This document shows positions 1 to 64,000 of a stretch of 64,000 nucleotides of DNA, one piece after another (position 1 is the stretch's first letter; each line of letters begins with the position of its first letter). The notes beneath the pieces were generated by a model. It was not told the DNA's origin. It ran no database searches and saw nothing but the letters and a program-made list of their open reading frames with translations. The DNA is taken from contig NC_014315.1 of assembly GCF_000143085.1 (NCBI RefSeq), positions 1,425,001-1,489,000 of the forward strand, read 5' to 3'. Source of the DNA: Nitrosococcus watsonii C-113 (GTDB lineage Bacteria > Pseudomonadota > Gammaproteobacteria > Nitrosococcales > Nitrosococcaceae). A program made the translations under genes and the position numbers.

Positions 1-1
1 T

Positions 2-184
2 TTGCCCAAGGTCTTGCAAACGGGCAGGGACTTGCCCGAAAAACCTTGCTCATTTTGCAATCGGTGCCTTCTCAATGCGCCCGCCAATCCCCTAGGTTGT
101 TACGATGTGCGCCGCTATGACAACCATCATGACGCCATGATTGAGGAGGTCATGACTGTTTATGATCCGCCTCCTTTTCATTAG
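2..184 (+). CDS. NADH:flavin oxidoreductase (Old Yellow Enzyme family), C-terminal end, 5' truncated
   Basis: Only the last ~60 residues are in the window; the frame is open at the left edge, so the TTG at position 2 is not the true start. A cysteine cluster CSFCNRC is followed by NPLGCYD and an acidic stretch with MIEEVM. I recall this as the C-terminal tail of a subgroup of NADH:flavin oxidoreductases of the OYE family, which reduce activated C=C bonds with FMN. It is followed 42 bp later by a small membrane peptide and then by cytochromes, a lipoxygenase and a patatin on the same strand, so it may be the first visible gene of that operon. The identification rests on a short tail and needs the upstream sequence. 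Confidence 0.55.
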   Translation: MPKVLQTGRDLPEKPCSFCNRCLLNAPANPLGCYDVRRYDNHHDAMIEEVMTVYDPPPFH

Positions 185-226
185 TGCCAATGCGCTTTCA
201 TTTTAACTTTGGAAAAGGGGTTACCC

Positions 227-394
227 ATGAATAACGCTGAAACCAAAACGGTCCAAACCGTCGCCAAGGATCAAACGATTGAGGATAGGGTGCGGGTGAG
301 TCCCGTCGATCGCTATGAGCTAAAGGCTCGGAAGCGATGGGGGATTGTTGCTCTGATTATTATCCTTTTTTGGCTACTGATCGCGCTATTTTGA
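227..394 (+). CDS. Small single-pass membrane protein, 55 aa
   Basis: The ATG at 227 is preceded by a purine-rich GGAAAAGGGG at good spacing; an in-frame TTG at 209 lies upstream of this site and is less likely. The product has a soluble, charged N-terminal ~37 residues with a basic patch (ELKARKRW) and ends in one hydrophobic helix of about 16 residues. By the positive-inside rule the N-terminus should be cytoplasmic. It has no recognised family. Its place between the reductase tail and the first diheme cytochrome, 24 bp before that gene, suggests a small accessory or anchoring subunit for the membrane-bound cytochromes. This role is inference. Confidence 0.6.
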   Translation: MNNAETKTVQTVAKDQTIEDRVRVSPVDRYELKARKRWGIVALIIILFWLLIALF

Positions 395-418
395 TTATTT
401 TATGGAGCATGGATTGAC

Positions 419-1939
419 ATGGCCACGCAGCAGAAGCAATCAGTGAATAAGGCAAAAAATCCTAGAAATCCACGGCGTATGTTTAGCCTCTTGATAATCG
501 GTATTGTGGTTGTCGCTGCTGGTTATCTTATTGCCCGTTTTGTTCCTGAAAGGCCAGTGGACTATGAGGCTATCGAAGATCATTTCAAATACGGCTCCAT
601 TGGCAGCGAGCCTGTCAATGGATTGCCTTATTGGATTTGGAAAGTGCTTCCAGAGATGTTTCCCGAGAAGCTCCCTGGCAAGGGCGGGTATGCTTCCTTC
701 GGATTCATTTACGAACAAGGGCGGGATTTGCCTATTGGTGTGTCGCAACGCCGGGTGACAGGTATTGAGCGCGTGTGGTTAAACTGCGCGGTTTGTCATA
801 CGAGCACCTTGCGGGAAACGAAAGGCGCTGAGCCCCAGGTTATTCTGGGGATGCCCGCCAATGACTTTAGACTGTATTTATTCATCCAATTCTTAAGAGA
901 AGTTGCGTTGGATAATCGTCTTACTTCGGAAAATGTCATGGCGAAGATTGAGGAAATGGGTGGTAATCTCGATCCCATCGAGAAAGTGGCCTATCGCTAT
1001 TTCGTTGTGGATCGAGTGCGCGCCGCGCTCTTCGAATTGCGCCAGCAGCTCAACTTTCTTGATCGCCAGCATCCCTGGGGTCCTGGCCGGGTGGATACTT
1101 TTAACCCCTATAAAGCCATTCAGTTTAATTTTCCCATGGATACATTACCCGCCGAGGAGTTAATCGGTCCAGCCGATTATCCTTCCATTTGGGATCAGCG
1201 GCCACGGGAAGGAATGTACCTCCACTGGGACGGCAATAACCCCTCCGTTCAGGAACGCAATAAGAGCGCCGCTTTGGGAGCGGGGGTGACGCCAGTCACC
1301 ATCGATCTGGAGCGGATTGGGCGTATTGAAGACTGGCTGTGGGATTTTAAACCCCTGGCTTATCCGAAGGAAATTACCTCGGCGAAAGCGGCGGAAGGCA
1401 AACAACTCTATGGGCAGTATTGCGCCCAATGCCATGGCATGCAGGAAGGGGATCAGTACCTATTTGATACCGGGCGGTTTTCGCGGTTGGGAAAGGTAGA
1501 ACCTATCACCGCTATTGGCACCGATCCGGGTCGGCTCAACTCCTATACCGAGCTATTATCCGTTAATCAAAATACCCTTTATGTGGGTTATCCCTGGCGT
1601 TTTAAACATTTTCGCAAAACCCATGGCTACGCCAACATGCCCCTGGATGGTCTTTGGCTGCGGGCGCCCTATTTGCATAACGGCTCGGTGCCGACGCTGC
1701 GGGATCTGCTGGAGCCGGCGGAGAACCGGCCAAAGGTATTCTATCGGGGTTATAACGTCTATGACTGGGAGAAGGTAGGCTTCATCTCGGATGTTGCCGA
1801 AGAAGATGGTCATGAATTTTTTAAATTCGATACCCAGGTAAGGGGGAATTCCAATGCCGGCCATGAAGGCGAGGCTTATGGCACCTCTCTGAGCGGAGCG
1901 CAAAAGGATGCGATGGTTGAGTATATGAAGACTTTTTAG
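419..1939 (+). CDS. Membrane-anchored diheme cytochrome c (CCP/MauG/RoxA-like)
   Basis: A 506-aa protein with a basic N-terminus and one membrane helix at about residues 21-40, so the body lies in the periplasm. Two haem c sites are visible: CAVCH (C123-H127) and CAQCH (C335-H339). The segment LWLRAPYLHNGSVPTL (about 412-427) is the signature stretch of diheme peroxidase/MauG relatives, where bacterial CCPs have APYMHDGS. The long insert between haems and the early PYWIWKVLPEMFP block fit the RoxA-like branch (haem-dependent lipid or rubber oxygenases) better than classical ~330-aa CCP. It is paralogous to the protein at 2408-3859. Being cotranscribed with a lipoxygenase makes lipid hydroperoxides or peroxidised lipids a plausible substrate, but this is not shown by sequence. 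Confidence 0.85.
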   Translation: MATQQKQSVNKAKNPRNPRRMFSLLIIGIVVVAAGYLIARFVPERPVDYEAIEDHFKYGSIGSEPVNGLPYWIWKVLPEMFPEKLPGKGGYASFGFIYEQGRDLPIGVSQRRVTGIERVWLNCAVCHTSTLRETKGAEPQVILGMPANDFRLYLFIQFLREVALDNRLTSENVMAKIEEMGGNLDPIEKVAYRYFVVDRVRAALFELRQQLNFLDRQHPWGPGRVDTFNPYKAIQFNFPMDTLPAEELIGPADYPSIWDQRPREGMYLHWDGNNPSVQERNKSAALGAGVTPVTIDLERIGRIEDWLWDFKPLAYPKEITSAKAAEGKQLYGQYCAQCHGMQEGDQYLFDTGRFSRLGKVEPITAIGTDPGRLNSYTELLSVNQNTLYVGYPWRFKHFRKTHGYANMPLDGLWLRAPYLHNGSVPTLRDLLEPAENRPKVFYRGYNVYDWEKVGFISDVAEEDGHEFFKFDTQVRGNSNAGHEGEAYGTSLSGAQKDAMVEYMKTF

Positions 1940-1976
1940 AAAGACGATGAGCAGATCAGCAGAAGGAATATAAAAA

Positions 1977-2393
1977 ATGAGTCGTTATGGGATTTGGCAC
2001 GGCCGGGTGGTATGGTTTGGAATTATCCTGAATATGTTTTTTGTGTTTCCCTTGGTGCTGGCGCCAGGATGGTTATTAGGGTTGCTTAATATTCCGCTGG
2101 ATCAACTTATTTGGGCGCGGGCCTCGGGAATGTTGCTTTTTATCATCAGTGTTTTTTATATACCCGCCACCTGGGATCTGAAACGCTACCGGGCGTCGGC
2201 CTGGTTTTCCATTTTCCCCTCCCGGACTTTTGGAGCCACTTTCTTTACGGTCGCGGTGTTTGTGTTTGGCTATCCCGTGGGTTTTCTCTCCATTGCCATT
2301 GTGGATGGCTTTATTGGAATCACAACATTTATTTTACTGTTGTTGGTGACCCTTGAAGAGAAAAGAAGGGGTACGCCAGTAACATTAAAATAG
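1977..2393 (+). CDS. Four-helix integral membrane protein of unknown function
   Basis: A 138-aa, strongly hydrophobic protein with about four membrane helices and a short charged C-terminal tail (LEEKRRG). The ATG at 1977 follows an AAGGA ribosome site. I do not recognise the family; the general look resembles small DoxX-type quinone-interacting membrane proteins, but no diagnostic motif is visible. It sits between the two diheme cytochrome genes, 37 bp after the first and 14 bp before the second. A role as membrane electron-transfer partner or anchor for the cytochromes is a reasonable guess only. Confidence 0.7.
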   Translation: MSRYGIWHGRVVWFGIILNMFFVFPLVLAPGWLLGLLNIPLDQLIWARASGMLLFIISVFYIPATWDLKRYRASAWFSIFPSRTFGATFFTVAVFVFGYPVGFLSIAIVDGFIGITTFILLLLVTLEEKRRGTPVTLK

Positions 2394-2407
2394 GAGGGTT
2401 AGAGCTC

Positions 2408-3859
2408 ATGCACTCAAAAACAGTTCGTTGGATGGTGGTGCTGCTGGCATTAGTCCTGGTGATGGGGGCCGTTGGTTGGTACAAACTTCTTCGTGAAGTG
2501 GAGCAAACCTCGCTGAAAGAGGCTTCGGCGGCGGAATGGTTTAAATACGGTTCCATTGGCAGCGAGGAGGAACAGGGCGTTCCCTATTGGATCTGGCGGG
2601 TTTTGCCTAAAATGTTTCCTGAGTATTTGCCAGGCCCTGGTGGTTATGCTGCCCTTGGTGTTCCCTGGGAACAGGGCCAGGAATTGCCGGTAGGATTTTC
2701 TAAAAAAACTATTGGTTTTCCCCGCGTTGCTTTTAACTGTGCCTTCTGCCATTCGGCTAGATACCGGCTCAAGGAAGATGAGCCGCCCACTATTATGGTG
2801 CCTGGGCCGGGGAATACCGTCAGGCCCCAAGACTATGCCCGCTTTCTTGCGGCAGCGGCGAATGATGCCCGCTTCAATTCCGACGATATTCTGGAACAGA
2901 TCAGTTTGATCTACGAATTGCCGTGGCTGGATAGGCAGCTCTATCGTTACTTAATTATTCCCATGACTAAAAAAGCATTGATCCAATATGGGCAAACATT
3001 TGCCTGGGCCCAGGAAAAGCCTCCTTGGGGGACCGGGCGCATCGATCCTTTTAACCCCATTAAGTTTGGAATCCTGCAAATGGGGATCGATACCACGATT
3101 GGCAATGCGGACATGATGCCTCTATGGAACCTGAAGGTCCGCGAAGGAGATGCCCTCCATTGGGATGGATTGAATACTGATCTGCATGAGGTGGTGATCA
3201 GTTCCGCCATTGGCGATGGCATGACGTATAAGGCCATTGCCCATGACAGCTTGGATCGTATCGAGGCCTGGTTACAAGAAGTGCCGCCGCCGGCTTCGCC
3301 TTTTGATGCTCGCAAGGGAGCTGATTCTCCTTATTTTTTGGATAAGCAGCTAGCCGCGAAAGGTAAAACAATTTATGAAAAAAATTGTGCCGAATGTCAT
3401 GCCCCTGAAGGCAAGCGTCATCGGACAGTAATTCCGGTTGAAGAAGTGGGTACTGACCGTCACCGGGTGGATATGTGGACGGCTGAAGCGGCTAAGCGCT
3501 ACAACGCCTATCAGGAAGATTACGATTGGGGCATGCGCCACTTTAGGGATGTGGACGGCTATGTGGCGGTACCCCACGATGGCTTATGGTTGCGGGGCCC
3601 CTATCTTCACAACGGCTCTGTGCCTACCCTGCGGGATATGCTCAGAAAACCGGAAGACCGGCCCCAGGTTTTTTATCGGGGTTACGATCTTTTCGATCCC
3701 ATCAATGTGGGTTTTGTGTCCCAGGGAGAAGAAGCCGAGCGTATTGGTTTTCGCTATGACACGGGGGTCCCTGGCAATAGCAATCAAGGACATTTGTTTG
3801 GTACGGATCTTCCGCAAGATCGAAAAGAAGCGTTACTTGAATACTTAAAAACGCTTTGA
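2408..3859 (+). CDS. Second membrane-anchored diheme cytochrome c (CCP/MauG/RoxA-like)
   Basis: A 483-aa paralogue of the 419-1939 product. It has an N-terminal membrane helix (about residues 8-24) and haem c sites CAFCH (C111-H115) and CAECH (C327-H331). The conserved blocks FKYGSIGSE, PYWIWRVLPKMFP, GRIDPFNPIKF and GLWLRGPYLHNGSVPTLRDM are shared with its partner, while the region around the second haem is shorter. The start at 2408 follows AGGAGGGTTAGAGCTC. The gene ends 13 bp before the lipoxygenase. Two divergent paralogues side by side suggest different roles, for example one oxidising or rearranging the lipid peroxide and one passing electrons. Which residues ligate the distal side of each haem cannot be settled by eye. 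Confidence 0.85.
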   Translation: MHSKTVRWMVVLLALVLVMGAVGWYKLLREVEQTSLKEASAAEWFKYGSIGSEEEQGVPYWIWRVLPKMFPEYLPGPGGYAALGVPWEQGQELPVGFSKKTIGFPRVAFNCAFCHSARYRLKEDEPPTIMVPGPGNTVRPQDYARFLAAAANDARFNSDDILEQISLIYELPWLDRQLYRYLIIPMTKKALIQYGQTFAWAQEKPPWGTGRIDPFNPIKFGILQMGIDTTIGNADMMPLWNLKVREGDALHWDGLNTDLHEVVISSAIGDGMTYKAIAHDSLDRIEAWLQEVPPPASPFDARKGADSPYFLDKQLAAKGKTIYEKNCAECHAPEGKRHRTVIPVEEVGTDRHRVDMWTAEAAKRYNAYQEDYDWGMRHFRDVDGYVAVPHDGLWLRGPYLHNGSVPTLRDMLRKPEDRPQVFYRGYDLFDPINVGFVSQGEEAERIGFRYDTGVPGNSNQGHLFGTDLPQDRKEALLEYLKTL

Positions 3860-3872
3860 TAAGGAGGGCACC

Positions 3873-5492
3873 ATGAATACCTCGCTACCGCAAAATGATT
3901 CCGATCCCCAGGGCCGAAAGGATCGGCTTGAAAGACGGCGAGCGCTGTATGTATTTAATTACGATTATGTGCCGCCCATACCGATGATTGATAAGGTCCC
4001 TCATGAAGAGTATTTCAGTCCAAAATACACTGCAGAACGTTTGGCGTCCATGGCGAAGCTAGCGCCTAATATGCTTGCCGCTAAAACCAAGCGGCTCTTC
4101 GACCCGCTTGATGAACTGAATGAATATGATGAGATGTTCATCTTCCTGGACAAACCGGGTATTGTCCGCGGCTATCGAACAGATGAATCCTTTGGGGAAC
4201 AACGCCTATCCGGCGTTAATCCCATGTCAATACGCCGCCTTGATAAACTCCCCGAAGACTTTCCGATCATGGATGAGTATCTGGAACAAAGTTTGGGTTC
4301 TCCACATACTCTCGCGCAGGCACTCCAAGAAGGACGGCTTTATTTTCTGGAGTTCCCTCAATTGGCTCATGTGAAAGAAGGCGGACTTTACCGGGGACGG
4401 AAAAAATACCTGCCCAAGCCCCGGGCTTTATTTTGCTGGGACGGGAATCATTTGCAGCCGGTGGCCATCCAAATTAGCGGACAACCAGGGGGGCGGCTCT
4501 TTATTCCCCGGGATTCTGATTTAGATTGGTTTGTAGCCAAGTTGTGCGTCCAGATTGCCGATGCCAATCATCAGGAACTTGGCACCCACTTTGCCCGTAC
4601 TCATGTGGTGATGGCGCCTTTTGCCGTGGTGACCCACCGTCAATTGGCGGAAAATCATCCTCTGCATATTCTGTTGCGGCCTCATTTCCGGTTCATGCTC
4701 TACGACAATGATTTGGGGCGTACCCGATTTATCCAGCCAGATGGTCCGGTGGAGCACATGATGGCGGGCACTCTAGAAGAGTCCATTGGGATTTCCGCTG
4801 CCTTTTATAAGGAATGGCGGCTAGATGAAGCCGCCTTTCCCATTGAAATTGCCCGCCGCAAGATGGATGACCCGGAGGTATTGCCCCATTATCCCTTCCG
4901 GGACGATGGGATGCTGCTATGGGACGGTATTCAGAAATTTGTGAAGGAATACTTGGCCCTTTATTATCAAAGTCCTGAAGATTTGGTCCAGGACCAGGAA
5001 CTGCGGAACTGGGCTAGGGAGCTTACCGCCAATGACGGGGGCCGGGTAGCGGGTATGCCGGGGCGTATTGAAACCGTCGATCAGCTTACCAGCATCCTTA
5101 GCACGGTCATTTATACTTGTGCACCCTTGCACTCGGCACTGAATTTTGCCCAGTACGAGTATATCGGCTATGTCCCGAATATGCCCTATGCGGCCTATCA
5201 CCCCATTCCCGAAGAGGGAGGCGTGGATATGGAAACGCTGATGAAAATTCTGCCTCCCTACGAGCAGGCTGCGCTGCAGCTGAAATGGACCGAGATCCTC
5301 ACTTCCTACCATTATGATCGCTTGGGACATTATGATGAAAAATTCGAAGATCCCCAGGCGCAAGCCGTAGTGGAACAATTCCAACAGGAGCTAGCGGCAG
5401 TAGAACAGGAGATTGATCAGCGTAACCAAGACCGTCCGCTAGCCTACACGTATCTGAAGCCTTCGGAAATTATCAATAGCATTAATACCTGA
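3873..5492 (+). CDS. Lipoxygenase
   Basis: A 539-aa protein with the lipoxygenase catalytic core and no signal peptide. The helix carrying two iron histidines reads HFARTH (H239, H244), followed by the family block HPLHILLRPHFRF. The later iron-ligand helix reads LHSALNFAQY (H420, N424). The C-terminus ends NSINT, so the terminal carboxylate ligand would come from Thr539 and not the usual Ile. At the Coffa position (one residue before R283 in DLGR) there is Gly282, which in characterised enzymes favours R-stereochemistry. These enzymes add O2 to polyunsaturated fatty acids to make hydroperoxides. It is rare in bacteria. The start follows AAGGAGG, and it sits between a diheme cytochrome and a patatin lipase. 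Confidence 0.93.
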   Translation: MNTSLPQNDSDPQGRKDRLERRRALYVFNYDYVPPIPMIDKVPHEEYFSPKYTAERLASMAKLAPNMLAAKTKRLFDPLDELNEYDEMFIFLDKPGIVRGYRTDESFGEQRLSGVNPMSIRRLDKLPEDFPIMDEYLEQSLGSPHTLAQALQEGRLYFLEFPQLAHVKEGGLYRGRKKYLPKPRALFCWDGNHLQPVAIQISGQPGGRLFIPRDSDLDWFVAKLCVQIADANHQELGTHFARTHVVMAPFAVVTHRQLAENHPLHILLRPHFRFMLYDNDLGRTRFIQPDGPVEHMMAGTLEESIGISAAFYKEWRLDEAAFPIEIARRKMDDPEVLPHYPFRDDGMLLWDGIQKFVKEYLALYYQSPEDLVQDQELRNWARELTANDGGRVAGMPGRIETVDQLTSILSTVIYTCAPLHSALNFAQYEYIGYVPNMPYAAYHPIPEEGGVDMETLMKILPPYEQAALQLKWTEILTSYHYDRLGHYDEKFEDPQAQAVVEQFQQELAAVEQEIDQRNQDRPLAYTYLKPSEIINSINT

Positions 5493-5505
5493 GGGGGGAA
5501 CCACC

Positions 5506-7557
5506 ATGAGCCGCGTAGCAGAAAGCCAAGATTTGGAAGGAAGCTCAAAAAGTAGACCCGCGGTTCCGATGGAGCAAAAAATGTTAGAGATGTTCCGTCA
5601 GGAACAGGAACGCCTCCGGGACAGACGCCGCCAGGCGGGGCTTGCTCCAGGCCGGCCAGAAAAAGATGCGGTAGGGCTGGCTTTTTCGGGCGGCGGGATT
5701 CGCTCCGCTACCTTTAACCTGGGGTTATTGCAGGCAATGAATCGCTACGGCTTTCTCAAGCATGTGGATTATCTTTCCACTGTCTCGGGCGGAGGCTATA
5801 TTGGCAGTTCCCTGACCTGGTTTATGTCTTGCCTTAAGCAGGACTTTCCTTTTGGGACTTCCCGTCGCGACAATACTGAAACGCCGGGCGCTATCGTAAG
5901 CTGGCTCCGTCAGCATGCTTCCTATCTCACGCCGGGTGAGGGGGTGGATCTTTGGGCCTTGGCTGCAGCAGTGATACGAGGCACTTTGGTGAATTTGTTG
6001 GTAATTATCCCGATTTTTTTTACCGTAACCGTGCTTCTGGTTTGGTTACCTGGTCCAGTGGTTATTCCAGCTTATCCTCAGAATGGATTTACCGTATTGC
6101 TAGGCGTGGGCCTTGCCTTTCTCGCTCTGCTTGGCATCACGTCCATTTTCTATGCTCTATTTTCTAATATTAAAAGCTTACAGCGATTTCGTGTACGAAG
6201 CCGGAGCAACTTTTGGATGGGGCGGATGCTGTTTTTTGGGATAGGATTTGCAGTGCTTGGTACGATTCCTCTCTTGCATGGTTATCTAGAGATTCATTTT
6301 AAGGACTTGATTGAAGAATTTTATGCCTCTTTTTCCCTGGCTGGGGCGCTATCTCTCATGGGCGGCTGGATTGGCCGGGATTCGGAAAACGAGACTCAGG
6401 GTTACCGCAAAATCTTGTTAAATGTGGGACTGGCTTTGGTAATTTATGGTCTTTTGCTATGGATGTACCATGATGCTGATGCTGTTGTAAATAAGGGTGA
6501 TGTATTGAGGAAAGGGTTATTATGGGCGGGAGTAGCCTCGGCGCTTTTTATTGGTATGCTAGCCAATATTAACTATGTCTCTATCCACCGTTATTACCGG
6601 GATCGGTTGATGCAAGCATTTATGCCACCGGTGGATTTTACTGATTTTAGCGAACCTAATAAATGTTTATTAAAAAACATTCTTCAAACCAAGGCTCCCT
6701 ATCATATTATTAATACCATGATGATGACCTGGAATTCTTCCACTCCCACATTGCGGATCAGAGGCGGGGATAATTTTATTTTGACTCCTTTATTTTGTGG
6801 CGCCCCGTCCACCGGCTATGTTTCGAGTGCCCAATATTTGGGTGGCACGATGGATCTGAGCACTGCTTTTAGTATTTCGGGAGCCGCCATCGATCCCAAT
6901 ACGGGCGTGACCCGATCCCGGCCCTTATCCTTTATGATGACCTTGTTGAACGTGCGGATAGGTTATTGGGTTCGTAATCCAAAGCGGCCCGCCAATAGGA
7001 TAAAGGGATGGTCGCGTCCTTATTGGTTCATCTACTCTCTACGGGAAATGTTGGGTCTTAAAATGGCTGAAAATCAGATGCATGTTTATCTGACCGACGG
7101 AGGTCATTTTGAGAACCTGGGTCTTTATGAGCTGATAAGACGCCGATGCCGTTATATTGTGCTGTCCGATGCGGCTGAAGATCGAGCCTGGAAGTTTGAT
7201 GATTTAGGGAATGCCTTGGAAAAAATCCGAGTGGATTTTGGCGCGGCTATTGATATGGATACCCAAATGTTGCAACCTCAGGGGCCTAATCAATTTTCTC
7301 CTCAGCCGGGAGTGCTGGGAAATATTTGCTACGCTGATGGGAGTCGAGGTACTTTGCTCTATATTAAGGCTTCCGTTTTTTCCGGGCTTCCAGAGGATGT
7401 TTACGCCTACCGGCGGGCTAATCCCAAGTTCCCCAATCAAAGTACCGTGGATCAGTTTTTCGATGAGCCCCAATTTGAGGCTTACCGGGAACTGGGTTTT
7501 CAAACAGGCAAGCGAATATTTGAGGATAAAAAGCTCCATAAAGTTTTTGCGCCTTAA
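5506..7557 (+). CDS. Patatin-like phospholipase with internal membrane domain
   Basis: A 683-aa protein whose patatin domain is split by membrane helices. The oxyanion motif SGGGIRSATFN is at about residues 61-71, the nucleophile elbow STVSGGG places Ser94 as catalytic serine (the usual GxSxG has Thr instead of the first Gly), and the partner aspartate is in LTDGGHFENLG (Asp531). Between about residues 150 and 360 there are five or six hydrophobic helices. The coiled N-terminus is rich in Glu and Arg. Patatin hydrolases release fatty acids from membrane lipids. It lies 14 bp after the lipoxygenase stop, behind a strong GAGGGGGG ribosome site, so the lipase likely supplies the lipoxygenase substrate. 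Confidence 0.88.
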   Translation: MSRVAESQDLEGSSKSRPAVPMEQKMLEMFRQEQERLRDRRRQAGLAPGRPEKDAVGLAFSGGGIRSATFNLGLLQAMNRYGFLKHVDYLSTVSGGGYIGSSLTWFMSCLKQDFPFGTSRRDNTETPGAIVSWLRQHASYLTPGEGVDLWALAAAVIRGTLVNLLVIIPIFFTVTVLLVWLPGPVVIPAYPQNGFTVLLGVGLAFLALLGITSIFYALFSNIKSLQRFRVRSRSNFWMGRMLFFGIGFAVLGTIPLLHGYLEIHFKDLIEEFYASFSLAGALSLMGGWIGRDSENETQGYRKILLNVGLALVIYGLLLWMYHDADAVVNKGDVLRKGLLWAGVASALFIGMLANINYVSIHRYYRDRLMQAFMPPVDFTDFSEPNKCLLKNILQTKAPYHIINTMMMTWNSSTPTLRIRGGDNFILTPLFCGAPSTGYVSSAQYLGGTMDLSTAFSISGAAIDPNTGVTRSRPLSFMMTLLNVRIGYWVRNPKRPANRIKGWSRPYWFIYSLREMLGLKMAENQMHVYLTDGGHFENLGLYELIRRRCRYIVLSDAAEDRAWKFDDLGNALEKIRVDFGAAIDMDTQMLQPQGPNQFSPQPGVLGNICYADGSRGTLLYIKASVFSGLPEDVYAYRRANPKFPNQSTVDQFFDEPQFEAYRELGFQTGKRIFEDKKLHKVFAP

Positions 7558-7656
7558 TTTTACAAGAGCTTCCCTTTTCTGCCCCAACGATGCCTGCAGG
7601 TATCTGGAAGATTAACCAAGAAAAATTCTCTATGCGGGTGACCTCGCTAGGGGCTT

Positions 7657-7733
7657 CGAGGGGTGGGTCGTTGCCCGCGCCTCGGTAGCTGGACTACTCA
7701 GCTAATGGGGCGCCACCACGTACGCCTTTTTTT
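7657..7733 (+). terminator. Structured 3' region with probable terminator of the lipoxygenase operon
   Basis: Three successive inverted repeats lie 100 bp after the patatin stop. CGAGG (7657-7661) pairs with CCTCG (7680-7684), with an inner GGG/CCC. TAGCTG (7686-7691) pairs with CAGCTA (7699-7704). GGCG (7709-7712) pairs with CGCC (7723-7726) and is followed directly by seven T (7727-7733). The last stem is short, so termination strength is uncertain. Confidence 0.45.
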
Positions 7734-7797
7734 GTTCTGGTATAGTCGATCCTATAAGTAAAGTTGTAATGCGGTTATTTCCAGCTTAGGATTGCTT

Positions 7798-8649
7798 GTG
7801 GACAGTGAATTTCGTTTGATTATTTCCTGCCCTGATAGGGTGGGTATTGTAGCGGAAGTCAGTTCGTTTATTGCTTCTCATGGGGGCTGGATAAACGAGG
7901 CCAGCCATTATTCCGATCCGGTATCAGGCTGGTTCTTCATGCGTCATTGCATTAAGAGTAGCTCTCTACCGTTTGGAATCAAGGCTTTTAAAGATAAATT
8001 CTCGCCTATTGCCCAGAAATATAAGATGAAGTGGAGCCTCTCTGACTCCAGTGTAAAGAAACGGGTAGTGCTCATGGCCAGCAAAGAATCCCATTGCTTG
8101 GTTGATTTACTGCACCGCTGGCATAGTAACGAGCTTTACTGTGATATCCGTTGCATTATTTCTAACCATGAGCGTTTGAAGCAGCTTGTGGATGCTTATG
8201 GCGCACCTTACCACTTTGTCCCTATCGCGGGAGAAAAGAAAGAAGGTGCTTTCAGGAGAATTATTCAGCTGATTGAAGATAATCATACGGATCTCATCGT
8301 GCTCGCCCGCTATATGCAAATTTTACCGGGAGATATCTGTAATACTTATCAAAACCGCATTATCAATATTCATCACAGTTTTCTGCCCTCCTTTGTGGGA
8401 GCAAAACCTTATCATCAGGCCAGCGAGCGCGGTGTAAAACTTATCGGAGCCACTTGCCACTATGTAACCGAAGCGCTAGATGCGGGTCCCATCATTGATC
8501 AAGACGTGATACGCGTTAGCCATCACAATACCGTGGACGATATGATTCGCCTAGGAAGGGATGTGGAAAAACTGGTGCTGGCTCGGGGGGTGCGGAGTCA
8601 CCTGGGAGATCGAGTATTGGTCCATGGCAATAAAACCATCGTTTTTTAG
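7798..8649 (+). CDS. purU: Formyltetrahydrofolate deformylase
   Basis: PurU hydrolyses 10-formyl-THF to formate and THF, balancing one-carbon pools. The N-terminal ~80 residues form an ACT domain (LIISCPDRVGIVAEVSSFI). The C-terminal domain is formyltransferase-like with INIHHSFLPSF and the aspartate in ALDAGPIIDQD. Total length (283 aa) is normal. Two starts are possible: TTG at 7792 and GTG at 7798. The AGG at 7788-7790 is only one base from the TTG but seven from the GTG, so GTG is preferred. The gene stands alone between the lipoxygenase operon and a permease. Confidence 0.95.
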   Translation: MDSEFRLIISCPDRVGIVAEVSSFIASHGGWINEASHYSDPVSGWFFMRHCIKSSSLPFGIKAFKDKFSPIAQKYKMKWSLSDSSVKKRVVLMASKESHCLVDLLHRWHSNELYCDIRCIISNHERLKQLVDAYGAPYHFVPIAGEKKEGAFRRIIQLIEDNHTDLIVLARYMQILPGDICNTYQNRIINIHHSFLPSFVGAKPYHQASERGVKLIGATCHYVTEALDAGPIIDQDVIRVSHHNTVDDMIRLGRDVEKLVLARGVRSHLGDRVLVHGNKTIVF

Positions 8650-8793
8650 CGAATCGAGATCGTTGCCAATGACAATATTGGCGGCGAAAAATTTAGCCTT
8701 ATATGGCAGGGGTAGTGCTAATAAGCCAAGCAGATACGCTGGCTGATTTCTCACCGATAAAAAATCCGTATCGCTAAATTTTAAGTCCCTATC

Positions 8794-10041
8794 ATGGCGA
8801 TGAGTTTTACCCCTGGTGATACCGTAGTTTGGGTCGTGTTTGTCGGCACTTACCTTGGCATGGCCAGTGGAGGCGTGCCAGGACTGGCGCTTGATCGTAT
8901 CGGTATTACCCTGAGCGCCCTTATTGTGCTGCTGCTCAGCGGCACGCTGTCACCAACTCATCTTGCAGGCGCTTTGGAATTACCGACCCTGGTGCTGTTG
9001 TTCGCGCTGATGATCATCACCGCGCACTTTGAGTTAGCCCATGGTTTCGACTGGATCGCTGATCATCTCAGCCGACTGCATGCTTCACCCAGGGTTCTGC
9101 TGGCCCTGGTGATCGGAGTCGGTGGCCTACTGTCCATGGTGTTGGTGAACGACATCGTGGCCTTTGCTTTTACCCCCATGTTGTGCCGTGGATTGCGCCG
9201 CCGCGGACTCGATCCGCGCCCCTATCTTTTGGCGCTTGCGGGCGCGGTCAATGGGGGTTCGTCGGCCACGCTGATAGGCAATCCGCAAAATATCCTCATT
9301 GGCCAACTGGGCGAGTTAAGCTTCCTAGGCTATACCGCGGTTGCGCTAGTGCCGGCGATCGTGACGCTGGTGGTGATCTACGTGGTCATCGTGTGGGTCT
9401 GGCGCGGGGCGCTGTCGATTGATAAGCAACCAACAGGCAACAGTGGCGGCAATGATTTTAGTGCATGGCTTGGCTTAAAGAGTCTGTTTGCTGCGCTTGC
9501 CTTGGTACTACTGCTGGCCACGGTTCAGGATCGGGTGGTAGCGGCGCTGGGCGTTGCCCTGATTTTACTGCTTGGACGCCGCTTCTCGACCCGCGATCTA
9601 TTGAGCCAGGTGGATGGTTCTCTGTTGGTCATGATTGGCTGCCTGTTTGCTGTCACCGCCGCCGCGACCGAACTACCGCAGGCAGAACGCGTGGTGGATT
9701 GGCTGGAAGCTCGCCACCTATTGCCCTATGATCTAGGATCGTTGGCACTATTCTCGGTTGTGGCCAGCAACACCATCGGCAATGTACCCGCCGTGGTGCT
9801 GCTGCTTAAGGCAGTGCCGGATATTCCCACGTCTGTACTGTACGGATTGGCGCTATTTTCCACCCTATCGGGTAATCTATTGCTAACCGGGAGTCTGGCT
9901 AACATCATCGTGGCCGAGCGTGGAGCGCAGGCAAAGGTTACGCTGGGCTTTATCGATTTTGCCCGCGTGGGTATACCCGTGACCCTTCTGTCAATGACGC
10001 TCGCCGGCGCTTGGCTCGGGTTATTGGGCATTTTGGGATAG
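8794..10041 (+). CDS. SLC13/ArsB-type anion permease
   Basis: A 415-aa polytopic protein with about ten helices. NDIVAFAFTPML (about residues 114-125) and the re-entrant GNPQNILIGQ (about 166-175), with a matching SNTIGNVPAVVLLL in the second half, are typical of the ion-transporter superfamily that includes SLC13, CitT and ArsB. The two inverted structural repeats are visible from these motifs. The substrate could be a dicarboxylate, sulfate, phosphate or arsenite; sequence alone does not decide. No arsenic genes are nearby. The aconitase gene 200 bp downstream on the same strand would fit a tricarboxylate or dicarboxylate substrate, but this is weak. Confidence 0.85.
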   Translation: MAMSFTPGDTVVWVVFVGTYLGMASGGVPGLALDRIGITLSALIVLLLSGTLSPTHLAGALELPTLVLLFALMIITAHFELAHGFDWIADHLSRLHASPRVLLALVIGVGGLLSMVLVNDIVAFAFTPMLCRGLRRRGLDPRPYLLALAGAVNGGSSATLIGNPQNILIGQLGELSFLGYTAVALVPAIVTLVVIYVVIVWVWRGALSIDKQPTGNSGGNDFSAWLGLKSLFAALALVLLLATVQDRVVAALGVALILLLGRRFSTRDLLSQVDGSLLVMIGCLFAVTAAATELPQAERVVDWLEARHLLPYDLGSLALFSVVASNTIGNVPAVVLLLKAVPDIPTSVLYGLALFSTLSGNLLLTGSLANIIVAERGAQAKVTLGFIDFARVGIPVTLLSMTLAGAWLGLLGILG

Positions 10042-10242
10042 CTTTATCTACAATGTACCAGCCACGCTGGTTCCAAGGGTCGCTAATACTATCCTGACAG
10101 GGGGGCTATACTTATATCGTCAAGGTTTATCCTTCTCAAGTCGCGGGCGGCGATCGTCGGCGTCGAGCATTTGTGTGCCCGCTGGCTGCTAGGCGCGAGC
10201 CCTACTAATGATTGAAACTATCACCAGACGAGGAAACTGACT

Positions 10243-12966
<2,724 letters not shown>

Positions 12967-12998
12967 GGCCGAATTAATAAGCCGAAAATTTTTGCTAG

Positions 12999-13011
12999 TG
13001 GTACCAGGCAG
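12999..13011 (+). repeat. 13-bp inverted repeat, left copy
   Basis: TGGTACCAGGCAG occurs here and its exact reverse complement occurs at 16494-16506. The pair encloses the small EamA gene, the baeRF-type gene and mgtE. It may mark module edges or be chance; no transposase is inside. Confidence 0.35.
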
Positions 13012-13079
13012 TCAAGGTTTGCTAGCTGATTTGTGCTTGTATCAGGAAAAGCGATGACCGATCTCGTGGGAGATAACCC

Positions 13080-13511
13080 ATGGCCTACCTGTTAGTAGCC
13101 GTCGCAGCGTTGATGTTCGGGCTCTACAATGTCTTCATCAAACTCTCAGCTAACCATATCGAAGCCGTGTTGGGCGCGGTGGTGTTGCAATTTGTGGCGG
13201 CTTTTTTTGGACTGGCGTTATTACTGTATATGAAAAGCAGCGGCACTGTGATCTACAGTTCTAATAAGGGTTTGCTGCTGGCTACCCTGGCTGGGCTGGC
13301 CATTGGGCTGGTGGAAATCCTGACCTTTTATATCTTTGCCCGTGGCGTACCGGTGGCAGTGGGTAATCCATCGATCGTTGGTGGTTCCTTGCTGGTAACT
13401 ACCGGCGTTGGCTACGTTTTGCTGCGCGAGCACCTATCGTTGACGCAATTGCTGGCCATTGGTTTGATCGCCAGCGGCGTCGCCTTATTGGGCTGGTCGG
13501 CAGCGCGATAG
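13080..13511 (+). CDS. Small EamA/DMT-like four-helix membrane protein
   Basis: A 143-aa protein with four or five hydrophobic helices and the end-of-domain pattern of DMT transporters (glycine-rich helix GNPSIVGGSLLVTTGVGYVLLREHLSLTQ with the R-E-x-L turn, then a final helix). Full EamA proteins have two such repeats (~290 aa), so this is a half-size, probably dimeric form like small multidrug-resistance or YnfA-like proteins. The ATG at 13080 follows GTGGGAGATAACCC. Substrate unknown. Confidence 0.75.
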   Translation: MAYLLVAVAALMFGLYNVFIKLSANHIEAVLGAVVLQFVAAFFGLALLLYMKSSGTVIYSSNKGLLLATLAGLAIGLVEILTFYIFARGVPVAVGNPSIVGGSLLVTTGVGYVLLREHLSLTQLLAIGLIASGVALLGWSAAR

Positions 13512-13733
13512 CAGGGGGCACTTTTTGGGAGGTATTCGACTTCATCTCAAATCAAATTCTCAGAGCGAATGTACAAACGCCCATGATGAACGATCCCCTG
13601 GAGCTAACTGATACAATGTGGAACTTGGCAATCATCGGCGCCTTGAGCATGCTCAATACGTGAATTGAGTTGGTGGAGCATGAAAGAAAAAGAATGTTGA
13701 CGGTTTGAGTTTTAGATCAATAGATTCATTGAA

Positions 13734-13768
13734 AAAATCCTAAGCTAAATGGATTTTCGGCTTTTTTT
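13734..13768 (+). terminator. Possible Rho-independent terminator after the EamA gene
   Basis: AAAATCC (13734-13740) pairs with GGATTTT (13751-13757), followed within four bases by a run of seven T (13762-13768). The stem is AT-rich and weak. It lies 35 bp before the next gene start. Confidence 0.3.
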
Positions 13769-13803
13769 CTGTTTTATAAGTACCTATTGGGAGGACTACG
13801 ACC

Positions 13804-14958
13804 ATGAATTTATTAACGCAAGATTATCCAGCCATTTTTCTGGACAAGCACGAGCCGCCCTGTCTCTCGCTCTATCAGCCGACGCACCGGCAGCATCCTG
13901 AAAATACGCAGGACCCGATCCGCTTCCGCAATCTGGTGAAGGAAATGGAGGAATCCCTGCGCAAGAAATACCCGTCTCGTGATATTGCGACACTACTGCG
14001 CCCGTTTGAAAACTTGGCCGAAGATCGGACCTTCTGGAATTATACCGCAGACGGGCTAGCGGTGTTGAGCGCGCCTGGGCTATTCCGTGTGTATAAACTG
14101 CAGCGATCGGTTGCCGAGCTAGCGGTTGTCGCCGACAGCTTCCATACTAAGCCGCTCATGCGTATTGTGCAATCGGCCGATCACTACCAAATTCTTGGTC
14201 TGAGCCGGCACGCGTTTAAGGTTTTCGAAGGCAATCGCGATACGCTGGATGAGATTCAGTCCATTGAAGGTGCGCCGCCACAAACCATCGATGAATTGCT
14301 AGGTAGAGAAGAGAGTGATCGTGAAGGTGCCCACCGGGCATACAGCGCTTCCGGGCGGCCCGGCGCTGCGGCGCGACACGGCACCGATGTGAAGCAGGAT
14401 ATCAGGGACCGCGATACCCAGAAGTTTTTTCGCGCGGTCGATGAAGTGGTGCTGAAGCATTATTCGCAACCATCGGGGTTGCGTCTGATATTGGCGGCGT
14501 TACCTGAGCACCATCAGCCGTTTCGCGCCATCAGCAACAACGCGTTTTTAGTGAAAGAAACCATCGACGTTCATCCAGACGCGCTGTCCCTTGATGCGTT
14601 GCGTGAACGCGCCTGGCAGCTGATGCAACCCTATTACCTTAAGCGGCTAGCCGGTTTGGTGGAATCGTTTGGCGCGGCGGCCGCAAAGGGTCAGGGCGCG
14701 GATGATCTTGGCGAGATTGCTACGGCCGCCATCGCCGGGCGGATTGCAACGCTACTGATCGAGGCCGACCGTATAATTCCCGGCTACATTGATGCCGCAA
14801 GCGGTAAAATTATCACTGATAATCTGAGTAATCCGGACATTGACGATGTGCTTGATGATCTTGGGGAGTGCGTGCTCAAGACGGGTGGCGAAGTTGTGAT
14901 CGTCCCCACTGAGCGAATGCCAACGGAGACTGGCGCTGCCGCCATCTATCGTTTTTGA
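13804..14958 (+). CDS. Bacterial archaeo-eukaryotic release-factor-like (baeRF) protein
   Basis: A 384-aa soluble protein beginning with a domain that carries SLYQPTHRQHPENTQDPIRF, a pattern I associate with the baeRF families (bacterial homologues of eRF1/Pelota). Later blocks fit the same fold: the middle helix HYSQPSGLRLILAALPEHH and the C-terminal L7Ae-like region ending in DDLGECVLKTGGEVVIVPTERMP. Proposed family role is ribosome rescue or translation stress; no activity has been firmly assigned to this subgroup as far as I know. The ATG follows GGGAGGACTACGACC. It is flanked by mgtE 132 bp downstream. Confidence 0.7.
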   Translation: MNLLTQDYPAIFLDKHEPPCLSLYQPTHRQHPENTQDPIRFRNLVKEMEESLRKKYPSRDIATLLRPFENLAEDRTFWNYTADGLAVLSAPGLFRVYKLQRSVAELAVVADSFHTKPLMRIVQSADHYQILGLSRHAFKVFEGNRDTLDEIQSIEGAPPQTIDELLGREESDREGAHRAYSASGRPGAAARHGTDVKQDIRDRDTQKFFRAVDEVVLKHYSQPSGLRLILAALPEHHQPFRAISNNAFLVKETIDVHPDALSLDALRERAWQLMQPYYLKRLAGLVESFGAAAAKGQGADDLGEIATAAIAGRIATLLIEADRIIPGYIDAASGKIITDNLSNPDIDDVLDDLGECVLKTGGEVVIVPTERMPTETGAAAIYRF

Positions 14959-15090
14959 GTAGTCTTTTGAGCGGTTATTCAAGGGTGATTTTCATGTTTA
15001 TTGTGGCGGTCCATAGTAATAAGCTTGCCTATAAGGCTTCGGTTTGCCCATGCTGGGGCTTCCGTCTCTTTGCGCCGCGGCGGTGGTAGC

Positions 15091-16404
15091 TTGATAAAAA
15101 AAAATGAAGAGAACCCAGGTAGTGAACTGCCTAAGGTCAACGCGGCACCCGCAGTCGATCTGGCTGCCTGGCTGGAGGAACTTCCGCCCACTATGGCGCA
15201 GGCGCAGCTGCTTGCGCTGGCTCTGCCGCGGCGAACCGAGACGTTCAGCTATCTGCAACCGAATATGCAGCTAGCGCTTGCGCGGCGGCTGGACCGGCGC
15301 GATCTAGTGGAAATTGTCACCCAGATGAGCGCAGACGATCGCGCCGATCTGTTTAATCACTTAACGCCGGAGGAACAGCAGCGGCTGTTGCGCGGCTTGG
15401 CGCGGGAGGAGCGTGAGGATATTCGCCGCTTGTCGGCTTATGCCGAAGGTACCGCCGGGGCGATTATGACCTCGGACTATGCCACGCTTGCTGCTGATAT
15501 GACGGCGCATGAAGCAATTGAATTGCTGCGGCGCAAGGCTCCTGAGAAGGAAACCATTTACCGGTCCTATATCCTTGATTGTGAGCGCCGCCTGATCGGC
15601 TCGATCCGGCTGCATGAACTCATTCTGGCTGCCGCCGATACGCGAATTGAAGAGATCATGGACCATGCTCCAGTATCCGTTGCGCTAGATAGCGATCAGG
15701 AGAAGGTCGCCCAGCTGATCGCCCGTTATGACCTATTGGCGCTGCCGGTGGTCGATAAGGGTGGCAGGCTGGTCGGTATTGTCACCCATGATGATGCCGC
15801 TGATGCGATGCAGGCGGAAACAACCGAGGATTTCCAAAAGATCGCCACTGTCCGCCCATTTTCGCAAAGCGTGCGCGAGGCCAGCATGGGCGTCCTTTAT
15901 AGGAAGCGAATTTTCTGGCTTGTGCTGCTGGTATTTGGAAACCTGTTCTCGGGCGCGGGAATCGCCTTTTTCGAGGAGACGATCCTAGCCTATGTGTCGC
16001 TGGTGTTCTTTCTGCCGTTGCTAATTGACAGCAGCGGCAATGCCGGATCCCAGTCGGCAACCCTGATGGTGCGCGCGCTGGCCACGGGTGATGTGGCGCT
16101 GAAGGACTGGCGCAACTTGATTCTGCGCGAACTGCTGATTGCGCTCGCGCTGGGGGCGACGATGGCGCTGGTTGTTTTCCCGGTTGGATTGCTGCGCGGC
16201 GGTTCCGAGATCGCGCTAGTCGTAGGGCTGACCATGTTACTGGTTGTTATTATTGGCAGTCTGGCGGGTATGTCCTTGCCCTTTTTGCTCAGTCGCCTGC
16301 GTCTTGACCCGGCAACGGCGAGCGCGCCATTGGTCACGACGATATCGGATGCGGTCGGCGTGCTGGTCTACTTCTGGATTGCAACGGCAATGTTGAGTCT
16401 CTGA
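15091..16404 (+). CDS. mgtE: Magnesium transporter MgtE
   Basis: The frame is open from a TTG at 15001, but the first ~30 residues do not look like MgtE. A TTG at 15091, 7 bp after GGTGGTAG, gives a 437-aa protein of normal length. Order of domains: N-terminal helical superhelix (MSADDRADLFNHLTPEEQQRLL), two CBS domains (RSYILDCERRLIGSIRLHEL; LPVVDKGGRLVGIVTHDDAADAM), a plug helix, and five membrane helices with the pore motif SSGNAGSQSATLMVRALATG. MgtE is a gated Mg2+ channel; the N and CBS domains sense cytosolic Mg2+. No Mg2+ riboswitch was recognised upstream. Confidence 0.93.
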   Translation: MIKKNEENPGSELPKVNAAPAVDLAAWLEELPPTMAQAQLLALALPRRTETFSYLQPNMQLALARRLDRRDLVEIVTQMSADDRADLFNHLTPEEQQRLLRGLAREEREDIRRLSAYAEGTAGAIMTSDYATLAADMTAHEAIELLRRKAPEKETIYRSYILDCERRLIGSIRLHELILAAADTRIEEIMDHAPVSVALDSDQEKVAQLIARYDLLALPVVDKGGRLVGIVTHDDAADAMQAETTEDFQKIATVRPFSQSVREASMGVLYRKRIFWLVLLVFGNLFSGAGIAFFEETILAYVSLVFFLPLLIDSSGNAGSQSATLMVRALATGDVALKDWRNLILRELLIALALGATMALVVFPVGLLRGGSEIALVVGLTMLLVVIIGSLAGMSLPFLLSRLRLDPATASAPLVTTISDAVGVLVYFWIATAMLSL

Positions 16405-16817
16405 TCCAACCTGATTCCTTGGGTATCCTGCGGGGACCAGGCATGTATTTGCATTCTGTGGACGCGGGCGGTTTTATCTTGCCAGAGAACACGCTGCCTG
16501 GTACCAGAGCCCAGCTTCATCGTCCGCTCAACAGCGAACGATGAGGTAGCGTTTGGGCGAGACCCCAAATTTTAAGAGTTGTGAAATGGGTTTAACAAGG
16601 GCTATGGGAGGAGTACAGATTGTAAATTAAGTATAAAACTGCGCATCAAGCGGTGTGCTACCGGCTTAGAGTGGCTTGTCACGATTCGGCATCAGAAAAA
16701 TAACAGCCAGCGGGCGGAAATTGAACGCTGGGTGCATCATTTCTGTAGATTGCCGTCAATTTTCCGGAGTAAGCCACTGAAGCACAGCGTTATGTTGAAG
16801 GAGTACAGGGATGTACG
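16405..16817. other. Gene-free stretch between mgtE and transposase remnant
   Basis: No convincing gene. It holds the right copy of the 13-bp inverted repeat at 16494-16506. A frame at about 16620-16815 is open but shows no recognisable protein; it may be decayed sequence next to the TnpB remnant. Confidence 0.4.
16494..16506 (-). repeat. 13-bp inverted repeat, right copy
   Basis: CTGCCTGGTACCA, the exact reverse complement of 12999-13011. See the left copy. Confidence 0.35.
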
Positions 16818-17418
16818 ATGACCCCTAGCGAGAGCGCGCGGCTGGGCGAGGCGACCCGCGATGGCCTCATGCAAAAGCTCCGCGACCAGGACACCGCCTT
16901 TCGGAACTTTTTTGTGGGGCGAGCGAAATATCCCAAGTGCAAAAAAGAGCCCATACCCAAAGTATCCGCTACTGCTTCGATCATCGCCACCGGGCAAGAT
17001 GAAAGCGTGGATAGAGAGTAAGCTCGTTCTGCCCAAGCTCGGGGCACTCAAACTCAACGGGTCCCGCCGGCCCCAGGGCATTCCCAAAAAGGCATTGGGT
17101 GATGTGGGGATGCATGAACTCAAGCGGCAATTGGAATACAAGGCCGCCTGGTATGGCCGCGAGTTTAGGCAAGTAGACCGCTTCGTGCCCACCAGTAAAA
17201 CGTGCTCGGTGTGTGGCGCAGTGCAAAAAGCCATGCCGCTCAAGGTCCGCGAGTGGACCTGCTCGGACTGCCAAACAGCCCATGACCGGGACATCAACGC
17301 GGCCAGAAATATTTTAAGGTTAGCTACGGTTGGGAGGACCGGAAGTGATGCGCGCCTGCCTGTGCGTGACCGCACGCAGACAGGTGGAGGCGTATACCCA
17401 CTGGAGGTGGTCCCATGA
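16818..17418 (+). pseudogene. TnpB (IS200/IS605 OrfB) remnant, frameshifted and internally deleted
   Basis: Two frames carry pieces of one TnpB. Frame A (16818-17021) has QKLRDQDTAFRNFFVGRAKYPK, the N-terminal helical region. Frame B (to 17418) has LPKLGALKLNGSRRPQG, then GMHELKRQLEYKAAWYGREF and the zinc ribbon CSVCGA...CSDCQ with the final HDRDINAARNIL. The block holding the first RuvC aspartate, expected between RRPQG and GMHEL, is missing. The 5' end is also lost. The element is therefore dead. TnpB is an RNA-guided nuclease of IS200/IS605 elements. A 31-bp near-palindrome lies in its 3' tail (17355-17385). Confidence 0.85.
17355..17385 (+). repeat. 31-bp near-palindromic repeat, copy 1
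   Basis: Begins CCTGCCTGTGCGTGACC and can fold on a GCGTG/CACGC core. An exact copy lies at 20148-20178. Here it lies at the 3' end of the TnpB remnant, which fits an IS200/IS605 right-end hairpin or a small dispersed repeat. Confidence 0.7.
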
Positions 17419-17505
17419 CCGCCAAAGGACGCCTGTTAATGGTCCCTGGTGGCATGAATGTTGGTCTACCCCTTCCAGATCATCTCTTAAGTTCTGGCTC
17501 CGGCA

Positions 17506-17799
17506 GTGGATGGAGTCGTCCCTGATTTTCGATGGCTGGGCAGCGCTTTGGCCACGGTGCTGACGTTGGTAGCGATTCGGAACGTTGCGGCCGCAGTACC
17601 ACGCGTGATGATGGCCTATCGTATCGCACAAGATGCACCGCCACTCCAACAGACGATATTTGCGACAGGTGTTACGGCGGACGAGGCGGTCGTCTCCCGA
17701 TCCCATGTCTGGCCGATCGTCTTGGCGCTCAATGGTTTGATATTAGTGGTGCTCTCGGATCTGTCGATGGGGCTGATGTGGCAAGTGTTTTGGGTATAG
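17506..17799 (+). CDS. Hypothetical small membrane protein
   Basis: A 97-aa open frame (GTG at 17506, or ATG codons further in) with two hydrophobic segments: WLGSALATVLTLVAIRNVAAAV near the start and VWPIVLALNGLILVVLSDL near the end. No family recognised and no convincing ribosome site. It lies just after the TnpB remnant and may itself be a decayed fragment. Confidence 0.3.
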   Translation: MDGVVPDFRWLGSALATVLTLVAIRNVAAAVPRVMMAYRIAQDAPPLQQTIFATGVTADEAVVSRSHVWPIVLALNGLILVVLSDLSMGLMWQVFWV

Positions 17800-18194
17800 T
17801 CTTATAGGCTATGAAAAAGCACCGCCTAGGTATCGACCCCGGTGAATAAACAAGGGCTTGTCTTCGCATATCCGGATTGGACATAAAATCGATAGTGTGT
17901 TCAGCGCCGGTTTTCGAGCTTGGCTATAATGACACTGAGTAAGAGTATGGGGGCGTTTAGTTCCAGGTTGTGATGATACGGCGTATTCTGCATTCTTTAC
18001 GAAGGAGGTGCTATGGACAGATATTACACGGGAGTTTCTGCGCGACAGTGACATGCATCGAGCGATAGCATAGAGTCAAGAACGCCTGACCTGAACAGAC
18101 TGGTGGAGCTTGACAACCTCAATCCAAAGGCGGTGGCGGATTTGTCTCCCAGGCAATGTGCCACCGATAATCTCAAGCCGATTGGAGATTCCCT
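17800..18194. other. Gene-free stretch with a strong Shine-Dalgarno and a 12-codon frame
   Basis: AGGAGGTG at 18003-18010 precedes an ATG at 18013 that opens only 12 codons before TGA (18049-18051). The same frame then stays open to just past the start of the next gene. It could be a truncated gene start or a leader peptide; nothing else is visible here. Confidence 0.35.
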
Positions 18195-19055
18195 ATGAGC
18201 AATTCCGTACCCGCAGCTTCGCCTGATACCGCGCGCCTGCCCCGCACCGCATGGCCTAAGGTACTCGAAGGTCAGCCCGCCTTGGTGACGGGGGCTAATT
18301 CTGGTATCGGCCGCGCAGTTGCCTTGGGGCTTGCGCAGGCCGGCGCGGATGTCGCCGTTAACTATGTTGTTAATCCTGAATCCGCCGAAGAGATCGCGCA
18401 CCAAATCGAAGGCTTCGGGCAGCGTGCGATTGCCTTGAAGGCGGATGTCAGCCAGGAAGATGAGGTCGAGCAGATGTTCGCCAAGGCGATCAATCACTTT
18501 GGCACTTTGCACATTTCGGTCAGCAATGCCGGACTCCAGCGCGATGCGCCGTTCGACGAGATGACGCTTGAACAATGGAATACAGTCATCGGCGTAAACT
18601 TGACCGGGCAGTTTTTGTGTAATCGCGCGGCGACACGGGAGTTTAAGCGCCGTGGTCTGGTGGAGTCCGTATCTGTCGCTATGGGTAAGATCATCTGTAT
18701 GAGTTCCGTGCATCAAGAGATTCCCTGGGCTGGTCACGCCAACTATGCGGCCTCCAAGGGCGGCATTATGCAATTGATGCAAAGCATGGCGCAGGAGCTC
18801 GCGCCGCTGCGTATCCGTGTCAATGGCATCGGACCGGGCGCGATTCGCACGCCTATCAATACTGCCGCCTGGAGCACGCCTGAAGCCTATGCTGATCTGA
18901 TGAAGCTGGTGCCTTACAAGCGAATCGGCGAGCCGGAGGACATTGCCCGAGCAGTGGTATGGCTTGCTTCCGATGCCTCGGATTACGTTACTGGTACGAC
19001 TCTTTTTGTAGACGGCGGCATGACTCTCTTTCCCGGCTTTGCGACCGGCGGTTAA
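18195..19055 (+). CDS. Short-chain dehydrogenase/reductase, glucose 1-dehydrogenase-like
   Basis: A 286-aa classical SDR. The nucleotide-binding motif is TGANSGIGRAV (about residues 34-44), the NAG motif is SNAGLQ, the catalytic serine is in CMSSVHQ and the catalytic pair in YAASKGG. The C-terminal DGGMTLFPGF is typical of glucose 1-dehydrogenase-like members. An N-terminal extension of about 25 residues precedes the domain. The ATG follows GGAGATTCCCT. Substrate cannot be fixed from sequence; the neighbours (Mg2+ channel, metal exporter) do not help. It probably forms one transcript with the CDF gene 87 bp downstream. Confidence 0.88.
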   Translation: MSNSVPAASPDTARLPRTAWPKVLEGQPALVTGANSGIGRAVALGLAQAGADVAVNYVVNPESAEEIAHQIEGFGQRAIALKADVSQEDEVEQMFAKAINHFGTLHISVSNAGLQRDAPFDEMTLEQWNTVIGVNLTGQFLCNRAATREFKRRGLVESVSVAMGKIICMSSVHQEIPWAGHANYAASKGGIMQLMQSMAQELAPLRIRVNGIGPGAIRTPINTAAWSTPEAYADLMKLVPYKRIGEPEDIARAVVWLASDASDYVTGTTLFVDGGMTLFPGFATGG

Positions 19056-19059
19056 GCCC

Positions 19060-19146
19060 ATGGCGGACAAGAGCGAGGCGATCAAGGCCGCAGCGGCCAC
19101 GCCCATAACGGACCCATCAAAAACTGATTCAAAGCAGAGGCATTGA
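19060..19146 (+). CDS. Possible 28-aa coupling ORF
   Basis: ATG at 19060, five bases after the dehydrogenase stop, opens 28 codons (begins MADKSEAIKAAAA) and ends at TGA 19144-19146. That stop overlaps the TTG at 19143 that starts the CDF gene (TTGA), a layout typical of translational coupling. The peptide is Ala- and Lys-rich and unknown. It may only serve to bring ribosomes to the CDF start. Confidence 0.3.
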   Translation: MADKSEAIKAAAATPITDPSKTDSKQRH

Positions 19147-20105
19147 TTTTGCGTTCTCAACTTTCTGGACGTTTATTGGTCATCTATGGCGCTATAGCAG
19201 CTAATTTTTTTATCGCTGTCGCCAAATTTATAGCCGCCTACTTTTCTGGAAGTTCAGCCATGCTCTCTGAAGGTATCCACTCAATGGTGGATACCGGCAA
19301 TGAATTGCTGTTGTTACTCGGGGTAAAAAGGAGCAATAAACCGGCCGATGAGCAACATCCGTTCGGCTATGGCAAGGAGCTTTATTTCTGGAGTCTGATC
19401 GTTGCTATTGCCCTATTCGGTATCGGTAGCGGCATGTCCATCTACGAGGGCATTACGCACTTGCTGCACCCCACCGAAATAACCGATCCTACCTGGAGCT
19501 ATATCGTTTTAGGCATTGCCTTTGTCGCAGAGGGCATCTCGTGGATCATTGCTCTGAAAGAGCTTTTGGCCAGTAAAAACCGGGACAGAAGCTTTTGGCA
19601 AGCGCTTAGAATCAGCAAGGACCCGTCTGTATTCACGGTGTTTTGCGAAGATTCAGCCGCATTAGCGGGCGTGGTGGTCGCTTTTTTAGGTGTCTATTTA
19701 GGACACACGCTCAATAATCACTATTTCGATGGTTCCGCTTCTATTGTTATCGGTCTCATCCTAGCGGCTGTGGCACTATTTCTGATTTACGAGGGTAAGC
19801 ATCTGCTTGTTGGAGAAAGCGCGGACCCGCAAATTGTGCGACACATTCACGAGATCGCCAACACCGATCCGGCAGTAGCGGATTTACGCCGCCCGCTCAC
19901 GATGCATTTTGGACCCGACCAAGTGTTGCTGAATCTGGATATCAAGTTTCGTCCCAACTTATCGGTAGCAGAGCTGGAGAATGCGGTTGATCGCCTGGAG
20001 ATGAAGATCCGCCAAGCGTATCCGGAAATCAAGCGTATCTACCTCGAGGCCCAATCATTTAAGGGGCGTGGTGACCTATCGGACTCTACTCGCAATGCCC
20101 AATGA
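19143..20105 (+). CDS. Cation diffusion facilitator (CDF) family metal exporter
   Basis: A 320-aa protein with six membrane helices and a C-terminal cytoplasmic domain. Helix 2 carries SEGIHSMVDTGNE with the H-x3-D metal site, and helix 5 carries CEDSAALAGVVVAFLG with the second Asp. These are the zinc/iron/manganese binding sites of CDF proteins. The closest general type is the SLC30A9/ZitB-like branch. The start may be TTG 19143 (overlapping the stop of a 28-codon ORF) or TTG 19149 (8 bp after AGAGG). The last 171 bp of this gene recur at 23327-23497. Confidence 0.9.
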   Translation: MILRSQLSGRLLVIYGAIAANFFIAVAKFIAAYFSGSSAMLSEGIHSMVDTGNELLLLLGVKRSNKPADEQHPFGYGKELYFWSLIVAIALFGIGSGMSIYEGITHLLHPTEITDPTWSYIVLGIAFVAEGISWIIALKELLASKNRDRSFWQALRISKDPSVFTVFCEDSAALAGVVVAFLGVYLGHTLNNHYFDGSASIVIGLILAAVALFLIYEGKHLLVGESADPQIVRHIHEIANTDPAVADLRRPLTMHFGPDQVLLNLDIKFRPNLSVAELENAVDRLEMKIRQAYPEIKRIYLEAQSFKGRGDLSDSTRNAQ

Positions 20106-20147
20106 GGCTTCGGAGTTTGCGGCTAAGGCTTGCTTGGCTGTTCCCGA

Positions 20148-20178
20148 CCTGCCTGTGCGTGACCGCACGCAGACAGGT
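20148..20178 (+). repeat. 31-bp near-palindromic repeat, copy 2
   Basis: Identical to 17355-17385. It lies 42 bp after the CDF stop, next to a minus-strand TnpB fragment. Relative to TnpB it is in the opposite orientation to copy 1, so it may be an independent element rather than a fixed end of the insertion sequence. Confidence 0.7.
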
Positions 20179-20193
20179 ACCGCTTGGTTGTCG

Positions 20194-20295
20194 CGGCAGA
20201 GGATTGATCGTCTCTTTGCACATCAACGAAACACAATAGCGACCCGCACAGTCCTTGGTGACCGTGACCATCTTGGGGACGCCCTGGGGTTGCCC
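20194..20295 (-). pseudogene. TnpB central fragment
   Basis: On the minus strand about 34 codons read GQPQGVPKMVTVTKDCAGRY followed by CVSLMCKETINPLP, the middle beta-rich part of IS200/IS605 TnpB (consensus like VTVSKDPAGRYFVS). It is the region missing from the remnant at 16818-17418. Sequence on either side does not match TnpB. It is a relic. Confidence 0.7.
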
Positions 20296-20518
20296 ATTAA
20301 GGATTAAAAAGTGATACGCTGCGCTTCTGGGGGCTATCATTAACCGGAACCGGGGACGGTCACCCAGAGGCTTATGTATGCGGGTAACGGCTGGCGGCAC
20401 ATGGGGCCAATAAGTCGCTCCGGCCTCGTTTATTAGCCCTACCGACCCTGCCCCTATCAAGGCGCGGCGGTTATTAGAGGGCATCGGATGAGACAGAAAA
20501 TAAGCATGAGCATAAAAA

Positions 20519-20745
20519 GTGACGGCCGTCACTCGAGCCAGCAATCCCGGCGCCCTTGTCCAGTATGTTTTCTTTTTAGCGGATCAAGACCAGGCGCGTG
20601 AGGAAAAAAGCCCTGGCTACCAGTCCGCCAGGGCCTTCGTAACCCAGGCGAGCGCCGCCCTCGGGCTGGATACAACCCGTGATTCGGGGTTTAGAGCCCA
20701 TAAATACAATGACCACGCCGGCCACATGAATTGGTCTGGATTGAG
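20519..20745 (+). pseudogene. Possible decayed 5' part of the unknown gene upstream of the CHAT gene
   Basis: A short open frame (LVQYVFFLADQDQAREEK and on) that runs into the next frame near 20730 where an indel would join the two. No family recognised. Listed because the two frames together look like one gene broken by a frameshift. Confidence 0.3.
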
Positions 20746-21363
20746 GCCCATGGGGCCGAGATTGTTATTCTCACCTTAGACCGCCCACCCGATTTTACGA
20801 CGGCTAAGGCTGTTTGGGATAAGGCGCTGGCATCCATCGCGCCCTTGCTGGAGTCCATCGCGCCAGACCGTCTTCAGGGTAAAGCCCACGTCCTCATCGG
20901 GCGGGGCGAGGCCGAGCGGTTAATGCCCCAGGCCGAGCACACGTTAGCCTCTGCGCTCACACTTTCCGCCCAGGCACCCTGGGGAAGTCTGTGGGCGCCG
21001 AAAATAGAAGGCCCCTTTTTACTGGCGCTCAAGGCCGAGTGCTTACAGGACGGGGAGCGGTTTATCTCCTGGGAAATTTTCGCGCACGCGCTTTATCACC
21101 TCACCAAAGGCATGAACCAATGGCAGGACTACCAACGGCACCGAAAGGCACTGGCGCAGTTGGAGCAGCAGTTGGAGCGCGATATCGGGCAAGCCTATGC
21201 GGCTGCCACTTCCTCTCATCAGCCGCTCTTGCCCGCGCTCACCAGAGCCGACCGGGCGCTTAATGGGCTGCTTAAACCTGTTTCCCTGGCAAGCATCAAC
21301 CTTTTTACAAAGCGAATTAGGCAATGCGTGGGCAACATCATCGATGGGCTCCCGGGCCGATAA
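20713..21363 (+). CDS. Unknown protein upstream of and overlapping the TPR-CHAT gene
   Basis: The frame is open from 20713 and the first start codon is TTG 20731. The product (about 210 aa) has a beta-strand-like start (AEIVILTLDRPPDF), a helical middle (AERLMPQAEHTLASALTL) and a long helix with many Glu, Gln and Arg (RKALAQLEQQLERDIGQAY). No family recognised. The end of the frame overlaps the TPR-CHAT frame by about 20 bp (from the ATG at 21344), and TPR-like sequence continues in the other frame. It is either a partner gene or the N-terminal half of one longer protein broken by a frameshift near 21320. Confidence 0.45.
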   Translation, partial: PRRPHELVWIEAHGAEIVILTLDRPPDFTTAKAVWDKALASIAPLLESIAPDRLQGKAHVLIGRGEAERLMPQAEHTLASALTLSAQAPWGSLWAPKIEGPFLLALKAECLQDGERFISWEIFAHALYHLTKGMNQWQDYQRHRKALAQLEQQLERDIGQAYAAATSSHQPLLPALTRADRALNGLLKPVSLASINLFTKRIRQCVGNIIDGLPGR

Positions 21364-23299
21364 TCTTGAGCAAGCCATCCAGGCCTATGAGGCGGCCCTT
21401 ACAATCTACACCCGAGAAGCTTTCCCCGAGCAGTGGGCCGGGATCCAGAATAACCTGGGCGCCGCCTATTGCGAGCGCATTCGGGGCGTGGGGGCGGAGA
21501 ACCTGGAGCGGGCCCTTGAAGCCTATGGCAAGGCCGCTCGCATTTACACAGCCGATACGAATCCTGAAGTGGCGCGCCGGGTTCGACTTGCTCAAAGCGC
21601 GGCTTTACTTAAGACAGGCCGGTGGCCCGCGGCCCTGCAGGCGAGTGAGGAAGGGCTTGCGGCTTCCCGGATCTTGTTTGATATTAGTTTATATGATCCG
21701 GAAGTTCGGGAACGGGAAATTGGCGCATCGGAAATGTTATATGCCCGCTGCGCGTTTGCCAAGGCGCAACTGGGCAGACCTGATGAGGCGCTGGCGATTC
21801 TAGAAGAAGGCCGGGCCCGGGAGCTGCGTTACCGGGCAGGCCGGGATCGGGCCGATCTGGAAGACCTTCCAGAGCAGAGAAGGGCCGCTTTTTTGCAGGC
21901 CGCGCAGCGGGTTCGCGATTTAGAGGCGGAATGGCGGCGGCCCGAGGAGGAGCGCCCGGCCGATCTAGCAGATAAAACGCGCCAGGCCCGCCAGCGTCTG
22001 GAGCAGGAAGCGCAACAAATCCGCGTGTTAAAGCCGAATTTTCTGCGCGCGTCCGTGGACCTCAATGACATTCGCGCGGTGCTTCCCGGCCAAGACGCCG
22101 CCCTGGTGGAATTTGCAGTCACTGAGGCGGGCACCCTGGCCCTGGTGCTACCGGCGGGGCAAGAGGGCGTTGAAGCGGTTTGGATGGAGAGCGTGACCCA
22201 AGAGCGGCTCTGGAAGGAGTGGCTCTTGAGAACGCATGAGCCTTCGGGAGAAATCATCGACGGTTGGTTCGCGGGAGTAGTGGACCCGGAGGTGTGGCGC
22301 CATGGCTATGCGATGCAAAATCTACTGAGGCGTGTGGGTCAAGAGTTGCTCGCCCCCGTGGCGAAACACCTCGGCAAGGCAAAGCGCCTTCTCCTTGTCA
22401 CCCACGGCGGGCTTCATCTATTGCCCCTGGAGGCGGCGCCGTTTTCAACCGGAAACGGAACGATGACTACCTTGAGTGAGCGGATGGCCGTCTCAGTCAC
22501 CCCGAGTGCGGTATTCTTGGCGGAAAATCGCCAACACGCGAGGGGGTTTGAACAACCTGGGCGGCTGGTGGCTTTAGAGAACCCCCGCAACGATCCTCAG
22601 CTCCTATACACGCGGTATGAAGTGGCCCGCATTGCCCATTATGCCGGCGCTGAGCGGACCGAGCGGCTACGAGGCAAAGAAGCTACCCTCCCGGCCCTGG
22701 CAGAGAAGCTGGCCGGAGCTAGCTTCATTCACTTCTCATGCCACGGCCGATATCACTGGGGCAGCCCCCTGTTATCCGCGCTGGAGCTTCATCCGGCCGA
22801 GGAGGAGCCCACGGTTAAGGGAGGCGAACCGGGTCATTTGACCCTGCTACATCTCTATCAGGGCAAGGTCGATTTTACCGGGGCGCGGCTGGTGACGCTG
22901 AGCGCCTGCCAAACCGGCATCACCGAGGTCAGGGAACAGGCCGAGGAAGCCGTTGGGCTACCGGGCGGCCTTTTGGGAGCGGGGGTGCCGACGGTGGTGG
23001 CGTCCCTGTGGAGTGTGCCGGATCTCTCCACCGCGTTTTTAATGAGCCGGTTTTATTACCACTTGCTCTGCCAAGCGCATCCGCCCGATAGGGCCTTGCA
23101 AAAAGCGCAGGCGGATACGCGAACCGCGACCTGGAGGCAGATTTGTGAGGAGCTGGAGGAGCAGGAAGTTCGAAAGGCATTCGATAACCTTAAAGACGAA
23201 GGGAAACTTAACCAACGGCCTTTCGCGCAGCCCTACCATTGGGCGGCTTTCCAAGTGTGGGGCGATGGTTGGACGCCTATTATCCAGGAGGAGGCATAA
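21344..23299 (+). CDS. TPR-CHAT caspase-like protease
   Basis: A ~650-aa protein. The N-terminus has only two TPR units of the ADNLEQAIQAYEAAL and AENLERALEAYGKAA kind, where related proteins usually have many. A charged coiled linker follows (EEERPADLADKTRQARQRLEQE). The C-terminal CHAT domain has the catalytic pair: histidine in FIHFSCHGRYHWG and cysteine in LVTLSACQTGI. CHAT proteases are caspase-like and occur in bacterial defence and signalling systems. The frame is open from 21197, but that earlier part is a shadow of the overlapping gene; ATG 21344 fits the first TPR. The TPR array seems truncated at its 5' side. No Cas or other defence gene is adjacent. Confidence 0.75.
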   Translation: MGSRADNLEQAIQAYEAALTIYTREAFPEQWAGIQNNLGAAYCERIRGVGAENLERALEAYGKAARIYTADTNPEVARRVRLAQSAALLKTGRWPAALQASEEGLAASRILFDISLYDPEVREREIGASEMLYARCAFAKAQLGRPDEALAILEEGRARELRYRAGRDRADLEDLPEQRRAAFLQAAQRVRDLEAEWRRPEEERPADLADKTRQARQRLEQEAQQIRVLKPNFLRASVDLNDIRAVLPGQDAALVEFAVTEAGTLALVLPAGQEGVEAVWMESVTQERLWKEWLLRTHEPSGEIIDGWFAGVVDPEVWRHGYAMQNLLRRVGQELLAPVAKHLGKAKRLLLVTHGGLHLLPLEAAPFSTGNGTMTTLSERMAVSVTPSAVFLAENRQHARGFEQPGRLVALENPRNDPQLLYTRYEVARIAHYAGAERTERLRGKEATLPALAEKLAGASFIHFSCHGRYHWGSPLLSALELHPAEEEPTVKGGEPGHLTLLHLYQGKVDFTGARLVTLSACQTGITEVREQAEEAVGLPGGLLGAGVPTVVASLWSVPDLSTAFLMSRFYYHLLCQAHPPDRALQKAQADTRTATWRQICEELEEQEVRKAFDNLKDEGKLNQRPFAQPYHWAAFQVWGDGWTPIIQEEA

Positions 23300-23326
23300 A
23301 AACAGCCCGGAAGCGACTGGTTTGGC

Positions 23327-23497
23327 CTGGATATTAAGTTTCGCCCGAATCTATCGGTAGTAGAGCTGGAAAATGCGGTTGATCGCTTAGAGATGAAACT
23401 CCGCCAGGCGCATCCGGAAATCAAGCGCATTTACCTCGAGGCCCAATCGTTTAAGAGGCGTGGTGACCTATCAGGCTCTACCCGCAATGCCAAATAA
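23327..23497 (+). pseudogene. 3' remnant of a second CDF metal exporter gene
   Basis: 57 codons (56 residues plus stop), beginning LDIKFRPNLSVVELENAVDR, match the last 171 bp of the CDF gene (19935-20105) with about 22 differences by my hand count (~87% identity). Most differences are in third codon positions, so both copies evolved as functional coding sequence before this one lost its first ~260 codons. It begins 27 bp after the CHAT stop. Together with the intact gene it brackets the CHAT segment. Confidence 0.85.
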
Positions 23498-23748
23498 AGT
23501 TGTTGCGTCGGAAGACGGAGAAACTCATAAAGGCGGGGTGCGCGTTTGCTTTCCCACTCTACTTGCTTAAGGAATGGGGTGGTTTCTCTCATTTTAATTG
23601 GAAAACGCCGACGTAGACGGTACGGGAACCCATGCAGGGCTAACGTATGAAATTGGTTTGGAAGAAGTTGCCGCATATAGTTATTGTCCCAAGCTGCTTT
23701 TTTCCGTTTTCTGCTTAATATTTATAATTTATCTCATGACGGCATTAC

Positions 23749-25059
23749 TTAACCTCTGCTTAACTTTGCCTGCGCCTGGGGTCCTGTTTCCTTGAGCACA
23801 GGCTTTCCGGTAGAGACCGCCTGCATAATAATTTCCACGGCCTGATCTACGCCTCCTGCGCGCTGAATGGCCGTTTGGAGTCTACGGGCGTGCTTTCGGT
23901 AAGAATTGTGGGTCAGAACTTGAGCAATGGCCTGACGCAGCCGGGGGACACGCAGGCGTTTTAGGGGGACTACAACCCCCGCGCCGGTCCACGCTACCCG
24001 TGCCGCCACGCCAGGCTGATCGTTGGCAATGGGAATAGCGACCAGTGGCACCCCATTGCTTAAGGACTCTAACGTGGTGTTCATACCGGCATGGGTGATT
24101 GTCAGTGCTGCCCGCCGGAGCAGTTCTAATTGGGGCGCATAGCTGACCACCAGTGGAGCACCCGGTAGGGTTGGCAAAGTTTCAGGAGGAATCGGACCAC
24201 CGAGGGAAATCACCAATTGGGCATCAAGTCCCTCGCAGGCGGTGGCAATTTGTTGAAAAACGCCCTTAAAGCGGCCGAGTACTGTGCCCATGGAGGCGTA
24301 AATCAGCGGTTGTCCCGTCAGCTTCTCCCACGGGAAAGGTATCGGTTCCCGGCTTCCTGCGCCGTGATAGGGTCCCGTGAAATGGAACCAGGGGGGCAGT
24401 TGCTGCCGGGGGAATTCCAATTCAGCCGGTTGTTGGCTTATTTGCGCCAGCTGAGAGTAGGCATCATTGGAATGGGAATGAGGGGGTAAATTCCAAGTGC
24501 GGCGATATTCAGCCACGACTGCGGTAATGGGTTGGGTCACGCGGCTGAGCAGTCCATAGCCGAGGCGATTGCGTAGCTGGGCCCACCAGGCCGGATGATA
24601 ACGCCAGGAGGTATTAAAAGGCGGAATGGTTGGCTCTCGATTGAGCACCAAGGCGCTACAGAGGGTGATGAAGGGAAGGTTTAAAAACTCGGCGACCGTG
24701 CCTCCTCCTCGCGAGGTTTGATCGATCAGCAGCGCGTCTATCCCCGCGGCTTTAATCACTGCCGGGGCTTCCCGCAGGAGCAAGGCAGCGTCTTGTTGAA
24801 AGACCTTGACCGCATAGCGAAGCGCCGCCCGCCCACTTAAGGTACTCGCTTGTGCAGTGAGCTCAGCCATGGCCCCCGCAGGTCTTTTCGCTTCGGCAAT
24901 AGGCCGAAATTCCAAACCTGCGGCGAGCGTTGTGGGTTCGGCATCAAGTAAACCCACAAGCGTTACCCGATGGCCGCTCTTTTGCAGTGCTTGCCCCAGA
25001 GGCAGCAGTGTATTGAGATGCCCCGTCAAAGCGGGGCAAAGTAAACCAAAATGCATCAT
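23749..25059 (-). CDS. UGT/MGT-family glycosyltransferase
   Basis: A 436-aa GT-B enzyme. The N-terminus GLLCPALTGHLNTLLPLGQAL is the acceptor-side loop of macrolide/zeaxanthin-type glycosyltransferases. The C-terminal nucleotide-sugar block reads SYAPQLELLRRAALTITHAG followed by MNTTLESLSNGVPLVAIP, with the His and Gly of the UGT signature. It resembles CrtX-like and cyanobacterial UGTs that glycosylate carotenoids, sterols or other lipophilic acceptors. No carotenoid genes are in view, so the acceptor is unknown. It stands alone, 357 bp from the exporter operon. Confidence 0.85.
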   Translation of the reverse strand: MMHFGLLCPALTGHLNTLLPLGQALQKSGHRVTLVGLLDAEPTTLAAGLEFRPIAEAKRPAGAMAELTAQASTLSGRAALRYAVKVFQQDAALLLREAPAVIKAAGIDALLIDQTSRGGGTVAEFLNLPFITLCSALVLNREPTIPPFNTSWRYHPAWWAQLRNRLGYGLLSRVTQPITAVVAEYRRTWNLPPHSHSNDAYSQLAQISQQPAELEFPRQQLPPWFHFTGPYHGAGSREPIPFPWEKLTGQPLIYASMGTVLGRFKGVFQQIATACEGLDAQLVISLGGPIPPETLPTLPGAPLVVSYAPQLELLRRAALTITHAGMNTTLESLSNGVPLVAIPIANDQPGVAARVAWTGAGVVVPLKRLRVPRLRQAIAQVLTHNSYRKHARRLQTAIQRAGGVDQAVEIIMQAVSTGKPVLKETGPQAQAKLSRG

Positions 25060-25416
25060 CGAGAAATCCTTTAAATAAGCCTACCGAAGGATCGGCAACG
25101 ATGAGTACCTCCATAGCGCCTTGCGGCAGATTGCCCAACTTCAGACCCTTTTGCAAGATTATGTGTTAACCTTGATGTAACGCTCCGGTTACGAATCTCT
25201 ATATGAGGGATTATGAGCTTACTGGCCGCTCACCTATTTCAGCGCAGCGATGGTTAGAAATCCCTGTTCCGCTACGCTACAAGTGTGCCGCAGCAACTTG
25301 CTTGAGATCTTCGGGCTAGCTCCTTCTCTTTCTTGGTTTTACCACTATTCTTCACCTCGCATGGCCTTTTATCACTTAACTCGGTGCCTTTTGATATAGT
25401 ACCCCCCCCCTCTTTC
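25060..25416. other. Gene-free stretch with a run of C residues
   Basis: No gene seen. A run of about ten C lies at about 25401-25411, just after the stop of the ABC-2 permease read on the minus strand. It is outside any coding region, so phase variation of a protein is unlikely. Confidence 0.4.
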
Positions 25417-26514
25417 TCAATAAAGCCGGCGGCGGAATAGCCAGGCAGCAAGCAATAAAGCGGTTGAGGCGATGAGAGCCATGGGCCAAACTCGTGCTAA
25501 GACGAATCCGAACGATGCGTCCTTGAGAAAAATGCCATGGGAAATTTCAAGAAAATAACGCATGGGATTGAGATAGGTCAGGATCTGAATCCATTCGGGC
25601 ATATTGGCAATAGGAGAAGCAAAGCCTGAGAGAATCACGGTAGGGACGATAAAAAAGAAAGCCCCCAAGAGGGCTTGCTGCTGTGTTCTGGCGAGGGAGG
25701 AGATCATCAATCCGGTCCCGATACTAGAAAGCAGAAAGAAAAAGAGGCCCAGGTAGAGCAGCAGCAAATTTCCAATCAAAGGCACTTCGTAGCCATAGAC
25801 CGCTATTAAAAGAATGACGATACTTTCCCCCAGGCCAATAATCAGCGCCGGTATGGTTTTGCCGATCACGATCTCCATGGGGCGCAGGGGGGTGACCAAG
25901 AGCTGCTGGAAGGTCCCAACCTCTTTTTCCCGGGCCACCGCAAAACCGGTAATGGAAAGGGTCGCGACCAGGGTAATAATGGCGAGAAAACCGGGGAGCA
26001 TGGACCAAAAGCTCAAGAGGTTGGGATTAAACCAGGCCCGTTCCACCAGATGGGCCGGCAAAGGCTGGTTGGCCATTTCCCGATTAAAGTCAGCCACTAT
26101 TTGACCGGTGTAATTCAGGAGAATCAAAGCCGTATTGGAATTGCGGCCATCCACAATCAATTGCACCGGAGCAGAGAGTCCTTGTTTTAAATTCTGGGAA
26201 AAATTCTCGCCGATGTGAAGGACTAGATCCACCTTCCCGGTCTTCACCAGCGGGGTAATTCCAGCATCATGGGTGAGCGTTGCCACTAGCCTAAAACCTT
26301 GTCCAGCGGTAAAGCGCGCCACCAGATCCCGCCCCAAAGTACCGCTGTCTTTATTCAAGACGGCAAGCCGGATAGAGGTCACATCCAAGGTGGTGGCATG
26401 GGGGAAGATCAGCAGCTGGAAAAAAGGTAAAGCTATGATTACCCCCCGGCTTCTTTTGTCCTTCAAGGTTGCCAAAAATTCTTTGATAATTAATGCGCTA
26501 ATGCGGCCCCACAT
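25417..26514 (-). CDS. ABC-2 type permease (YbhR-like)
   Basis: A 365-aa permease with an N-terminal helix, a large periplasmic domain (about residues 45-170) and five clustered helices in the C-terminal half. The block VAREKEVGTFQQLLVTPLRPMEIVIGK is the coupling region of ABC-2 exporters. It is the last gene of a four-gene minus-strand operon with HlyD, a double ATPase and a sister permease, as in ybhGFSR. It starts 7 bp after the sister permease stop. Such systems export drugs or hydrophobic compounds. Confidence 0.9.
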   Translation of the reverse strand: MWGRISALIIKEFLATLKDKRSRGVIIALPFFQLLIFPHATTLDVTSIRLAVLNKDSGTLGRDLVARFTAGQGFRLVATLTHDAGITPLVKTGKVDLVLHIGENFSQNLKQGLSAPVQLIVDGRNSNTALILLNYTGQIVADFNREMANQPLPAHLVERAWFNPNLLSFWSMLPGFLAIITLVATLSITGFAVAREKEVGTFQQLLVTPLRPMEIVIGKTIPALIIGLGESIVILLIAVYGYEVPLIGNLLLLYLGLFFFLLSSIGTGLMISSLARTQQQALLGAFFFIVPTVILSGFASPIANMPEWIQILTYLNPMRYFLEISHGIFLKDASFGFVLARVWPMALIASTALLLAAWLFRRRLY

Positions 26515-26521
26515 AGTCCCA

Positions 26522-27706
26522 TTAATCCAGCCGTTTGCGGGTGAGTACCCGGCTCAGGATGAGCAAGACGCCCGCCATTAAAAAGAGTGCAATTCCATTG
26601 GGAATGATGACGTTCCAGATGTTCCCCACGAGAAACAGTGTTTTCAAAATCTCAATGAAATAACGGGCGGCGATGAGATAGGAAACCGCTTGAATCCAGG
26701 TGGGCGCGCTGGCCAAGTTGAAAATAAAGCCCGAGAGCAGGAAAGCCGGGAGAAAAGTCACCATGATGGCAATTTGACCCGCCACGAACTGGTCCTTGGC
26801 TAGGGTCGAAATAAGCAATCCCATCCCCAAAGTTGCCAACATAAACAGAGCCGCGGTGAGAAAAAGGACCCACAGGGAGCCGCGGAAGGGAACCTCGAAT
26901 AATCCTACCCCCAGGGTAAAGGACAGGACCATGCCGCCCATCCCAAGGATGAAGGTGGGAATCAATTTACCCAGGAGCAACTCGTTAGGGGTCACAGGGG
27001 TCACCATAAGGGATTCGATAGTACCCCGGTCATATTCCCGGGCCACCAACAAGGACGTAAGCAAAGCCCCGGTGAGAGTCATAATGATGGCCATCAACCC
27101 CGGAACCAGAAAATTTTGGCTGCGGACTTCTGGATTAAACCAGATCCGGAACTCCTGGTGGACGGGTTGTTGGAAAGTGAGTCCTTGATGGCGGGCTTCC
27201 AAGACGAGCCAGTCCTGCCAGACCCGGCGCACATAGCCGAGGATCTGGCGCCCGGTATTGGCATCGGCGCCATCCACGATGACCTGGATCGGCGCTCCCG
27301 CCTGCTGGTGGATTTGCTTGGCAAAGTTTTCTCGGAGCACCACCATGCCTCGCACTTCTCCTGCCAGCAGGGCCTTCTCGGCAGCTTGGCGCTGAGGCAG
27401 GAAAAGCGGCCTGAAGTATTCCGAGCTTATGAAGAAAGCGGTAAAGCGGGCGGTGGTGTCGGTGGGCTGCTCTACTACCAGCGCAATTTGGACATGCTTG
27501 GCATCTAGGGAGACTCCATAACCGAAAAGCAGCAATAAAATCGCGGGCAGGACAAAGGCAATGCCGGTGCTGCTCGGGTCGCGCAGGATTTGCCGGGTTT
27601 CCTTGATGACCAGCCCCCGCAACCGCTGTAACCGGAGATAGGGAGGTGGATGAGAAGGCGTGATGGGGGATTGAGGCATGGGGCTAGCCTGGCTGCCGGG
27701 CTTCAA
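26522..27706 (-). CDS. ABC-2 type permease (YbhS-like)
   Basis: A 394-aa permease with the same plan as its downstream neighbour: N-terminal helix, periplasmic domain, five C-terminal helices, and the coupling block VAREYDRGTIESLMVTPVTPNELLLGK. The start overlaps the end of the ATPase gene by 23 bp, so translation is likely coupled. The two permeases form a heterodimeric channel energised by the fused ATPase. Confidence 0.9.
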   Translation of the reverse strand: MKPGSQASPMPQSPITPSHPPPYLRLQRLRGLVIKETRQILRDPSSTGIAFVLPAILLLLFGYGVSLDAKHVQIALVVEQPTDTTARFTAFFISSEYFRPLFLPQRQAAEKALLAGEVRGMVVLRENFAKQIHQQAGAPIQVIVDGADANTGRQILGYVRRVWQDWLVLEARHQGLTFQQPVHQEFRIWFNPEVRSQNFLVPGLMAIIMTLTGALLTSLLVAREYDRGTIESLMVTPVTPNELLLGKLIPTFILGMGGMVLSFTLGVGLFEVPFRGSLWVLFLTAALFMLATLGMGLLISTLAKDQFVAGQIAIMVTFLPAFLLSGFIFNLASAPTWIQAVSYLIAARYFIEILKTLFLVGNIWNVIIPNGIALFLMAGVLLILSRVLTRKRLD

Positions 27707-29423
27707 TTAAGTGGATAAAAGCTTCCTCGATACTGGGTTCAGGGCACTCCGGGGTTGCCTGCTCCCCCTTGAGCGCATCAGGGGAGCCCAGGGCGATTAA
27801 TTGCCCTTGGTAAATAATCGCGAGCCGGTTGCAGTATTCGGCTTCCTCCATGAAGTGGGTGGTCACCAGGACTGTGACTCCCTGCTCGGCCATTTCATTG
27901 ATCCGAAGCCAGAACTCCCGCCGGGTAAGGGGGTCCACCCCGGAAGTGGGTTCATCCAAAAACAGGATCTCCGGTTCATGCATGATAGCGCAGGCCAGGG
28001 AAAGCCGCTGCTTATAGCCCAAGGGCAGGGAACCGCTGATCTGATCCGCCAAGGGGGCGAGGTCAAGGGCTTTGGAGAAGGTTTTTATCTGTTCCTGGCG
28101 CCGGCGGCCCCTGAGTCCGTAAACCCCGGCAAAAAAGCGCAGATTTTGCTGGACCGACAAGGCGGCATAAAGGGAGAAATGCTGGGCCATGTAGCCGATA
28201 CGGCCTCGCGCCTTGGCGGCGGCCCGGCGCAAGTCCACACCGGCTACCAAAGCTTCGCCTTCGGTGGGAGGCAAAAGACCCGCGAGCATTTTAAAAATGG
28301 TGGATTTACCCGCCCCGTTAGGTCCAAGAAGACCGAATATTTCGCCGCGCCGCACCGAGAAACTGACCTTATTAACGGCTATAAAAGCACCGAAGCGGCG
28401 GGTAAGATCCTTGACCTGAATAGGGGCTTGTTCTGTTTTTTGTGGGCTATGATTGGTGGCCATCTGGATTTTGCCGACCATGGGTCCAGTGTTTCTTTGG
28501 GGTTGGAGTGCGGCTATATAAGCATCCTCCAGGCACGGCGGGATGGCCTTGATTTCCGTTGCCTCGATAAGATCCTCAAGGCGGGGTTTTCCCGCACCCC
28601 TGGCGGTTACTAGGCGCAAGGTTTGACCACTCAGTGCCGCATCCATGATACCCTCTTGTGCCAGCGCCTGGCGCTGAAGAGCGCGTAGCTTCCCCTGGGG
28701 GGCAGACAGGCGAAAGCTCCGGCCCTCCAGGGGCGCGATGAAGTCCTGGGGCGTTCCATCATAGATCTTCCGGCCTTGGTCAAGCACAATCATCCTATCG
28801 CTGCGTTCCGCTTCATCCAAATAAGCAGTGCTCCATAGAACAGCCATGCCCTCACTGATCAGGGTCCGGACAATATTCCAGAGTTCGCGGCGGGAGAGGG
28901 GGTCTACGCCCACGCTTGGTTCATCGAGTAACAGGAGGCGAGGTGGGCGGATTAAGGTGCTGGCGAGCCCTAGCTTTTGTTTCATTCCTCCTGAAAGTTT
29001 GCCAGCGGGCCGGGTTTGGAAAGGTGTTAGCCCGGTAAAGCGGAGCAGTTCCTTAAACCGTTGCTGCCGTTCCGAGCCCCCCAGGCCCTGGAGATCAGCA
29101 TAGAGGTTAAGGTTCTCCCGCACTGTGAGTTCTTCATAGAGTCCAAAGCTTTGGGGCATATAGCCAATCTGCTGGTGAATTTTGACCGTTTGGTTAGCGG
29201 TATTCTGGCCCAGCACCTGAATGATCCCTTTGGAAGGTAGCAGCAGTCCGGCAATTAATCGCATCAGGGTGGTTTTGCCCGCCCCGTCGGGTCCCACCAG
29301 GCTGGTGATCCCAGCGCTGGGAAAAGTGGCGCTTAACTCAGCGATAGCGGTCAAGGACCCCGTGGCCGTGGCGAAGGTCTTGCTTACCTCCTTGATTGTG
29401 ACCACGGCGTGGGCGCAAGCCAT
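27684..29423 (-). CDS. ABC transporter, two fused ATPase domains (YbhF-like)
   Basis: A 579-aa protein with two nucleotide-binding domains. Domain 1 has Walker A GPDGAGKTT, signature LSGGMKQK and Walker B LLLLDEPSVGVD. Domain 2 has Walker A GPNGAGKST, a variant signature LPLGYKQR and Walker B ILFLDEPTSGVD. Both look catalytically complete apart from the unusual second signature. The fused layout matches YbhF/RbbA-type exporters. The gene begins directly next to the stop of the HlyD gene. Confidence 0.93.
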   Translation of the reverse strand: MACAHAVVTIKEVSKTFATATGSLTAIAELSATFPSAGITSLVGPDGAGKTTLMRLIAGLLLPSKGIIQVLGQNTANQTVKIHQQIGYMPQSFGLYEELTVRENLNLYADLQGLGGSERQQRFKELLRFTGLTPFQTRPAGKLSGGMKQKLGLASTLIRPPRLLLLDEPSVGVDPLSRRELWNIVRTLISEGMAVLWSTAYLDEAERSDRMIVLDQGRKIYDGTPQDFIAPLEGRSFRLSAPQGKLRALQRQALAQEGIMDAALSGQTLRLVTARGAGKPRLEDLIEATEIKAIPPCLEDAYIAALQPQRNTGPMVGKIQMATNHSPQKTEQAPIQVKDLTRRFGAFIAVNKVSFSVRRGEIFGLLGPNGAGKSTIFKMLAGLLPPTEGEALVAGVDLRRAAAKARGRIGYMAQHFSLYAALSVQQNLRFFAGVYGLRGRRRQEQIKTFSKALDLAPLADQISGSLPLGYKQRLSLACAIMHEPEILFLDEPTSGVDPLTRREFWLRINEMAEQGVTVLVTTHFMEEAEYCNRLAIIYQGQLIALGSPDALKGEQATPECPEPSIEEAFIHLIEARQPG

Positions 29424-30440
29424 TTAGGAATGGCTCTTTGGATGCTTTTTTAAATGGATGATGAGGGTAACTGGCATTCCTTGACGCAATCTCTCGTCGG
29501 GATTAGCAATAATAACCCGAAAACGATAGACGAGACTGGTTCGCACTGCGGGTGTTTGAACGGTTTTTGGCGTAAATTCGGCAGTAGGTGAAATAAAACC
29601 GATTTGGCCCTGAAAGGGGTGTTCAGGGTAGCTGTCCGTGAAGATTTCCACTGGCATACCGGGGTAAATCCGCCCCAAGTTAGGTTCTGAAACATAAGCC
29701 CGTACCCATACCGGATTTTTGAGGGCAAGGGAATAGACGGGCTCGCCCAGAGTCACGATGGCCCCTGGCTCCTGAATCCGTACCCGGATAGTCCCCGTTG
29801 CCGGAGCCTGAATTTCAGTGTCTTTCAGATCTTCCTGGGCCAGGGCCAGCGCTGCCGCAAGGGCCCGTGCTTCCGCCTGGGCGGCTTGAATGTCTTCTTG
29901 ACGCGGCCCTTTAACTGCAAGTTGCCATACTTGATGGGCGGCTTCCAGGTTAGCGGCGGCCCGGTCCCGTACTTCCCGGGCATCATCGGCGGTCTCCTCG
30001 GAAACTGCCTCGGTGTGGACCAGGGTTAAGCGGCGCTTATAGATTTTCCGGGCATTGCTAAAGGCTATCTCGGCAGCCTCTTTTTCCGCCCGAGCCTTTT
30101 TGATTTCTTCAGGCCGGCTTCCTGTTTCCAGTTCCTTGACTACTGCCTGCTGCTTTTCCAGTTGGGCCTTAGCCGCCGCCACCCGGTCGATGAAGCGATC
30201 CTGCTCCAGGACGGCAAGGCGCTGTCCGGGGACGGTTTTGTCTCCTTCTTCCACCAGCATGCGTTCAATTCGGCCAGGGACGTTAAAACTCAGGTTGACT
30301 TCCCGGATATCGATATTGCCGTAGAGCGTCAATTGAGCCGGGGGATGTTGTTCCTGCTGCCAGAGGTAATAGCTACCCACGCCGAGGACGCTTAGCACGG
30401 CGGCTGTAACAGCGAGCCTGCGCGCTGTTGACTTAGTCAT
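29424..30440 (-). CDS. HlyD-family periplasmic adaptor (YbhG-like)
   Basis: A 338-aa membrane fusion protein with an N-terminal membrane anchor (about residues 8-26), a split biotinyl-lipoyl-like domain (NVPGRIERMLVEEGD and later IQAPATGTIRVRIQEPGAIV) and a long coiled-coil hairpin between them (AQLEKQQAVVKELE and on). It bridges the inner-membrane ABC-2 exporter to an outer-membrane channel, probably TolC. First gene of the minus-strand exporter operon; the upstream 118 bp to fabB contain a GC-rich hairpin (30454-30474). Confidence 0.92.
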   Translation of the reverse strand: MTKSTARRLAVTAAVLSVLGVGSYYLWQQEQHPPAQLTLYGNIDIREVNLSFNVPGRIERMLVEEGDKTVPGQRLAVLEQDRFIDRVAAAKAQLEKQQAVVKELETGSRPEEIKKARAEKEAAEIAFSNARKIYKRRLTLVHTEAVSEETADDAREVRDRAAANLEAAHQVWQLAVKGPRQEDIQAAQAEARALAAALALAQEDLKDTEIQAPATGTIRVRIQEPGAIVTLGEPVYSLALKNPVWVRAYVSEPNLGRIYPGMPVEIFTDSYPEHPFQGQIGFISPTAEFTPKTVQTPAVRTSLVYRFRVIIANPDERLRQGMPVTLIIHLKKHPKSHS

Positions 30441-30558
30441 TTCGGATTCGCGGCGCCCGTTTTAGGAGCGGGCGTGCCGGTACTCAAAAATCGGCCTTCA
30501 GGCTGTTAAGCTTCTAGCAAAGGAAACTAGAAGGTAGATAGATTGCTAGGGAACTCGC

Positions 30559-31797
30559 TTAGTGATGACAACGCTCTAATACTAGGCAGGCGTTAGTGCC
30601 GCCGAAGCCAAAGCTATTGGACATGACGGCTCCAAGTTCTATTCCATCCATCCGCTTTTTTACGATGGGAAAGCCTTCGGCGCCCGGATCGATCTCGTCG
30701 ATATTGGCCGAGGCGGCGATAAAGCCCTCTTCCATCATCAGCAGTGAATAAATAATCTCATTGACTCCCGCAGCGCCCAGGGCGTGGCCCGTAAGGGATT
30801 TGGTAGCGCTGATGGGGGGAATACCCTCTTTCCGCTCGGCAAAGACTTCTTGGATGGCCTCTAATTCCTTAATGTCGCCCGTGGGGGTGCTAGTACCATG
30901 GGCATTAATATAGTCCACGGGTGTCTCTACGGTGGCAAGGGCCTGTTGCATGCAGCGGACAGCGCCTTCACCCGAAGGAGCGACCATGTCGTAACCATCG
31001 GAGGTGGCGCCGTAGCCGGTCACTTCCGCGTAAATTTTTGCCCCTCGGGCTTCGGCGTGTTCCAGGGCCTCCAGCACCACCACGCCGCCACCGCCCGCAA
31101 TGACAAAACCATCTCGATTCTTGTCGTAGGGGCGGGAGGCCCTGTGGGGGGTCTCGTTGAAGTTAGAAGACAAAGCCCCCATGGCATCGAATAAATGGGT
31201 CAGGGTCCAGTGGAGTTCTTCCCCTCCGCCGGCAAAAATAATATCCTGCTTGCCAAGCTGAATTTGTTCCATCCCGTTGCCAATGCAGTGGGCGCTGGTC
31301 GAGCAGGCGGAGCTGATGGAATAATTGATGCCTTTGATTTTGAAGGGCGTTGCCAGACAGGCGGAGTTCGTGCTGCACATGGTTCGAGGAACCATGTAAG
31401 GCCCTACCCGGCGGATGCCTTTTTCCCGCAGGGTGTCCGCCGCGTCTACCAGATTCTTGGTGGAGGGACCGCCGGAGCCCATAATCAGCCCGCTGCGAGG
31501 CTGGGAAACCAGATTTGGAGTCAGCCCCGAATCAGCGATTGCCTGCTCCATGGCCAGGTAATTATAGGCTGCCCCATCCCCCATGAAACGGCGGATTTTA
31601 CGGTCGATAAGCGCTTCAATATCAATGTCCACCGAGCCATGAATTTGGCTGCGCAAACCCAGATCCGCATATTCTTGATGGAATTCAATTCCTGAGCGGC
31701 CGCTTTTCAAAGCCGCCAGGACTTCCTCTTTGTTATTGCCAATGCTGGAGATGATTCCCAATCCAGTAATAACGACGCGTCTAAGTTCTTTTCCCAT
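30559..31797 (-). CDS. fabB: 3-oxoacyl-[ACP] synthase I
   Basis: A 412-aa condensing enzyme for fatty acid elongation. The catalytic cysteine is in [12 protein letters not shown], and the two histidines are in [11 protein letters not shown] and [11 protein letters not shown]. FabB (rather than FabF) is indicated by the general sequence and by the N-terminus [17 protein letters not shown]. The frame is open to 31863, but ATG 31797 (MGKELRRVV) follows TAGGAGCCAA and is the real start. The usual partner fabA is not adjacent. A perfect palindrome sits about 97 bp upstream. Confidence 0.93.
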
Positions 31798-31893
31798 TTG
31801 GCTCCTAAATTTTTTTGTACCCTTTGATTTAAAGTATTTTAATTTTATTGTAGATGCTTTCAAAGCGTATTATTTAAAGAAGCAAAAAATAGT

Positions 31894-31910
31894 TTATATA
31901 CAGTATATAA
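31894..31910. promoter_or_regulatory. Perfect 8+1+8 palindrome upstream of fabB
   Basis: TTATATAC at 31894-31901 and GTATATAA at 31903-31910 flank a single A. It lies in the AT-rich region between fabB and msrA, both read leftward. It could be an operator for a TetR- or GntR-like repressor of fabB, or chance in AT-rich DNA. It does not match the FadR or FabR consensus that I know. Confidence 0.35.
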
Positions 31911-32040
31911 CTTAATTCTTTTTGCATCATACCTAGATGCACTGGAGCAGTCAGTTAAGGTGGTAGCGGAATGAATACAAATCCATTAAGAATAGCAGGC
32001 TACGTGAAGATTGAATAGGCGTTTGATGGGGTTACTTCCC

Positions 32041-32682
32041 TTAGTTAGAATCTCCCCAAAGTTCTTGGAGACGCTGATCCCGGCCGCAACCAAAACGATA
32101 CAGTTTATAGCGGATCGGATTTTTCTGGTAATAATTCTGATGATAGGCTTCCGCAGGGTAAAACGGGGTGGCGGACTTGATTTCTGTCACGATAGGTTGA
32201 TTGAAGCGCCCGGATTGGGCTAATTGGGCTTTCGATTCTTCCGCCAGCCGTTGCTGGGTTTCGTTGTGATAGAAAATGGCGGAGCGGTATTGGCTGCCGT
32301 GATCGCAAAATTGCCGGTTTGCTGCGAGAGGGTCAATATTACGCCAGAAAATAGCGAGTAATTCAGCATAGCTGATCTGGTTGGGATCATAGCTGATTTG
32401 GACGGCTTCCGCATGCCCCGTTTTCCCCCCAGAGACGGTTTCATAAGTAGGGTTTTTCATGTGGCCGCCAATGTAGCCGGAAGTGGTGGAAATAACGCCC
32501 TCGAGCTTGTCAAAAGGCGGCTCCATACACCAAAAGCACCCTCCCGCGAAGGTTGCCTTGGCAGAGGTCTTTTCTGCTGCTAGGGCCAGAGCGGGGTCCA
32601 GGCCGATAATAACCACTAGGCATAGCATCATCAAGCTATGGGTAAGAAAGTGTTTTCGTAGGGTCTTTGTTTTTTCGATCAT
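32041..32682 (-). CDS. msrA: Peptide methionine sulfoxide reductase A, exported
   Basis: A 213-aa MsrA with the catalytic motif GGCFWCMEPPFDKLEGV and the conserved HGSQYRSAIF; the C-terminal GCGRDQRLQELWG may hold a resolving cysteine. The first ~35 residues form a signal peptide (hydrophobic core MMLCLVVIIGLD, end ALALAAE), so the enzyme likely repairs methionine sulfoxide in the periplasm. MsrA reduces the S-epimer. The gene is separate from fabB by 243 bp. Confidence 0.95.
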   Translation of the reverse strand: MIEKTKTLRKHFLTHSLMMLCLVVIIGLDPALALAAEKTSAKATFAGGCFWCMEPPFDKLEGVISTTSGYIGGHMKNPTYETVSGGKTGHAEAVQISYDPNQISYAELLAIFWRNIDPLAANRQFCDHGSQYRSAIFYHNETQQRLAEESKAQLAQSGRFNQPIVTEIKSATPFYPAEAYHQNYYQKNPIRYKLYRFGCGRDQRLQELWGDSN

Positions 32683-32721
32683 ACTTTATTGGGACTCTAC
32701 GAAAGAAATAAGGTTGCAATA

Positions 32722-35700
32722 CTAATTTAATTCGATTTCCTTAACCTTGCCCTCTTTAAACGAGAAGCGATGGCCCTTGACCTCTATTTCCACGGGCGCC
32801 GCGCCACAGGTCAGGGATTCTATCTTTAATTTCTCCCGCGAAATGGCTAACTCTAGCCAGTGTCCCCGATAGTGTAGATGCATGTGAAGTTGCCTTAGCT
32901 CTCCCGGGAAGCGGGGATTAAAGCGCAGTACCTGGCCTCTCGCCTCTAATCCCGGGTAACATCGCTGCACCAAATCGATGCAGCCCGCCATAGCGCCAAG
33001 GTGGATACCTTCAGGCGTGGTTCCTCCCTGAATGTCCGCCACGTCCGTTTTCAGCGATTCCTGGAAGAACTGCCAGGAATGCTCCCGATCTTGGCGGGTA
33101 GCGGCCCAGGCGTGGATGATCCAGCTTAAGGAGGAACCATTGGAGGTCCGCTGGAGATAATAATCAATATTCTTGGAGATATGTTCTGGCTTAAAAATAT
33201 AGCCGAGTTGTCCGAATAACTCACTTAACTCCGCCGCGGAGAAAAGGTAAAACAGCCATGAGTACATCCGCTTGCTTGGAAGCTTTATAACGGTTGACCG
33301 TATCGCCTTCCGCCTCCAACAGGCGATCCAGGCGTTGAATATTGCCATATTTCTCGCGGTAGCCTGCCCAATCGAATTCCGCTAACTTCCCGTAACCTTC
33401 GAATTGACTGATGATTCCATCGTCATGAAAGTCTATTCGCATTTTACGGCTAAGGTCTCTCCAACGGGCCTTCTCCGATTCTTCGATAGTCAGTTTCTCA
33501 CAAAGCTGCTGGCACGCTTGCGCAGGGAGCAGTTGAAATAATTCCAGCGCTTTATTAAGTACGAATACCGCCATGAGGTTGGTGTAGGCATTGTTATTGA
33601 GGCCAGGGTTTTCCCTGTCTGGGTAAGCATCGTGAAATTCGTCGGGACCCATAACTCCGAGAATTTCATACCGATCTAAGGCTTCATGGTAAGTCGCGAT
33701 GCTGGCCCAGAAACGGGCGATTTCCAGAATCATTTCCGCCCCATAGCAGGCGAGAAAATCCAGGTTGCCCGTAACTTGAAAATACTGCCAGATATTGTAA
33801 ACGATGGCGGCATTGATATGCCGCTGCAGGTAAGAATGATCGGGTAGCCAGCGCCCCGATTGGGGATTGAGATGAAGGCGTTGAGACTCTTCCCGGCCAT
33901 TGCTGCCGCTCTGCCAGGGATACATGGCCCCTTTATAGCCCAGCGCCTGGGCCGCCCTGCGGGCTTCGTGCAAGCGGCGGTAGCGGTACATGAGCAAGGT
34001 TTGAGTAATCTGGGGGACGCGATAATTGAGAAAGGGGAAAATAATCAGCTCGTCCCAAAAAATATGGCCCCGATAGGCTTCCCCATGCCAGCCGCGGGAA
34101 GGCGTGCCCACATCGATATCCAGGGAGTGCATGGAGGCGCTTTGCAGGAGATGGAAACTGTAGAGTCGGAGGACTCGTTGGATGGGGTGCTCGCCATTGT
34201 CGCCGGTAATTTCCAAGCGCATATCGAATTGCCGCCACAAATGCTTCCATGCTAAACGATGTGCCTTAAGCAGATTTTCAAAACAAGGAGATTCTTGGGC
34301 GGCTTTGATGGCTTCTAGGCCCGGCTCAGAAATAGCAAAATCCCGGGAAGTATAAAGCGCGACCATTTTTTCCACGGTAAGGGGCATGTCTTGCCACTAG
34401 TCCTAAACCCCGTTCTTCCAGGGCCTGAAAAGCATCTTCGTCGGTAAGGTCATCGCCTATATAAAGGGGCAGGATATCTGGATAATTGAGTTTGAGTTTA
34501 TCTAATAGCCATAATAGCGCCTGGCCTTTATCCCAAGCCACGTCCGGTTGAAGTTCATAAACTTTCTTGCCATATTTTTTGCGCAACCGGTTATGGCTCT
34601 CCAGCACCCTGTCCACCGCTTTTGCCACTGCCTCGATCTGATCTTCCGCCACATTCCGGTAATGCACGGCGATGGAGAATCGTTTGCGCTCTATCTGCGC
34701 CCCGGTAATAGGATCAAGTGCTTGAGCAAGCGCTTGTTCTGCTTCATCGAGGAGAGGCAGGCAGGCCCTGGCCTGCTCCTGTTCCATTGCCAAGCCCTCG
34801 GAACCAGCAATTTCAAAACCGTGACTGCCTGCATAATACAGCCTCTCGATGGCGACCCGTTGGCGCACATCCGCCAAGCCCCGCCCACTCATAATGGCGA
34901 CCGGGCATTGGTTGGCTAGCTCTCTCAATATTCGGTTCATTTCCGCTGAGAGGTGCGCTTCTTCAGGACGGGAGACAAGGGAACTGAGGGTACCGTCATA
35001 GTCAAGAAAAACAACGATCTCCCGTTGTTCTATCCTATTTTGGATTGATTCCATGGCTTCTAGAGCTGGAGAAAGATCACACAAGCGGGCCACCAGCGTC
35101 ATTTCCGCCAGATCCTCAATGACGGTATCCGCGCCTGCCTCCTGCAAAGCTTCCGCTTGATTTTTTCGATTAACGCCAATGACACGGCCAAATTTTCCTT
35201 GGCGGCCAGCTTTAACGCCGGCAATTGCGCCTTCAAACACCATGCAGCGTTTAGGCTCCACGTCTAAACGGCGTGGCTGCTTCCAGGAAAGTCGCTGGGT
35301 GGGGTTTACCTTGGAGATCTAAAGCCTCGGCATCATTACCATCCACCTTTACGTCAAATAGATGAATGAGGCCCACTGATTCCAGGATTGAACCACAATT
35401 TTTGCTGGCGGAGACCACGGCGGTTCGAAATCCTTTATTGCGCAAACGCTGAATCAATTGGACAGCACTTGGGTAGACTTCGGCGGCTTCTTTTTTTAGC
35501 TTGGCCTGAAAGATCTCATTTTTGCGGTTGCCGAGTGTCCGCATATTGTTTCTTTCTCCAGGGAATCGTTAGGATTGCCGTAGGGCAATTCGATATGGCG
35601 GGAACGAAGAAAACTTTTTACTCCTTCGTAGCGAAGCTTGCCGTCCACATAATCCCGGTAGTCACGGTCACCAAAAGGCTGAAATTCGCTTCCTTGTGCC

Positions 35701-35834
35701 CGCTTTTGGAGAAAATCATCGAACATGGCCTTCCAGGCAGTGGCGTGAACATGGGCCGTTTGAGTCACCACCCCATCCAGATCAAAGATAATAGCATCGA
35801 AGTGACTACGGGAAATCGTTTTATGGCTATTCAT
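32722..35834 (-). pseudogene. Decayed beta-phosphoglucomutase / trehalose-phosphatase / GH65 fusion gene (OtsB1-like)
   Basis: Pieces in several frames line up in the order of mycobacterial OtsB1 (Rv2006): a beta-PGM-like HAD domain (FDAIIFDLDGVVTQTAHVH; then LGNRKNEIF; then KRCMVFEGAIAGVKAG), trehalose-6-phosphate phosphatase (VVFLDYDGTLSSLV ... GDDLTDEDAF) and a GH65 phosphorylase/hydrolase domain (GWHGEAYRGHIFWDE, VMGPDEFHDAYPD, TTPEGIHLGAMAG). Frame breaks occur near 35540, near 35260 and near 33250. The join near 34390 also lacks the end of the phosphatase and the whole N-terminal GH65 domain, about 290 residues, so total length is ~1040 codons versus ~1330 in the family. Four lesions make it a pseudogene. 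The original would act on trehalose or its phosphate. Confidence 0.88.
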
Positions 35835-35923
35835 TAAAGATCGGTTTATAAAAAGAAAGTTAATCCTGTGCTTTTGTAGCCTATATATTATATTTCAAGT
35901 TTGTTGAAAACAGGGGTTAAAGA

Positions 35924-36691
35924 ATGGATCAACCAAATGAGGTCATTAAACAAGCGAGAGCGCTTCTTGAGCATGATGAACGTATTAACCTCCATCCCTC
36001 TCCTATTGAAATAAGTGTCTGTGACGGAAGTCTTATTCTTAAGGGTGAAGTAGAAAATCTCACTACTAAAAGGTGCGCCTTGCAGCTTCTACGCAATAAG
36101 TCAATGATTGGGATACATAGGCTGGTTGACCAACTCATGGTAAAGCCTGCAGAGCATCGGGATGATGGTGCGCTGCGAGATGCCCTCTGTCAAGCTTTGC
36201 TGGCGGATTCGACTTTCCATAATTGCACGTTGTTAGCACGGGTGAAGACGGGGGCGGAGCAAGAACTTGAGCAGGGAGGTTTCGAAACCTGGCAGCAAGC
36301 CGATCGCGAGCCCAGCGGATTGATTAAGATTTCCATAGCAGCAGGAACGGTGAGTTTGGAAGGAAAAGTACCCACGCCTTCCCATAAACATTTGATAGAA
36401 GCCATGAGTTGGTGGTTACGGGGGTGCCGAAACGTTGCAAATAAGTTAGAGGTGGACCCGGCGCGGGAAGAGACGGATGGGGAGCTTTCTGATGCACTCC
36501 GTCTAATTTTGGAGAAAGACCGGTTTGTCGAAGCAGATCAAATTCGAATTGACATTCAAAATCGTGTTATGACCTTATACGGATTTGTTGCCACCCGGGA
36601 AGAAAAAGAGAGGGTGGAGGGCAACGCCTGGAGTTTGTCAAGCATAGCAGAGGTTATTAACCAGATTGAAGTGAGAAAACTAGAGGTCTAG
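35924..36691 (+). CDS. BON-domain protein
   Basis: A 255-aa protein without signal peptide or membrane helix. Three BON-like repeats are visible: about residues 5-75 (ISVCDGSLILKGEVENL), 80-175 (IKISIAAGTVSLEGKVPT) and 185-255 (IRIDIQNRVMTLYGFVATREEKERVEG). BON domains are thought to bind phospholipids or ligands and often occur in stress proteins. The gene diverges from the decayed trehalose gene, with 89 bp between. No enzymatic motif. Confidence 0.8.
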   Translation: MDQPNEVIKQARALLEHDERINLHPSPIEISVCDGSLILKGEVENLTTKRCALQLLRNKSMIGIHRLVDQLMVKPAEHRDDGALRDALCQALLADSTFHNCTLLARVKTGAEQELEQGGFETWQQADREPSGLIKISIAAGTVSLEGKVPTPSHKHLIEAMSWWLRGCRNVANKLEVDPAREETDGELSDALRLILEKDRFVEADQIRIDIQNRVMTLYGFVATREEKERVEGNAWSLSSIAEVINQIEVRKLEV

Positions 36692-36766
36692 AGGACTCTT
36701 CAAGTTATTATCCCTCGCCGGGGTCGCTGCAAGTGCCTTGGCGAGGCGCTCATTGCTCCCTCTGGC

Positions 36767-37305
36767 TTAGCGGTGCCATCGGACGCGGAGAATGCTGTTT
36801 CCATCGGTATACTGGTAGTCTAGGTTACCTTCATAGGCCCGGCTTAAGGCCTCCCCTATACCCCGTGGAAGATGGATTTCAGTAAAGGTGACTACCATTT
36901 CCTTTCCTTTTTCCTCAATGTCCATAATCCGTTTCAAGGGGTGTTGTGCTTTTTCGCTTTCTTCCTTGTTACGAATAAGGTTAATAATTTCCTCCCGGTG
37001 TTCTTGAAAAAATTCCCCGCTCAGGGTTAAAAAACCTGCTGGAACCCGCTCCTGCATCCGCTGACAGGCAGGGCATAATTTTTGATTGGCGTCGGCAGGG
37101 AGTTCAGCCCAGTTCCATCGGCCTCCTTCAAAGACAGCCCGACACACCGGGCAGAAGGTGGGTTCCGGTAATTTTTCCTGGTTTTATAGGGATCATGTAT
37201 ACTTTCCTTAATTAACTGATCGCCTCTATTTCCTCCCGGACCTGGCGTTCCCTTCTCATGGGCGATGATGTTGCGGGTAATTTTACTGAAATCCCCTTTT
37301 CCCAT
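36767..37305 (-). pseudogene. BCAM0308-like protein, frameshifted
   Basis: The start (37305, MGKGDFSKITRNIIAHEKG) and the end (CPACQRMQERVPAGFLTLSG, HPLKRIMDIEEKG, HLPRGIGEALSRAYEG) are in different frames. The break is in a run of five A of the coding strand (37172-37176). One extra A would join them as DPYKTRKK-LPEPTFCPVC, restoring a zinc-ribbon-like CPVC...CPAC protein of about 178 aa. I recognise this as the BCAM0308 family, of unknown function. It may be a true mutation or a sequencing slip in the homopolymer. Confidence 0.75.
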
Positions 37306-37671
37306 AAAAATCTCTTTAAATTACTAAAAAACAGAAAATAGATGCTGGTGAGTTATCCCTGACACACTTCAGTAACCCCTATTGTTTCTGCTATAACTAT
37401 AGACCTGCCTGTTATGTTTTGAAATGAATAGTTCCATCGCCGGGGATTTGGGTTGCCCGATGAAGAGATGGGCAGTTTCCGTCAAAATTTAGGGTTTTGT
37501 AGCCAATATAAATTATATATTTGAATTACAAATTGTTTTTGGTAACAATAAGCCTGTGACGAGGAAAAGACAACGGCATGGCGGGGGTAGTTCGTGGCTG
37601 AAAGGCAACCCAGAGAGAAATTATCAGGCGTTTCTTTTTTAGCTCGGCAGAATAAAGGGGAGAGATGCGGC
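37306..37671. other. Gene-free AT-rich stretch upstream of the hupB promoter
   Basis: No gene seen. The sequence has several A/T runs. It separates the minus-strand BCAM0308-like gene from hupB and probably holds both promoters. Confidence 0.4.
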
Positions 37672-37701
37672 TTGACTTGGCTTCTTGCCAGTTGGTATAA
37701 A
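37672..37701 (+). promoter_or_regulatory. Probable sigma-70 promoter of hupB
   Basis: TTGACT (37672-37677) and TATAAA (37696-37701) with an 18-bp spacer. Transcription would start near 37708, giving a leader of about 120 nt before hupB. Confidence 0.6.
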
Positions 37702-37826
37702 ATCTACCTTTCTTTATGTAGGACTAAATAACCACGCCAGTCCTAGCCAAGAAAACTTCTATAACCAGCGAGCCGTCGGGTGAGTTGAGATTAAAAATAA
37801 TTTGTAAAATTAAGGGGAATAACTTA

Positions 37827-38099
37827 GTGAATAAATCGGAACTTATTGAATCAGTAGCAGACGCGGGGAATTTGACCAAAGCCGCTGCGGCTCGGGCTGT
37901 GGATTCTGTTATCGAAGCGGTTACCGATGCGTTAAGGCGTGGTGACCAGGTCACGATCGTGGGCTTTGGCACCTTTTCCGTGCGTGATCGTGCCGCCCGG
38001 ACCGGGCGCAATCCACAGACGGGCGAAGAAATTAAGATTAAGGCATCTAAGATGCCCTCATTTAAAGCTGGAAAAGCCCTCAAGGATGCTGTAAACTAA
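37827..38099 (+). CDS. hupB: DNA-binding protein HU-beta
   Basis: A 90-aa HU protein: N-terminal helices [28 protein letters not shown] and the DNA-binding arm with [26 protein letters not shown]. The frame opens at 37785, but GTG 37827, eight bases after TAAGGGGA, is the family start. HU bends and compacts DNA. It is followed by two tRNA genes and ppiD, as in many gammaproteobacteria. Confidence 0.95.
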
Positions 38100-38107
38100 C
38101 ACCCTTT

Positions 38108-38183
38108 GGGTGCTTAGCTCAGCTGGGAGAGCGTCGCCCTTACAAGGCGAAGGTCGGGGGTTCGAAACCCTCAGCACCCACCA
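38108..38183 (+). tRNA. tRNA-Val (UAC)
   Basis: 76 nt with acceptor GGGTGCT/AGCACCC, D-arm GCTCAGCTGGGAGAGC, anticodon stem-loop CGCCCTTACAAGGCG (anticodon TAC), T-loop GGTTCGAAACC and an encoded CCA. It begins 8 bp after hupB. Confidence 0.95.
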
Positions 38184-38206
38184 GGTGGGATTGATAATTA
38201 TTTCAT

Positions 38207-38283
38207 GGAGTGGTAGTTCAGCTGGTTAGAATACCGGCCTGTCACGCCGGGGGTCGCGGGTTCGAATCCCGTCCACTCCGCCA
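38207..38283 (+). tRNA. tRNA-Asp (GUC)
   Basis: 77 nt with acceptor GGAGTGG/CCACTCC, anticodon stem-loop CCGGCCTGTCACGCCGG (anticodon GTC), T-arm CGGGTTCGAATCCCG and an encoded CCA. It lies 23 bp after tRNA-Val and is probably cotranscribed with it. Confidence 0.95.
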
Positions 38284-38302
38284 TTCTTTTGTAAGATAAA
38301 AA

Positions 38303-38339
38303 AGGCGCAATTTACGATTCCTGTAAATGCGCTTTTTTT
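38303..38339 (+). terminator. Rho-independent terminator after the tRNA pair
   Basis: GCGCAATTTAC pairs with GTAAATGCGC around a short loop (one bulge), followed by seven T. It ends 44 bp before the ppiD start. Confidence 0.8.
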
Positions 38340-38382
38340 GTTTCTTAAAAATAGCCGCCCTGTTGAAGAGGTATCTAAATCC

Positions 38383-40305
38383 ATGTTGCAAGCTATACGG
38401 AGCCGCGCTCAAGGCATCTTCGCCTGGGTGATTGTGGGCCTTATCGCCATTCCCTTTACCCTGTGGGGTATTAATAATTATATGCTCGATGGGGGGGAAG
38501 CCGTGGCGGCCTCTGTTAATGGTGAGGAAATTAGTACCCGCGAGTTCCAGCTGGCATTTCAGAATTATACGCAGCAGTTGCGTTTTTTGATGGGGGCGAG
38601 CTTTCCCGAGGAAATGCTGGATGATCCGGCGACTAAGCAGAATGTTATAGAAGGTCTGGTTGAGCAGCGTCTAGTGCTGGATGCGGCAGCGGAACTCGGA
38701 TTAGGCATGAGCGATTCGGCGCTGAGCCAGGTTATTCGGTCCAATGAAGCTTTTCAAGGGGAATCGGGTCAATTCGACTCCCAGCGTTATGAGGCTGTGT
38801 TGAGCAGCCAGGGGTTGACGCCCGTCGCTTATGAGGCGCGCTTACGCTCGGCGCTGCTAAGTGAACAGCTAGCTTCTAGCCTGCGCCTTTCAGCGTTTGC
38901 AACCCAGCAGGAAGTAGACACTATTGCCCGCCTTCGGCACCAGAAGCGGGAAGTGGCTTACAGCATTGTGCCATCCGCTAATTTCCACGATGCTATCCAG
39001 GTGAGCGCTGATAAGGTACGTCAATATTATGACGACCATCCGGAGGAATTCCGCATCCCAGAACAGGTAAAAGTACATTATTTGCGCCTTACCGCCGCTT
39101 CTTTAGCCACGGATATCCCGCTAGACGAACAGACGTTGCGGAATTTTTATGAGGAATCCAAGGATCAATACCGGGTACCAGAGCGGCGCCGAGCTAGCCA
39201 TATATTGATAACAATCCCTCCCCAAGGTGATGAAGCTGTCCGCCAGCAAGCGCAGGAGAAGGCGGAAGCAGTGCTTGAACGGTTGCAGCAGGGTGAAGCC
39301 TTTGAGGAGGTGGCGAAGGAGGTTTCCGAAGATCCAGGCTCTGCTAAAAAAGGGGGGGACCTGGGTTTCTTTGGCCGTGGCGTCATGGACCCGGCCTTTG
39401 AAAAAGCGGTATTTTCCTTAGAGGAAACAGGCGTCCTCAGTGAACCCATCTTGAGTAAGTTTGGCTATCATATTATCAAGCTAACGGGTATTGAACCCGG
39501 CGAAGTCAAACCCTTTGAGGCGGTCCGCGAGGAGCTAGCGCAAAAATATCGTCAGCAGATCGCCGAGGAGCAATTCTATGAGCAAGCGGAAATTCTGGAC
39601 AACCTGACCTACGAAAACCCTTTTACCCTGGAGGTTGCCGCCGAGTCCCTCGGGCTTTCCGTTGAGACAAGTGAGCCTTTTTCTCAGAATGGAGGAAGTG
39701 GGATTGCTGCTAATACGAAAGTGGTTGCAGCCGCTTTCAGCGAAGAAGTACTGCGGGAGGAGATGAATAGCCAAACCATTGAATTAGCCCCCAATGATTT
39801 GGTGGTAGTGCGGCTTGATAAGCATCTTCCCGCTGATACTAAGCCTTTTGAGGAGGTCCGCGAACAAATACAGGAGAAACTGACCCTAGAGCAGGCCAAG
39901 GCTCAGGCACAGAAACGGGGCGAGGCTCTGGTGGCCGATTTACAACAGGGAGAATCCCCCGAGACTGTTCTTAAGGAGGAGAAAGAGATCGTCTGGAACG
40001 AGAAGAAATGGTACGCCCGTGATGATCAGGATATTCCCGCGGAAATTATAAAGCTGGCTTATGAACTGCCCCATCCTCCATCTTCTAAGGAACCTGCTTT
40101 CGCGGGGCAAGCTTTGGCGTCGGGAGACTACGCTGTAGTAGGAGTCTATAAGGTTCAGAATGGAGACCCGAGCAAGCTAGAGGAGAAAGCGCGCCGATCC
40201 CTGGTCCAGGAGATGGAGCAAGTCCATGGGGAGATGGTTTATCGGGACTTTATCCAGGAATTGAAATCGAAAGCTGATATCAAAATTTATACGGAAAATC
40301 TTTAA
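38383..40305 (+). CDS. ppiD: Periplasmic folding chaperone PpiD
   Basis: A 640-aa membrane-anchored protein. One helix near the N-terminus (GIFAWVIVGLIAIPFTLWGI) anchors a SurA-like helical domain and a parvulin domain (RASHILITIPPQGDEA ... GGDLGFFGRGVMDPAFEKAVF ... FGYHIIKLTGIEPG). The frame is open from 38338, but ATG 38383 (MLQAIRSRAQG) matches the family start. It assists folding of proteins leaving the Sec channel. Confidence 0.93.
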   Translation: MLQAIRSRAQGIFAWVIVGLIAIPFTLWGINNYMLDGGEAVAASVNGEEISTREFQLAFQNYTQQLRFLMGASFPEEMLDDPATKQNVIEGLVEQRLVLDAAAELGLGMSDSALSQVIRSNEAFQGESGQFDSQRYEAVLSSQGLTPVAYEARLRSALLSEQLASSLRLSAFATQQEVDTIARLRHQKREVAYSIVPSANFHDAIQVSADKVRQYYDDHPEEFRIPEQVKVHYLRLTAASLATDIPLDEQTLRNFYEESKDQYRVPERRRASHILITIPPQGDEAVRQQAQEKAEAVLERLQQGEAFEEVAKEVSEDPGSAKKGGDLGFFGRGVMDPAFEKAVFSLEETGVLSEPILSKFGYHIIKLTGIEPGEVKPFEAVREELAQKYRQQIAEEQFYEQAEILDNLTYENPFTLEVAAESLGLSVETSEPFSQNGGSGIAANTKVVAAAFSEEVLREEMNSQTIELAPNDLVVVRLDKHLPADTKPFEEVREQIQEKLTLEQAKAQAQKRGEALVADLQQGESPETVLKEEKEIVWNEKKWYARDDQDIPAEIIKLAYELPHPPSSKEPAFAGQALASGDYAVVGVYKVQNGDPSKLEEKARRSLVQEMEQVHGEMVYRDFIQELKSKADIKIYTENL

Positions 40306-40309
40306 GCCT

Positions 40310-41527
40310 CTAGCTTGGGTTTTTAGGTAAAAAGCGGGCCAAAACGGCAGCTCCTACTGCATCACCCCAGACATTAATGGAGGTGCGAAAGCGATCAAGA
40401 AACCAGTCAACGGCGAGTAGCAGCCCCACGCCTTCAAGGGGGAGGCCGACGGCATTTAACACAATGACGAGGGTGACTAAACCAGCCTCGGGAATGCCCG
40501 CGGCGCCAATGGCGGCTAGCGTGGCTGTTACAAAGATAAGGGCCTGTTGTTCCAAGCCCAGAGAAATTCCATAGGCTTGGGCAATGAACATCGCCGCGGC
40601 GGATTCGTAAAGGGCTGTGCCATCCATATTGATCGTGGAACCCAAAGGCAAAACGAAACGGATGGCCCGGGGGTCAACGCCATTTTCCCGGACGCACTCC
40701 ATGGTGAGGGGCAGTGTGGCGGAGGAACTGGCCGTGCCAAAGGCAGTCAGCAGGGCGCGGAGCATGGTGAACAGGTAATCCCAACCCCGGCCGGTAACAA
40801 AAAATAATATTAGCAGCAACACCCCAAAGTGCAGGGCCAAGCCGGAAAGTACTGTCACCACATGCCAGCCCACGGCGCTGATCTCCCCGAGAAAAGCTTC
40901 CCCGCCGCCGGTTTGTCCCAGGCGGGCGGCAATCAGGGCAAAGATACCTACTGGCGCCAGGTACATGATCCATACCACCAACTTCATCATGGCTTCGTTG
41001 ATGCCTTCAAAGAAGGCTAGCACTGGTTGGCCCTTATCCCCCAGGGTGGTGAGGGTGGCAGAAAATAAAATAGCGAAGACGATAAGAGGCAAGAGTTGCC
41101 CTTCCGCTGCGGCGTTGACAAGATTAGGAGAGACTAGGGAGAGTAGAATATCCTCGATGCCCATCTCTCCCTTGGCGGCCACCCCCTCCGGGATCGGCCC
41201 TTCTCCAATGGAGATACCGCTGCCGGGTTGGATAAGGTTAACCATTAGCAGGCCAATAGCCACCGCAATAGCGGTCGTGCAGGCATAATAGCAGATAGTG
41301 ATGGTGCCTACTCGGCCCAGTTTGCGGACATCTCCTAGGCTGGCCACGCCGGTAATCACCGCGGATAGAATAAGGGGGATAATCGTCATCTTGAGGGCGT
41401 TGAGGAATAAGGTGCCTAGCCAGGCTACGGCTTCCATCCGGGGACCAGCGTACCATCCCGCCAGGACGCCTGCGATCACGCCAACGATAATCAATCCAAG
41501 GAGTATAAGCGCTGTGCGGTGGGGCAT
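40310..41527 (-). CDS. Dicarboxylate/amino acid:cation symporter (DAACS family)
   Basis: A 405-aa symporter of the GltP/DctA family with about eight helices and two re-entrant loops. The serine-rich TASSSATLPLTMECV and the NMDGTALYESAAAMFIAQ motifs bind substrate and Na+/H+. Substrate is glutamate, aspartate or C4-dicarboxylates. It converges with ppiD (4 bp apart) and lies between ppiD and fabI. Confidence 0.92.
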   Translation of the reverse strand: MPHRTALILLGLIIVGVIAGVLAGWYAGPRMEAVAWLGTLFLNALKMTIIPLILSAVITGVASLGDVRKLGRVGTITICYYACTTAIAVAIGLLMVNLIQPGSGISIGEGPIPEGVAAKGEMGIEDILLSLVSPNLVNAAAEGQLLPLIVFAILFSATLTTLGDKGQPVLAFFEGINEAMMKLVVWIMYLAPVGIFALIAARLGQTGGGEAFLGEISAVGWHVVTVLSGLALHFGVLLLILFFVTGRGWDYLFTMLRALLTAFGTASSSATLPLTMECVRENGVDPRAIRFVLPLGSTINMDGTALYESAAAMFIAQAYGISLGLEQQALIFVTATLAAIGAAGIPEAGLVTLVIVLNAVGLPLEGVGLLLAVDWFLDRFRTSINVWGDAVGAAVLARFLPKNPS

Positions 41528-41585
41528 GGTTAGAAGATCCTGTTTCTGCTGTTTTTAGACTATTGCGCAAGGAGAGTGGCGGCAG

Positions 41586-42365
41586 CTATTCGCCCATCCC
41601 AATGATATGATAGCCCCCGTCCACATAAAGGATTTCGCCGGTAATGCCGGAGGCTAAATCGGAGCACAGAAAAGCCGCTGCATTGCCGACTTCCTCCGTA
41701 GTGACGTTGCGTTTGAGGGGCGTATTGCGCTCGGAATAAGTCAGAAATTTATTGAAATCGTCAATACCTGCCGCGGCTAACGTTTTGATGGGACCGGCGG
41801 AGACGGCATTAACCCGGATTCCCTCGGACCCGAGGGCGGTGGCCATATAGCGTACATTGGCCTCGAGACTGGCTTTGGCTACCCCCATGACATTATAGTT
41901 AGGGATGGTCCGTTCCGCGCCCAGGTAGCTGAGCGTGAGGAGGGCGCCATTGCGGCCGTGCATCATGGTCCGGCCCGCTTTGGCGAGGGCGGCAAAGCTG
42001 TAGGAGCTGATGTCGTGGGCAGTCCGGAAACCTTCCCGGGTGACATTTTCCAGGTAGTCTCCTTGCAATTGATCCCGGGGTGCAAAGGCCACCGAGTGGA
42101 CAATGATATCCACATGATCCCAATAATCGTCTAAATGGGTAAACAGCTCCTCGATTTGTTCGTCGTTGCTAACATCGCAGGGCAGGGTGATATCGGTATC
42201 GCACTGGATGGCCAGCTTTTCAACGCGCCCCTGAAGTTTTTCATTTTGATAGGTCAGCGCCAATTCCGCGCCTTCTCGTTTCATTGCTTGGGCAATTCCC
42301 CAGGCAATGGAGCGGGGGCTGGCAATACCTACAATAAGAGCTTTTTTATCTGCTAGAAAACCCAT
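41586..42365 (-). CDS. fabI: Enoyl-[ACP] reductase (NADH)
   Basis: A 259-aa FabI that completes each fatty acid elongation cycle. The nucleotide-binding start is [18 protein letters not shown]; the catalytic tyrosine and lysine are in [12 protein letters not shown]; the C-terminus is [15 protein letters not shown]. Length and motifs are standard. Triclosan-sensitive type by family. The ATG is preceded by GAGGAGACATC on the minus strand. Confidence 0.97.
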
Positions 42366-42449
42366 AAATGATGTCTCCTCAAGACTTGTGTTCTCAGAAG
42401 TTAGCGGGTAAAGCTACCCGAAATTAGCTATTTCCGAAAGGGGAAAAAA

Positions 42450-42476
42450 TTGACTTTTCCTTCCATGAACTATAAT
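42450..42476 (+). promoter_or_regulatory. Candidate sigma-70 promoter at the 5' end of the peptide-binding protein gene
   Basis: TTGACT (42450-42455) and TATAAT (42471-42476) with a 15-bp spacer, slightly short. Transcription would begin near 42483, only a few bases before the ATG at 42486, so the mRNA would be nearly leaderless. The same TTG at 42450 could instead be a start codon, since AAGGGG precedes it. Confidence 0.45.
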
Positions 42477-42485
42477 GGATATTTT

Positions 42486-44714
42486 ATGAGCATGTTAGGA
42501 CGCCGCTTGTTATTTTCTCTCGTGCGCTGGGTGGGAATCTTTATGTTGCCGTGGTTGATGGCTTGTAGCGAAGAAGTCTTGAACAGCCCCTATCCTGCCG
42601 CTAGTGGAACTCAGAATGTCGCCTATTCAAGTTTTAATTTACGCCCGAAGACTCTGGACCCAGCTCGTTCCTATAGTGCTAATGAAATAGTCTTTACCGG
42701 CCAGATTTACGAGCCTCCCCTGCAATATCATTATCTACTGCGTCCCTATAGACTGGAGCCTCTGACCGCTAAGGCCATGCCCCAGGTGACTTATGTGGAT
42801 GCCGCCGGCAATCCGCTTTCCGCAGAAACCCCGTTTAGAGAGGTGGCCTATAGCGTTTATGAGCTTCAGATTCAGCCAGGCATTTATTATCAACCCCATC
42901 CTGCATTCGCCAAGGATGAAACGGGCCGGTTTCTCTATCATAAGCTAAGCCCTGGAGAGTTGGCAGGCATTTATAAGCTTAGGGATTTTCCCCATAGGGG
43001 TAGCCGGGAATTGGTGGCGGCCGATTATGTTTACCAAATCAAACGTCTGGCTTCCCCCTGGGTGCATTCCCCTATTTTGGGCCTGATGAGTCGTTATATT
43101 GTGGGCATGAAGACTTATACCCAAACGTTGGTGGCGGCTCAAGAGAAGGGGGGGGAGAATTATTTAGATCTTCGCGCTTATCCTCTCACGGGGGTGGAAG
43201 TGGTAGACCGCTATACTTATCGGTTGACCATCGAAGGTAAATATCCCCAACTGCGCTATTGGTTGGCCATGCCTTTTTTTGCGCCAGTGCCTTGGGAGGC
43301 AGATCGGTTTTATGCTCAGCCCGGCATGGCAGAACGTAATTTGAACCTTGATTGGTATCCTGTCGGCACGGGTCCCTATATGCTCACGGACAATGATCCT
43401 AACCGCCGCATGGTGCTGGAACGTAATCCGAATTTCCATGGCGAGACTTATCCGTCCGAGGGTATGCCAGGCGATAAAGCGGCCGGTCTCCTGGTGGATG
43501 GGGGCAAGCCTTTGCCTTTCATTGACCAGGTCGTGTTTAGTCTGGAGAAGGAGAGTATCCCCTATTGGAATAAATTCTTGCAGGGCTACTACGATACGTC
43601 CGCGGTCACCTCGGATAGCTTTGATCAGGCTTTACGTATTGCTGGAGGAGGAGAAGAGCTGACTTTGACCGAGGAGATGAAAACCAAAGGGATCAAATTA
43701 GCCACGGCTATCGGGACTTCCATCACTTATCTGGGCTTTAATATGCTGGACCCGGTAGTTGGGGGTGATAGCGAGCGGGCCCGTAAGTTGCGCCAAGCCA
43801 TTTCTATTGCCATTGACTATGAAGAGTTTATTTCCATTTTCGCTAATGGCCAGGGGATTGCCGCCCAGGGACCTTTGCCGCCCGGTATTTTTGGCCATCA
43901 AAGTGGTGAAGAGGGTATTAATCCCCATGTTTATGAATGGAAAAACGGGCAGCCTCGCCGCAAGTCTCTCCAGACAGCCCGCCGGCTCTTGATTGAGGCT
44001 GGTTATCCTAATGGCCGGAACGCCGAGAGCGGCAAACCTCTTTTATTATATTTTGATATCACGGGCAAGGGCCCGGACAGTGCGTCTTTAGTAAGTTGGA
44101 TGCGGAAGCAATTCCAAAAGTTGAATATCCAATTGGTTGTGCGCGAGACTGATTACAACCGCTTTCAAGATAAAATGCGCCAGGGAAATGCCCAGATTTT
44201 CCAATGGGGCTGGACTGCCGATTATCCTGATCCAGAAAATTTTCTCTTTTTGCTCTATGGGCCAGAGGGCAAGGTTCGCCATGGGGGGGAGAATGCAACC
44301 AACTACAGCAACCCTGAGTTTAACCGTCTTTTTCAAGAAATGAAAAGCATGGAAAATGGTCCGGAACGCCTGACCAAAATTTGGCAGATGGTGGCTATTG
44401 TCCGCCGGGATGCTCCTTGGGTGTGGGGGTTTCATCCCAAGCAGGTGAGCTTGCTCCATGCCTGGAATTTCAATATCCAGCCTAATTTAATGGCTAATAA
44501 TACCCTCAAATACCGCCGCATCGATCCTCAACAGCGGGCGTGGCTGAGGAAGGAATGGAATCGTCCCTTGCTCTGGCCCCTGGGGGCATTGTTAGTGGTC
44601 CTGGTCTTGGGAGCGGCGCCTGCGGTGGTCACCTACTGGCGCAAAGAATATCGTCCGGGCCAGGCAGCGGTCCTAGGAGAAGCCAGGGGAAGCCGGAGGA
44701 AAGCGTCTGGATAG
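42486..44714 (+). CDS. Peptide ABC-type substrate-binding lipoprotein with C-terminal membrane helix
   Basis: A ~740-aa SBP_5 (DppA/OppA-like) protein. The signal peptide ends in a lipobox (PWLMAC), so the N-terminus is lipidated. Family blocks include LNLDWYPVGTGPYMLTDNDP, ARKLRQAISIAIDYEEF and FQWGWTADYPDPENFL. Unusually, the C-terminus has a hydrophobic helix (LLWPLGALLVVLVLGAAPAVV) and a basic tail, so the protein may be anchored at both ends. The frame is also open from TTG 42450 and ATG 42465; ATG 42486 gives the best signal peptide. No permease or ATPase genes are adjacent. Confidence 0.85.
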   Translation: MSMLGRRLLFSLVRWVGIFMLPWLMACSEEVLNSPYPAASGTQNVAYSSFNLRPKTLDPARSYSANEIVFTGQIYEPPLQYHYLLRPYRLEPLTAKAMPQVTYVDAAGNPLSAETPFREVAYSVYELQIQPGIYYQPHPAFAKDETGRFLYHKLSPGELAGIYKLRDFPHRGSRELVAADYVYQIKRLASPWVHSPILGLMSRYIVGMKTYTQTLVAAQEKGGENYLDLRAYPLTGVEVVDRYTYRLTIEGKYPQLRYWLAMPFFAPVPWEADRFYAQPGMAERNLNLDWYPVGTGPYMLTDNDPNRRMVLERNPNFHGETYPSEGMPGDKAAGLLVDGGKPLPFIDQVVFSLEKESIPYWNKFLQGYYDTSAVTSDSFDQALRIAGGGEELTLTEEMKTKGIKLATAIGTSITYLGFNMLDPVVGGDSERARKLRQAISIAIDYEEFISIFANGQGIAAQGPLPPGIFGHQSGEEGINPHVYEWKNGQPRRKSLQTARRLLIEAGYPNGRNAESGKPLLLYFDITGKGPDSASLVSWMRKQFQKLNIQLVVRETDYNRFQDKMRQGNAQIFQWGWTADYPDPENFLFLLYGPEGKVRHGGENATNYSNPEFNRLFQEMKSMENGPERLTKIWQMVAIVRRDAPWVWGFHPKQVSLLHAWNFNIQPNLMANNTLKYRRIDPQQRAWLRKEWNRPLLWPLGALLVVLVLGAAPAVVTYWRKEYRPGQAAVLGEARGSRRKASG

Positions 44715-44815
44715 CACCAGGCCAAGCATTATTAGCGGTATGTCCTGAAATCATCGTCTATACTGCTGTTAGAGCGTTCAGCTGCGATTAAATTAAAAAC
44801 TTAAAAGAATTGCGT

Positions 44816-44836
44816 CCCCCTGTTAGTTAAAGGGGG
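44816..44836 (+). terminator. Possible terminator hairpin
   Basis: CCCCC (44816-44820) pairs with GGGGG (44832-44836), followed by TTTGCTATTTATT. The stem is short and the T tract interrupted. Confidence 0.35.
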
Positions 44837-44870
44837 TTTGCTATTTATTCTTGCTAGTAGGTTGCTATCA

Positions 44871-45917
44871 ATGGGAGCGGTATCCTCAAAGACTGCGAGG
44901 CGGATTAGGTCCATCCGGCATCTTTTATGTTGCAATATAAGCGGGGTGTTTCTTGGCGCGAGCGTCTTAGGAATAATGGGGTGCGAGGGACCACAGTCGG
45001 CGCTTGATCCGGCGGGGCGGGGGGCGGAGCAGATTGCCCAGCTTTTCTGGTGGCTGGTTGCCGTTAATACCTTTATCTGGTTTTTAGTCGTGGGCCTGGC
45101 TGTGTATGCTAGCCAGATTCGGCCTGGCGCGCACCTTCACCGCCGGGCCAAGCTCCTGATCATTGGCGGCGGCGTCATCTTTCCCCTAATAGTGCTCACT
45201 GCGTATCTGACCTATGGCTTATCGCTGATGCCAGGATTGCTAAAGCCAGCCGCCCCGGATAACTTACAGATCGCTGTTTCCGGCGAGCAGTGGTGGTGGC
45301 GGGTCCGCTATCTTTCTTCTAGTGGGGAGGAAGTCATCGAGCTTGCCAATGAAATCCGCCTCCCGCTGGGGGAGCCGGTTAACTTGTTTCTTGACAGCCC
45401 GGATGTTATTCACTCTTTTTGGGTACCCGCCCTAGCTGGCAAGGTAGACATGATTCCGGGGCGGGTTAGCCGGCTGACGTTGACAGCTACTCAAATCGGC
45501 GTTTACCGCGGGGTCTGCGCCGAGTACTGTGGCACCGCCCATGCGCTTATGAAACTGGATGTCGTGGTGATGAGGCCGGATGTTTTCGCCGCCTGGCTGG
45601 CGCGCCAGGGACAGCCAGCGGCGGCGCCCCAGCAGGCGCTGGCGGCGCGCGGCCAGGAGTTATTCTTGTTCGCAGGCTGTAGCGCCTGTCACACTATCCG
45701 CGGCACGGCGGCCGACGGCCAGGTAGGGCCTGATCTTACCCACGTGGGCAGCCGGCTAGGCCTGGGTGCTGGCACCCTACCCAACAAACCGGCGGCGTTT
45801 CTACGCTGGATCGCCCATACCGAAAAAGTCAAGCCAGGAGTCCACATGCCCGCCTTCGGGATGTTGCCCGAAAAGGACTTGCGGGCGCTGGCGATGTTCT
45901 TGGAAGGATTGCAGTAA
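44871..45917 (+). CDS. coxB: Cytochrome c oxidase subunit II with C-terminal haem c domain
   Basis: A 348-aa CoxB. A lipobox-like GIMGC (C38) ends the signal peptide; two membrane helices follow. The CuA domain has VIHSFWVPALAGK and CAEYCGTAHALM (the C-x3-C-x3-H copper site), and the EQWWWRVRY block is present. A cytochrome c domain follows with CSACH and a distal Met region (HMPAFGMLP). This caa3-like layout takes electrons from cytochrome c. The frame is open from TTG 44838; ATG 44871 is preferred. Confidence 0.93.
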   Translation: MGAVSSKTARRIRSIRHLLCCNISGVFLGASVLGIMGCEGPQSALDPAGRGAEQIAQLFWWLVAVNTFIWFLVVGLAVYASQIRPGAHLHRRAKLLIIGGGVIFPLIVLTAYLTYGLSLMPGLLKPAAPDNLQIAVSGEQWWWRVRYLSSSGEEVIELANEIRLPLGEPVNLFLDSPDVIHSFWVPALAGKVDMIPGRVSRLTLTATQIGVYRGVCAEYCGTAHALMKLDVVVMRPDVFAAWLARQGQPAAAPQQALAARGQELFLFAGCSACHTIRGTAADGQVGPDLTHVGSRLGLGAGTLPNKPAAFLRWIAHTEKVKPGVHMPAFGMLPEKDLRALAMFLEGLQ

Positions 45918-46238
45918 ACGACCGTCAGCTTAAGCAGACGGTTCTTTGCTAGGACTTAGCTAGGACTTATGTATTTAAACAGCCTGCAAACTCAGCCTTT
46001 TACAGAGGGTTTCCACCTGGCAATCCCTCCAGGCATCTTCGCCGGTTTACGCATAGCCGTAGGCGGCAGGGCTCAGGAGAGCAGCGATGGGTTACGCGGC
46101 GTACCTGTCTACCTACGCTATTGCGACAGGCAATTTAAACGCAACGCACCCAGGTGCTGGAGCAATCGTAACACATTGAACAGGAGGATGGCGCTTCCTC
46201 CGTCGCCTAAAGGCGGCGGTCTCCGCGCCTAATATTTT
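45918..46238. other. Gap between coxB and the fused subunit I/III gene
   Basis: No gene supported. A hairpin ACCGTC/GACGGT (45921-45926 with 45937-45942) follows the coxB stop, and an exact 11-bp tandem repeat GCTAGGACTTA lies at 45948-45969. The frame from 45969 has no recognisable protein. Confidence 0.4.
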
Positions 46239-48800
46239 ATGAAAGAGTCGGAGAAGCCATTCGAAAAATCCCCCCGGGATGTAGAACCTCTCGCCGAAGC
46301 CCCGCCGCTGGCAGTCCAGCGCGCCCAGGAAGAGCGGTTGCTGCAAGCCTGGAAAACGCCACGGGGGTGGCGTTACTGGTCGGCTGTTAATAACTCGGAA
46401 GTGGGCGTATGGTACACGGCGGCCGCCTTCGCTTTTTTCCTCTTTGGGGGCATTCTGGCGCTGCTGATGCGCGCTCAGCTTGCGGTGCCGGAAAACGATT
46501 TCGTCTCGGCCGATACTTATAACCAGCTTTTCACGCTCCACGGCTCGGTGATGATGTTTCTGTTTGCTGTGCCGCTTTTTGAAGCCTTTTCCATTTTTGT
46601 CTTGCCGGAAATGCTGGGTGCCCGGGATCTGCCTTTTCCACGCCTGTCCGCCTATGGCTTTTGGAGTTTTGTGCTGGGGGGCGTTTTCGTCTGCGGCTCC
46701 ATTTTTTTTAACGCCGCCCCCCAAGGCGGCTGGTTTATGTACCCACCGCTAGCGACCCGGTACCAGCCGGGCGTGGGGAACGATATTTGGCTGCTGGGCC
46801 TGAGTTTTATTGAATTGGCTTCCATTGCCGCCGCCGTTGAGATTATCGTGGGGGTATTGAAGACCCGGCCGCCGGGCATGCGGATTAACCTCATCCCCCT
46901 CTATGGCTGGTATATTCTGGTGGTGGCCTGCATGGTGCTATTCGCCTTTCCGCCGCTGATTGCCGGGGATATTCTGTTCGAGCTGGAGCGGATGCTGGAC
47001 TGGCCCTTTTTCGATGTGGCCCGGGGCGGGGACCCGCTTTTATGGCAGCATCTTTTCTGGATTTTTGGGCATCCGGAAGTCTATATCATTTTTCTGCCCT
47101 CCATCGCGCTGGTGGCGATGATCGTGCCAACATTCGCCCGCACCCCCATGGTGGGATATAGCTGGATCGTATTGGCGGCGGTGGGCACCGGTTTTCTGAG
47201 CTTTGGCCTTTGGGTGCATCACATGTTCACCACTGGCCTGCCGGGAGTCTCGCTAGGGTTTTTCTCTGCGGCTTCGGTGGCCGTGGCTATTCCCACGGGG
47301 GTGCAGATTTTCTGCTTTATCGCCACCCTGCTGGCGGGCCGGGTGGTGCGCTCGACTTCCATGCTCTTTGTCCTTGGCGGCCTGGTCATTTTCGTCCTTG
47401 GGGGGTTGACCGGCGTCATGGTAGCTCTGGTCCCCTTTAATACGCAGGCCCATGATACCTATTTCATTGTGGCCCATCTCCATTACGTGCTGATTGGCGG
47501 CGCGGTTTTTCCGGTGCTCGCCGCTTTTTATTATTTTTTCCCCATGGTCAATGGCAAGAAGCTCTCGGACCGGCTGGGAAAGATTGCCTTTTGGCTGATA
47601 TTTACCGGCTTTAATGTGACTTTTTTTCCCATGCACCTAAGCGGCCTGCAAGGGCTGCCCCGGCGGGTGTTCACTTATCCTGCCGATACGGGTTTTGATG
47701 GATTGAACCTGATTTCAACCGTGGGCGCCTTCATTCTGGCGGCGGGAGTGGCCGTGTTTGTTGGGGATGTCCTCCGGCCCCGAAAGAAACAGCCCTACGC
47801 CGAGCGCAATCCCTGGGGCGCGGGCACCCTGGAATGGTTGACCCAGATGCCCGGCAAGCCTTGGGGCACCCGCTCCATTCCCGAGATCGACGGCCGCTAT
47901 CCGTTGTGGGATCAGCCCAACTTCATGCGCGATGTGGACGAGGGGCGCTTCTACCTGCCCGATGCCGAAGAGGGGAAGCGGGAGACCATTATTACCTCCA
48001 CCATTGACGCCCAGCCCCTCCAGTGCTTGCGCGTGCCGGGGCCGACCTTCCTCACCTTCTTTGCGGCCCTGTTCACGGGCGGGGTGTTTATCTTCGCCAC
48101 TTTCCATTGGTGGTGGCTAACTGTCATCAGCGGCGTATTGGCGCTTGGTGCTATTCTCGTCTGGCTGTGGACGGGGACCGCGCTTCTTCCCGAGAAGTCC
48201 CAAAAGGACGTGGGCCTTGGCTTGACGCTGCCCCTCTACGCCTCGGGTCCAAAGTCGGTGGGCTGGTGGGCGATGTTGATCACTATGATCGGGGATATGA
48301 CCGCCTATGCCGGGCTGGTGTTTGGCTATTTTTTCTACTGGACGGTCCACGATGATTTTCCGCCCGATCCCTCGCCGGGGCCGGGCCTGTTTTGGCCGCT
48401 GGTGGCGGGGGCGCTGCTGGTGGGCGCGTGGCTGCTGACAGTATTGGCCTGGTACTGGAATCGGCGTAATTGGGCGGCGGGCTTCTACGGCGCCTTGGTG
48501 GCTGCCATTGCCCTGGCGCTTGCGGGTGGCCTCGCCCTCTTTGCCGGTCCCTGGTTGGCGGGGCTGGACCCCACCCTCCATGTCTATCCCGCCATTGTCT
48601 GGGTGCTGGTGCTGTGGACCCTGCTCCATGTGGCCATCGGCGTGGTGATGCAGCTCTACTGCATTGCGCGGCGGTGGGCGGGAAAATTAAGCGCCCGCCA
48701 TGACATTGATATTGTTAATGTGAGACTCTATTGGCACTTTATGGCGATCACCGCCGCTGTCACCATCGCCATCATTGCCGGTTTCCCCCTGGTTGCTTGA
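46239..48800 (+). CDS. Cytochrome c oxidase, fused subunits I and III
   Basis: An 853-aa fusion. Subunit I (about residues 50-530) has the haem-copper ligands in WIFGHPEVYIIFLP, VHHMFTTGLP and HDTYFIVAHLHYVLIGG. The GHPEV glutamate indicates a D-channel, type A1-like. After a linker, subunit III (about residues 600-853) has SVGWWAMLITMIGDMTAYAG and a final four or five helices. It reduces O2 to water and pumps protons. The CoxB gene lies upstream, and a small membrane protein 10 bp downstream. No SCO or Cox11 assembly gene is in view. Confidence 0.95.
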   Translation: MKESEKPFEKSPRDVEPLAEAPPLAVQRAQEERLLQAWKTPRGWRYWSAVNNSEVGVWYTAAAFAFFLFGGILALLMRAQLAVPENDFVSADTYNQLFTLHGSVMMFLFAVPLFEAFSIFVLPEMLGARDLPFPRLSAYGFWSFVLGGVFVCGSIFFNAAPQGGWFMYPPLATRYQPGVGNDIWLLGLSFIELASIAAAVEIIVGVLKTRPPGMRINLIPLYGWYILVVACMVLFAFPPLIAGDILFELERMLDWPFFDVARGGDPLLWQHLFWIFGHPEVYIIFLPSIALVAMIVPTFARTPMVGYSWIVLAAVGTGFLSFGLWVHHMFTTGLPGVSLGFFSAASVAVAIPTGVQIFCFIATLLAGRVVRSTSMLFVLGGLVIFVLGGLTGVMVALVPFNTQAHDTYFIVAHLHYVLIGGAVFPVLAAFYYFFPMVNGKKLSDRLGKIAFWLIFTGFNVTFFPMHLSGLQGLPRRVFTYPADTGFDGLNLISTVGAFILAAGVAVFVGDVLRPRKKQPYAERNPWGAGTLEWLTQMPGKPWGTRSIPEIDGRYPLWDQPNFMRDVDEGRFYLPDAEEGKRETIITSTIDAQPLQCLRVPGPTFLTFFAALFTGGVFIFATFHWWWLTVISGVLALGAILVWLWTGTALLPEKSQKDVGLGLTLPLYASGPKSVGWWAMLITMIGDMTAYAGLVFGYFFYWTVHDDFPPDPSPGPGLFWPLVAGALLVGAWLLTVLAWYWNRRNWAAGFYGALVAAIALALAGGLALFAGPWLAGLDPTLHVYPAIVWVLVLWTLLHVAIGVVMQLYCIARRWAGKLSARHDIDIVNVRLYWHFMAITAAVTIAIIAGFPLVA

Positions 48801-48810
48801 GGAGCGGGCT

Positions 48811-49188
48811 ATGAGTAATTTGCCGGAGAAAAATGAAAGTTTATGGCTGTTGATCCTTTCCCCAACGATTTGGGCGAGCCACTTTTTGTTGTGCTATCTC
48901 ACCAGCGCTCTCTGGTGTGCCAAGATAGCAGGCCGCTACGGCTCCCTGGGCAATGCCCGGCTAGCCATTGCCGTTTATACGGCCCTTGCCCTGCTAGGGA
49001 TTGGCGTTATCGGTTGGCACGCCTTCCGCCGGCATCGCTATGGAACCGCTACCGCGCCCCATGATTTTGATACCCCGGAGGATCGCCACCGTTTTCTGGG
49101 GTTCGCCACGCTGCTGCTCTCCGGGCTGAGCGGCGTCAGCGTTGTCTACGTGGCCTTGGTGGTCGCCTTTATGGGTACCTGCCATTGA
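48811..49188 (+). CDS. Small three-helix membrane protein of the oxidase operon
   Basis: A 125-aa protein with three hydrophobic helices and a charged loop with RHRYGTATAPHDFDTPEDRHRF. The frame opens at 48775, inside coxA, but ATG 48811 follows TTGAGGAGCGGGCT. Its place in the operon suggests a subunit IV-like or assembly factor; no family recognised with confidence. Confidence 0.75.
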   Translation: MSNLPEKNESLWLLILSPTIWASHFLLCYLTSALWCAKIAGRYGSLGNARLAIAVYTALALLGIGVIGWHAFRRHRYGTATAPHDFDTPEDRHRFLGFATLLLSGLSGVSVVYVALVVAFMGTCH

Positions 49189-50336
49189 TGGCGTGGCCGC
49201 GTACCTTGATTGCCCGTCTGAAAAGCCTTAATTGGCGGCAACAATGGCCCGCGGTTGCCGTTTTTGTGGGGGCGCTCGCCCTGGGGGGAGTGCTGGTGGC
49301 GGTTGCCGGCATTATTCCCATCAAGGCCAGCTCCGGCCACTGGGCTATTACTGATTTTCTGCTGCACTTTGCCATGGAGCGCTCGGTGGCGACCCATAGC
49401 CTGAGCATTCAGGCACCGGAGCTCGCCAAGGCCAGTCTGGTGTTGCGGGGAGCGGGTCATTATGAAACTGATTGCCGCTTTTGCCACGGCAGTCCCCGCT
49501 TGCGTTATCCCCCCATTGCCCAGCAGATGACCCCCCCGCCGCCTTATTTGCCCGAAACCGTTTCTAGCTGGGAGGACCGGGAATTGTTTTATATTATCAA
49601 GCATGGCGTCAAATTCACCGGGATGCCTGCCTGGCCTGCCCTCCAGCGGGACGATGAGGTCTGGGCCATGGTGGCGTTCCTGCGGGTGTTGCCAGAGATG
49701 GATGGAGGGGAATACGAACAACTGGTCTGGGGGGAGATTCCGGTTTCCCTGGAGGCGGAAGAGGCGCCGCCGGCGGTGACGAAAAGTTGCGGCCGTTGTC
49801 ATGGCGTGGATGGCCTGGGGCGCGGAGTGGGGGCATTTCCCCGCCTGGCGGGGCAAAATAGGGACTATCTTTACGCTTCCCTGGAGGCTTACGGGCAAGG
49901 AAAACGCCCTAGTGGAATGATGGAACCTATCGCCGCGGAATTGAATTCAGAAGAAATAAAAGCCCTTGCCCGTTACTACAGCGGGCTACCCCCCTATCAG
50001 CCGCCCTTACCCCCCTTAAGGGAGGCCGCGGCTATCGAGCGGGGCGAGGCCATTGCCAAGCAAGGCAACCAGCGGATTGCCTCCTGCGCCGACTGCCACG
50101 GCCCCAGCAGTATTCCTCGCAATCCCGACTACCCCCTCCTGGCCGGCCAGTACGCCGAGTATATTATTTTGCAGCTTGAACTTTTGGCCCAAGAAAAGCG
50201 GGGCGGGACCCCCTACGTTCACCTCATGGACCCCATCGCCCACCGGTTGAGCCCGCAGCAAAGGGAAGATGTGGCCCGGTATTATACTTCCCTGACCCCT
50301 TCCGGTTCGGTTGATCCGGCGAAGGGAGCACCCTAG
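49188..50336 (+). CDS. Membrane-anchored triheme cytochrome c
   Basis: A 382-aa protein with a membrane helix near the N-terminus (PAVAVFVGALALGGVLVAVAG) and three haem c sites: CRFCH, CGRCH and CADCH. The later two domains are class I cytochrome c-like (MEPIAAELNSEEIKALARYYSGLP and a similar block at the end). The ATG at 49188 overlaps the preceding stop (TGATG), so translation is coupled. It probably delivers electrons to the oxidase encoded upstream. Confidence 0.88.
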   Translation: MAWPRTLIARLKSLNWRQQWPAVAVFVGALALGGVLVAVAGIIPIKASSGHWAITDFLLHFAMERSVATHSLSIQAPELAKASLVLRGAGHYETDCRFCHGSPRLRYPPIAQQMTPPPPYLPETVSSWEDRELFYIIKHGVKFTGMPAWPALQRDDEVWAMVAFLRVLPEMDGGEYEQLVWGEIPVSLEAEEAPPAVTKSCGRCHGVDGLGRGVGAFPRLAGQNRDYLYASLEAYGQGKRPSGMMEPIAAELNSEEIKALARYYSGLPPYQPPLPPLREAAAIERGEAIAKQGNQRIASCADCHGPSSIPRNPDYPLLAGQYAEYIILQLELLAQEKRGGTPYVHLMDPIAHRLSPQQREDVARYYTSLTPSGSVDPAKGAP

Positions 50337-50339
50337 TAC

Positions 50340-50402
50340 GTAGGGCGGGAAAGCGAAGCGCATCCCGCCCTACCAAGGACGCCGCCGCTTGCACGGCGGC
50401 GT
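50340..50402. repeat. Two adjacent perfect palindromes between convergent genes
   Basis: GTAGGGCGGGA (50340-50350) pairs with TCCCGCCCTAC (50363-50373), the type of repeat (GTAGGGCGGG plus GCGAAGCG loop) dispersed in many proteobacterial genomes. ACGCCGCCG (50379-50387) pairs with CGGCGGCGT (50394-50402). They may act as a bidirectional terminator. Confidence 0.6.
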
Positions 50403-50426
50403 TGTCAGGGTGATGATGGCTTTTCG

Positions 50427-51134
50427 CTACTCATCCTCAATCAAAGTGAGACTATCGGATGCCAGGGGCGTAGTGAAATCATCTTCGCCGTCGCTAAACA
50501 GGCCAATGGACAGATTATTGCCATTCCGCCTGAGTCCGACGATATTGCCGTGCTCCCAAGAATTCCATATGGCACCACAGTAGCTATAAATTTCAGTGAT
50601 AACCATGCCCCACACATAGGTGCTGGGCAGAAAAGCAGCGATTTCCCGCTCGCCGATATCCGGGTGGCCTACCGCCGGGCCGCTAATAATTTGGGCTGAG
50701 AAGCTGTTACCCTCTCCCTTGAGGGTATACAGCCAGCGGTCCTGGATCAAGGTCGGTCCTTCTAGATTATAGATGCACCTCTTTGTCTGGTCCACGTAGC
50801 GGCCGGGTACGATTTGGGTGACCGGAATGTTGGGAAACTGAAACTTGCGCCATTCGGCGATGCGGAATTTAAAATCCCCGGGGGTTTCCCACTGATCCTT
50901 GCGGCCTTTGGGCTTGTATTCCAGCACCAGATCATAATAGTCGGTTTTGCCGGTGAACACATCGGTAATGGGCACCCGGTGGATATTCACCCGTCGGCCG
51001 GAGCCGGTGATGTTGGCGGCCTCGAAACTGACGTTTTTCTCGGAGCCTGTGACCACCTCGGCGCGGATCTCCGTTATTAATCCGATTAATCCCACGGTTG
51101 CAAACAAGGCAACAATTGTTTTTTTGTGGTTCAT
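50427..51134 (-). CDS. Secreted protein of unknown function
   Basis: A 235-aa protein with a signal peptide (MNHKKTIVALFATVGLIG, cleavage near IRAEV) and a mature part rich in beta strands. Two cysteines lie in the mature part (RCIYNLEG and YSYCGAIW) and could form a disulfide. The protein ends in DSLTLIEDE. I do not recognise a family. It converges with the triheme cytochrome gene. Confidence 0.65.
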   Translation of the reverse strand: MNHKKTIVALFATVGLIGLITEIRAEVVTGSEKNVSFEAANITGSGRRVNIHRVPITDVFTGKTDYYDLVLEYKPKGRKDQWETPGDFKFRIAEWRKFQFPNIPVTQIVPGRYVDQTKRCIYNLEGPTLIQDRWLYTLKGEGNSFSAQIISGPAVGHPDIGEREIAAFLPSTYVWGMVITEIYSYCGAIWNSWEHGNIVGLRRNGNNLSIGLFSDGEDDFTTPLASDSLTLIEDE

Positions 51135-51700
51135 TTCTAAGGTTATTCCTGTTTCTGATGGTGTTTTTGCAGCGCTCCCGATAGTCCGATCCTTTTGGCC
51201 CGGGTTTGCTGTCCCTTTACGCCGGGAAGGAGTATTAACCCGCTTTCCGGTGGGGGATTTAGTTTAAACCAGTTGTGATATCAATAGTATAAAAAATTAT
51301 AAAATATTTCCTTGGCCGTGGGCATAAAGGGGGCGTATGGGAAGGGACTGCTGATTATCTGACACCGTTGAAAAAATGCTTTAGGATCAGGATACGTCCT
51401 GATCCTGAAACAAGCACTTAAAAGGTGACGGGCTACCTGGCGCCAGGCGAGCGGCGCGGGATTATCGTCTCTTCCTTGGCAGATAGGGGCTTAAAAGCCC
51501 GCTTTTTTGGGCAATAAATTAAATTACCCCGCTTGCCCTGGGGAAGAGCATAACGGAGGTGAAAGACCTCTCCCTTACACCGGATGGAATTACTGGACAG
51601 TGAAGTCTTCGTTGTCTGATAGCGGGTCTATCAGATGGAGTCTGGTGTTTGATAATTAACTTTAAATAACACTAATTATTCAATATGGAGAATCTAAATT
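51135..51700. other. Long non-coding region with inverted repeats upstream of the FG-GAP gene
   Basis: A perfect 10-bp stem AGGATCAGGA (51383-51392) with TCCTGATCCT (51397-51406) closes on a TACG loop. A second hairpin CTGATAG/CTATCAG lies near 51616-51634. A possible promoter, TTGATA (51649-51654) and TAATTA (51673-51678), precedes the gene. No ORF supported. Confidence 0.5.
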
Positions 51701-53623
51701 ATGACTCGGAACGGATCTTCTCGGCTTTCCTCCTTTCCCCAACCCCATGCTCTGAGCCTGGCCATCCGTCGGGCGCTTACGCCAGGCCGTACTGGCCTTT
51801 GGGTGGGAAGCGTATTGGCTGCTGGGCTGAGTCTGGGGGTTCAGGCCCAGACTCTGGAGTTGTCGGATTTGGACGGACATAACGGCTTTGTTATTCATAG
51901 CGCCAGCGTGACTAACTCGTCCGGCATTTCGGTGAGCGGAGCAGGGGATGTCAATGGCGATGGGATCGATGATCTTATTATCGGGATTCCTGGCGCTGAT
52001 TCTAACGGCAGTGGCTCGGGCGCAGGCTATGTGGTCTTTGGCAGCGGTGAGGGTTTTGGCCCTAGCCTAGAACTGTCAAACCTAGATGGAAGCAACGGCT
52101 TTGCTATCAATGGTATTGGCGCCTTTGATAGTGCTGGCCTTTCGGTAAGCGGGGCGGGGGATGTCAATGGCGATGGGATCGATGATCTTATTATCGGTGC
52201 CCCTGGCGTTGATTCTAACAGTATTGGCTCGGGCGCAGGCTATGTGGTTTTTGGGAGTAGCGGCGGTTTTGGTCCTAGTGTGGAACTGTCGAGCCTAGAT
52301 GGACACAATGGCTTTGTTATTAATGGCGCCGGGGCTTTTGGCAACACTGGCCTTTCGGTGAGCGGGGCGGGGGATGTCAATGGCGATGGCCTGGATGATC
52401 TGATTGTCGGCGCCCCTGGTGCCTATGCCAACGGTAGCGCTTCCGGTGCCAGCTATGTGGTTTTTGGCAGTAGCAGTGGTTTTGTCCCTAGTGTGGAACT
52501 GTCAAGCCTAGATGGAAGTAATGGTTTTGTTATCAATGGTATTGGTGCCTTTGATAGTGCTGGCCTTTCAGTGAGTGGGGCAGGAGATGTTAATGGCGAT
52601 GGGATCGATGATCTCATTGTCGGTGCCCCTGACGCCTATACTAACAGCGGCGCTTCAGGTGCCGGCTACGTAGTCTTTGGCAGCCGCCACGGTTTTGGCC
52701 CCAGCCTGGAGTTATTGAACCTGAACGGGAGCAACGGTTTTGCCATTCACGGTGCCGATATCTTTGACAATGCTGGCCTTTCGGTGAGCGGGATGGGGGA
52801 TATCAACGGCGATGGCCTGGGCGATCTGATCGTCGGCGCCTATGGTGCCAGCCCCAATGGTAGAGCCTCGGGCGCGAGCTATGTGGTTTTTGGTAGTAGT
52901 GATGATTTTGGCCCTAGTCTGGAACTGTCGAGCCTGGATGGACGTAACGGTTTTGTTATCAATGGCGCCAATTCCCGCGACGCATCGGGTATGTCGGTGA
53001 GCGGGGTGGGGGATGTTAGTGGCGATGGCCTTAACGATTTCATCGTTGGCGCTCCGGGCGCAGCGCCTAACGGCAATTCTTCAGGCGCCAGCTACGTAGT
53101 GTTTGGAAACAGCGTTGGTTTCGGCACCCGTCTGGAGCCGGAGGATTTGGATGGACGTAACGGCTTTGTTATCAATGGCGCCAAGGTTGGTGAGATGGCG
53201 GGCTTCTCGGTAAGCGGAGCGGGAGATGTGGATGGCGATGGCGCTGATGATCTCATTATCGGAGCCTACCAGTCAGGTACGAGTTATGTGGTTTTTGGCA
53301 CGAGCGCCACCGATATTGCCCAACCAGTGCTGATAGAAATCAGCGACATTGTTTCGGGTCTGCCAGCGGAAAGTTTCAGCGGGCCGGAAAGCCTGGATAA
53401 GATCGACAGTAAGCTTTCTAAGGCTACTGGCGAGAGCCAGCGCGAGGCAGCCCTGGATTTCGTGGATAAGCTTATTAGAGGGAGCGATGGTTGCGCGTTG
53501 CGCGGAGTGCCTGATCCCTTGGGCGATCTTGACAAGGAAGATTGGATCATGAACTGCGATGACCAGACTCGCGTCTATGACAAGCTGATTGAAGCGCGGG
53601 ATATTCTCACGCCTTTTTTCTAA
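51701..53623 (+). CDS. Secreted FG-GAP (integrin-alpha-like) beta-propeller protein
   Basis: A 640-aa protein with a signal peptide (LWVGSVLAAGLSLGVQAQT) and seven FG-GAP repeats of about 71 residues. Each has a calcium loop such as DVNGDGIDDLIIGAPG and then GAGYVVFGS. The seven units would make a complete seven-bladed propeller. At DNA level the first four blades are close copies (period ~213 bp). The last ~100 residues are a separate helical domain with two cysteines (GCALRG, NCDDQ), unknown. The ATG follows TATGGAGAATCTAAATT. Likely a cell-surface or secreted adhesion or binding protein. Confidence 0.88.
   Translation: MTRNGSSRLSSFPQPHALSLAIRRALTPGRTGLWVGSVLAAGLSLGVQAQTLELSDLDGHNGFVIHSASVTNSSGISVSGAGDVNGDGIDDLIIGIPGADSNGSGSGAGYVVFGSGEGFGPSLELSNLDGSNGFAINGIGAFDSAGLSVSGAGDVNGDGIDDLIIGAPGVDSNSIGSGAGYVVFGSSGGFGPSVELSSLDGHNGFVINGAGAFGNTGLSVSGAGDVNGDGLDDLIVGAPGAYANGSASGASYVVFGSSSGFVPSVELSSLDGSNGFVINGIGAFDSAGLSVSGAGDVNGDGIDDLIVGAPDAYTNSGASGAGYVVFGSRHGFGPSLELLNLNGSNGFAIHGADIFDNAGLSVSGMGDINGDGLGDLIVGAYGASPNGRASGASYVVFGSSDDFGPSLELSSLDGRNGFVINGANSRDASGMSVSGVGDVSGDGLNDFIVGAPGAAPNGNSSGASYVVFGNSVGFGTRLEPEDLDGRNGFVINGAKVGEMAGFSVSGAGDVDGDGADDLIIGAYQSGTSYVVFGTSATDIAQPVLIEISDIVSGLPAESFSGPESLDKIDSKLSKATGESQREAALDFVDKLIRGSDGCALRGVPDPLGDLDKEDWIMNCDDQTRVYDKLIEARDILTPFF
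51900..53300 (+). repeat. Tandem ~213-bp repeats encoding FG-GAP blades
   Basis: The block GGGGATGTCAATGGCGATGG recurs nearly unchanged around 51948, 52159 and 52372, then with growing divergence to about 53225. Near identity of the first units suggests recent duplication or gene conversion. Confidence 0.75.
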
Positions 53624-53638
53624 AGAGAGTAAAACTGT

Positions 53639-53671
53639 GAACTCGCATCTCGCTGGTACGGATGCGGGTTC
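53639..53671. terminator. Hairpin between convergent genes
   Basis: GAACTCGCATC (53639-53649) pairs with GATGCGGGTTC (53661-53671) with one G-T mismatch, loop of 11. It lies 15 bp after the FG-GAP stop and before the end of the minus-strand gene at 53710. There is no clear T run on the plus strand. Confidence 0.5.
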
Positions 53672-53709
53672 AAAAACGAAAGGGAGGCGGTAGTTTTTCT
53701 AATTTCCGT

Positions 53710-53985
53710 TTAAGGTTGAGCCCGGTTCCAGGGCTCAACTTGCTCCTTGGATGTGCTGAAAAGAAAACTGCCCAACAATGCTCCGGCGCCTGAAGCTAGT
53801 AAGGAAAACGAAGCCATATAGACACCCATAGCCAGGCCGATTTCGGGTGCTTCAGAAGAAATTCCTCCTAAGAGAAAAAAGAGCACAATACCCATCGGCG
53901 GTGTAAGAAGCCCCCATAAAAAGCGGCCGGAGAGGTAGGTGATCATGAGACTGATCGCGAAACTCACTGTTGCCAGTATTAACAT
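53710..53985 (-). CDS. Small membrane protein, paralogue 3 of a tandem triplet
   Basis: About 91 aa from ATG 53985 (MLILATVSFAISLM); the longer frame to 54075 overlaps the neighbouring gene. Shares with its two neighbours an N-terminal helix, the motif GRFLWGLLTPP, a second hydrophobic stretch, and ASGAGALLGSFLF. Three helices are likely. Unknown family; glycine-rich helix packing suggests oligomers. Confidence 0.6.
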   Translation of the reverse strand: MLILATVSFAISLMITYLSGRFLWGLLTPPMGIVLFFLLGGISSEAPEIGLAMGVYMASFSLLASGAGALLGSFLFSTSKEQVEPWNRAQP

Positions 53986-53998
53986 ATATGCAACTCTG

Positions 53999-54298
53999 CT
54001 AGGGAGAATTTTTATTTTCTCGCTTGTTCCGGTACCGCTTTTTAAGCCTAGCAGCAAGGAGTTTTTTGAGTGCAATACCTAACAGTGTGCCCGCCCCTGA
54101 AGCTAATCCGATGTAGTAAGCCATACCGATCCCCATACCTAGTCCAGCGCCGAGCGCTTCATGATAAACACCTAAACCGAGAAAAAAGAGAATAATAGCC
54201 AGAGGCGGTATAAAAAACGCCCATAAAAAACGCTCGAAAACATAGGTGATCATAAGACTAATCACGAAACTCGCCATCATCAGTATATTAAAGGTCAT
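53999..54298 (-). CDS. Small membrane protein, paralogue 2 of a tandem triplet
   Basis: 99 aa. Carries ERFLWAFFIPPLAIILFFLG and ASGAGTLLGIALKKLL, then a very basic tail (ARLKKRYRNKRENK) that should face the cytoplasm. Its start overlaps the end of the next gene upstream by 11 bp. It is most similar to paralogue 3 (SFVISLMITYVFERFLW versus SFAISLMITYLSGRFLW). Confidence 0.65.
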   Translation of the reverse strand: MTFNILMMASFVISLMITYVFERFLWAFFIPPLAIILFFLGLGVYHEALGAGLGMGIGMAYYIGLASGAGTLLGIALKKLLAARLKKRYRNKRENKNSP

Positions 54299-54575
54299 CT
54301 TTATTTCCTTGCTGACGCCGAAATTTTTTAAACAGAGTCATACCCAGCAAAGCGCCTGCGCCTGAAGCTATAACTATGGGCGGAGTCATAATCATAAATA
54401 AGGCATAAGCAAGCGCCACCAGGCTGCCCGCTTCCAAGCCAAATAAAAAGGCGGCAATAAGGGGTGGTATCACAAAGCTCCATAAAAAACGGCCTGAGAA
54501 AATTCCAATGACCGTGCCAAGCACAAAAACAATCAAGACATAGAAGAGGACGTCGGAAGAGAGTGAATTTAGCAT
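54288..54575 (-). CDS. Small membrane protein, paralogue 1 of a tandem triplet
   Basis: 95 aa. Carries GRFLWSFVIPPLIAAFLFG and ASGAGALLGMTLFKKF and a basic tail (RRQQGNK). First gene of the minus-strand triplet. The three genes share no recognised family. Their conserved RFLW-x(4)-PP and ASGAG-x-LLG motifs define a small family visible from this window alone. Confidence 0.65.
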   Translation of the reverse strand: MLNSLSSDVLFYVLIVFVLGTVIGIFSGRFLWSFVIPPLIAAFLFGLEAGSLVALAYALFMIMTPPIVIASGAGALLGMTLFKKFRRQQGNKDDL

Positions 54576-54817
54576 TTGGGTTTATTATTTAATAGGTATG
54601 TTAAAGCGAGGGAACCTCTGAATCAGCTATTCACCGGAGGGAGGATAGGATTTAAATCCGCATAATTTGAAGCCATGCTATAGTAGACGGTTTCGTAGCA
54701 GTATCTTTATTTTATCTAAAGGACACTGCTAAAAATGAGAGGAAAAGCAGTAAACCTTGTCTTTATAATTAATTAAGAAAGCATACAATATTCTAATCGT
54801 GTGTAATAGCAGTTCTT

Positions 54818-55597
54818 ATGCGACTTCATTACCGGACTCAGGGTAAAGGCCCCTCTCTTATTATCTTGCATGGTTTGTTCGGCTCCATGGATAATTGGCG
54901 GAGCCTGGTTCCTATGTTTGCCCGCCAATTCCAAGTAACGACTGTTGACCTTCCTAATCATGGTCGTTCACCTCATAAGGAAAACTTTAATTATCCCGCT
55001 TTGGCAAGCGATTTAGCCCACTTTATGGATCAGCAAGGAGTCGGCGTGGCTGCTCTGCTGGGTCACTCTCTAGGCGGCAAGGTAGCGATGCAGTGTGCTT
55101 TGGATTTTCCGGAGCGGATCGCTCAGCTTGTGGTCGTGGATATTGCGCCGCGGTTTTATCCGCCAGCACATCTCTTCATTTTTGAAGCCCTTAGAAAACT
55201 GGATCTTTCTGTGTATGATAACCGCCGGGAAGTCGATAGGGCCTTGGCAAGTTCGCTCCCTAATAGTGCCCTGCGGCAGTTTTTGTTGATGAATTTGGAT
55301 AAAACGGGAGAGGGATACCGTTGGCGTATTAATTTAGAGGGCTTAAGCCGGAATTATCACGCCATTTGCGCTGCGGTAAGCCATGGGGGGGAACCCTATT
55401 CTCGGCCTAGTTTATTTATAAAAGGAGAATGTTCTGATTACCTGCAAAAAAGCGATGAACAGGAGATTAAAAAGCAGTTTCCCATGGCGGAAGTTATTTC
55501 TATTCCCGATACGGGGCACTGGGTGCAGGCCGATGCGCCGGCAGTATTTACCAATGTGGTCTTAGAATTTCTGGATAGAAAAAGCACTCATCTTTAG
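54818..55597 (+). CDS. ybfF: Alpha/beta hydrolase, YbfF-type esterase
   Basis: A 259-aa esterase. The oxyanion block is HGLFGSMDNW, the nucleophile serine is in LLGHSLGGKVAM, and the catalytic histidine is in DTGHWVQADAP. VDLPNHGRSPH is typical of the YbfF group, which hydrolyse acyl-CoA and short esters. It converges with the GGDEF-EAL gene (19 bp apart). Confidence 0.9.
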   Translation: MRLHYRTQGKGPSLIILHGLFGSMDNWRSLVPMFARQFQVTTVDLPNHGRSPHKENFNYPALASDLAHFMDQQGVGVAALLGHSLGGKVAMQCALDFPERIAQLVVVDIAPRFYPPAHLFIFEALRKLDLSVYDNRREVDRALASSLPNSALRQFLLMNLDKTGEGYRWRINLEGLSRNYHAICAAVSHGGEPYSRPSLFIKGECSDYLQKSDEQEIKKQFPMAEVISIPDTGHWVQADAPAVFTNVVLEFLDRKSTHL

Positions 55598-55616
55598 ATT
55601 TAAGTATCTCCAGCCT

Positions 55617-57695
55617 TTATCTTGCCTGGGAGTTATTTTTTCCCGCCATTAACGAAAAAAGATCGTTAGCGGGCATGGGTCGTCCGATCCAATAGCCTTG
55701 GATACGATGGCAGTGGCGGTCTTGAAAAAACCGCATTTGGGTTCCCGTCTCTACGCCTTCGGCGACGACTTCCAGTTTCAAACTATTCCCGAGCAGCAAA
55801 ATTGTTTCAGCAATTGCCGCATCTTCCTCATTGTTAGTGATGTCGCGGACGAATGAGTGGTCGATTTTTAAGCTGTGTACCGGGAAACGTTTAAGATAAG
55901 CAAGGGATGAGTAACCGGTGCCAAAATCGTCGATGGCCAGCGTGACACCCATTTCCTTTAGGCGTTGCAGAATATAGGTGGTAGATTGCATATCCTGCAT
56001 CACAACGCTTTCCGTGACTTCGAGCTCAAGGTAGCTGGGGTGCAAGGCATATTTCTGGAGAATGCGGCGCACGCTATCGAGAAAGTGTTGCTGAAACTGG
56101 CGGGCGGAACAGTTGACTGCTATGCGGATAGGATAGCCTTCTGAATGCCAGGATTTAGCTTGTTTGCAAGCTGTTTCTAACACCCACTCGCCCACTTCTT
56201 CGATAAGGCCGGTTTGCTCCAGCAAGGGAATAAAGTCCCTGGGAGGAACCAATCCGCGGTGGGGATGCTGCCAGCGTATCAGTGCTTCCACCGCGGTGAT
56301 CTGGCCAGTAGTAACTTCTAATTGCGGTTGATAATGGAGGACGAATTCTTCTCGCTCCAAGGCGCGGCGGAGATCGGTTTCAAGTGCTAATAATTCATCG
56401 CCCCGAGAATTCATTTCGGGGAGATAGTATCGGGATTGGCCTGGGCCGTGGCGCTTAGCATTGTGCATAGCAATATGGGAGGTTTTCAATAGCGTTTCTT
56501 CATCATCCCCAGCCTGGGGATAAAGGGAAACGCCGATGCTTAAAGTAACAAAGACATCGCTGTTATTAAGCGCCAGGGGATGGCTGGTGGCGGCGCGAAT
56601 TTTTTTAATGATAGCTTCTACATCCGAAGGACTATACAGGTCGCTAAGAATAACGAGGAACTCATCGCTGCCATAGCGCCCGAGGGTGTCGCTGGCGCGA
56701 ATGCAGCTTGCCAGATGACGCGCAAGGGCGCGGAGGCACTTATCTCCGGCTAGGTGCCCCAAAGCGTCATTGATTTGTTTGAAGTTGTCCACATTCAGAA
56801 ATAATACCGCGGCCAGGCGCTGGTTGCGCTTGGCGTGAGCCAAGACCTGAGTCAGCCGATCCCGGAGCAAAACCCGGTTAGGGAGGTGGGTAAGGGTATC
56901 GTGGGTAACCCGGTATTGTAATTCTTGCTCATAGTGCTTGCGTTCGCTGATATCGCGGACAATGGTGGAGAGAAATTCGACCTGGTGGGAGGCGTTTCGA
57001 TGGGAGAGAAGCACTTGGGAGATGGGAATTTCCGCGCCCTTGCCATTCAGCATCACGGCTTCCCCTTCCCAGACCCCTACCCGTAAGGCGGTAGGAATTG
57101 CCGTATTCTGCATCAGGGCTGCTGTCCAAGAGGGATAATGGTCGAGCAGCGATGCCCCCATATAATGGTTCTTTTCAGTAAAACCAAGCCACTGGCAGCC
57201 AGCCCGATTCATATAGTGAATACGGCCCGTGAGGTCCATAATGGCCACTAGATCGGGAGTAGCCTCCAAGATGGAGCTTAGCCGGGCATGCTCATTTTCT
57301 ACAGCTTGGCGTTGCCACCGGATATTGGCTTCGCGCAATTCCCGCTCTACCGCGGGAACCAGGCGGCTCAGATTACCCTTCATGATGTAGTCGTGGGCGC
57401 CAGCTCTCATGATTTCAACGGCCCGATCTTCGCCTACCGTGCCAGAGACCATGATAAAGGGTATATCAATGCCTGCTTGTTGCAATAAATTCAAAGCCTC
57501 CATTGAGCCAAAATGTGGCAGGCTATGATCCGAGAGAATAATATCCCAGGATTGGGCTTGGAGTGCCGTAAGCATGGTTTCCCGGGTTTCGACCCGGGTA
57601 ACGGCGGGTTGGTAGCCGCTGCGCCGAAGGTGGCGCTCTAGGAGGAGCGCGTCATCTTCAGAGTCTTCCACCAGTAATACGCGCAGCTTGCGCAT
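55617..57695 (-). CDS. Response regulator with PAS, GGDEF and EAL domains
   Basis: A ~692-aa protein: REC domain (LLVEDSEDDALLL, phosphoacceptor in ILSDHSLP), PAS domain (ATPDLVAIMDLTGRIHYMNRAG), GGDEF and EAL. The GGDEF site reads RYGSDEF, with Ser in place of the second Gly, so cyclase activity is doubtful. The EAL site is complete in EALIRWQHP and DDFGTGYSSLAYLKRFP, so it is probably a c-di-GMP phosphodiesterase. ATG 57695 follows the stop of the upstream response regulator by 4 bp; the longer frame to 57728 overlaps that gene. Confidence 0.93.
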   Translation of the reverse strand: MRKLRVLLVEDSEDDALLLERHLRRSGYQPAVTRVETRETMLTALQAQSWDIILSDHSLPHFGSMEALNLLQQAGIDIPFIMVSGTVGEDRAVEIMRAGAHDYIMKGNLSRLVPAVERELREANIRWQRQAVENEHARLSSILEATPDLVAIMDLTGRIHYMNRAGCQWLGFTEKNHYMGASLLDHYPSWTAALMQNTAIPTALRVGVWEGEAVMLNGKGAEIPISQVLLSHRNASHQVEFLSTIVRDISERKHYEQELQYRVTHDTLTHLPNRVLLRDRLTQVLAHAKRNQRLAAVLFLNVDNFKQINDALGHLAGDKCLRALARHLASCIRASDTLGRYGSDEFLVILSDLYSPSDVEAIIKKIRAATSHPLALNNSDVFVTLSIGVSLYPQAGDDEETLLKTSHIAMHNAKRHGPGQSRYYLPEMNSRGDELLALETDLRRALEREEFVLHYQPQLEVTTGQITAVEALIRWQHPHRGLVPPRDFIPLLEQTGLIEEVGEWVLETACKQAKSWHSEGYPIRIAVNCSARQFQQHFLDSVRRILQKYALHPSYLELEVTESVVMQDMQSTTYILQRLKEMGVTLAIDDFGTGYSSLAYLKRFPVHSLKIDHSFVRDITNNEEDAAIAETILLLGNSLKLEVVAEGVETGTQMRFFQDRHCHRIQGYWIGRPMPANDLFSLMAGKNNSQAR

Positions 57696-57699
57696 TTTA

Positions 57700-58149
57700 T
57701 TAATTCCGTGGCGCCGGCGGCGCTTCATTCAGGATTAGCCAGTATAAGCCTAGGTTTTGGACGGCTTGCACGAATTTGCCAAACTCCACCGGCTTGCGGA
57801 TATAGCTGTTAGCTCCTTGCTGGTAGGACTCGGCAATGTCCGCCTCCTCGTCAGAGGAGGTGAGGATAATGACTGGCAGTAGCCGGGTGCGGGGGTGGGC
57901 GCGGATTTGCTGTAATACTTGCAGGCCATCGATCTTGGGTAATTTTAAATCCAAGAGAATAGCTTGAGGCGGCACGCTGGAGTCTCGGTCTGCGTGCTGG
58001 CCCGCGCCAAAAAGCCAATCTAGCGCCTCGGCTCCATCCCGTGCGACGATAAGCTGATTGGTGATATTATTTTTTTTTAAGGCGCGCAGGGTAAGCGCTT
58101 CATCATCCGGGTTATCCTCTACTAGCAGAATGGCTTTATTGTTTCCCAT
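57700..58149 (-). CDS. Single-domain response regulator (Rcp1-like)
   Basis: A 149-aa REC protein: LLVEDNPDDEALTLRAL (acidic pocket), the phosphoacceptor aspartate in ILLDLKLPKIDGLQVL, the ILTSSDEEADIAESYQQGA switch block, and the lysine in RKPVEF. This long-loop type (with DWLFGAGQ) usually pairs with histidine kinases of the phytochrome or PAS kind. It lies 12 bp after the kinase gene. Confidence 0.93.
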   Translation of the reverse strand: MGNNKAILLVEDNPDDEALTLRALKKNNITNQLIVARDGAEALDWLFGAGQHADRDSSVPPQAILLDLKLPKIDGLQVLQQIRAHPRTRLLPVIILTSSDEEADIAESYQQGANSYIRKPVEFGKFVQAVQNLGLYWLILNEAPPAPRN

Positions 58150-58161
58150 CGTTAACCCTAA

Positions 58162-60327
58162 CTAAAGCGTGAAATAAAAAGTGGCCTCTTGGTTAATTTG
58201 CCCTTCCGCCCAAATTTGTCCTCCATGGCGATGGACAACGCGTTGCGCGGTAGCCAATCCTATCCCGGTTCCAGGGTACTCATTAGCGCCGTGTAGTCGT
58301 TGGAAGGGATCGAATAATTTGTCGATGTAACGCATGTCAAAGCCAGCGCCATTGTCCCGGACAAAGAAAACGGGCTTGCCTTCTTTCGCTAGCATCCCCA
58401 GCGTGATCCGAGCCTGGGGCTGATTAGCGCTGAACTTCCAGGCATTACCCAGCAAGTTGTCAAGCAGAATTCGAAGCAAGCGTGAATCGCCTGAGGCGGT
58501 AAGATCCTGCCCGATACAAAACTCAACCTGTCGCTGAGGCTCCTCGGTCCGCAGAGTCGTGGCAATTTCTTGCGCCAAGCGGCTAAGATCTACCTTCTGG
58601 GGTATCATCTCCACCCGGCTAATACGGGAGAGTTGCAGTAAATCATCAATAAGCCTTCCCATTCGCTGGGTGGCTGCGCGCACCCGCTGTAAATAGCCTT
58701 GCCCTTCCCTATCAAGCTTATCTTCATAATCCTCTAGCAAGGCTTGGCTAAAGCCGTCGATACTGCGCAGGGGCGCTCGCAGGTCATGGGAGACCGAATA
58801 GCTGAAGGCTTCTAGTTCTTTATTGACCGTGCTTAATTTGGTCACATGCTGCTGCAGTTTTTGATTCAGTGCTCTAATCTTGTTTTCCGTTTTTCTTCGT
58901 TCGCTGATATCGCGTATAGTGCTGATAATAGAAAAATATATTTCTTTTTTATTCAGGGGGCTTACGTTGATTTCTGCTGGAAATGTGGTGCCGTCCTTAC
59001 GTCGTCCGTAAAGCTCTAATCTGACGCCCATCGGCCGGGTAATGGTATTATCCCGAGTGTAAAGTTGGCGATAAATCGCTTGAGCTTTGCGATGTTGCTC
59101 TGGTAGTAAGATTTCTATTTTTTGCCCGATGAGTTCCTTCCGGGAATAGCCAAATAGCTTTTCTACTTGGGCGTTTACGAGGAGAAGTTGGCCGTTGGAA
59201 TCAGCTATCACGATACCATCGGGTACCGCCTCAAAAAGACTCCGAAAGCGGGCCTCGCTAAGACGCACCGCTTGAGTGTCCCTTTGGCGGCGTTGATGGA
59301 CGTAAGCCAGCCGCCCGGCCACGATAAGAAAGACGCCTAGAAAAAGACTGTAGAGAAGCAATAATCGCTGAATGCGGGCCGTTGCTGCCGTGGACAGGAT
59401 AGGGAGGGGGAGGCGGGAGATGAGCTTCCAATGGATAGAGGAGTAAAGCTTTGCTGCGCGGGGAGAAGTTCTTACTAACGGGGTAATGGTGGTATAGGTA
59501 AAGAGTTCTTCGCGAGCATAGAACTGACCCTCCTTATTTTGCTGGATTCTGGCCCAGATCTCAGGATAGGCAACCGCGAATGCTTGCTTGTCTTTTTCGA
59601 GATAGATCGCCCCTTGCTTCTGCCCGGCGTTGGATTTCCAAAGCCAAAGGCCGCTTCCTTTGACGAGCCATAGTACTTTTTTAGTGCTTTGCACGGCTAG
59701 GCGAAGTTTATCCAAAAGGTGGCTTCCTCGATAATTGAGCACCAGGATTCCCTGCTTGCGGCGTTGCTTATCGAAGAGGGCGATGATAGCCCGAACAGTG
59801 GGTTTTAGAGGCTGCTCGATGAGGCCTCGCTCGGTATTAAGGTTAAGCGGAGAGAGGTAAATTTCGCCTGGTTGAAGCTGCAAGGCTTTTTGGAAGTAGT
59901 CCCGGGCTTCCTTGTTCTGTAATTGCTGGGGAGGAACGATGTTTGGCTGGCCGCCATTAAAATTTACGCGCACCCATTCCTTTCCTTGTAAATCTAAAAG
60001 ACGGATCTGGTCATAGCGCTCCCTGCTTCCCAAAAAGATCACGTAATCTTGGGCTAGCCGCTGCTCCGAGCCGGTCCCTGCTAACAGATCCTTGAGGGCT
60101 TGGTGCCGAGACAGAAATAAAAGGGCGGACTGGATGGCGTCAAACTCATCGCAGATTTCCTCTTTGAGCAATGTGAGCGAATCTTTCTCGCTAAGCTCGG
60201 CTAAGGCCTGTATGGTTTTGAGTTCCGCTTGATAAAGAGAGATAAAAGCCAGGGTAGTCAGCCCTGCAAGAGGAAAAAAGACGAGGGAAAAGCGTTTCCA
60301 GGGGAGTTGTCGGATGCTCATGCTCAT
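58162..60327 (-). CDS. Membrane sensor histidine kinase with periplasmic sensor and PAS domain
   Basis: A ~721-aa kinase. Two membrane helices (FSLVFFPLAGLTTLAFISLY and LLLLYSLFLGVFLIVAGRLAY) enclose a periplasmic sensor of about 270 residues. PAS: FRSLFEAVPDGIVIADSNGQ. HisKA: SYSVSHDLRAPLRSIDGF with His514 as phosphorylation site. HATPase: LDNLLGNAWKFS, FVRDNGAGFDM, PGTGIGLATAQRVV. The open frame reaches 60456, but ATG 60327 has a purine-rich site and a typical N-terminus. It probably signals to both downstream regulators. Confidence 0.92.
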   Translation of the reverse strand: MSMSIRQLPWKRFSLVFFPLAGLTTLAFISLYQAELKTIQALAELSEKDSLTLLKEEICDEFDAIQSALLFLSRHQALKDLLAGTGSEQRLAQDYVIFLGSRERYDQIRLLDLQGKEWVRVNFNGGQPNIVPPQQLQNKEARDYFQKALQLQPGEIYLSPLNLNTERGLIEQPLKPTVRAIIALFDKQRRKQGILVLNYRGSHLLDKLRLAVQSTKKVLWLVKGSGLWLWKSNAGQKQGAIYLEKDKQAFAVAYPEIWARIQQNKEGQFYAREELFTYTTITPLVRTSPRAAKLYSSIHWKLISRLPLPILSTAATARIQRLLLLYSLFLGVFLIVAGRLAYVHQRRQRDTQAVRLSEARFRSLFEAVPDGIVIADSNGQLLLVNAQVEKLFGYSRKELIGQKIEILLPEQHRKAQAIYRQLYTRDNTITRPMGVRLELYGRRKDGTTFPAEINVSPLNKKEIYFSIISTIRDISERRKTENKIRALNQKLQQHVTKLSTVNKELEAFSYSVSHDLRAPLRSIDGFSQALLEDYEDKLDREGQGYLQRVRAATQRMGRLIDDLLQLSRISRVEMIPQKVDLSRLAQEIATTLRTEEPQRQVEFCIGQDLTASGDSRLLRILLDNLLGNAWKFSANQPQARITLGMLAKEGKPVFFVRDNGAGFDMRYIDKLFDPFQRLHGANEYPGTGIGLATAQRVVHRHGGQIWAEGQINQEATFYFTL

Positions 60328-61137
60328 TTCTTTTCGCTTGGTTTCTTTAAAGTCTCCCCCCGTGAGGCCCTTAGGGCTTGAGCTAAAATTATTTAGTGTT
60401 CTGGGGATGGGGCATATAGTTAAGGGGTAGAAGCGAGGCCTGACGAAGTGCTCCAAAATTGAATTGGGGGGAACAAGATAGCTGGCAGGGAGATTCTAAT
60501 ACTTATCTTCCTGTAGCTAAAAGCGTCCTAGTCATTGAACTGCCCATTGCCAAGCATAATAGGGGCGGGACAAGGAATATCAGCAAGTTAGAGTTAATGA
60601 TTGTGGCGAAATAATAACTTTAATTAAATACGTATTTATACGTATTCTTTGTTCTATGCCTTTTTATTAGCGAGGGAGATTTTGTTGACAAAAAACGGCT
60701 AATGTCAGAAAATTTTTTGCAAAATTAAATTTTTTAATCAACCGCTTAGATACCTCTTTCGGCAAAAGGACTTATCGGTTAATATCTGTTAAAATTCAGT
60801 TCAGGGCCAAGCTTTTTTATGAGACGCCCGCCTGATAAAAGCCCCAAAATCCATAAATCCGGGAGCTTGAACAGCGGCTAGGGACTGTTCCCTTGTACCG
60901 CGTGTTCGGCCAGCGTTAAGGATTTTGGCCTCGATATTCGGCATTGCTCTCTGAGCAACCACTTTCATCCAACTGTTGCCAGCACTATTACGGCAACTTG
61001 CAAATCCCGCTGGTCAATCACGCCTTTCTCGCTTTGTTTATGCGGCGTGTGGCCGTGGCCTGTAAGTATTGCTGCGGAGCGATCCGCTTCAGGCGGGGCT
61101 CTTGCGGTCTTTCGTAAAAGTTTATGGGAAAATGGTG
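60328..61137. other. Long non-coding region between divergent genes
   Basis: No gene supported. The part at 60590-60800 is AT-rich and probably holds promoters for the kinase operon (left) and the lipid A operon (right). A short GCGGA/TCCGC hairpin lies near 61074-61087. Confidence 0.45.
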
Positions 61138-62076
61138 ATGGAAAATAAGGTTAAAACGGCGGTTATCGGCGTTGGTTATTTAGGGCGTTTCCATGCGCAA
61201 AAATACGCTGCGCTGCCTGCTTCAGAGCTGGTAGCGGTGGTGGATCTAAACGCTACTACCGCCGGCCAAATTGCGCGTGAATATGGCGTGAGCGCTTTAA
61301 CTGATTACCGGGATCTTTTCGGTACCGTTGAGGCGGTAAGTATTGTCGTTCCGACCCAATTTCACTATGTGGTGGCTAAGGAGTGCTTGCAGCAGGGTAT
61401 TCATGTTTTGTTAGAAAAACCCATGACGGCTACCCTTGCCGAGGCCGATGAATTAATAGAGCTTGCTAGGCGTTATAATCTTGTTTTGCAAGTGGGCCAT
61501 CTAGAGCGTTTTAATTCTGCAACCCTTGCTCTGCAAAGGGTTCTTGGTGTGCCGCGTTTTATTGAGTCCCATCGCCTGGCCCCTTTTAATCTCCGGGGCA
61601 TAGATGTGAGTGTCATGTTGGACCTTATGATCCATGATATTGATATTATATTGAGCGTTGTGAATTCCTCGGTAAGCGATATTCATGCCAATGGGGCATC
61701 TGTGCTAACTGACGGTATTGATATTGCGAATGCTCGGATTCAATTCGTTAATGGTTGCGTTGCCAATGTAACGGCTAGCCGGGTTAGCATGAAAGCGCAG
61801 CGCAAAATGCGGGTATTTCAACAGGATGCCTATATCTCGATTGATTTTCAGGATAAAGTATTAAGTGTTTATCGCAAAGGAACCAAGGAGATGTTTCCTG
61901 GCATTCCGGAGATTATCTCGGAAGAGAGCTGTTTTGAGCAGAGCGACGCCATCAAAGTAGAAATCGAAGCTTTTTTGAAAGCGGTAAGAGAGGGTACCCA
62001 GCCTTCCGTCAGTGGCGAGGAAGGACGCCGGGCTTTGGCTATTGCCCTCCAGATTAACCACATGCTGGGTGTTTAG
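61138..62076 (+). CDS. Gfo/Idh/MocA-family oxidoreductase, GnnA-like
   Basis: A 312-aa NAD-dependent sugar oxidoreductase: nucleotide-binding VIGVGYLGRFHAQKYA, EKPMTATLAEADELI with the conserved EKP, and the active-site block LDLMIHDIDIIL. In Acidithiobacillus ferrooxidans GnnA oxidises UDP-GlcNAc at C3, and a gnnA-gnnB pair lies beside lpx genes. Here an aminotransferase gene and lpxB follow. The frame is open to 61069; ATG 61138 has GGGAA at 8-bp spacing (ATG 61132 is too close). Confidence 0.8.
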   Translation: MENKVKTAVIGVGYLGRFHAQKYAALPASELVAVVDLNATTAGQIAREYGVSALTDYRDLFGTVEAVSIVVPTQFHYVVAKECLQQGIHVLLEKPMTATLAEADELIELARRYNLVLQVGHLERFNSATLALQRVLGVPRFIESHRLAPFNLRGIDVSVMLDLMIHDIDIILSVVNSSVSDIHANGASVLTDGIDIANARIQFVNGCVANVTASRVSMKAQRKMRVFQQDAYISIDFQDKVLSVYRKGTKEMFPGIPEIISEESCFEQSDAIKVEIEAFLKAVREGTQPSVSGEEGRRALAIALQINHMLGV

Positions 62077-62134
62077 ACAACGCTATGATAAGCCTGGCTA
62101 GGGTAGCTTGCGCCCGCCGGGAATGGAGACTTTT

Positions 62135-63241
62135 ATGATTCCAATGGTGGATTTAAAGACGCAATATCAAAACCTTCGGGAAGAAATAGAGGCGGGGTTA
62201 GAGCAAGCGTTTATTGGTGGCCGATTTATCCTGGGGCCTAATGTGAAAGCCTTCGAAGAGGAAGTGGCCGCTTATGTGGGGGTGGCGCACGGCGTTGGCG
62301 TGGCTTCTGGAACCGATGCCCTGCATTTAGCTTTGCTCGCTGCAGGGGTTAGCGCCGGGGATGAGGTGATTACCACACCGTTTACTTTTATTGCAACGGC
62401 GGAAGCTATTTGTTATGTGGGCGCCCGTCCCGTATTCGTCGATATCGATGAGAAAACCTTTAATATTGATACGGAGCAGGTGGCGGCAGCGGTTACACCA
62501 GCGACCCGTGCTATCCTCCCCGTGCATCTTTTTGGGCAAGCAGCTGATATGGCTGCTTTAGAGGTGATTGCGGCTCGGCATAACCTCTCTATCATAGAAG
62601 ACTGTGCTCAATCTTTTGGCGCGGATACTGCCGATAATCGCAAGACTGGCAGTTTAGGACTGGCAGGTTGTTTTAGCTTTTTCCCCAGTAAAAATTTAGG
62701 TTGCTATGGAGATGGTGGACTAATTACCACCTCTTCTGAGCGGGTGGCGGAGCACCTCCGGGTGCTGCGGGATCATGGTAGCTGGCAGCGTTACCATCAC
62801 TCGGAGCTAGGCTTTAATAGCCGTTTGGATGAGTTGCAAGCTGTAATTTTGAGAGTAAAGTTGAAATATATTGATCAATATAATGCTGAGCGGCGGCGTG
62901 TTGCCCAACGTTATGGGGAAGCGCTTGCAGAATTGCCGGATTGTATTCTTCCTTACCAAGAACCCCATGGAACCCATGTTTATCACCAATATACGCTGCT
63001 GTCTCCACACCGGGATGAAATTAGGGCTGCCTTAGCGGCTCAGGAGATTGCCTCGGCGATCTATTATCCGATACCGCTCCATCGGCAAGCCGTTTTTGAG
63101 AGGGCGTACCAGGAAACGCACCTCCCTATCAGTGAACGGGTTGCTAGCCAATGCCTTTCATTGCCCATCTTTCCCGAGATGAGTGATCTTCAGGTGGATA
63201 GGGTTGCTGCAATTATTCGGAGTACGCTGCTTGGAAAATAG
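62135..63241 (+). CDS. DegT/DnrJ/EryC1/StrS aminotransferase, GnnB-like
   Basis: A 368-aa PLP-dependent sugar aminotransferase. The Schiff-base lysine is in FSFFPSKNLGCYGDGG; substrate and cofactor blocks GVASGTDALHLAL and IIEDCAQSFGA are intact. As GnnB it would make UDP-GlcNAc3N from the 3-keto sugar formed by GnnA, so lipid A would carry amide-linked acyl chains at position 3. ATG 62135 has GGAG at 5-bp spacing; upstream in-frame ATGs (62123) lack a good site. It overlaps lpxB by 11 bp. Confidence 0.83.
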   Translation: MIPMVDLKTQYQNLREEIEAGLEQAFIGGRFILGPNVKAFEEEVAAYVGVAHGVGVASGTDALHLALLAAGVSAGDEVITTPFTFIATAEAICYVGARPVFVDIDEKTFNIDTEQVAAAVTPATRAILPVHLFGQAADMAALEVIAARHNLSIIEDCAQSFGADTADNRKTGSLGLAGCFSFFPSKNLGCYGDGGLITTSSERVAEHLRVLRDHGSWQRYHHSELGFNSRLDELQAVILRVKLKYIDQYNAERRRVAQRYGEALAELPDCILPYQEPHGTHVYHQYTLLSPHRDEIRAALAAQEIASAIYYPIPLHRQAVFERAYQETHLPISERVASQCLSLPIFPEMSDLQVDRVAAIIRSTLLGK

Positions 63242-64000
63242 CGCCCCCTTAGTGGCCATCGTGGCCGGTGAAGCTTCAGGAGATCAGCATGCCGCCCACT
63301 TGATCCGTGGGGTGAGAAAAATAGCCCCCGATGTTCGCTTTTGCGGCATTGCAGGACCTCAGATGCGGGCTGCTGGTGTAGAGCCGTTGTTTGATTCCTC
63401 TCGGCTTGCCGTGGTGGGCCTGGTGGAAGTTTTATCTCATTTTAAGGAGATTTATGGGGCAATGGGAAAGATGCGCCATTTTCTTGAGAAAAAACATCCT
63501 GATCTGCTGATTCTGGTGGACTATCCGGAATTTAACCTCCGTTTGGCTAAGAGAGCAAAAGCACTGGGCATTAAGGTGCTTTATTATATTAGCCCTCAGG
63601 TGTGGGCTTGGCGACAGTATCGGGTGCATCAAATTGGGCAGGTAGTGGATATGATGGCCGTGGTATTGCCTTTTGAGGTTCCCTTTTATGAGCAGGCGGG
63701 AGTCCCGGTTAATTTTGTTGGGAACCCTTTGGAGCATGAGGTCAAAAGCCAATTGAATCGCAGTGAAGCAATAGCTGAGTTTGGCTTTAATCCTCGCTGT
63801 AAAACCCTGGGTTTACTCCCCGGAAGCCGCCACAGCGAAATAAAGCGATTGTTGCCCGTATTGCTTGAGGCTGCGGCGCGTATTTATTCGGAGGAGCCTG
63901 ACGTTCAATATTTATTACCCCTCGCCGCAACACTCAATGAGACTGATTTGACTCCCTATTTAAAAGAATACCGGCTTCCTTTGAGAATAATTCCTGATCG
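63231..64000 (+). CDS. lpxB: Lipid-A-disaccharide synthase, 3' truncated by window end
   Basis: From TTG 63231 (8 bp after GGAG), the frame stays open to the window end (~256 codons). It has VAIVAGEASGDQHAAHLIRG at the start, YISPQVWAWRQYRV, GNPLEHEV and GLLPGSRHSEIKRLLPVLLE, all LpxB signatures. LpxB joins UDP-diacylglucosamine and lipid X in lipid A synthesis. The overlap with the gnnB-like gene supports one operon. Confidence 0.93.
   Translation, partial: MENSAPLVAIVAGEASGDQHAAHLIRGVRKIAPDVRFCGIAGPQMRAAGVEPLFDSSRLAVVGLVEVLSHFKEIYGAMGKMRHFLEKKHPDLLILVDYPEFNLRLAKRAKALGIKVLYYISPQVWAWRQYRVHQIGQVVDMMAVVLPFEVPFYEQAGVPVNFVGNPLEHEVKSQLNRSEAIAEFGFNPRCKTLGLLPGSRHSEIKRLLPVLLEAAARIYSEEPDVQYLLPLAATLNETDLTPYLKEYRLPLRIIPD

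Follow-up and report, generated by a model that had tools for sequence, protein, structure and literature searches.

The closest characterised relative of the lipoxygenase (LOX) described here is CspLOX2, the linoleate 11R-lipoxygenase of Cyanothece PCC 8801 (PDB 5MED), whose iron ligand set includes Ile569, a residue that binds iron via its carboxylate (Newie et al., 2017; PMC5437038). A 2026 review states that the LOX chain ends at the metal, its carboxylate being a ligand, and that the last residue is in most cases Ile and in rare ones Val (PMC13059375). In CspLOX2 the Coffa-Brash determinant is Ala300, and the same study reports that A300G raises the 9R product, that Leu304 is highly conserved and that L304F did not raise the share of the 11-product (Newie et al., 2017; PMC5437038). 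Three LOXs of bony fish have Gly at the Coffa site and form more 12S than 8R product (PMC10531496).

Three further systems bear on the neighbouring genes. The PA2077-PA2078 operon of Pseudomonas aeruginosa encodes an oleate 10S-DOX and a 7,10-diol synthase, both RoxA-like di-haem proteins (FadCcp), and as described it holds the two di-haem genes only, with no LOX, Old Yellow Enzyme (OYE), small membrane protein or patatin (PMC4496055). RoxA itself is a rubber oxygenase (PDB 4b2n), and the plant fatty acid alpha-dioxygenases (4KVJ, 4HHR) belong to PF03098, a protein family different from the LOX family, PF00305. In open-licence PubMed Central text we found no paper on a Nitrosococcus lipoxygenase, and among the matches listed no title or abstract opening named a cluster of the kind set out below. 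None of the four kinds of protein, LOX, RoxA-like, OYE and patatin, is new in itself; the novelty appears to lie in how stably they occur together and in the swapping of the LOX.

The window is the whole 64,000-nucleotide stretch that was analysed, positions 1,425,001 to 1,489,000 of Nitrosococcus watsonii C-113 (GCF_000143085.1, contig NC_014315.1), and its genome is that of an ammonia oxidiser by an AMO match (1.5e-125). On balance, we believe that its LOX gene encodes a complete iron lipoxygenase without a C2 domain, belonging to a distinct clade that we call Thr-LOX, and that Thr-LOX is the dioxygenase step of an oxylipin-type cluster common to Nitrosococcus and several cyanobacteria. The features of the locus are as follows.

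1..184, + strand: 3' end of the OYE gene (441 aa; start 1142 bases before the window, L093 16859-18184; PF00724 1.3e-63)
419..1939, + strand: CYT1, RoxA-like di-haem c-type cytochrome with an N-terminal hydrophobic helix, 506 aa (PF21419 1.5e-16; NF040606 198.3 bits)
1977..2393, + strand: MEM, 138 aa, four hydrophobic stretches by hydropathy, no Pfam family, kept in cyanobacterial loci
2408..3859, + strand: CYT2, second RoxA-like di-haem cytochrome, 483 aa (PF21419 9.8e-14; NF040606 165.6 bits)
3861..3867, + strand: AAGGAGG, ribosome-binding-like site of the LOX gene, 5 bases before its ATG
3873..5492, + strand: LOX gene, 539 aa (PF00305 3.1e-73; model pLDDT 93.3; Z 50.1 to 5MED)
4587..4604, + strand: iron ligands His239 and His244 with clamp residue Phe240 (codon 4590-4592), aligned to CspLOX2 His257, His262 and Leu258, respectively
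4704..4706, + strand: Asp278, replacing clamp Ile296 of CspLOX2
4716..4718, + strand: Gly282, Coffa position by alignment, equivalent to CspLOX2 Ala300
4728..4730, + strand: Phe286, replacing the highly conserved clamp Leu304 in the alignment
5130..5144, + strand: iron ligands His420 and Asn424, aligned to CspLOX2 His449 and Asn453
5286..5288, + strand: Trp472, replacing clamp Leu502 in the alignment
5487..5489, + strand: Thr539, C-terminal residue, its carboxylate an expected iron ligand by sequence, alignment and structural match
5506..7557, + strand: PAT, patatin-like phospholipase, 683 aa (PF01734 5.3e-7), with five hydrophobic stretches and the motifs GGGIR, VSGGGY and DGG

The LOX reading frame runs from an ATG to a C-terminal NSINT followed by TGA, and lipoxygenase is the one Pfam family matched in the protein, at 247.8 bits against a curated cut-off of 23.6; it is also the sole PF00305 match in its genome. 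The AlphaFold2 model, built on 46 aligned sequences, has a high mean pLDDT (93.3), and its best solved match is CspLOX2 over 534 residues (rmsd 1.6 A, 41% identity), in an alignment that reaches model residue 539 and chain residue 569. The two proteins share the fold, the absence of a C2 domain and, by alignment, an iron site of three His and one Asn, with the chain end as the expected further ligand, whereas they are only 38-41% identical and end in Ile569 and Thr539, respectively. All four side-chain ligands are present, and the LOX chain encoded in the window ends at the aligned position of Ile569, but with Thr. By this correspondence Thr539 would bind iron by its carboxylate, and since the expected ligand is a main-chain group, the Thr side chain may matter little. 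A sequencing slip or private mutation was ruled out as the origin of the Thr, which is fixed across the group of relatives described below with three different stop codons behind it.

A preliminary description of this DNA had called the reading frame a lipoxygenase and its last residue Thr539, and the family match, the CspLOX2 fold, the translation and the same Thr in relatives bear out both points. Its statement that family members end in Ile oversimplifies, since 36 of the 78 rows of our tree end in Ile, 21 in Thr, 11 in Val, 6 in Met and 4 in Ala. Where it spoke of a slightly altered iron site, the altered C-terminus is real; the word slightly understates the case, as four other positions of the oxygen-steering clamp have changed and the alignment points clearly to a remodelled pocket at the iron. 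Neither these four clamp residues nor the gene cluster described below figured in that description. The clamp as defined on CspLOX2 consists of Leu258, Ile296, Ala300, Leu304, Leu502 and Leu506, against which the window LOX has Phe, Asp, Gly, Phe, Trp and Leu. The alignment places Gly282 on Ala300, so this residue does occupy the Coffa position as previously proposed, and the Gly expected of an R-lipoxygenase is there. The further step from that Gly to an R-lipoxygenase is less secure, given the exceptions among the fish enzymes, the remodelled clamp around Gly282 and a Coffa residue that has switched at least 8 times over the 78 tree rows. If CspLOX2 A300G is a guide, Gly282 taken by itself would point to 9R-type attack; we did not accept it as proof that the products are R, since enzymes with Gly may form mainly S products and the residue is so changeable.

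To place the protein, 84,980 species genomes were scanned for LOX genes, and the best 80 of 211 confirmed loci were kept; the survey finds sequences holding one of two short motifs and possibly left out the window genome (G000) itself. Twenty of these 80 loci group with the Nitrosococcus LOX, all of them cyanobacterial (Nostoc and other Nostocales, Fortiea, Aliterella) and 56-61% identical to the window protein. Phe240, Asp278, Gly282 and Phe286 are present in all 20 and the set in none of the other 60 of the best 80, and the NSINT end together with Trp472 is found in 19 of 19 members with an intact end, L068 breaking off earlier. Thr is likewise the last residue of a later-found sequence (L121) and of a truncated copy in a same-genus genome (G003), which also ends NSINT. 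In a quick tree, with SH-aLRT values but no bootstrap and with a long-branch warning, the window protein, the G003 copy and 19 cyanobacterial LOXs form one clade of 21 rows (SH-aLRT 100); L068, L086, L031, L053, L081, L001 and L004-L012 were not included. The two Nitrosococcus rows adjoin cyanobacterial members and the clade lies within the cyanobacterial LOX radiation. Because of this nesting, transfer from cyanobacteria to Nitrosococcus would be the simpler history, with a root placed by a single long outgroup branch.

Of 538 aligned positions, 16 are diagnostic, that is, fixed (at least 95%) in the group and absent from 63 other rows, which derive from 60 loci because three genes are split. 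They include four of the six CspLOX2-defined clamp positions as well as the C-terminus, and 15 of the 16 diagnostic residues are also found in the window protein, position 89 being the one that differs. The comparison was made without L001 (the window itself) and L003-L012, and counts at clamp columns refer to the 60 rows reaching them. Hypergeometric values for the presence of clamp positions and the C-terminus among the diagnostic sites (7.6e-6 and 4.9e-6) are descriptive only, since the changes lie on one branch. At the individual columns, Asp278 is found in 22 of 22 group rows and is absent from the 60 other rows that reach this column, and the Coffa residue of the 60 other rows is Ala in 42 and Gly in 18. 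Cyanobacterial LOXs ending NSIS(I/V/M) (L031-L067 except L059) are 44-52% identical to the window protein and like it in length class and ligands, but lack the Thr end, Asp278, Phe286 and Trp472, and the cluster genes are absent from the flanks examined. There is also a distant LOX-like group from other Gammaproteobacteria (L004-L006, L008-L010), in which HALEATG is aligned at His420-SALN-F-Q and the chain ends SPWN; the iron site of this group looks different, or else is misaligned. Since pocket residues and chain end are fixed together in one clade, Thr-LOX offers a natural test of the roles of the C-terminal residue and the oxygen-steering clamp.

These comparisons bear on the simplest alternative, that the protein is an ordinary R-lipoxygenase acting on linoleate-like fatty acids, in which the change of the last residue is harmless. 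The intact iron ligands, the Gly at the Coffa site and the 9R product gained by CspLOX2 A300G (PMC5437038) all agree with it. However, Phe240, Asp278, Phe286 and Trp472, which make up four of the five clamp positions besides Coffa, are missing from all 60 other loci in the comparison, an enzyme with Gly can be mainly S-specific (PMC10531496), the Coffa residue is as changeable on the tree as noted above, and the tie to a conserved gene cluster would be left unexplained. For these reasons we regard an ordinary R-lipoxygenase as unlikely, and return to Thr-LOX as part of a cluster.

In the window locus, as in the clusters of the group, the gene order is CYT0-OYE-CYT1-MEM-CYT2-LOX, where CYT0 is a third di-haem protein encoded beside OYE and before the window. 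CYT1, MEM, CYT2, LOX and PAT lie on the same strand with gaps of 13-37 bases; as OYE and CYT1 are 234 bases apart, a single operon for the whole cluster is not shown. Promoter-like sites are no more frequent than in shuffled sequence (9 against 9.6), and terminator-like sites number 20 against 10.5 in shuffles (sd 3.5), those on the + strand lying within genes except for one at 183-196, behind OYE. The window OYE is 64% identical to the Nostoc cluster OYE. CYT1 and CYT2 score above the 150-bit cut-off of NF040606, the NCBIfam model for di-haem cytochrome c peroxidases, and each carries two CxxCH motifs and the MauG motif PYxHNGSVP (as PYLHNGSVP). CYT0 has two CxxCH motifs without NGSVP and reaches 47.3 bits with the same model, under its cut-off, and against the curated cut-offs for RoxA, RoxB and RoxC (900-1000 bits) CYT1 and CYT2 reach at most 68 bits. 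The CYT2 model is of moderate quality (pLDDT 75.6), and its only structural match under E 0.001, low-similarity matches ranked below it not being counted, is RoxA 4b2n (E 4.6e-7, 16% identity structurally), which is also its best sequence match. With PA2077-PA2078 the two cytochromes share, in a likeness drawn from description only, the tandem arrangement of RoxA-like di-haem genes, two CxxCH and PYxHNGSVP, but they are shorter, at 506 and 483 aa against 634 and 624 aa (PMC4496055). Upstream of the cluster, at L093 6758-10924, lie a type I restriction enzyme R-subunit gene and a RhuM/Fic-like gene.

The same neighbours accompany the LOX in cyanobacteria. CYT2 is found in all 20 cyanobacterial Thr-LOX loci and CYT0, OYE, MEM and CYT1 in 19 of 20 each; MEM is missing only from a locus cut by its contig end, and the CYT1 count reflects L021, whose contig starts inside CYT2 and where an apparent CYT1 match is the CYT2 gene. 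In the 60 other LOX loci, 24 of which span less than 15 kb, a tblastn search with the proteins of Nostoc or the window (E 1e-8, 60 bits) found no CYT0, OYE, CYT1, MEM or CYT2. In the cyanobacterial clusters that we laid out, CYT0 is divergently transcribed. Genes for an ABM protein and a saccharopine-dehydrogenase-like protein are present in 17 of the 20 loci, behind LOX where laid out, and an extra hydrolase-like gene in 8 of the 20. We considered and rejected patatin as a part common to all clusters: among the loci compared, the window's type of PAT is confined to Nitrosococcus, and in Aliterella a different patatin follows LOX. This Aliterella patatin (L030 11658-12758) resembles the CBASS cGAMP-activated phospholipases at 163.7 bits, under the cut-off of 200.

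So as not to select for LOX, we also searched with OYE as the query. At 1e-100 it matched in 4 of 386 cyanobacterial genomes, one of them the search centre (G753, Aliterella) already known via its LOX. Among the resulting clusters LOX is intact in G753 and G880, and in G1107 only 61 C-terminal residues of it are left. In the fourth genome, G835, OYE is accompanied by an animal-haem-peroxidase gene and a class 3 lipase, with neither CYT1 nor CYT2 within 12.5 kb of OYE. In Pseudomonadota the threshold was 1e-60: among 369 class-level genomes OYE matched in two, the window's own and G346, where the contig breaks off within CYT2, and among 398 phylum-level genomes in three, the window's own, G445 and G683. 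G445 has OYE, CYT1, CYT2 and a weak MEM match, G683 has OYE and CYT1, and no LOX was found in the 20 kb of either locus. A haem-peroxidase gene lies about 0.9 kb from OYE in G445 and G683, and in G835 one 137-aa ORF separates the two genes. All three haem-peroxidase proteins (L118, L119 and L122) match PF03098 and carry an EF..VYRMH motif, the Tyr of which is presumably the catalytic Tyr of alpha-dioxygenase. For G683 and G835 the nearest solved proteins are the plant alpha-dioxygenases 4KVJ and 4HHR (E 2.2e-108 and 1.7e-114 to 4KVJ), and the G445 gene is assigned to the family by PF03098 and the motif.

Within Nitrosococcus, CYT0, OYE, CYT1 and CYT2 are kept in all four genomes, and LOX is complete only in that of the window. 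The G003 copy (L094 11450-12523) has a clean in-frame loss of residues 5-186 and keeps its start, the AAGGAG upstream and all iron ligands, and the adjoining patatin has an in-frame stop. In G002 (L112 5904-8490) a GMC oxidoreductase gene lies between 5' and 3' LOX scars, the 5' scar having been judged by eye, an apparent replacement of LOX by the GMC gene; the N-terminus of this oxidoreductase is twin-arginine-like, and no MEM match was found at the locus. In G001 no LOX was found, and PAT has a cholesterol-oxidase-like GMC gene on its downstream side; at L111 11429-14706 of the same genome, a 567-aa protein with two MEM-like stretches is followed by the cholesterol-oxidase-like GMC oxidoreductase. 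As LOX is absent or broken in three of four Nitrosococcus genomes and a remnant in one of three OYE-found cyanobacterial clusters, it is dispensable, and given these repeated losses we rejected the idea that it is an obligatory part of the cluster.

Given the conserved cluster and its alpha-dioxygenase and GMC neighbours, the most probable role of the LOX is to deliver an oxidised lipid into a pathway of the oxylipin type, in which fatty acid dioxygenation by the LOX, its substrate and its product are deduced from gene content. PAT would free an acyl chain for the LOX, which would abstract a bis-allylic hydrogen and add O2, with the carboxylate of Thr539 holding the iron; the clamp, aromatic and with its Asp, would favour a substrate or position out of the ordinary. 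The RoxA-like di-haem enzymes, exported and anchored in the membrane, could then rearrange or cleave the hydroperoxide, and OYE could reduce the resulting enone or dienone. The genome has two PF00487 desaturases, both of DesA type and almost identical to each other (L123 1006-2175 and L124 1474-2643), and a polyunsaturated substrate inside Nitrosococcus is therefore not obvious; such chains may come from outside, or the substrate of the LOX may not be classical. The C-terminal domain of one scanned DesA-type desaturase also matches an ISL3 transposase tail domain. Gene order here binds a LOX clade to particular partner enzymes, so that the pathway can be tested and its product searched for.

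The compartments involved are a problem for this pathway. Proteins of the c-type di-haem kind mature outside the cytoplasm, and by hydropathy each of the cytochromes has one N-terminal hydrophobic helix, whereas LOX and OYE have no such stretch and no export signal. The same facts weigh on a second alternative, in which the rebuilt pocket disfavours oxygenation and the LOX acts on hydroperoxides from the di-haem cytochromes, isomerising them or converting them in some other way, a role modelled on that of epidermal LOX3-like enzymes. The bulky aromatic clamp could restrict O2 and Asp278 puts a polar group at the reaction site, and the adjoining RoxA-like enzymes resemble the group of PA2077, a fatty-acid dioxygenase (PMC4496055). 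Against it, Gly282 should leave oxygen access open, and a LOX without an export signal would be parted from membrane-anchored di-haem proteins; we consider a hydroperoxide-transforming LOX improbable. That the Nitrosococcus LOX is a decaying passenger, acquired with the cluster and without present function, fits the single full-length gene among four genomes, the loss of residues 5-186 in G003, the scars in G002 and the failure to find it in G001, but is more doubtful still, as the window protein keeps all ligands and group-specific residues and the dN/dS of LOX over the 357 codons shared by window and G003 (0.077) is close to those of CYT1 (0.070) and CYT2 (0.066), within a neighbour range of 0.040-0.100, which indicates past purifying selection.

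The oxylipin-type cluster with Thr-LOX as its dioxygenase step may also be read more broadly, and more tentatively, as a modular pathway. Its core would be the RoxA-like di-haem enzymes, OYE and the membrane protein, fed by whichever enzyme occupies the slot, Thr-LOX, alpha-dioxygenase or GMC oxidoreductase. The logic would be jasmonate- or prostaglandin-like (hydroperoxide, haem rearrangement, enone reduction) and common to ammonia oxidisers and Nostoc, with the LOX rebuilt for a dedicated substrate. The same slot does not mean the same chemistry, since alpha-dioxygenase and LOX yield different hydroperoxides and a GMC oxidoreductase is no dioxygenase. If true, the exchange of LOX and alpha-dioxygenase near the same type of OYE would be a case of unrelated bacterial dioxygenases substituting for each other.

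A divergent LOX (L003/L095) was seen outside the clade, at L095 7965-11551 (G287, contig 6). It is 31% identical to the window protein, ends NTVMV and has His at the Asn424 column and Phe at the Coffa column. Its gene shares 10 bases with an upstream gene for a full-length di-haem cytochrome that belongs to the NF040606 family (483 bits), an arrangement that hints at a wider link between LOX and di-haem proteins.
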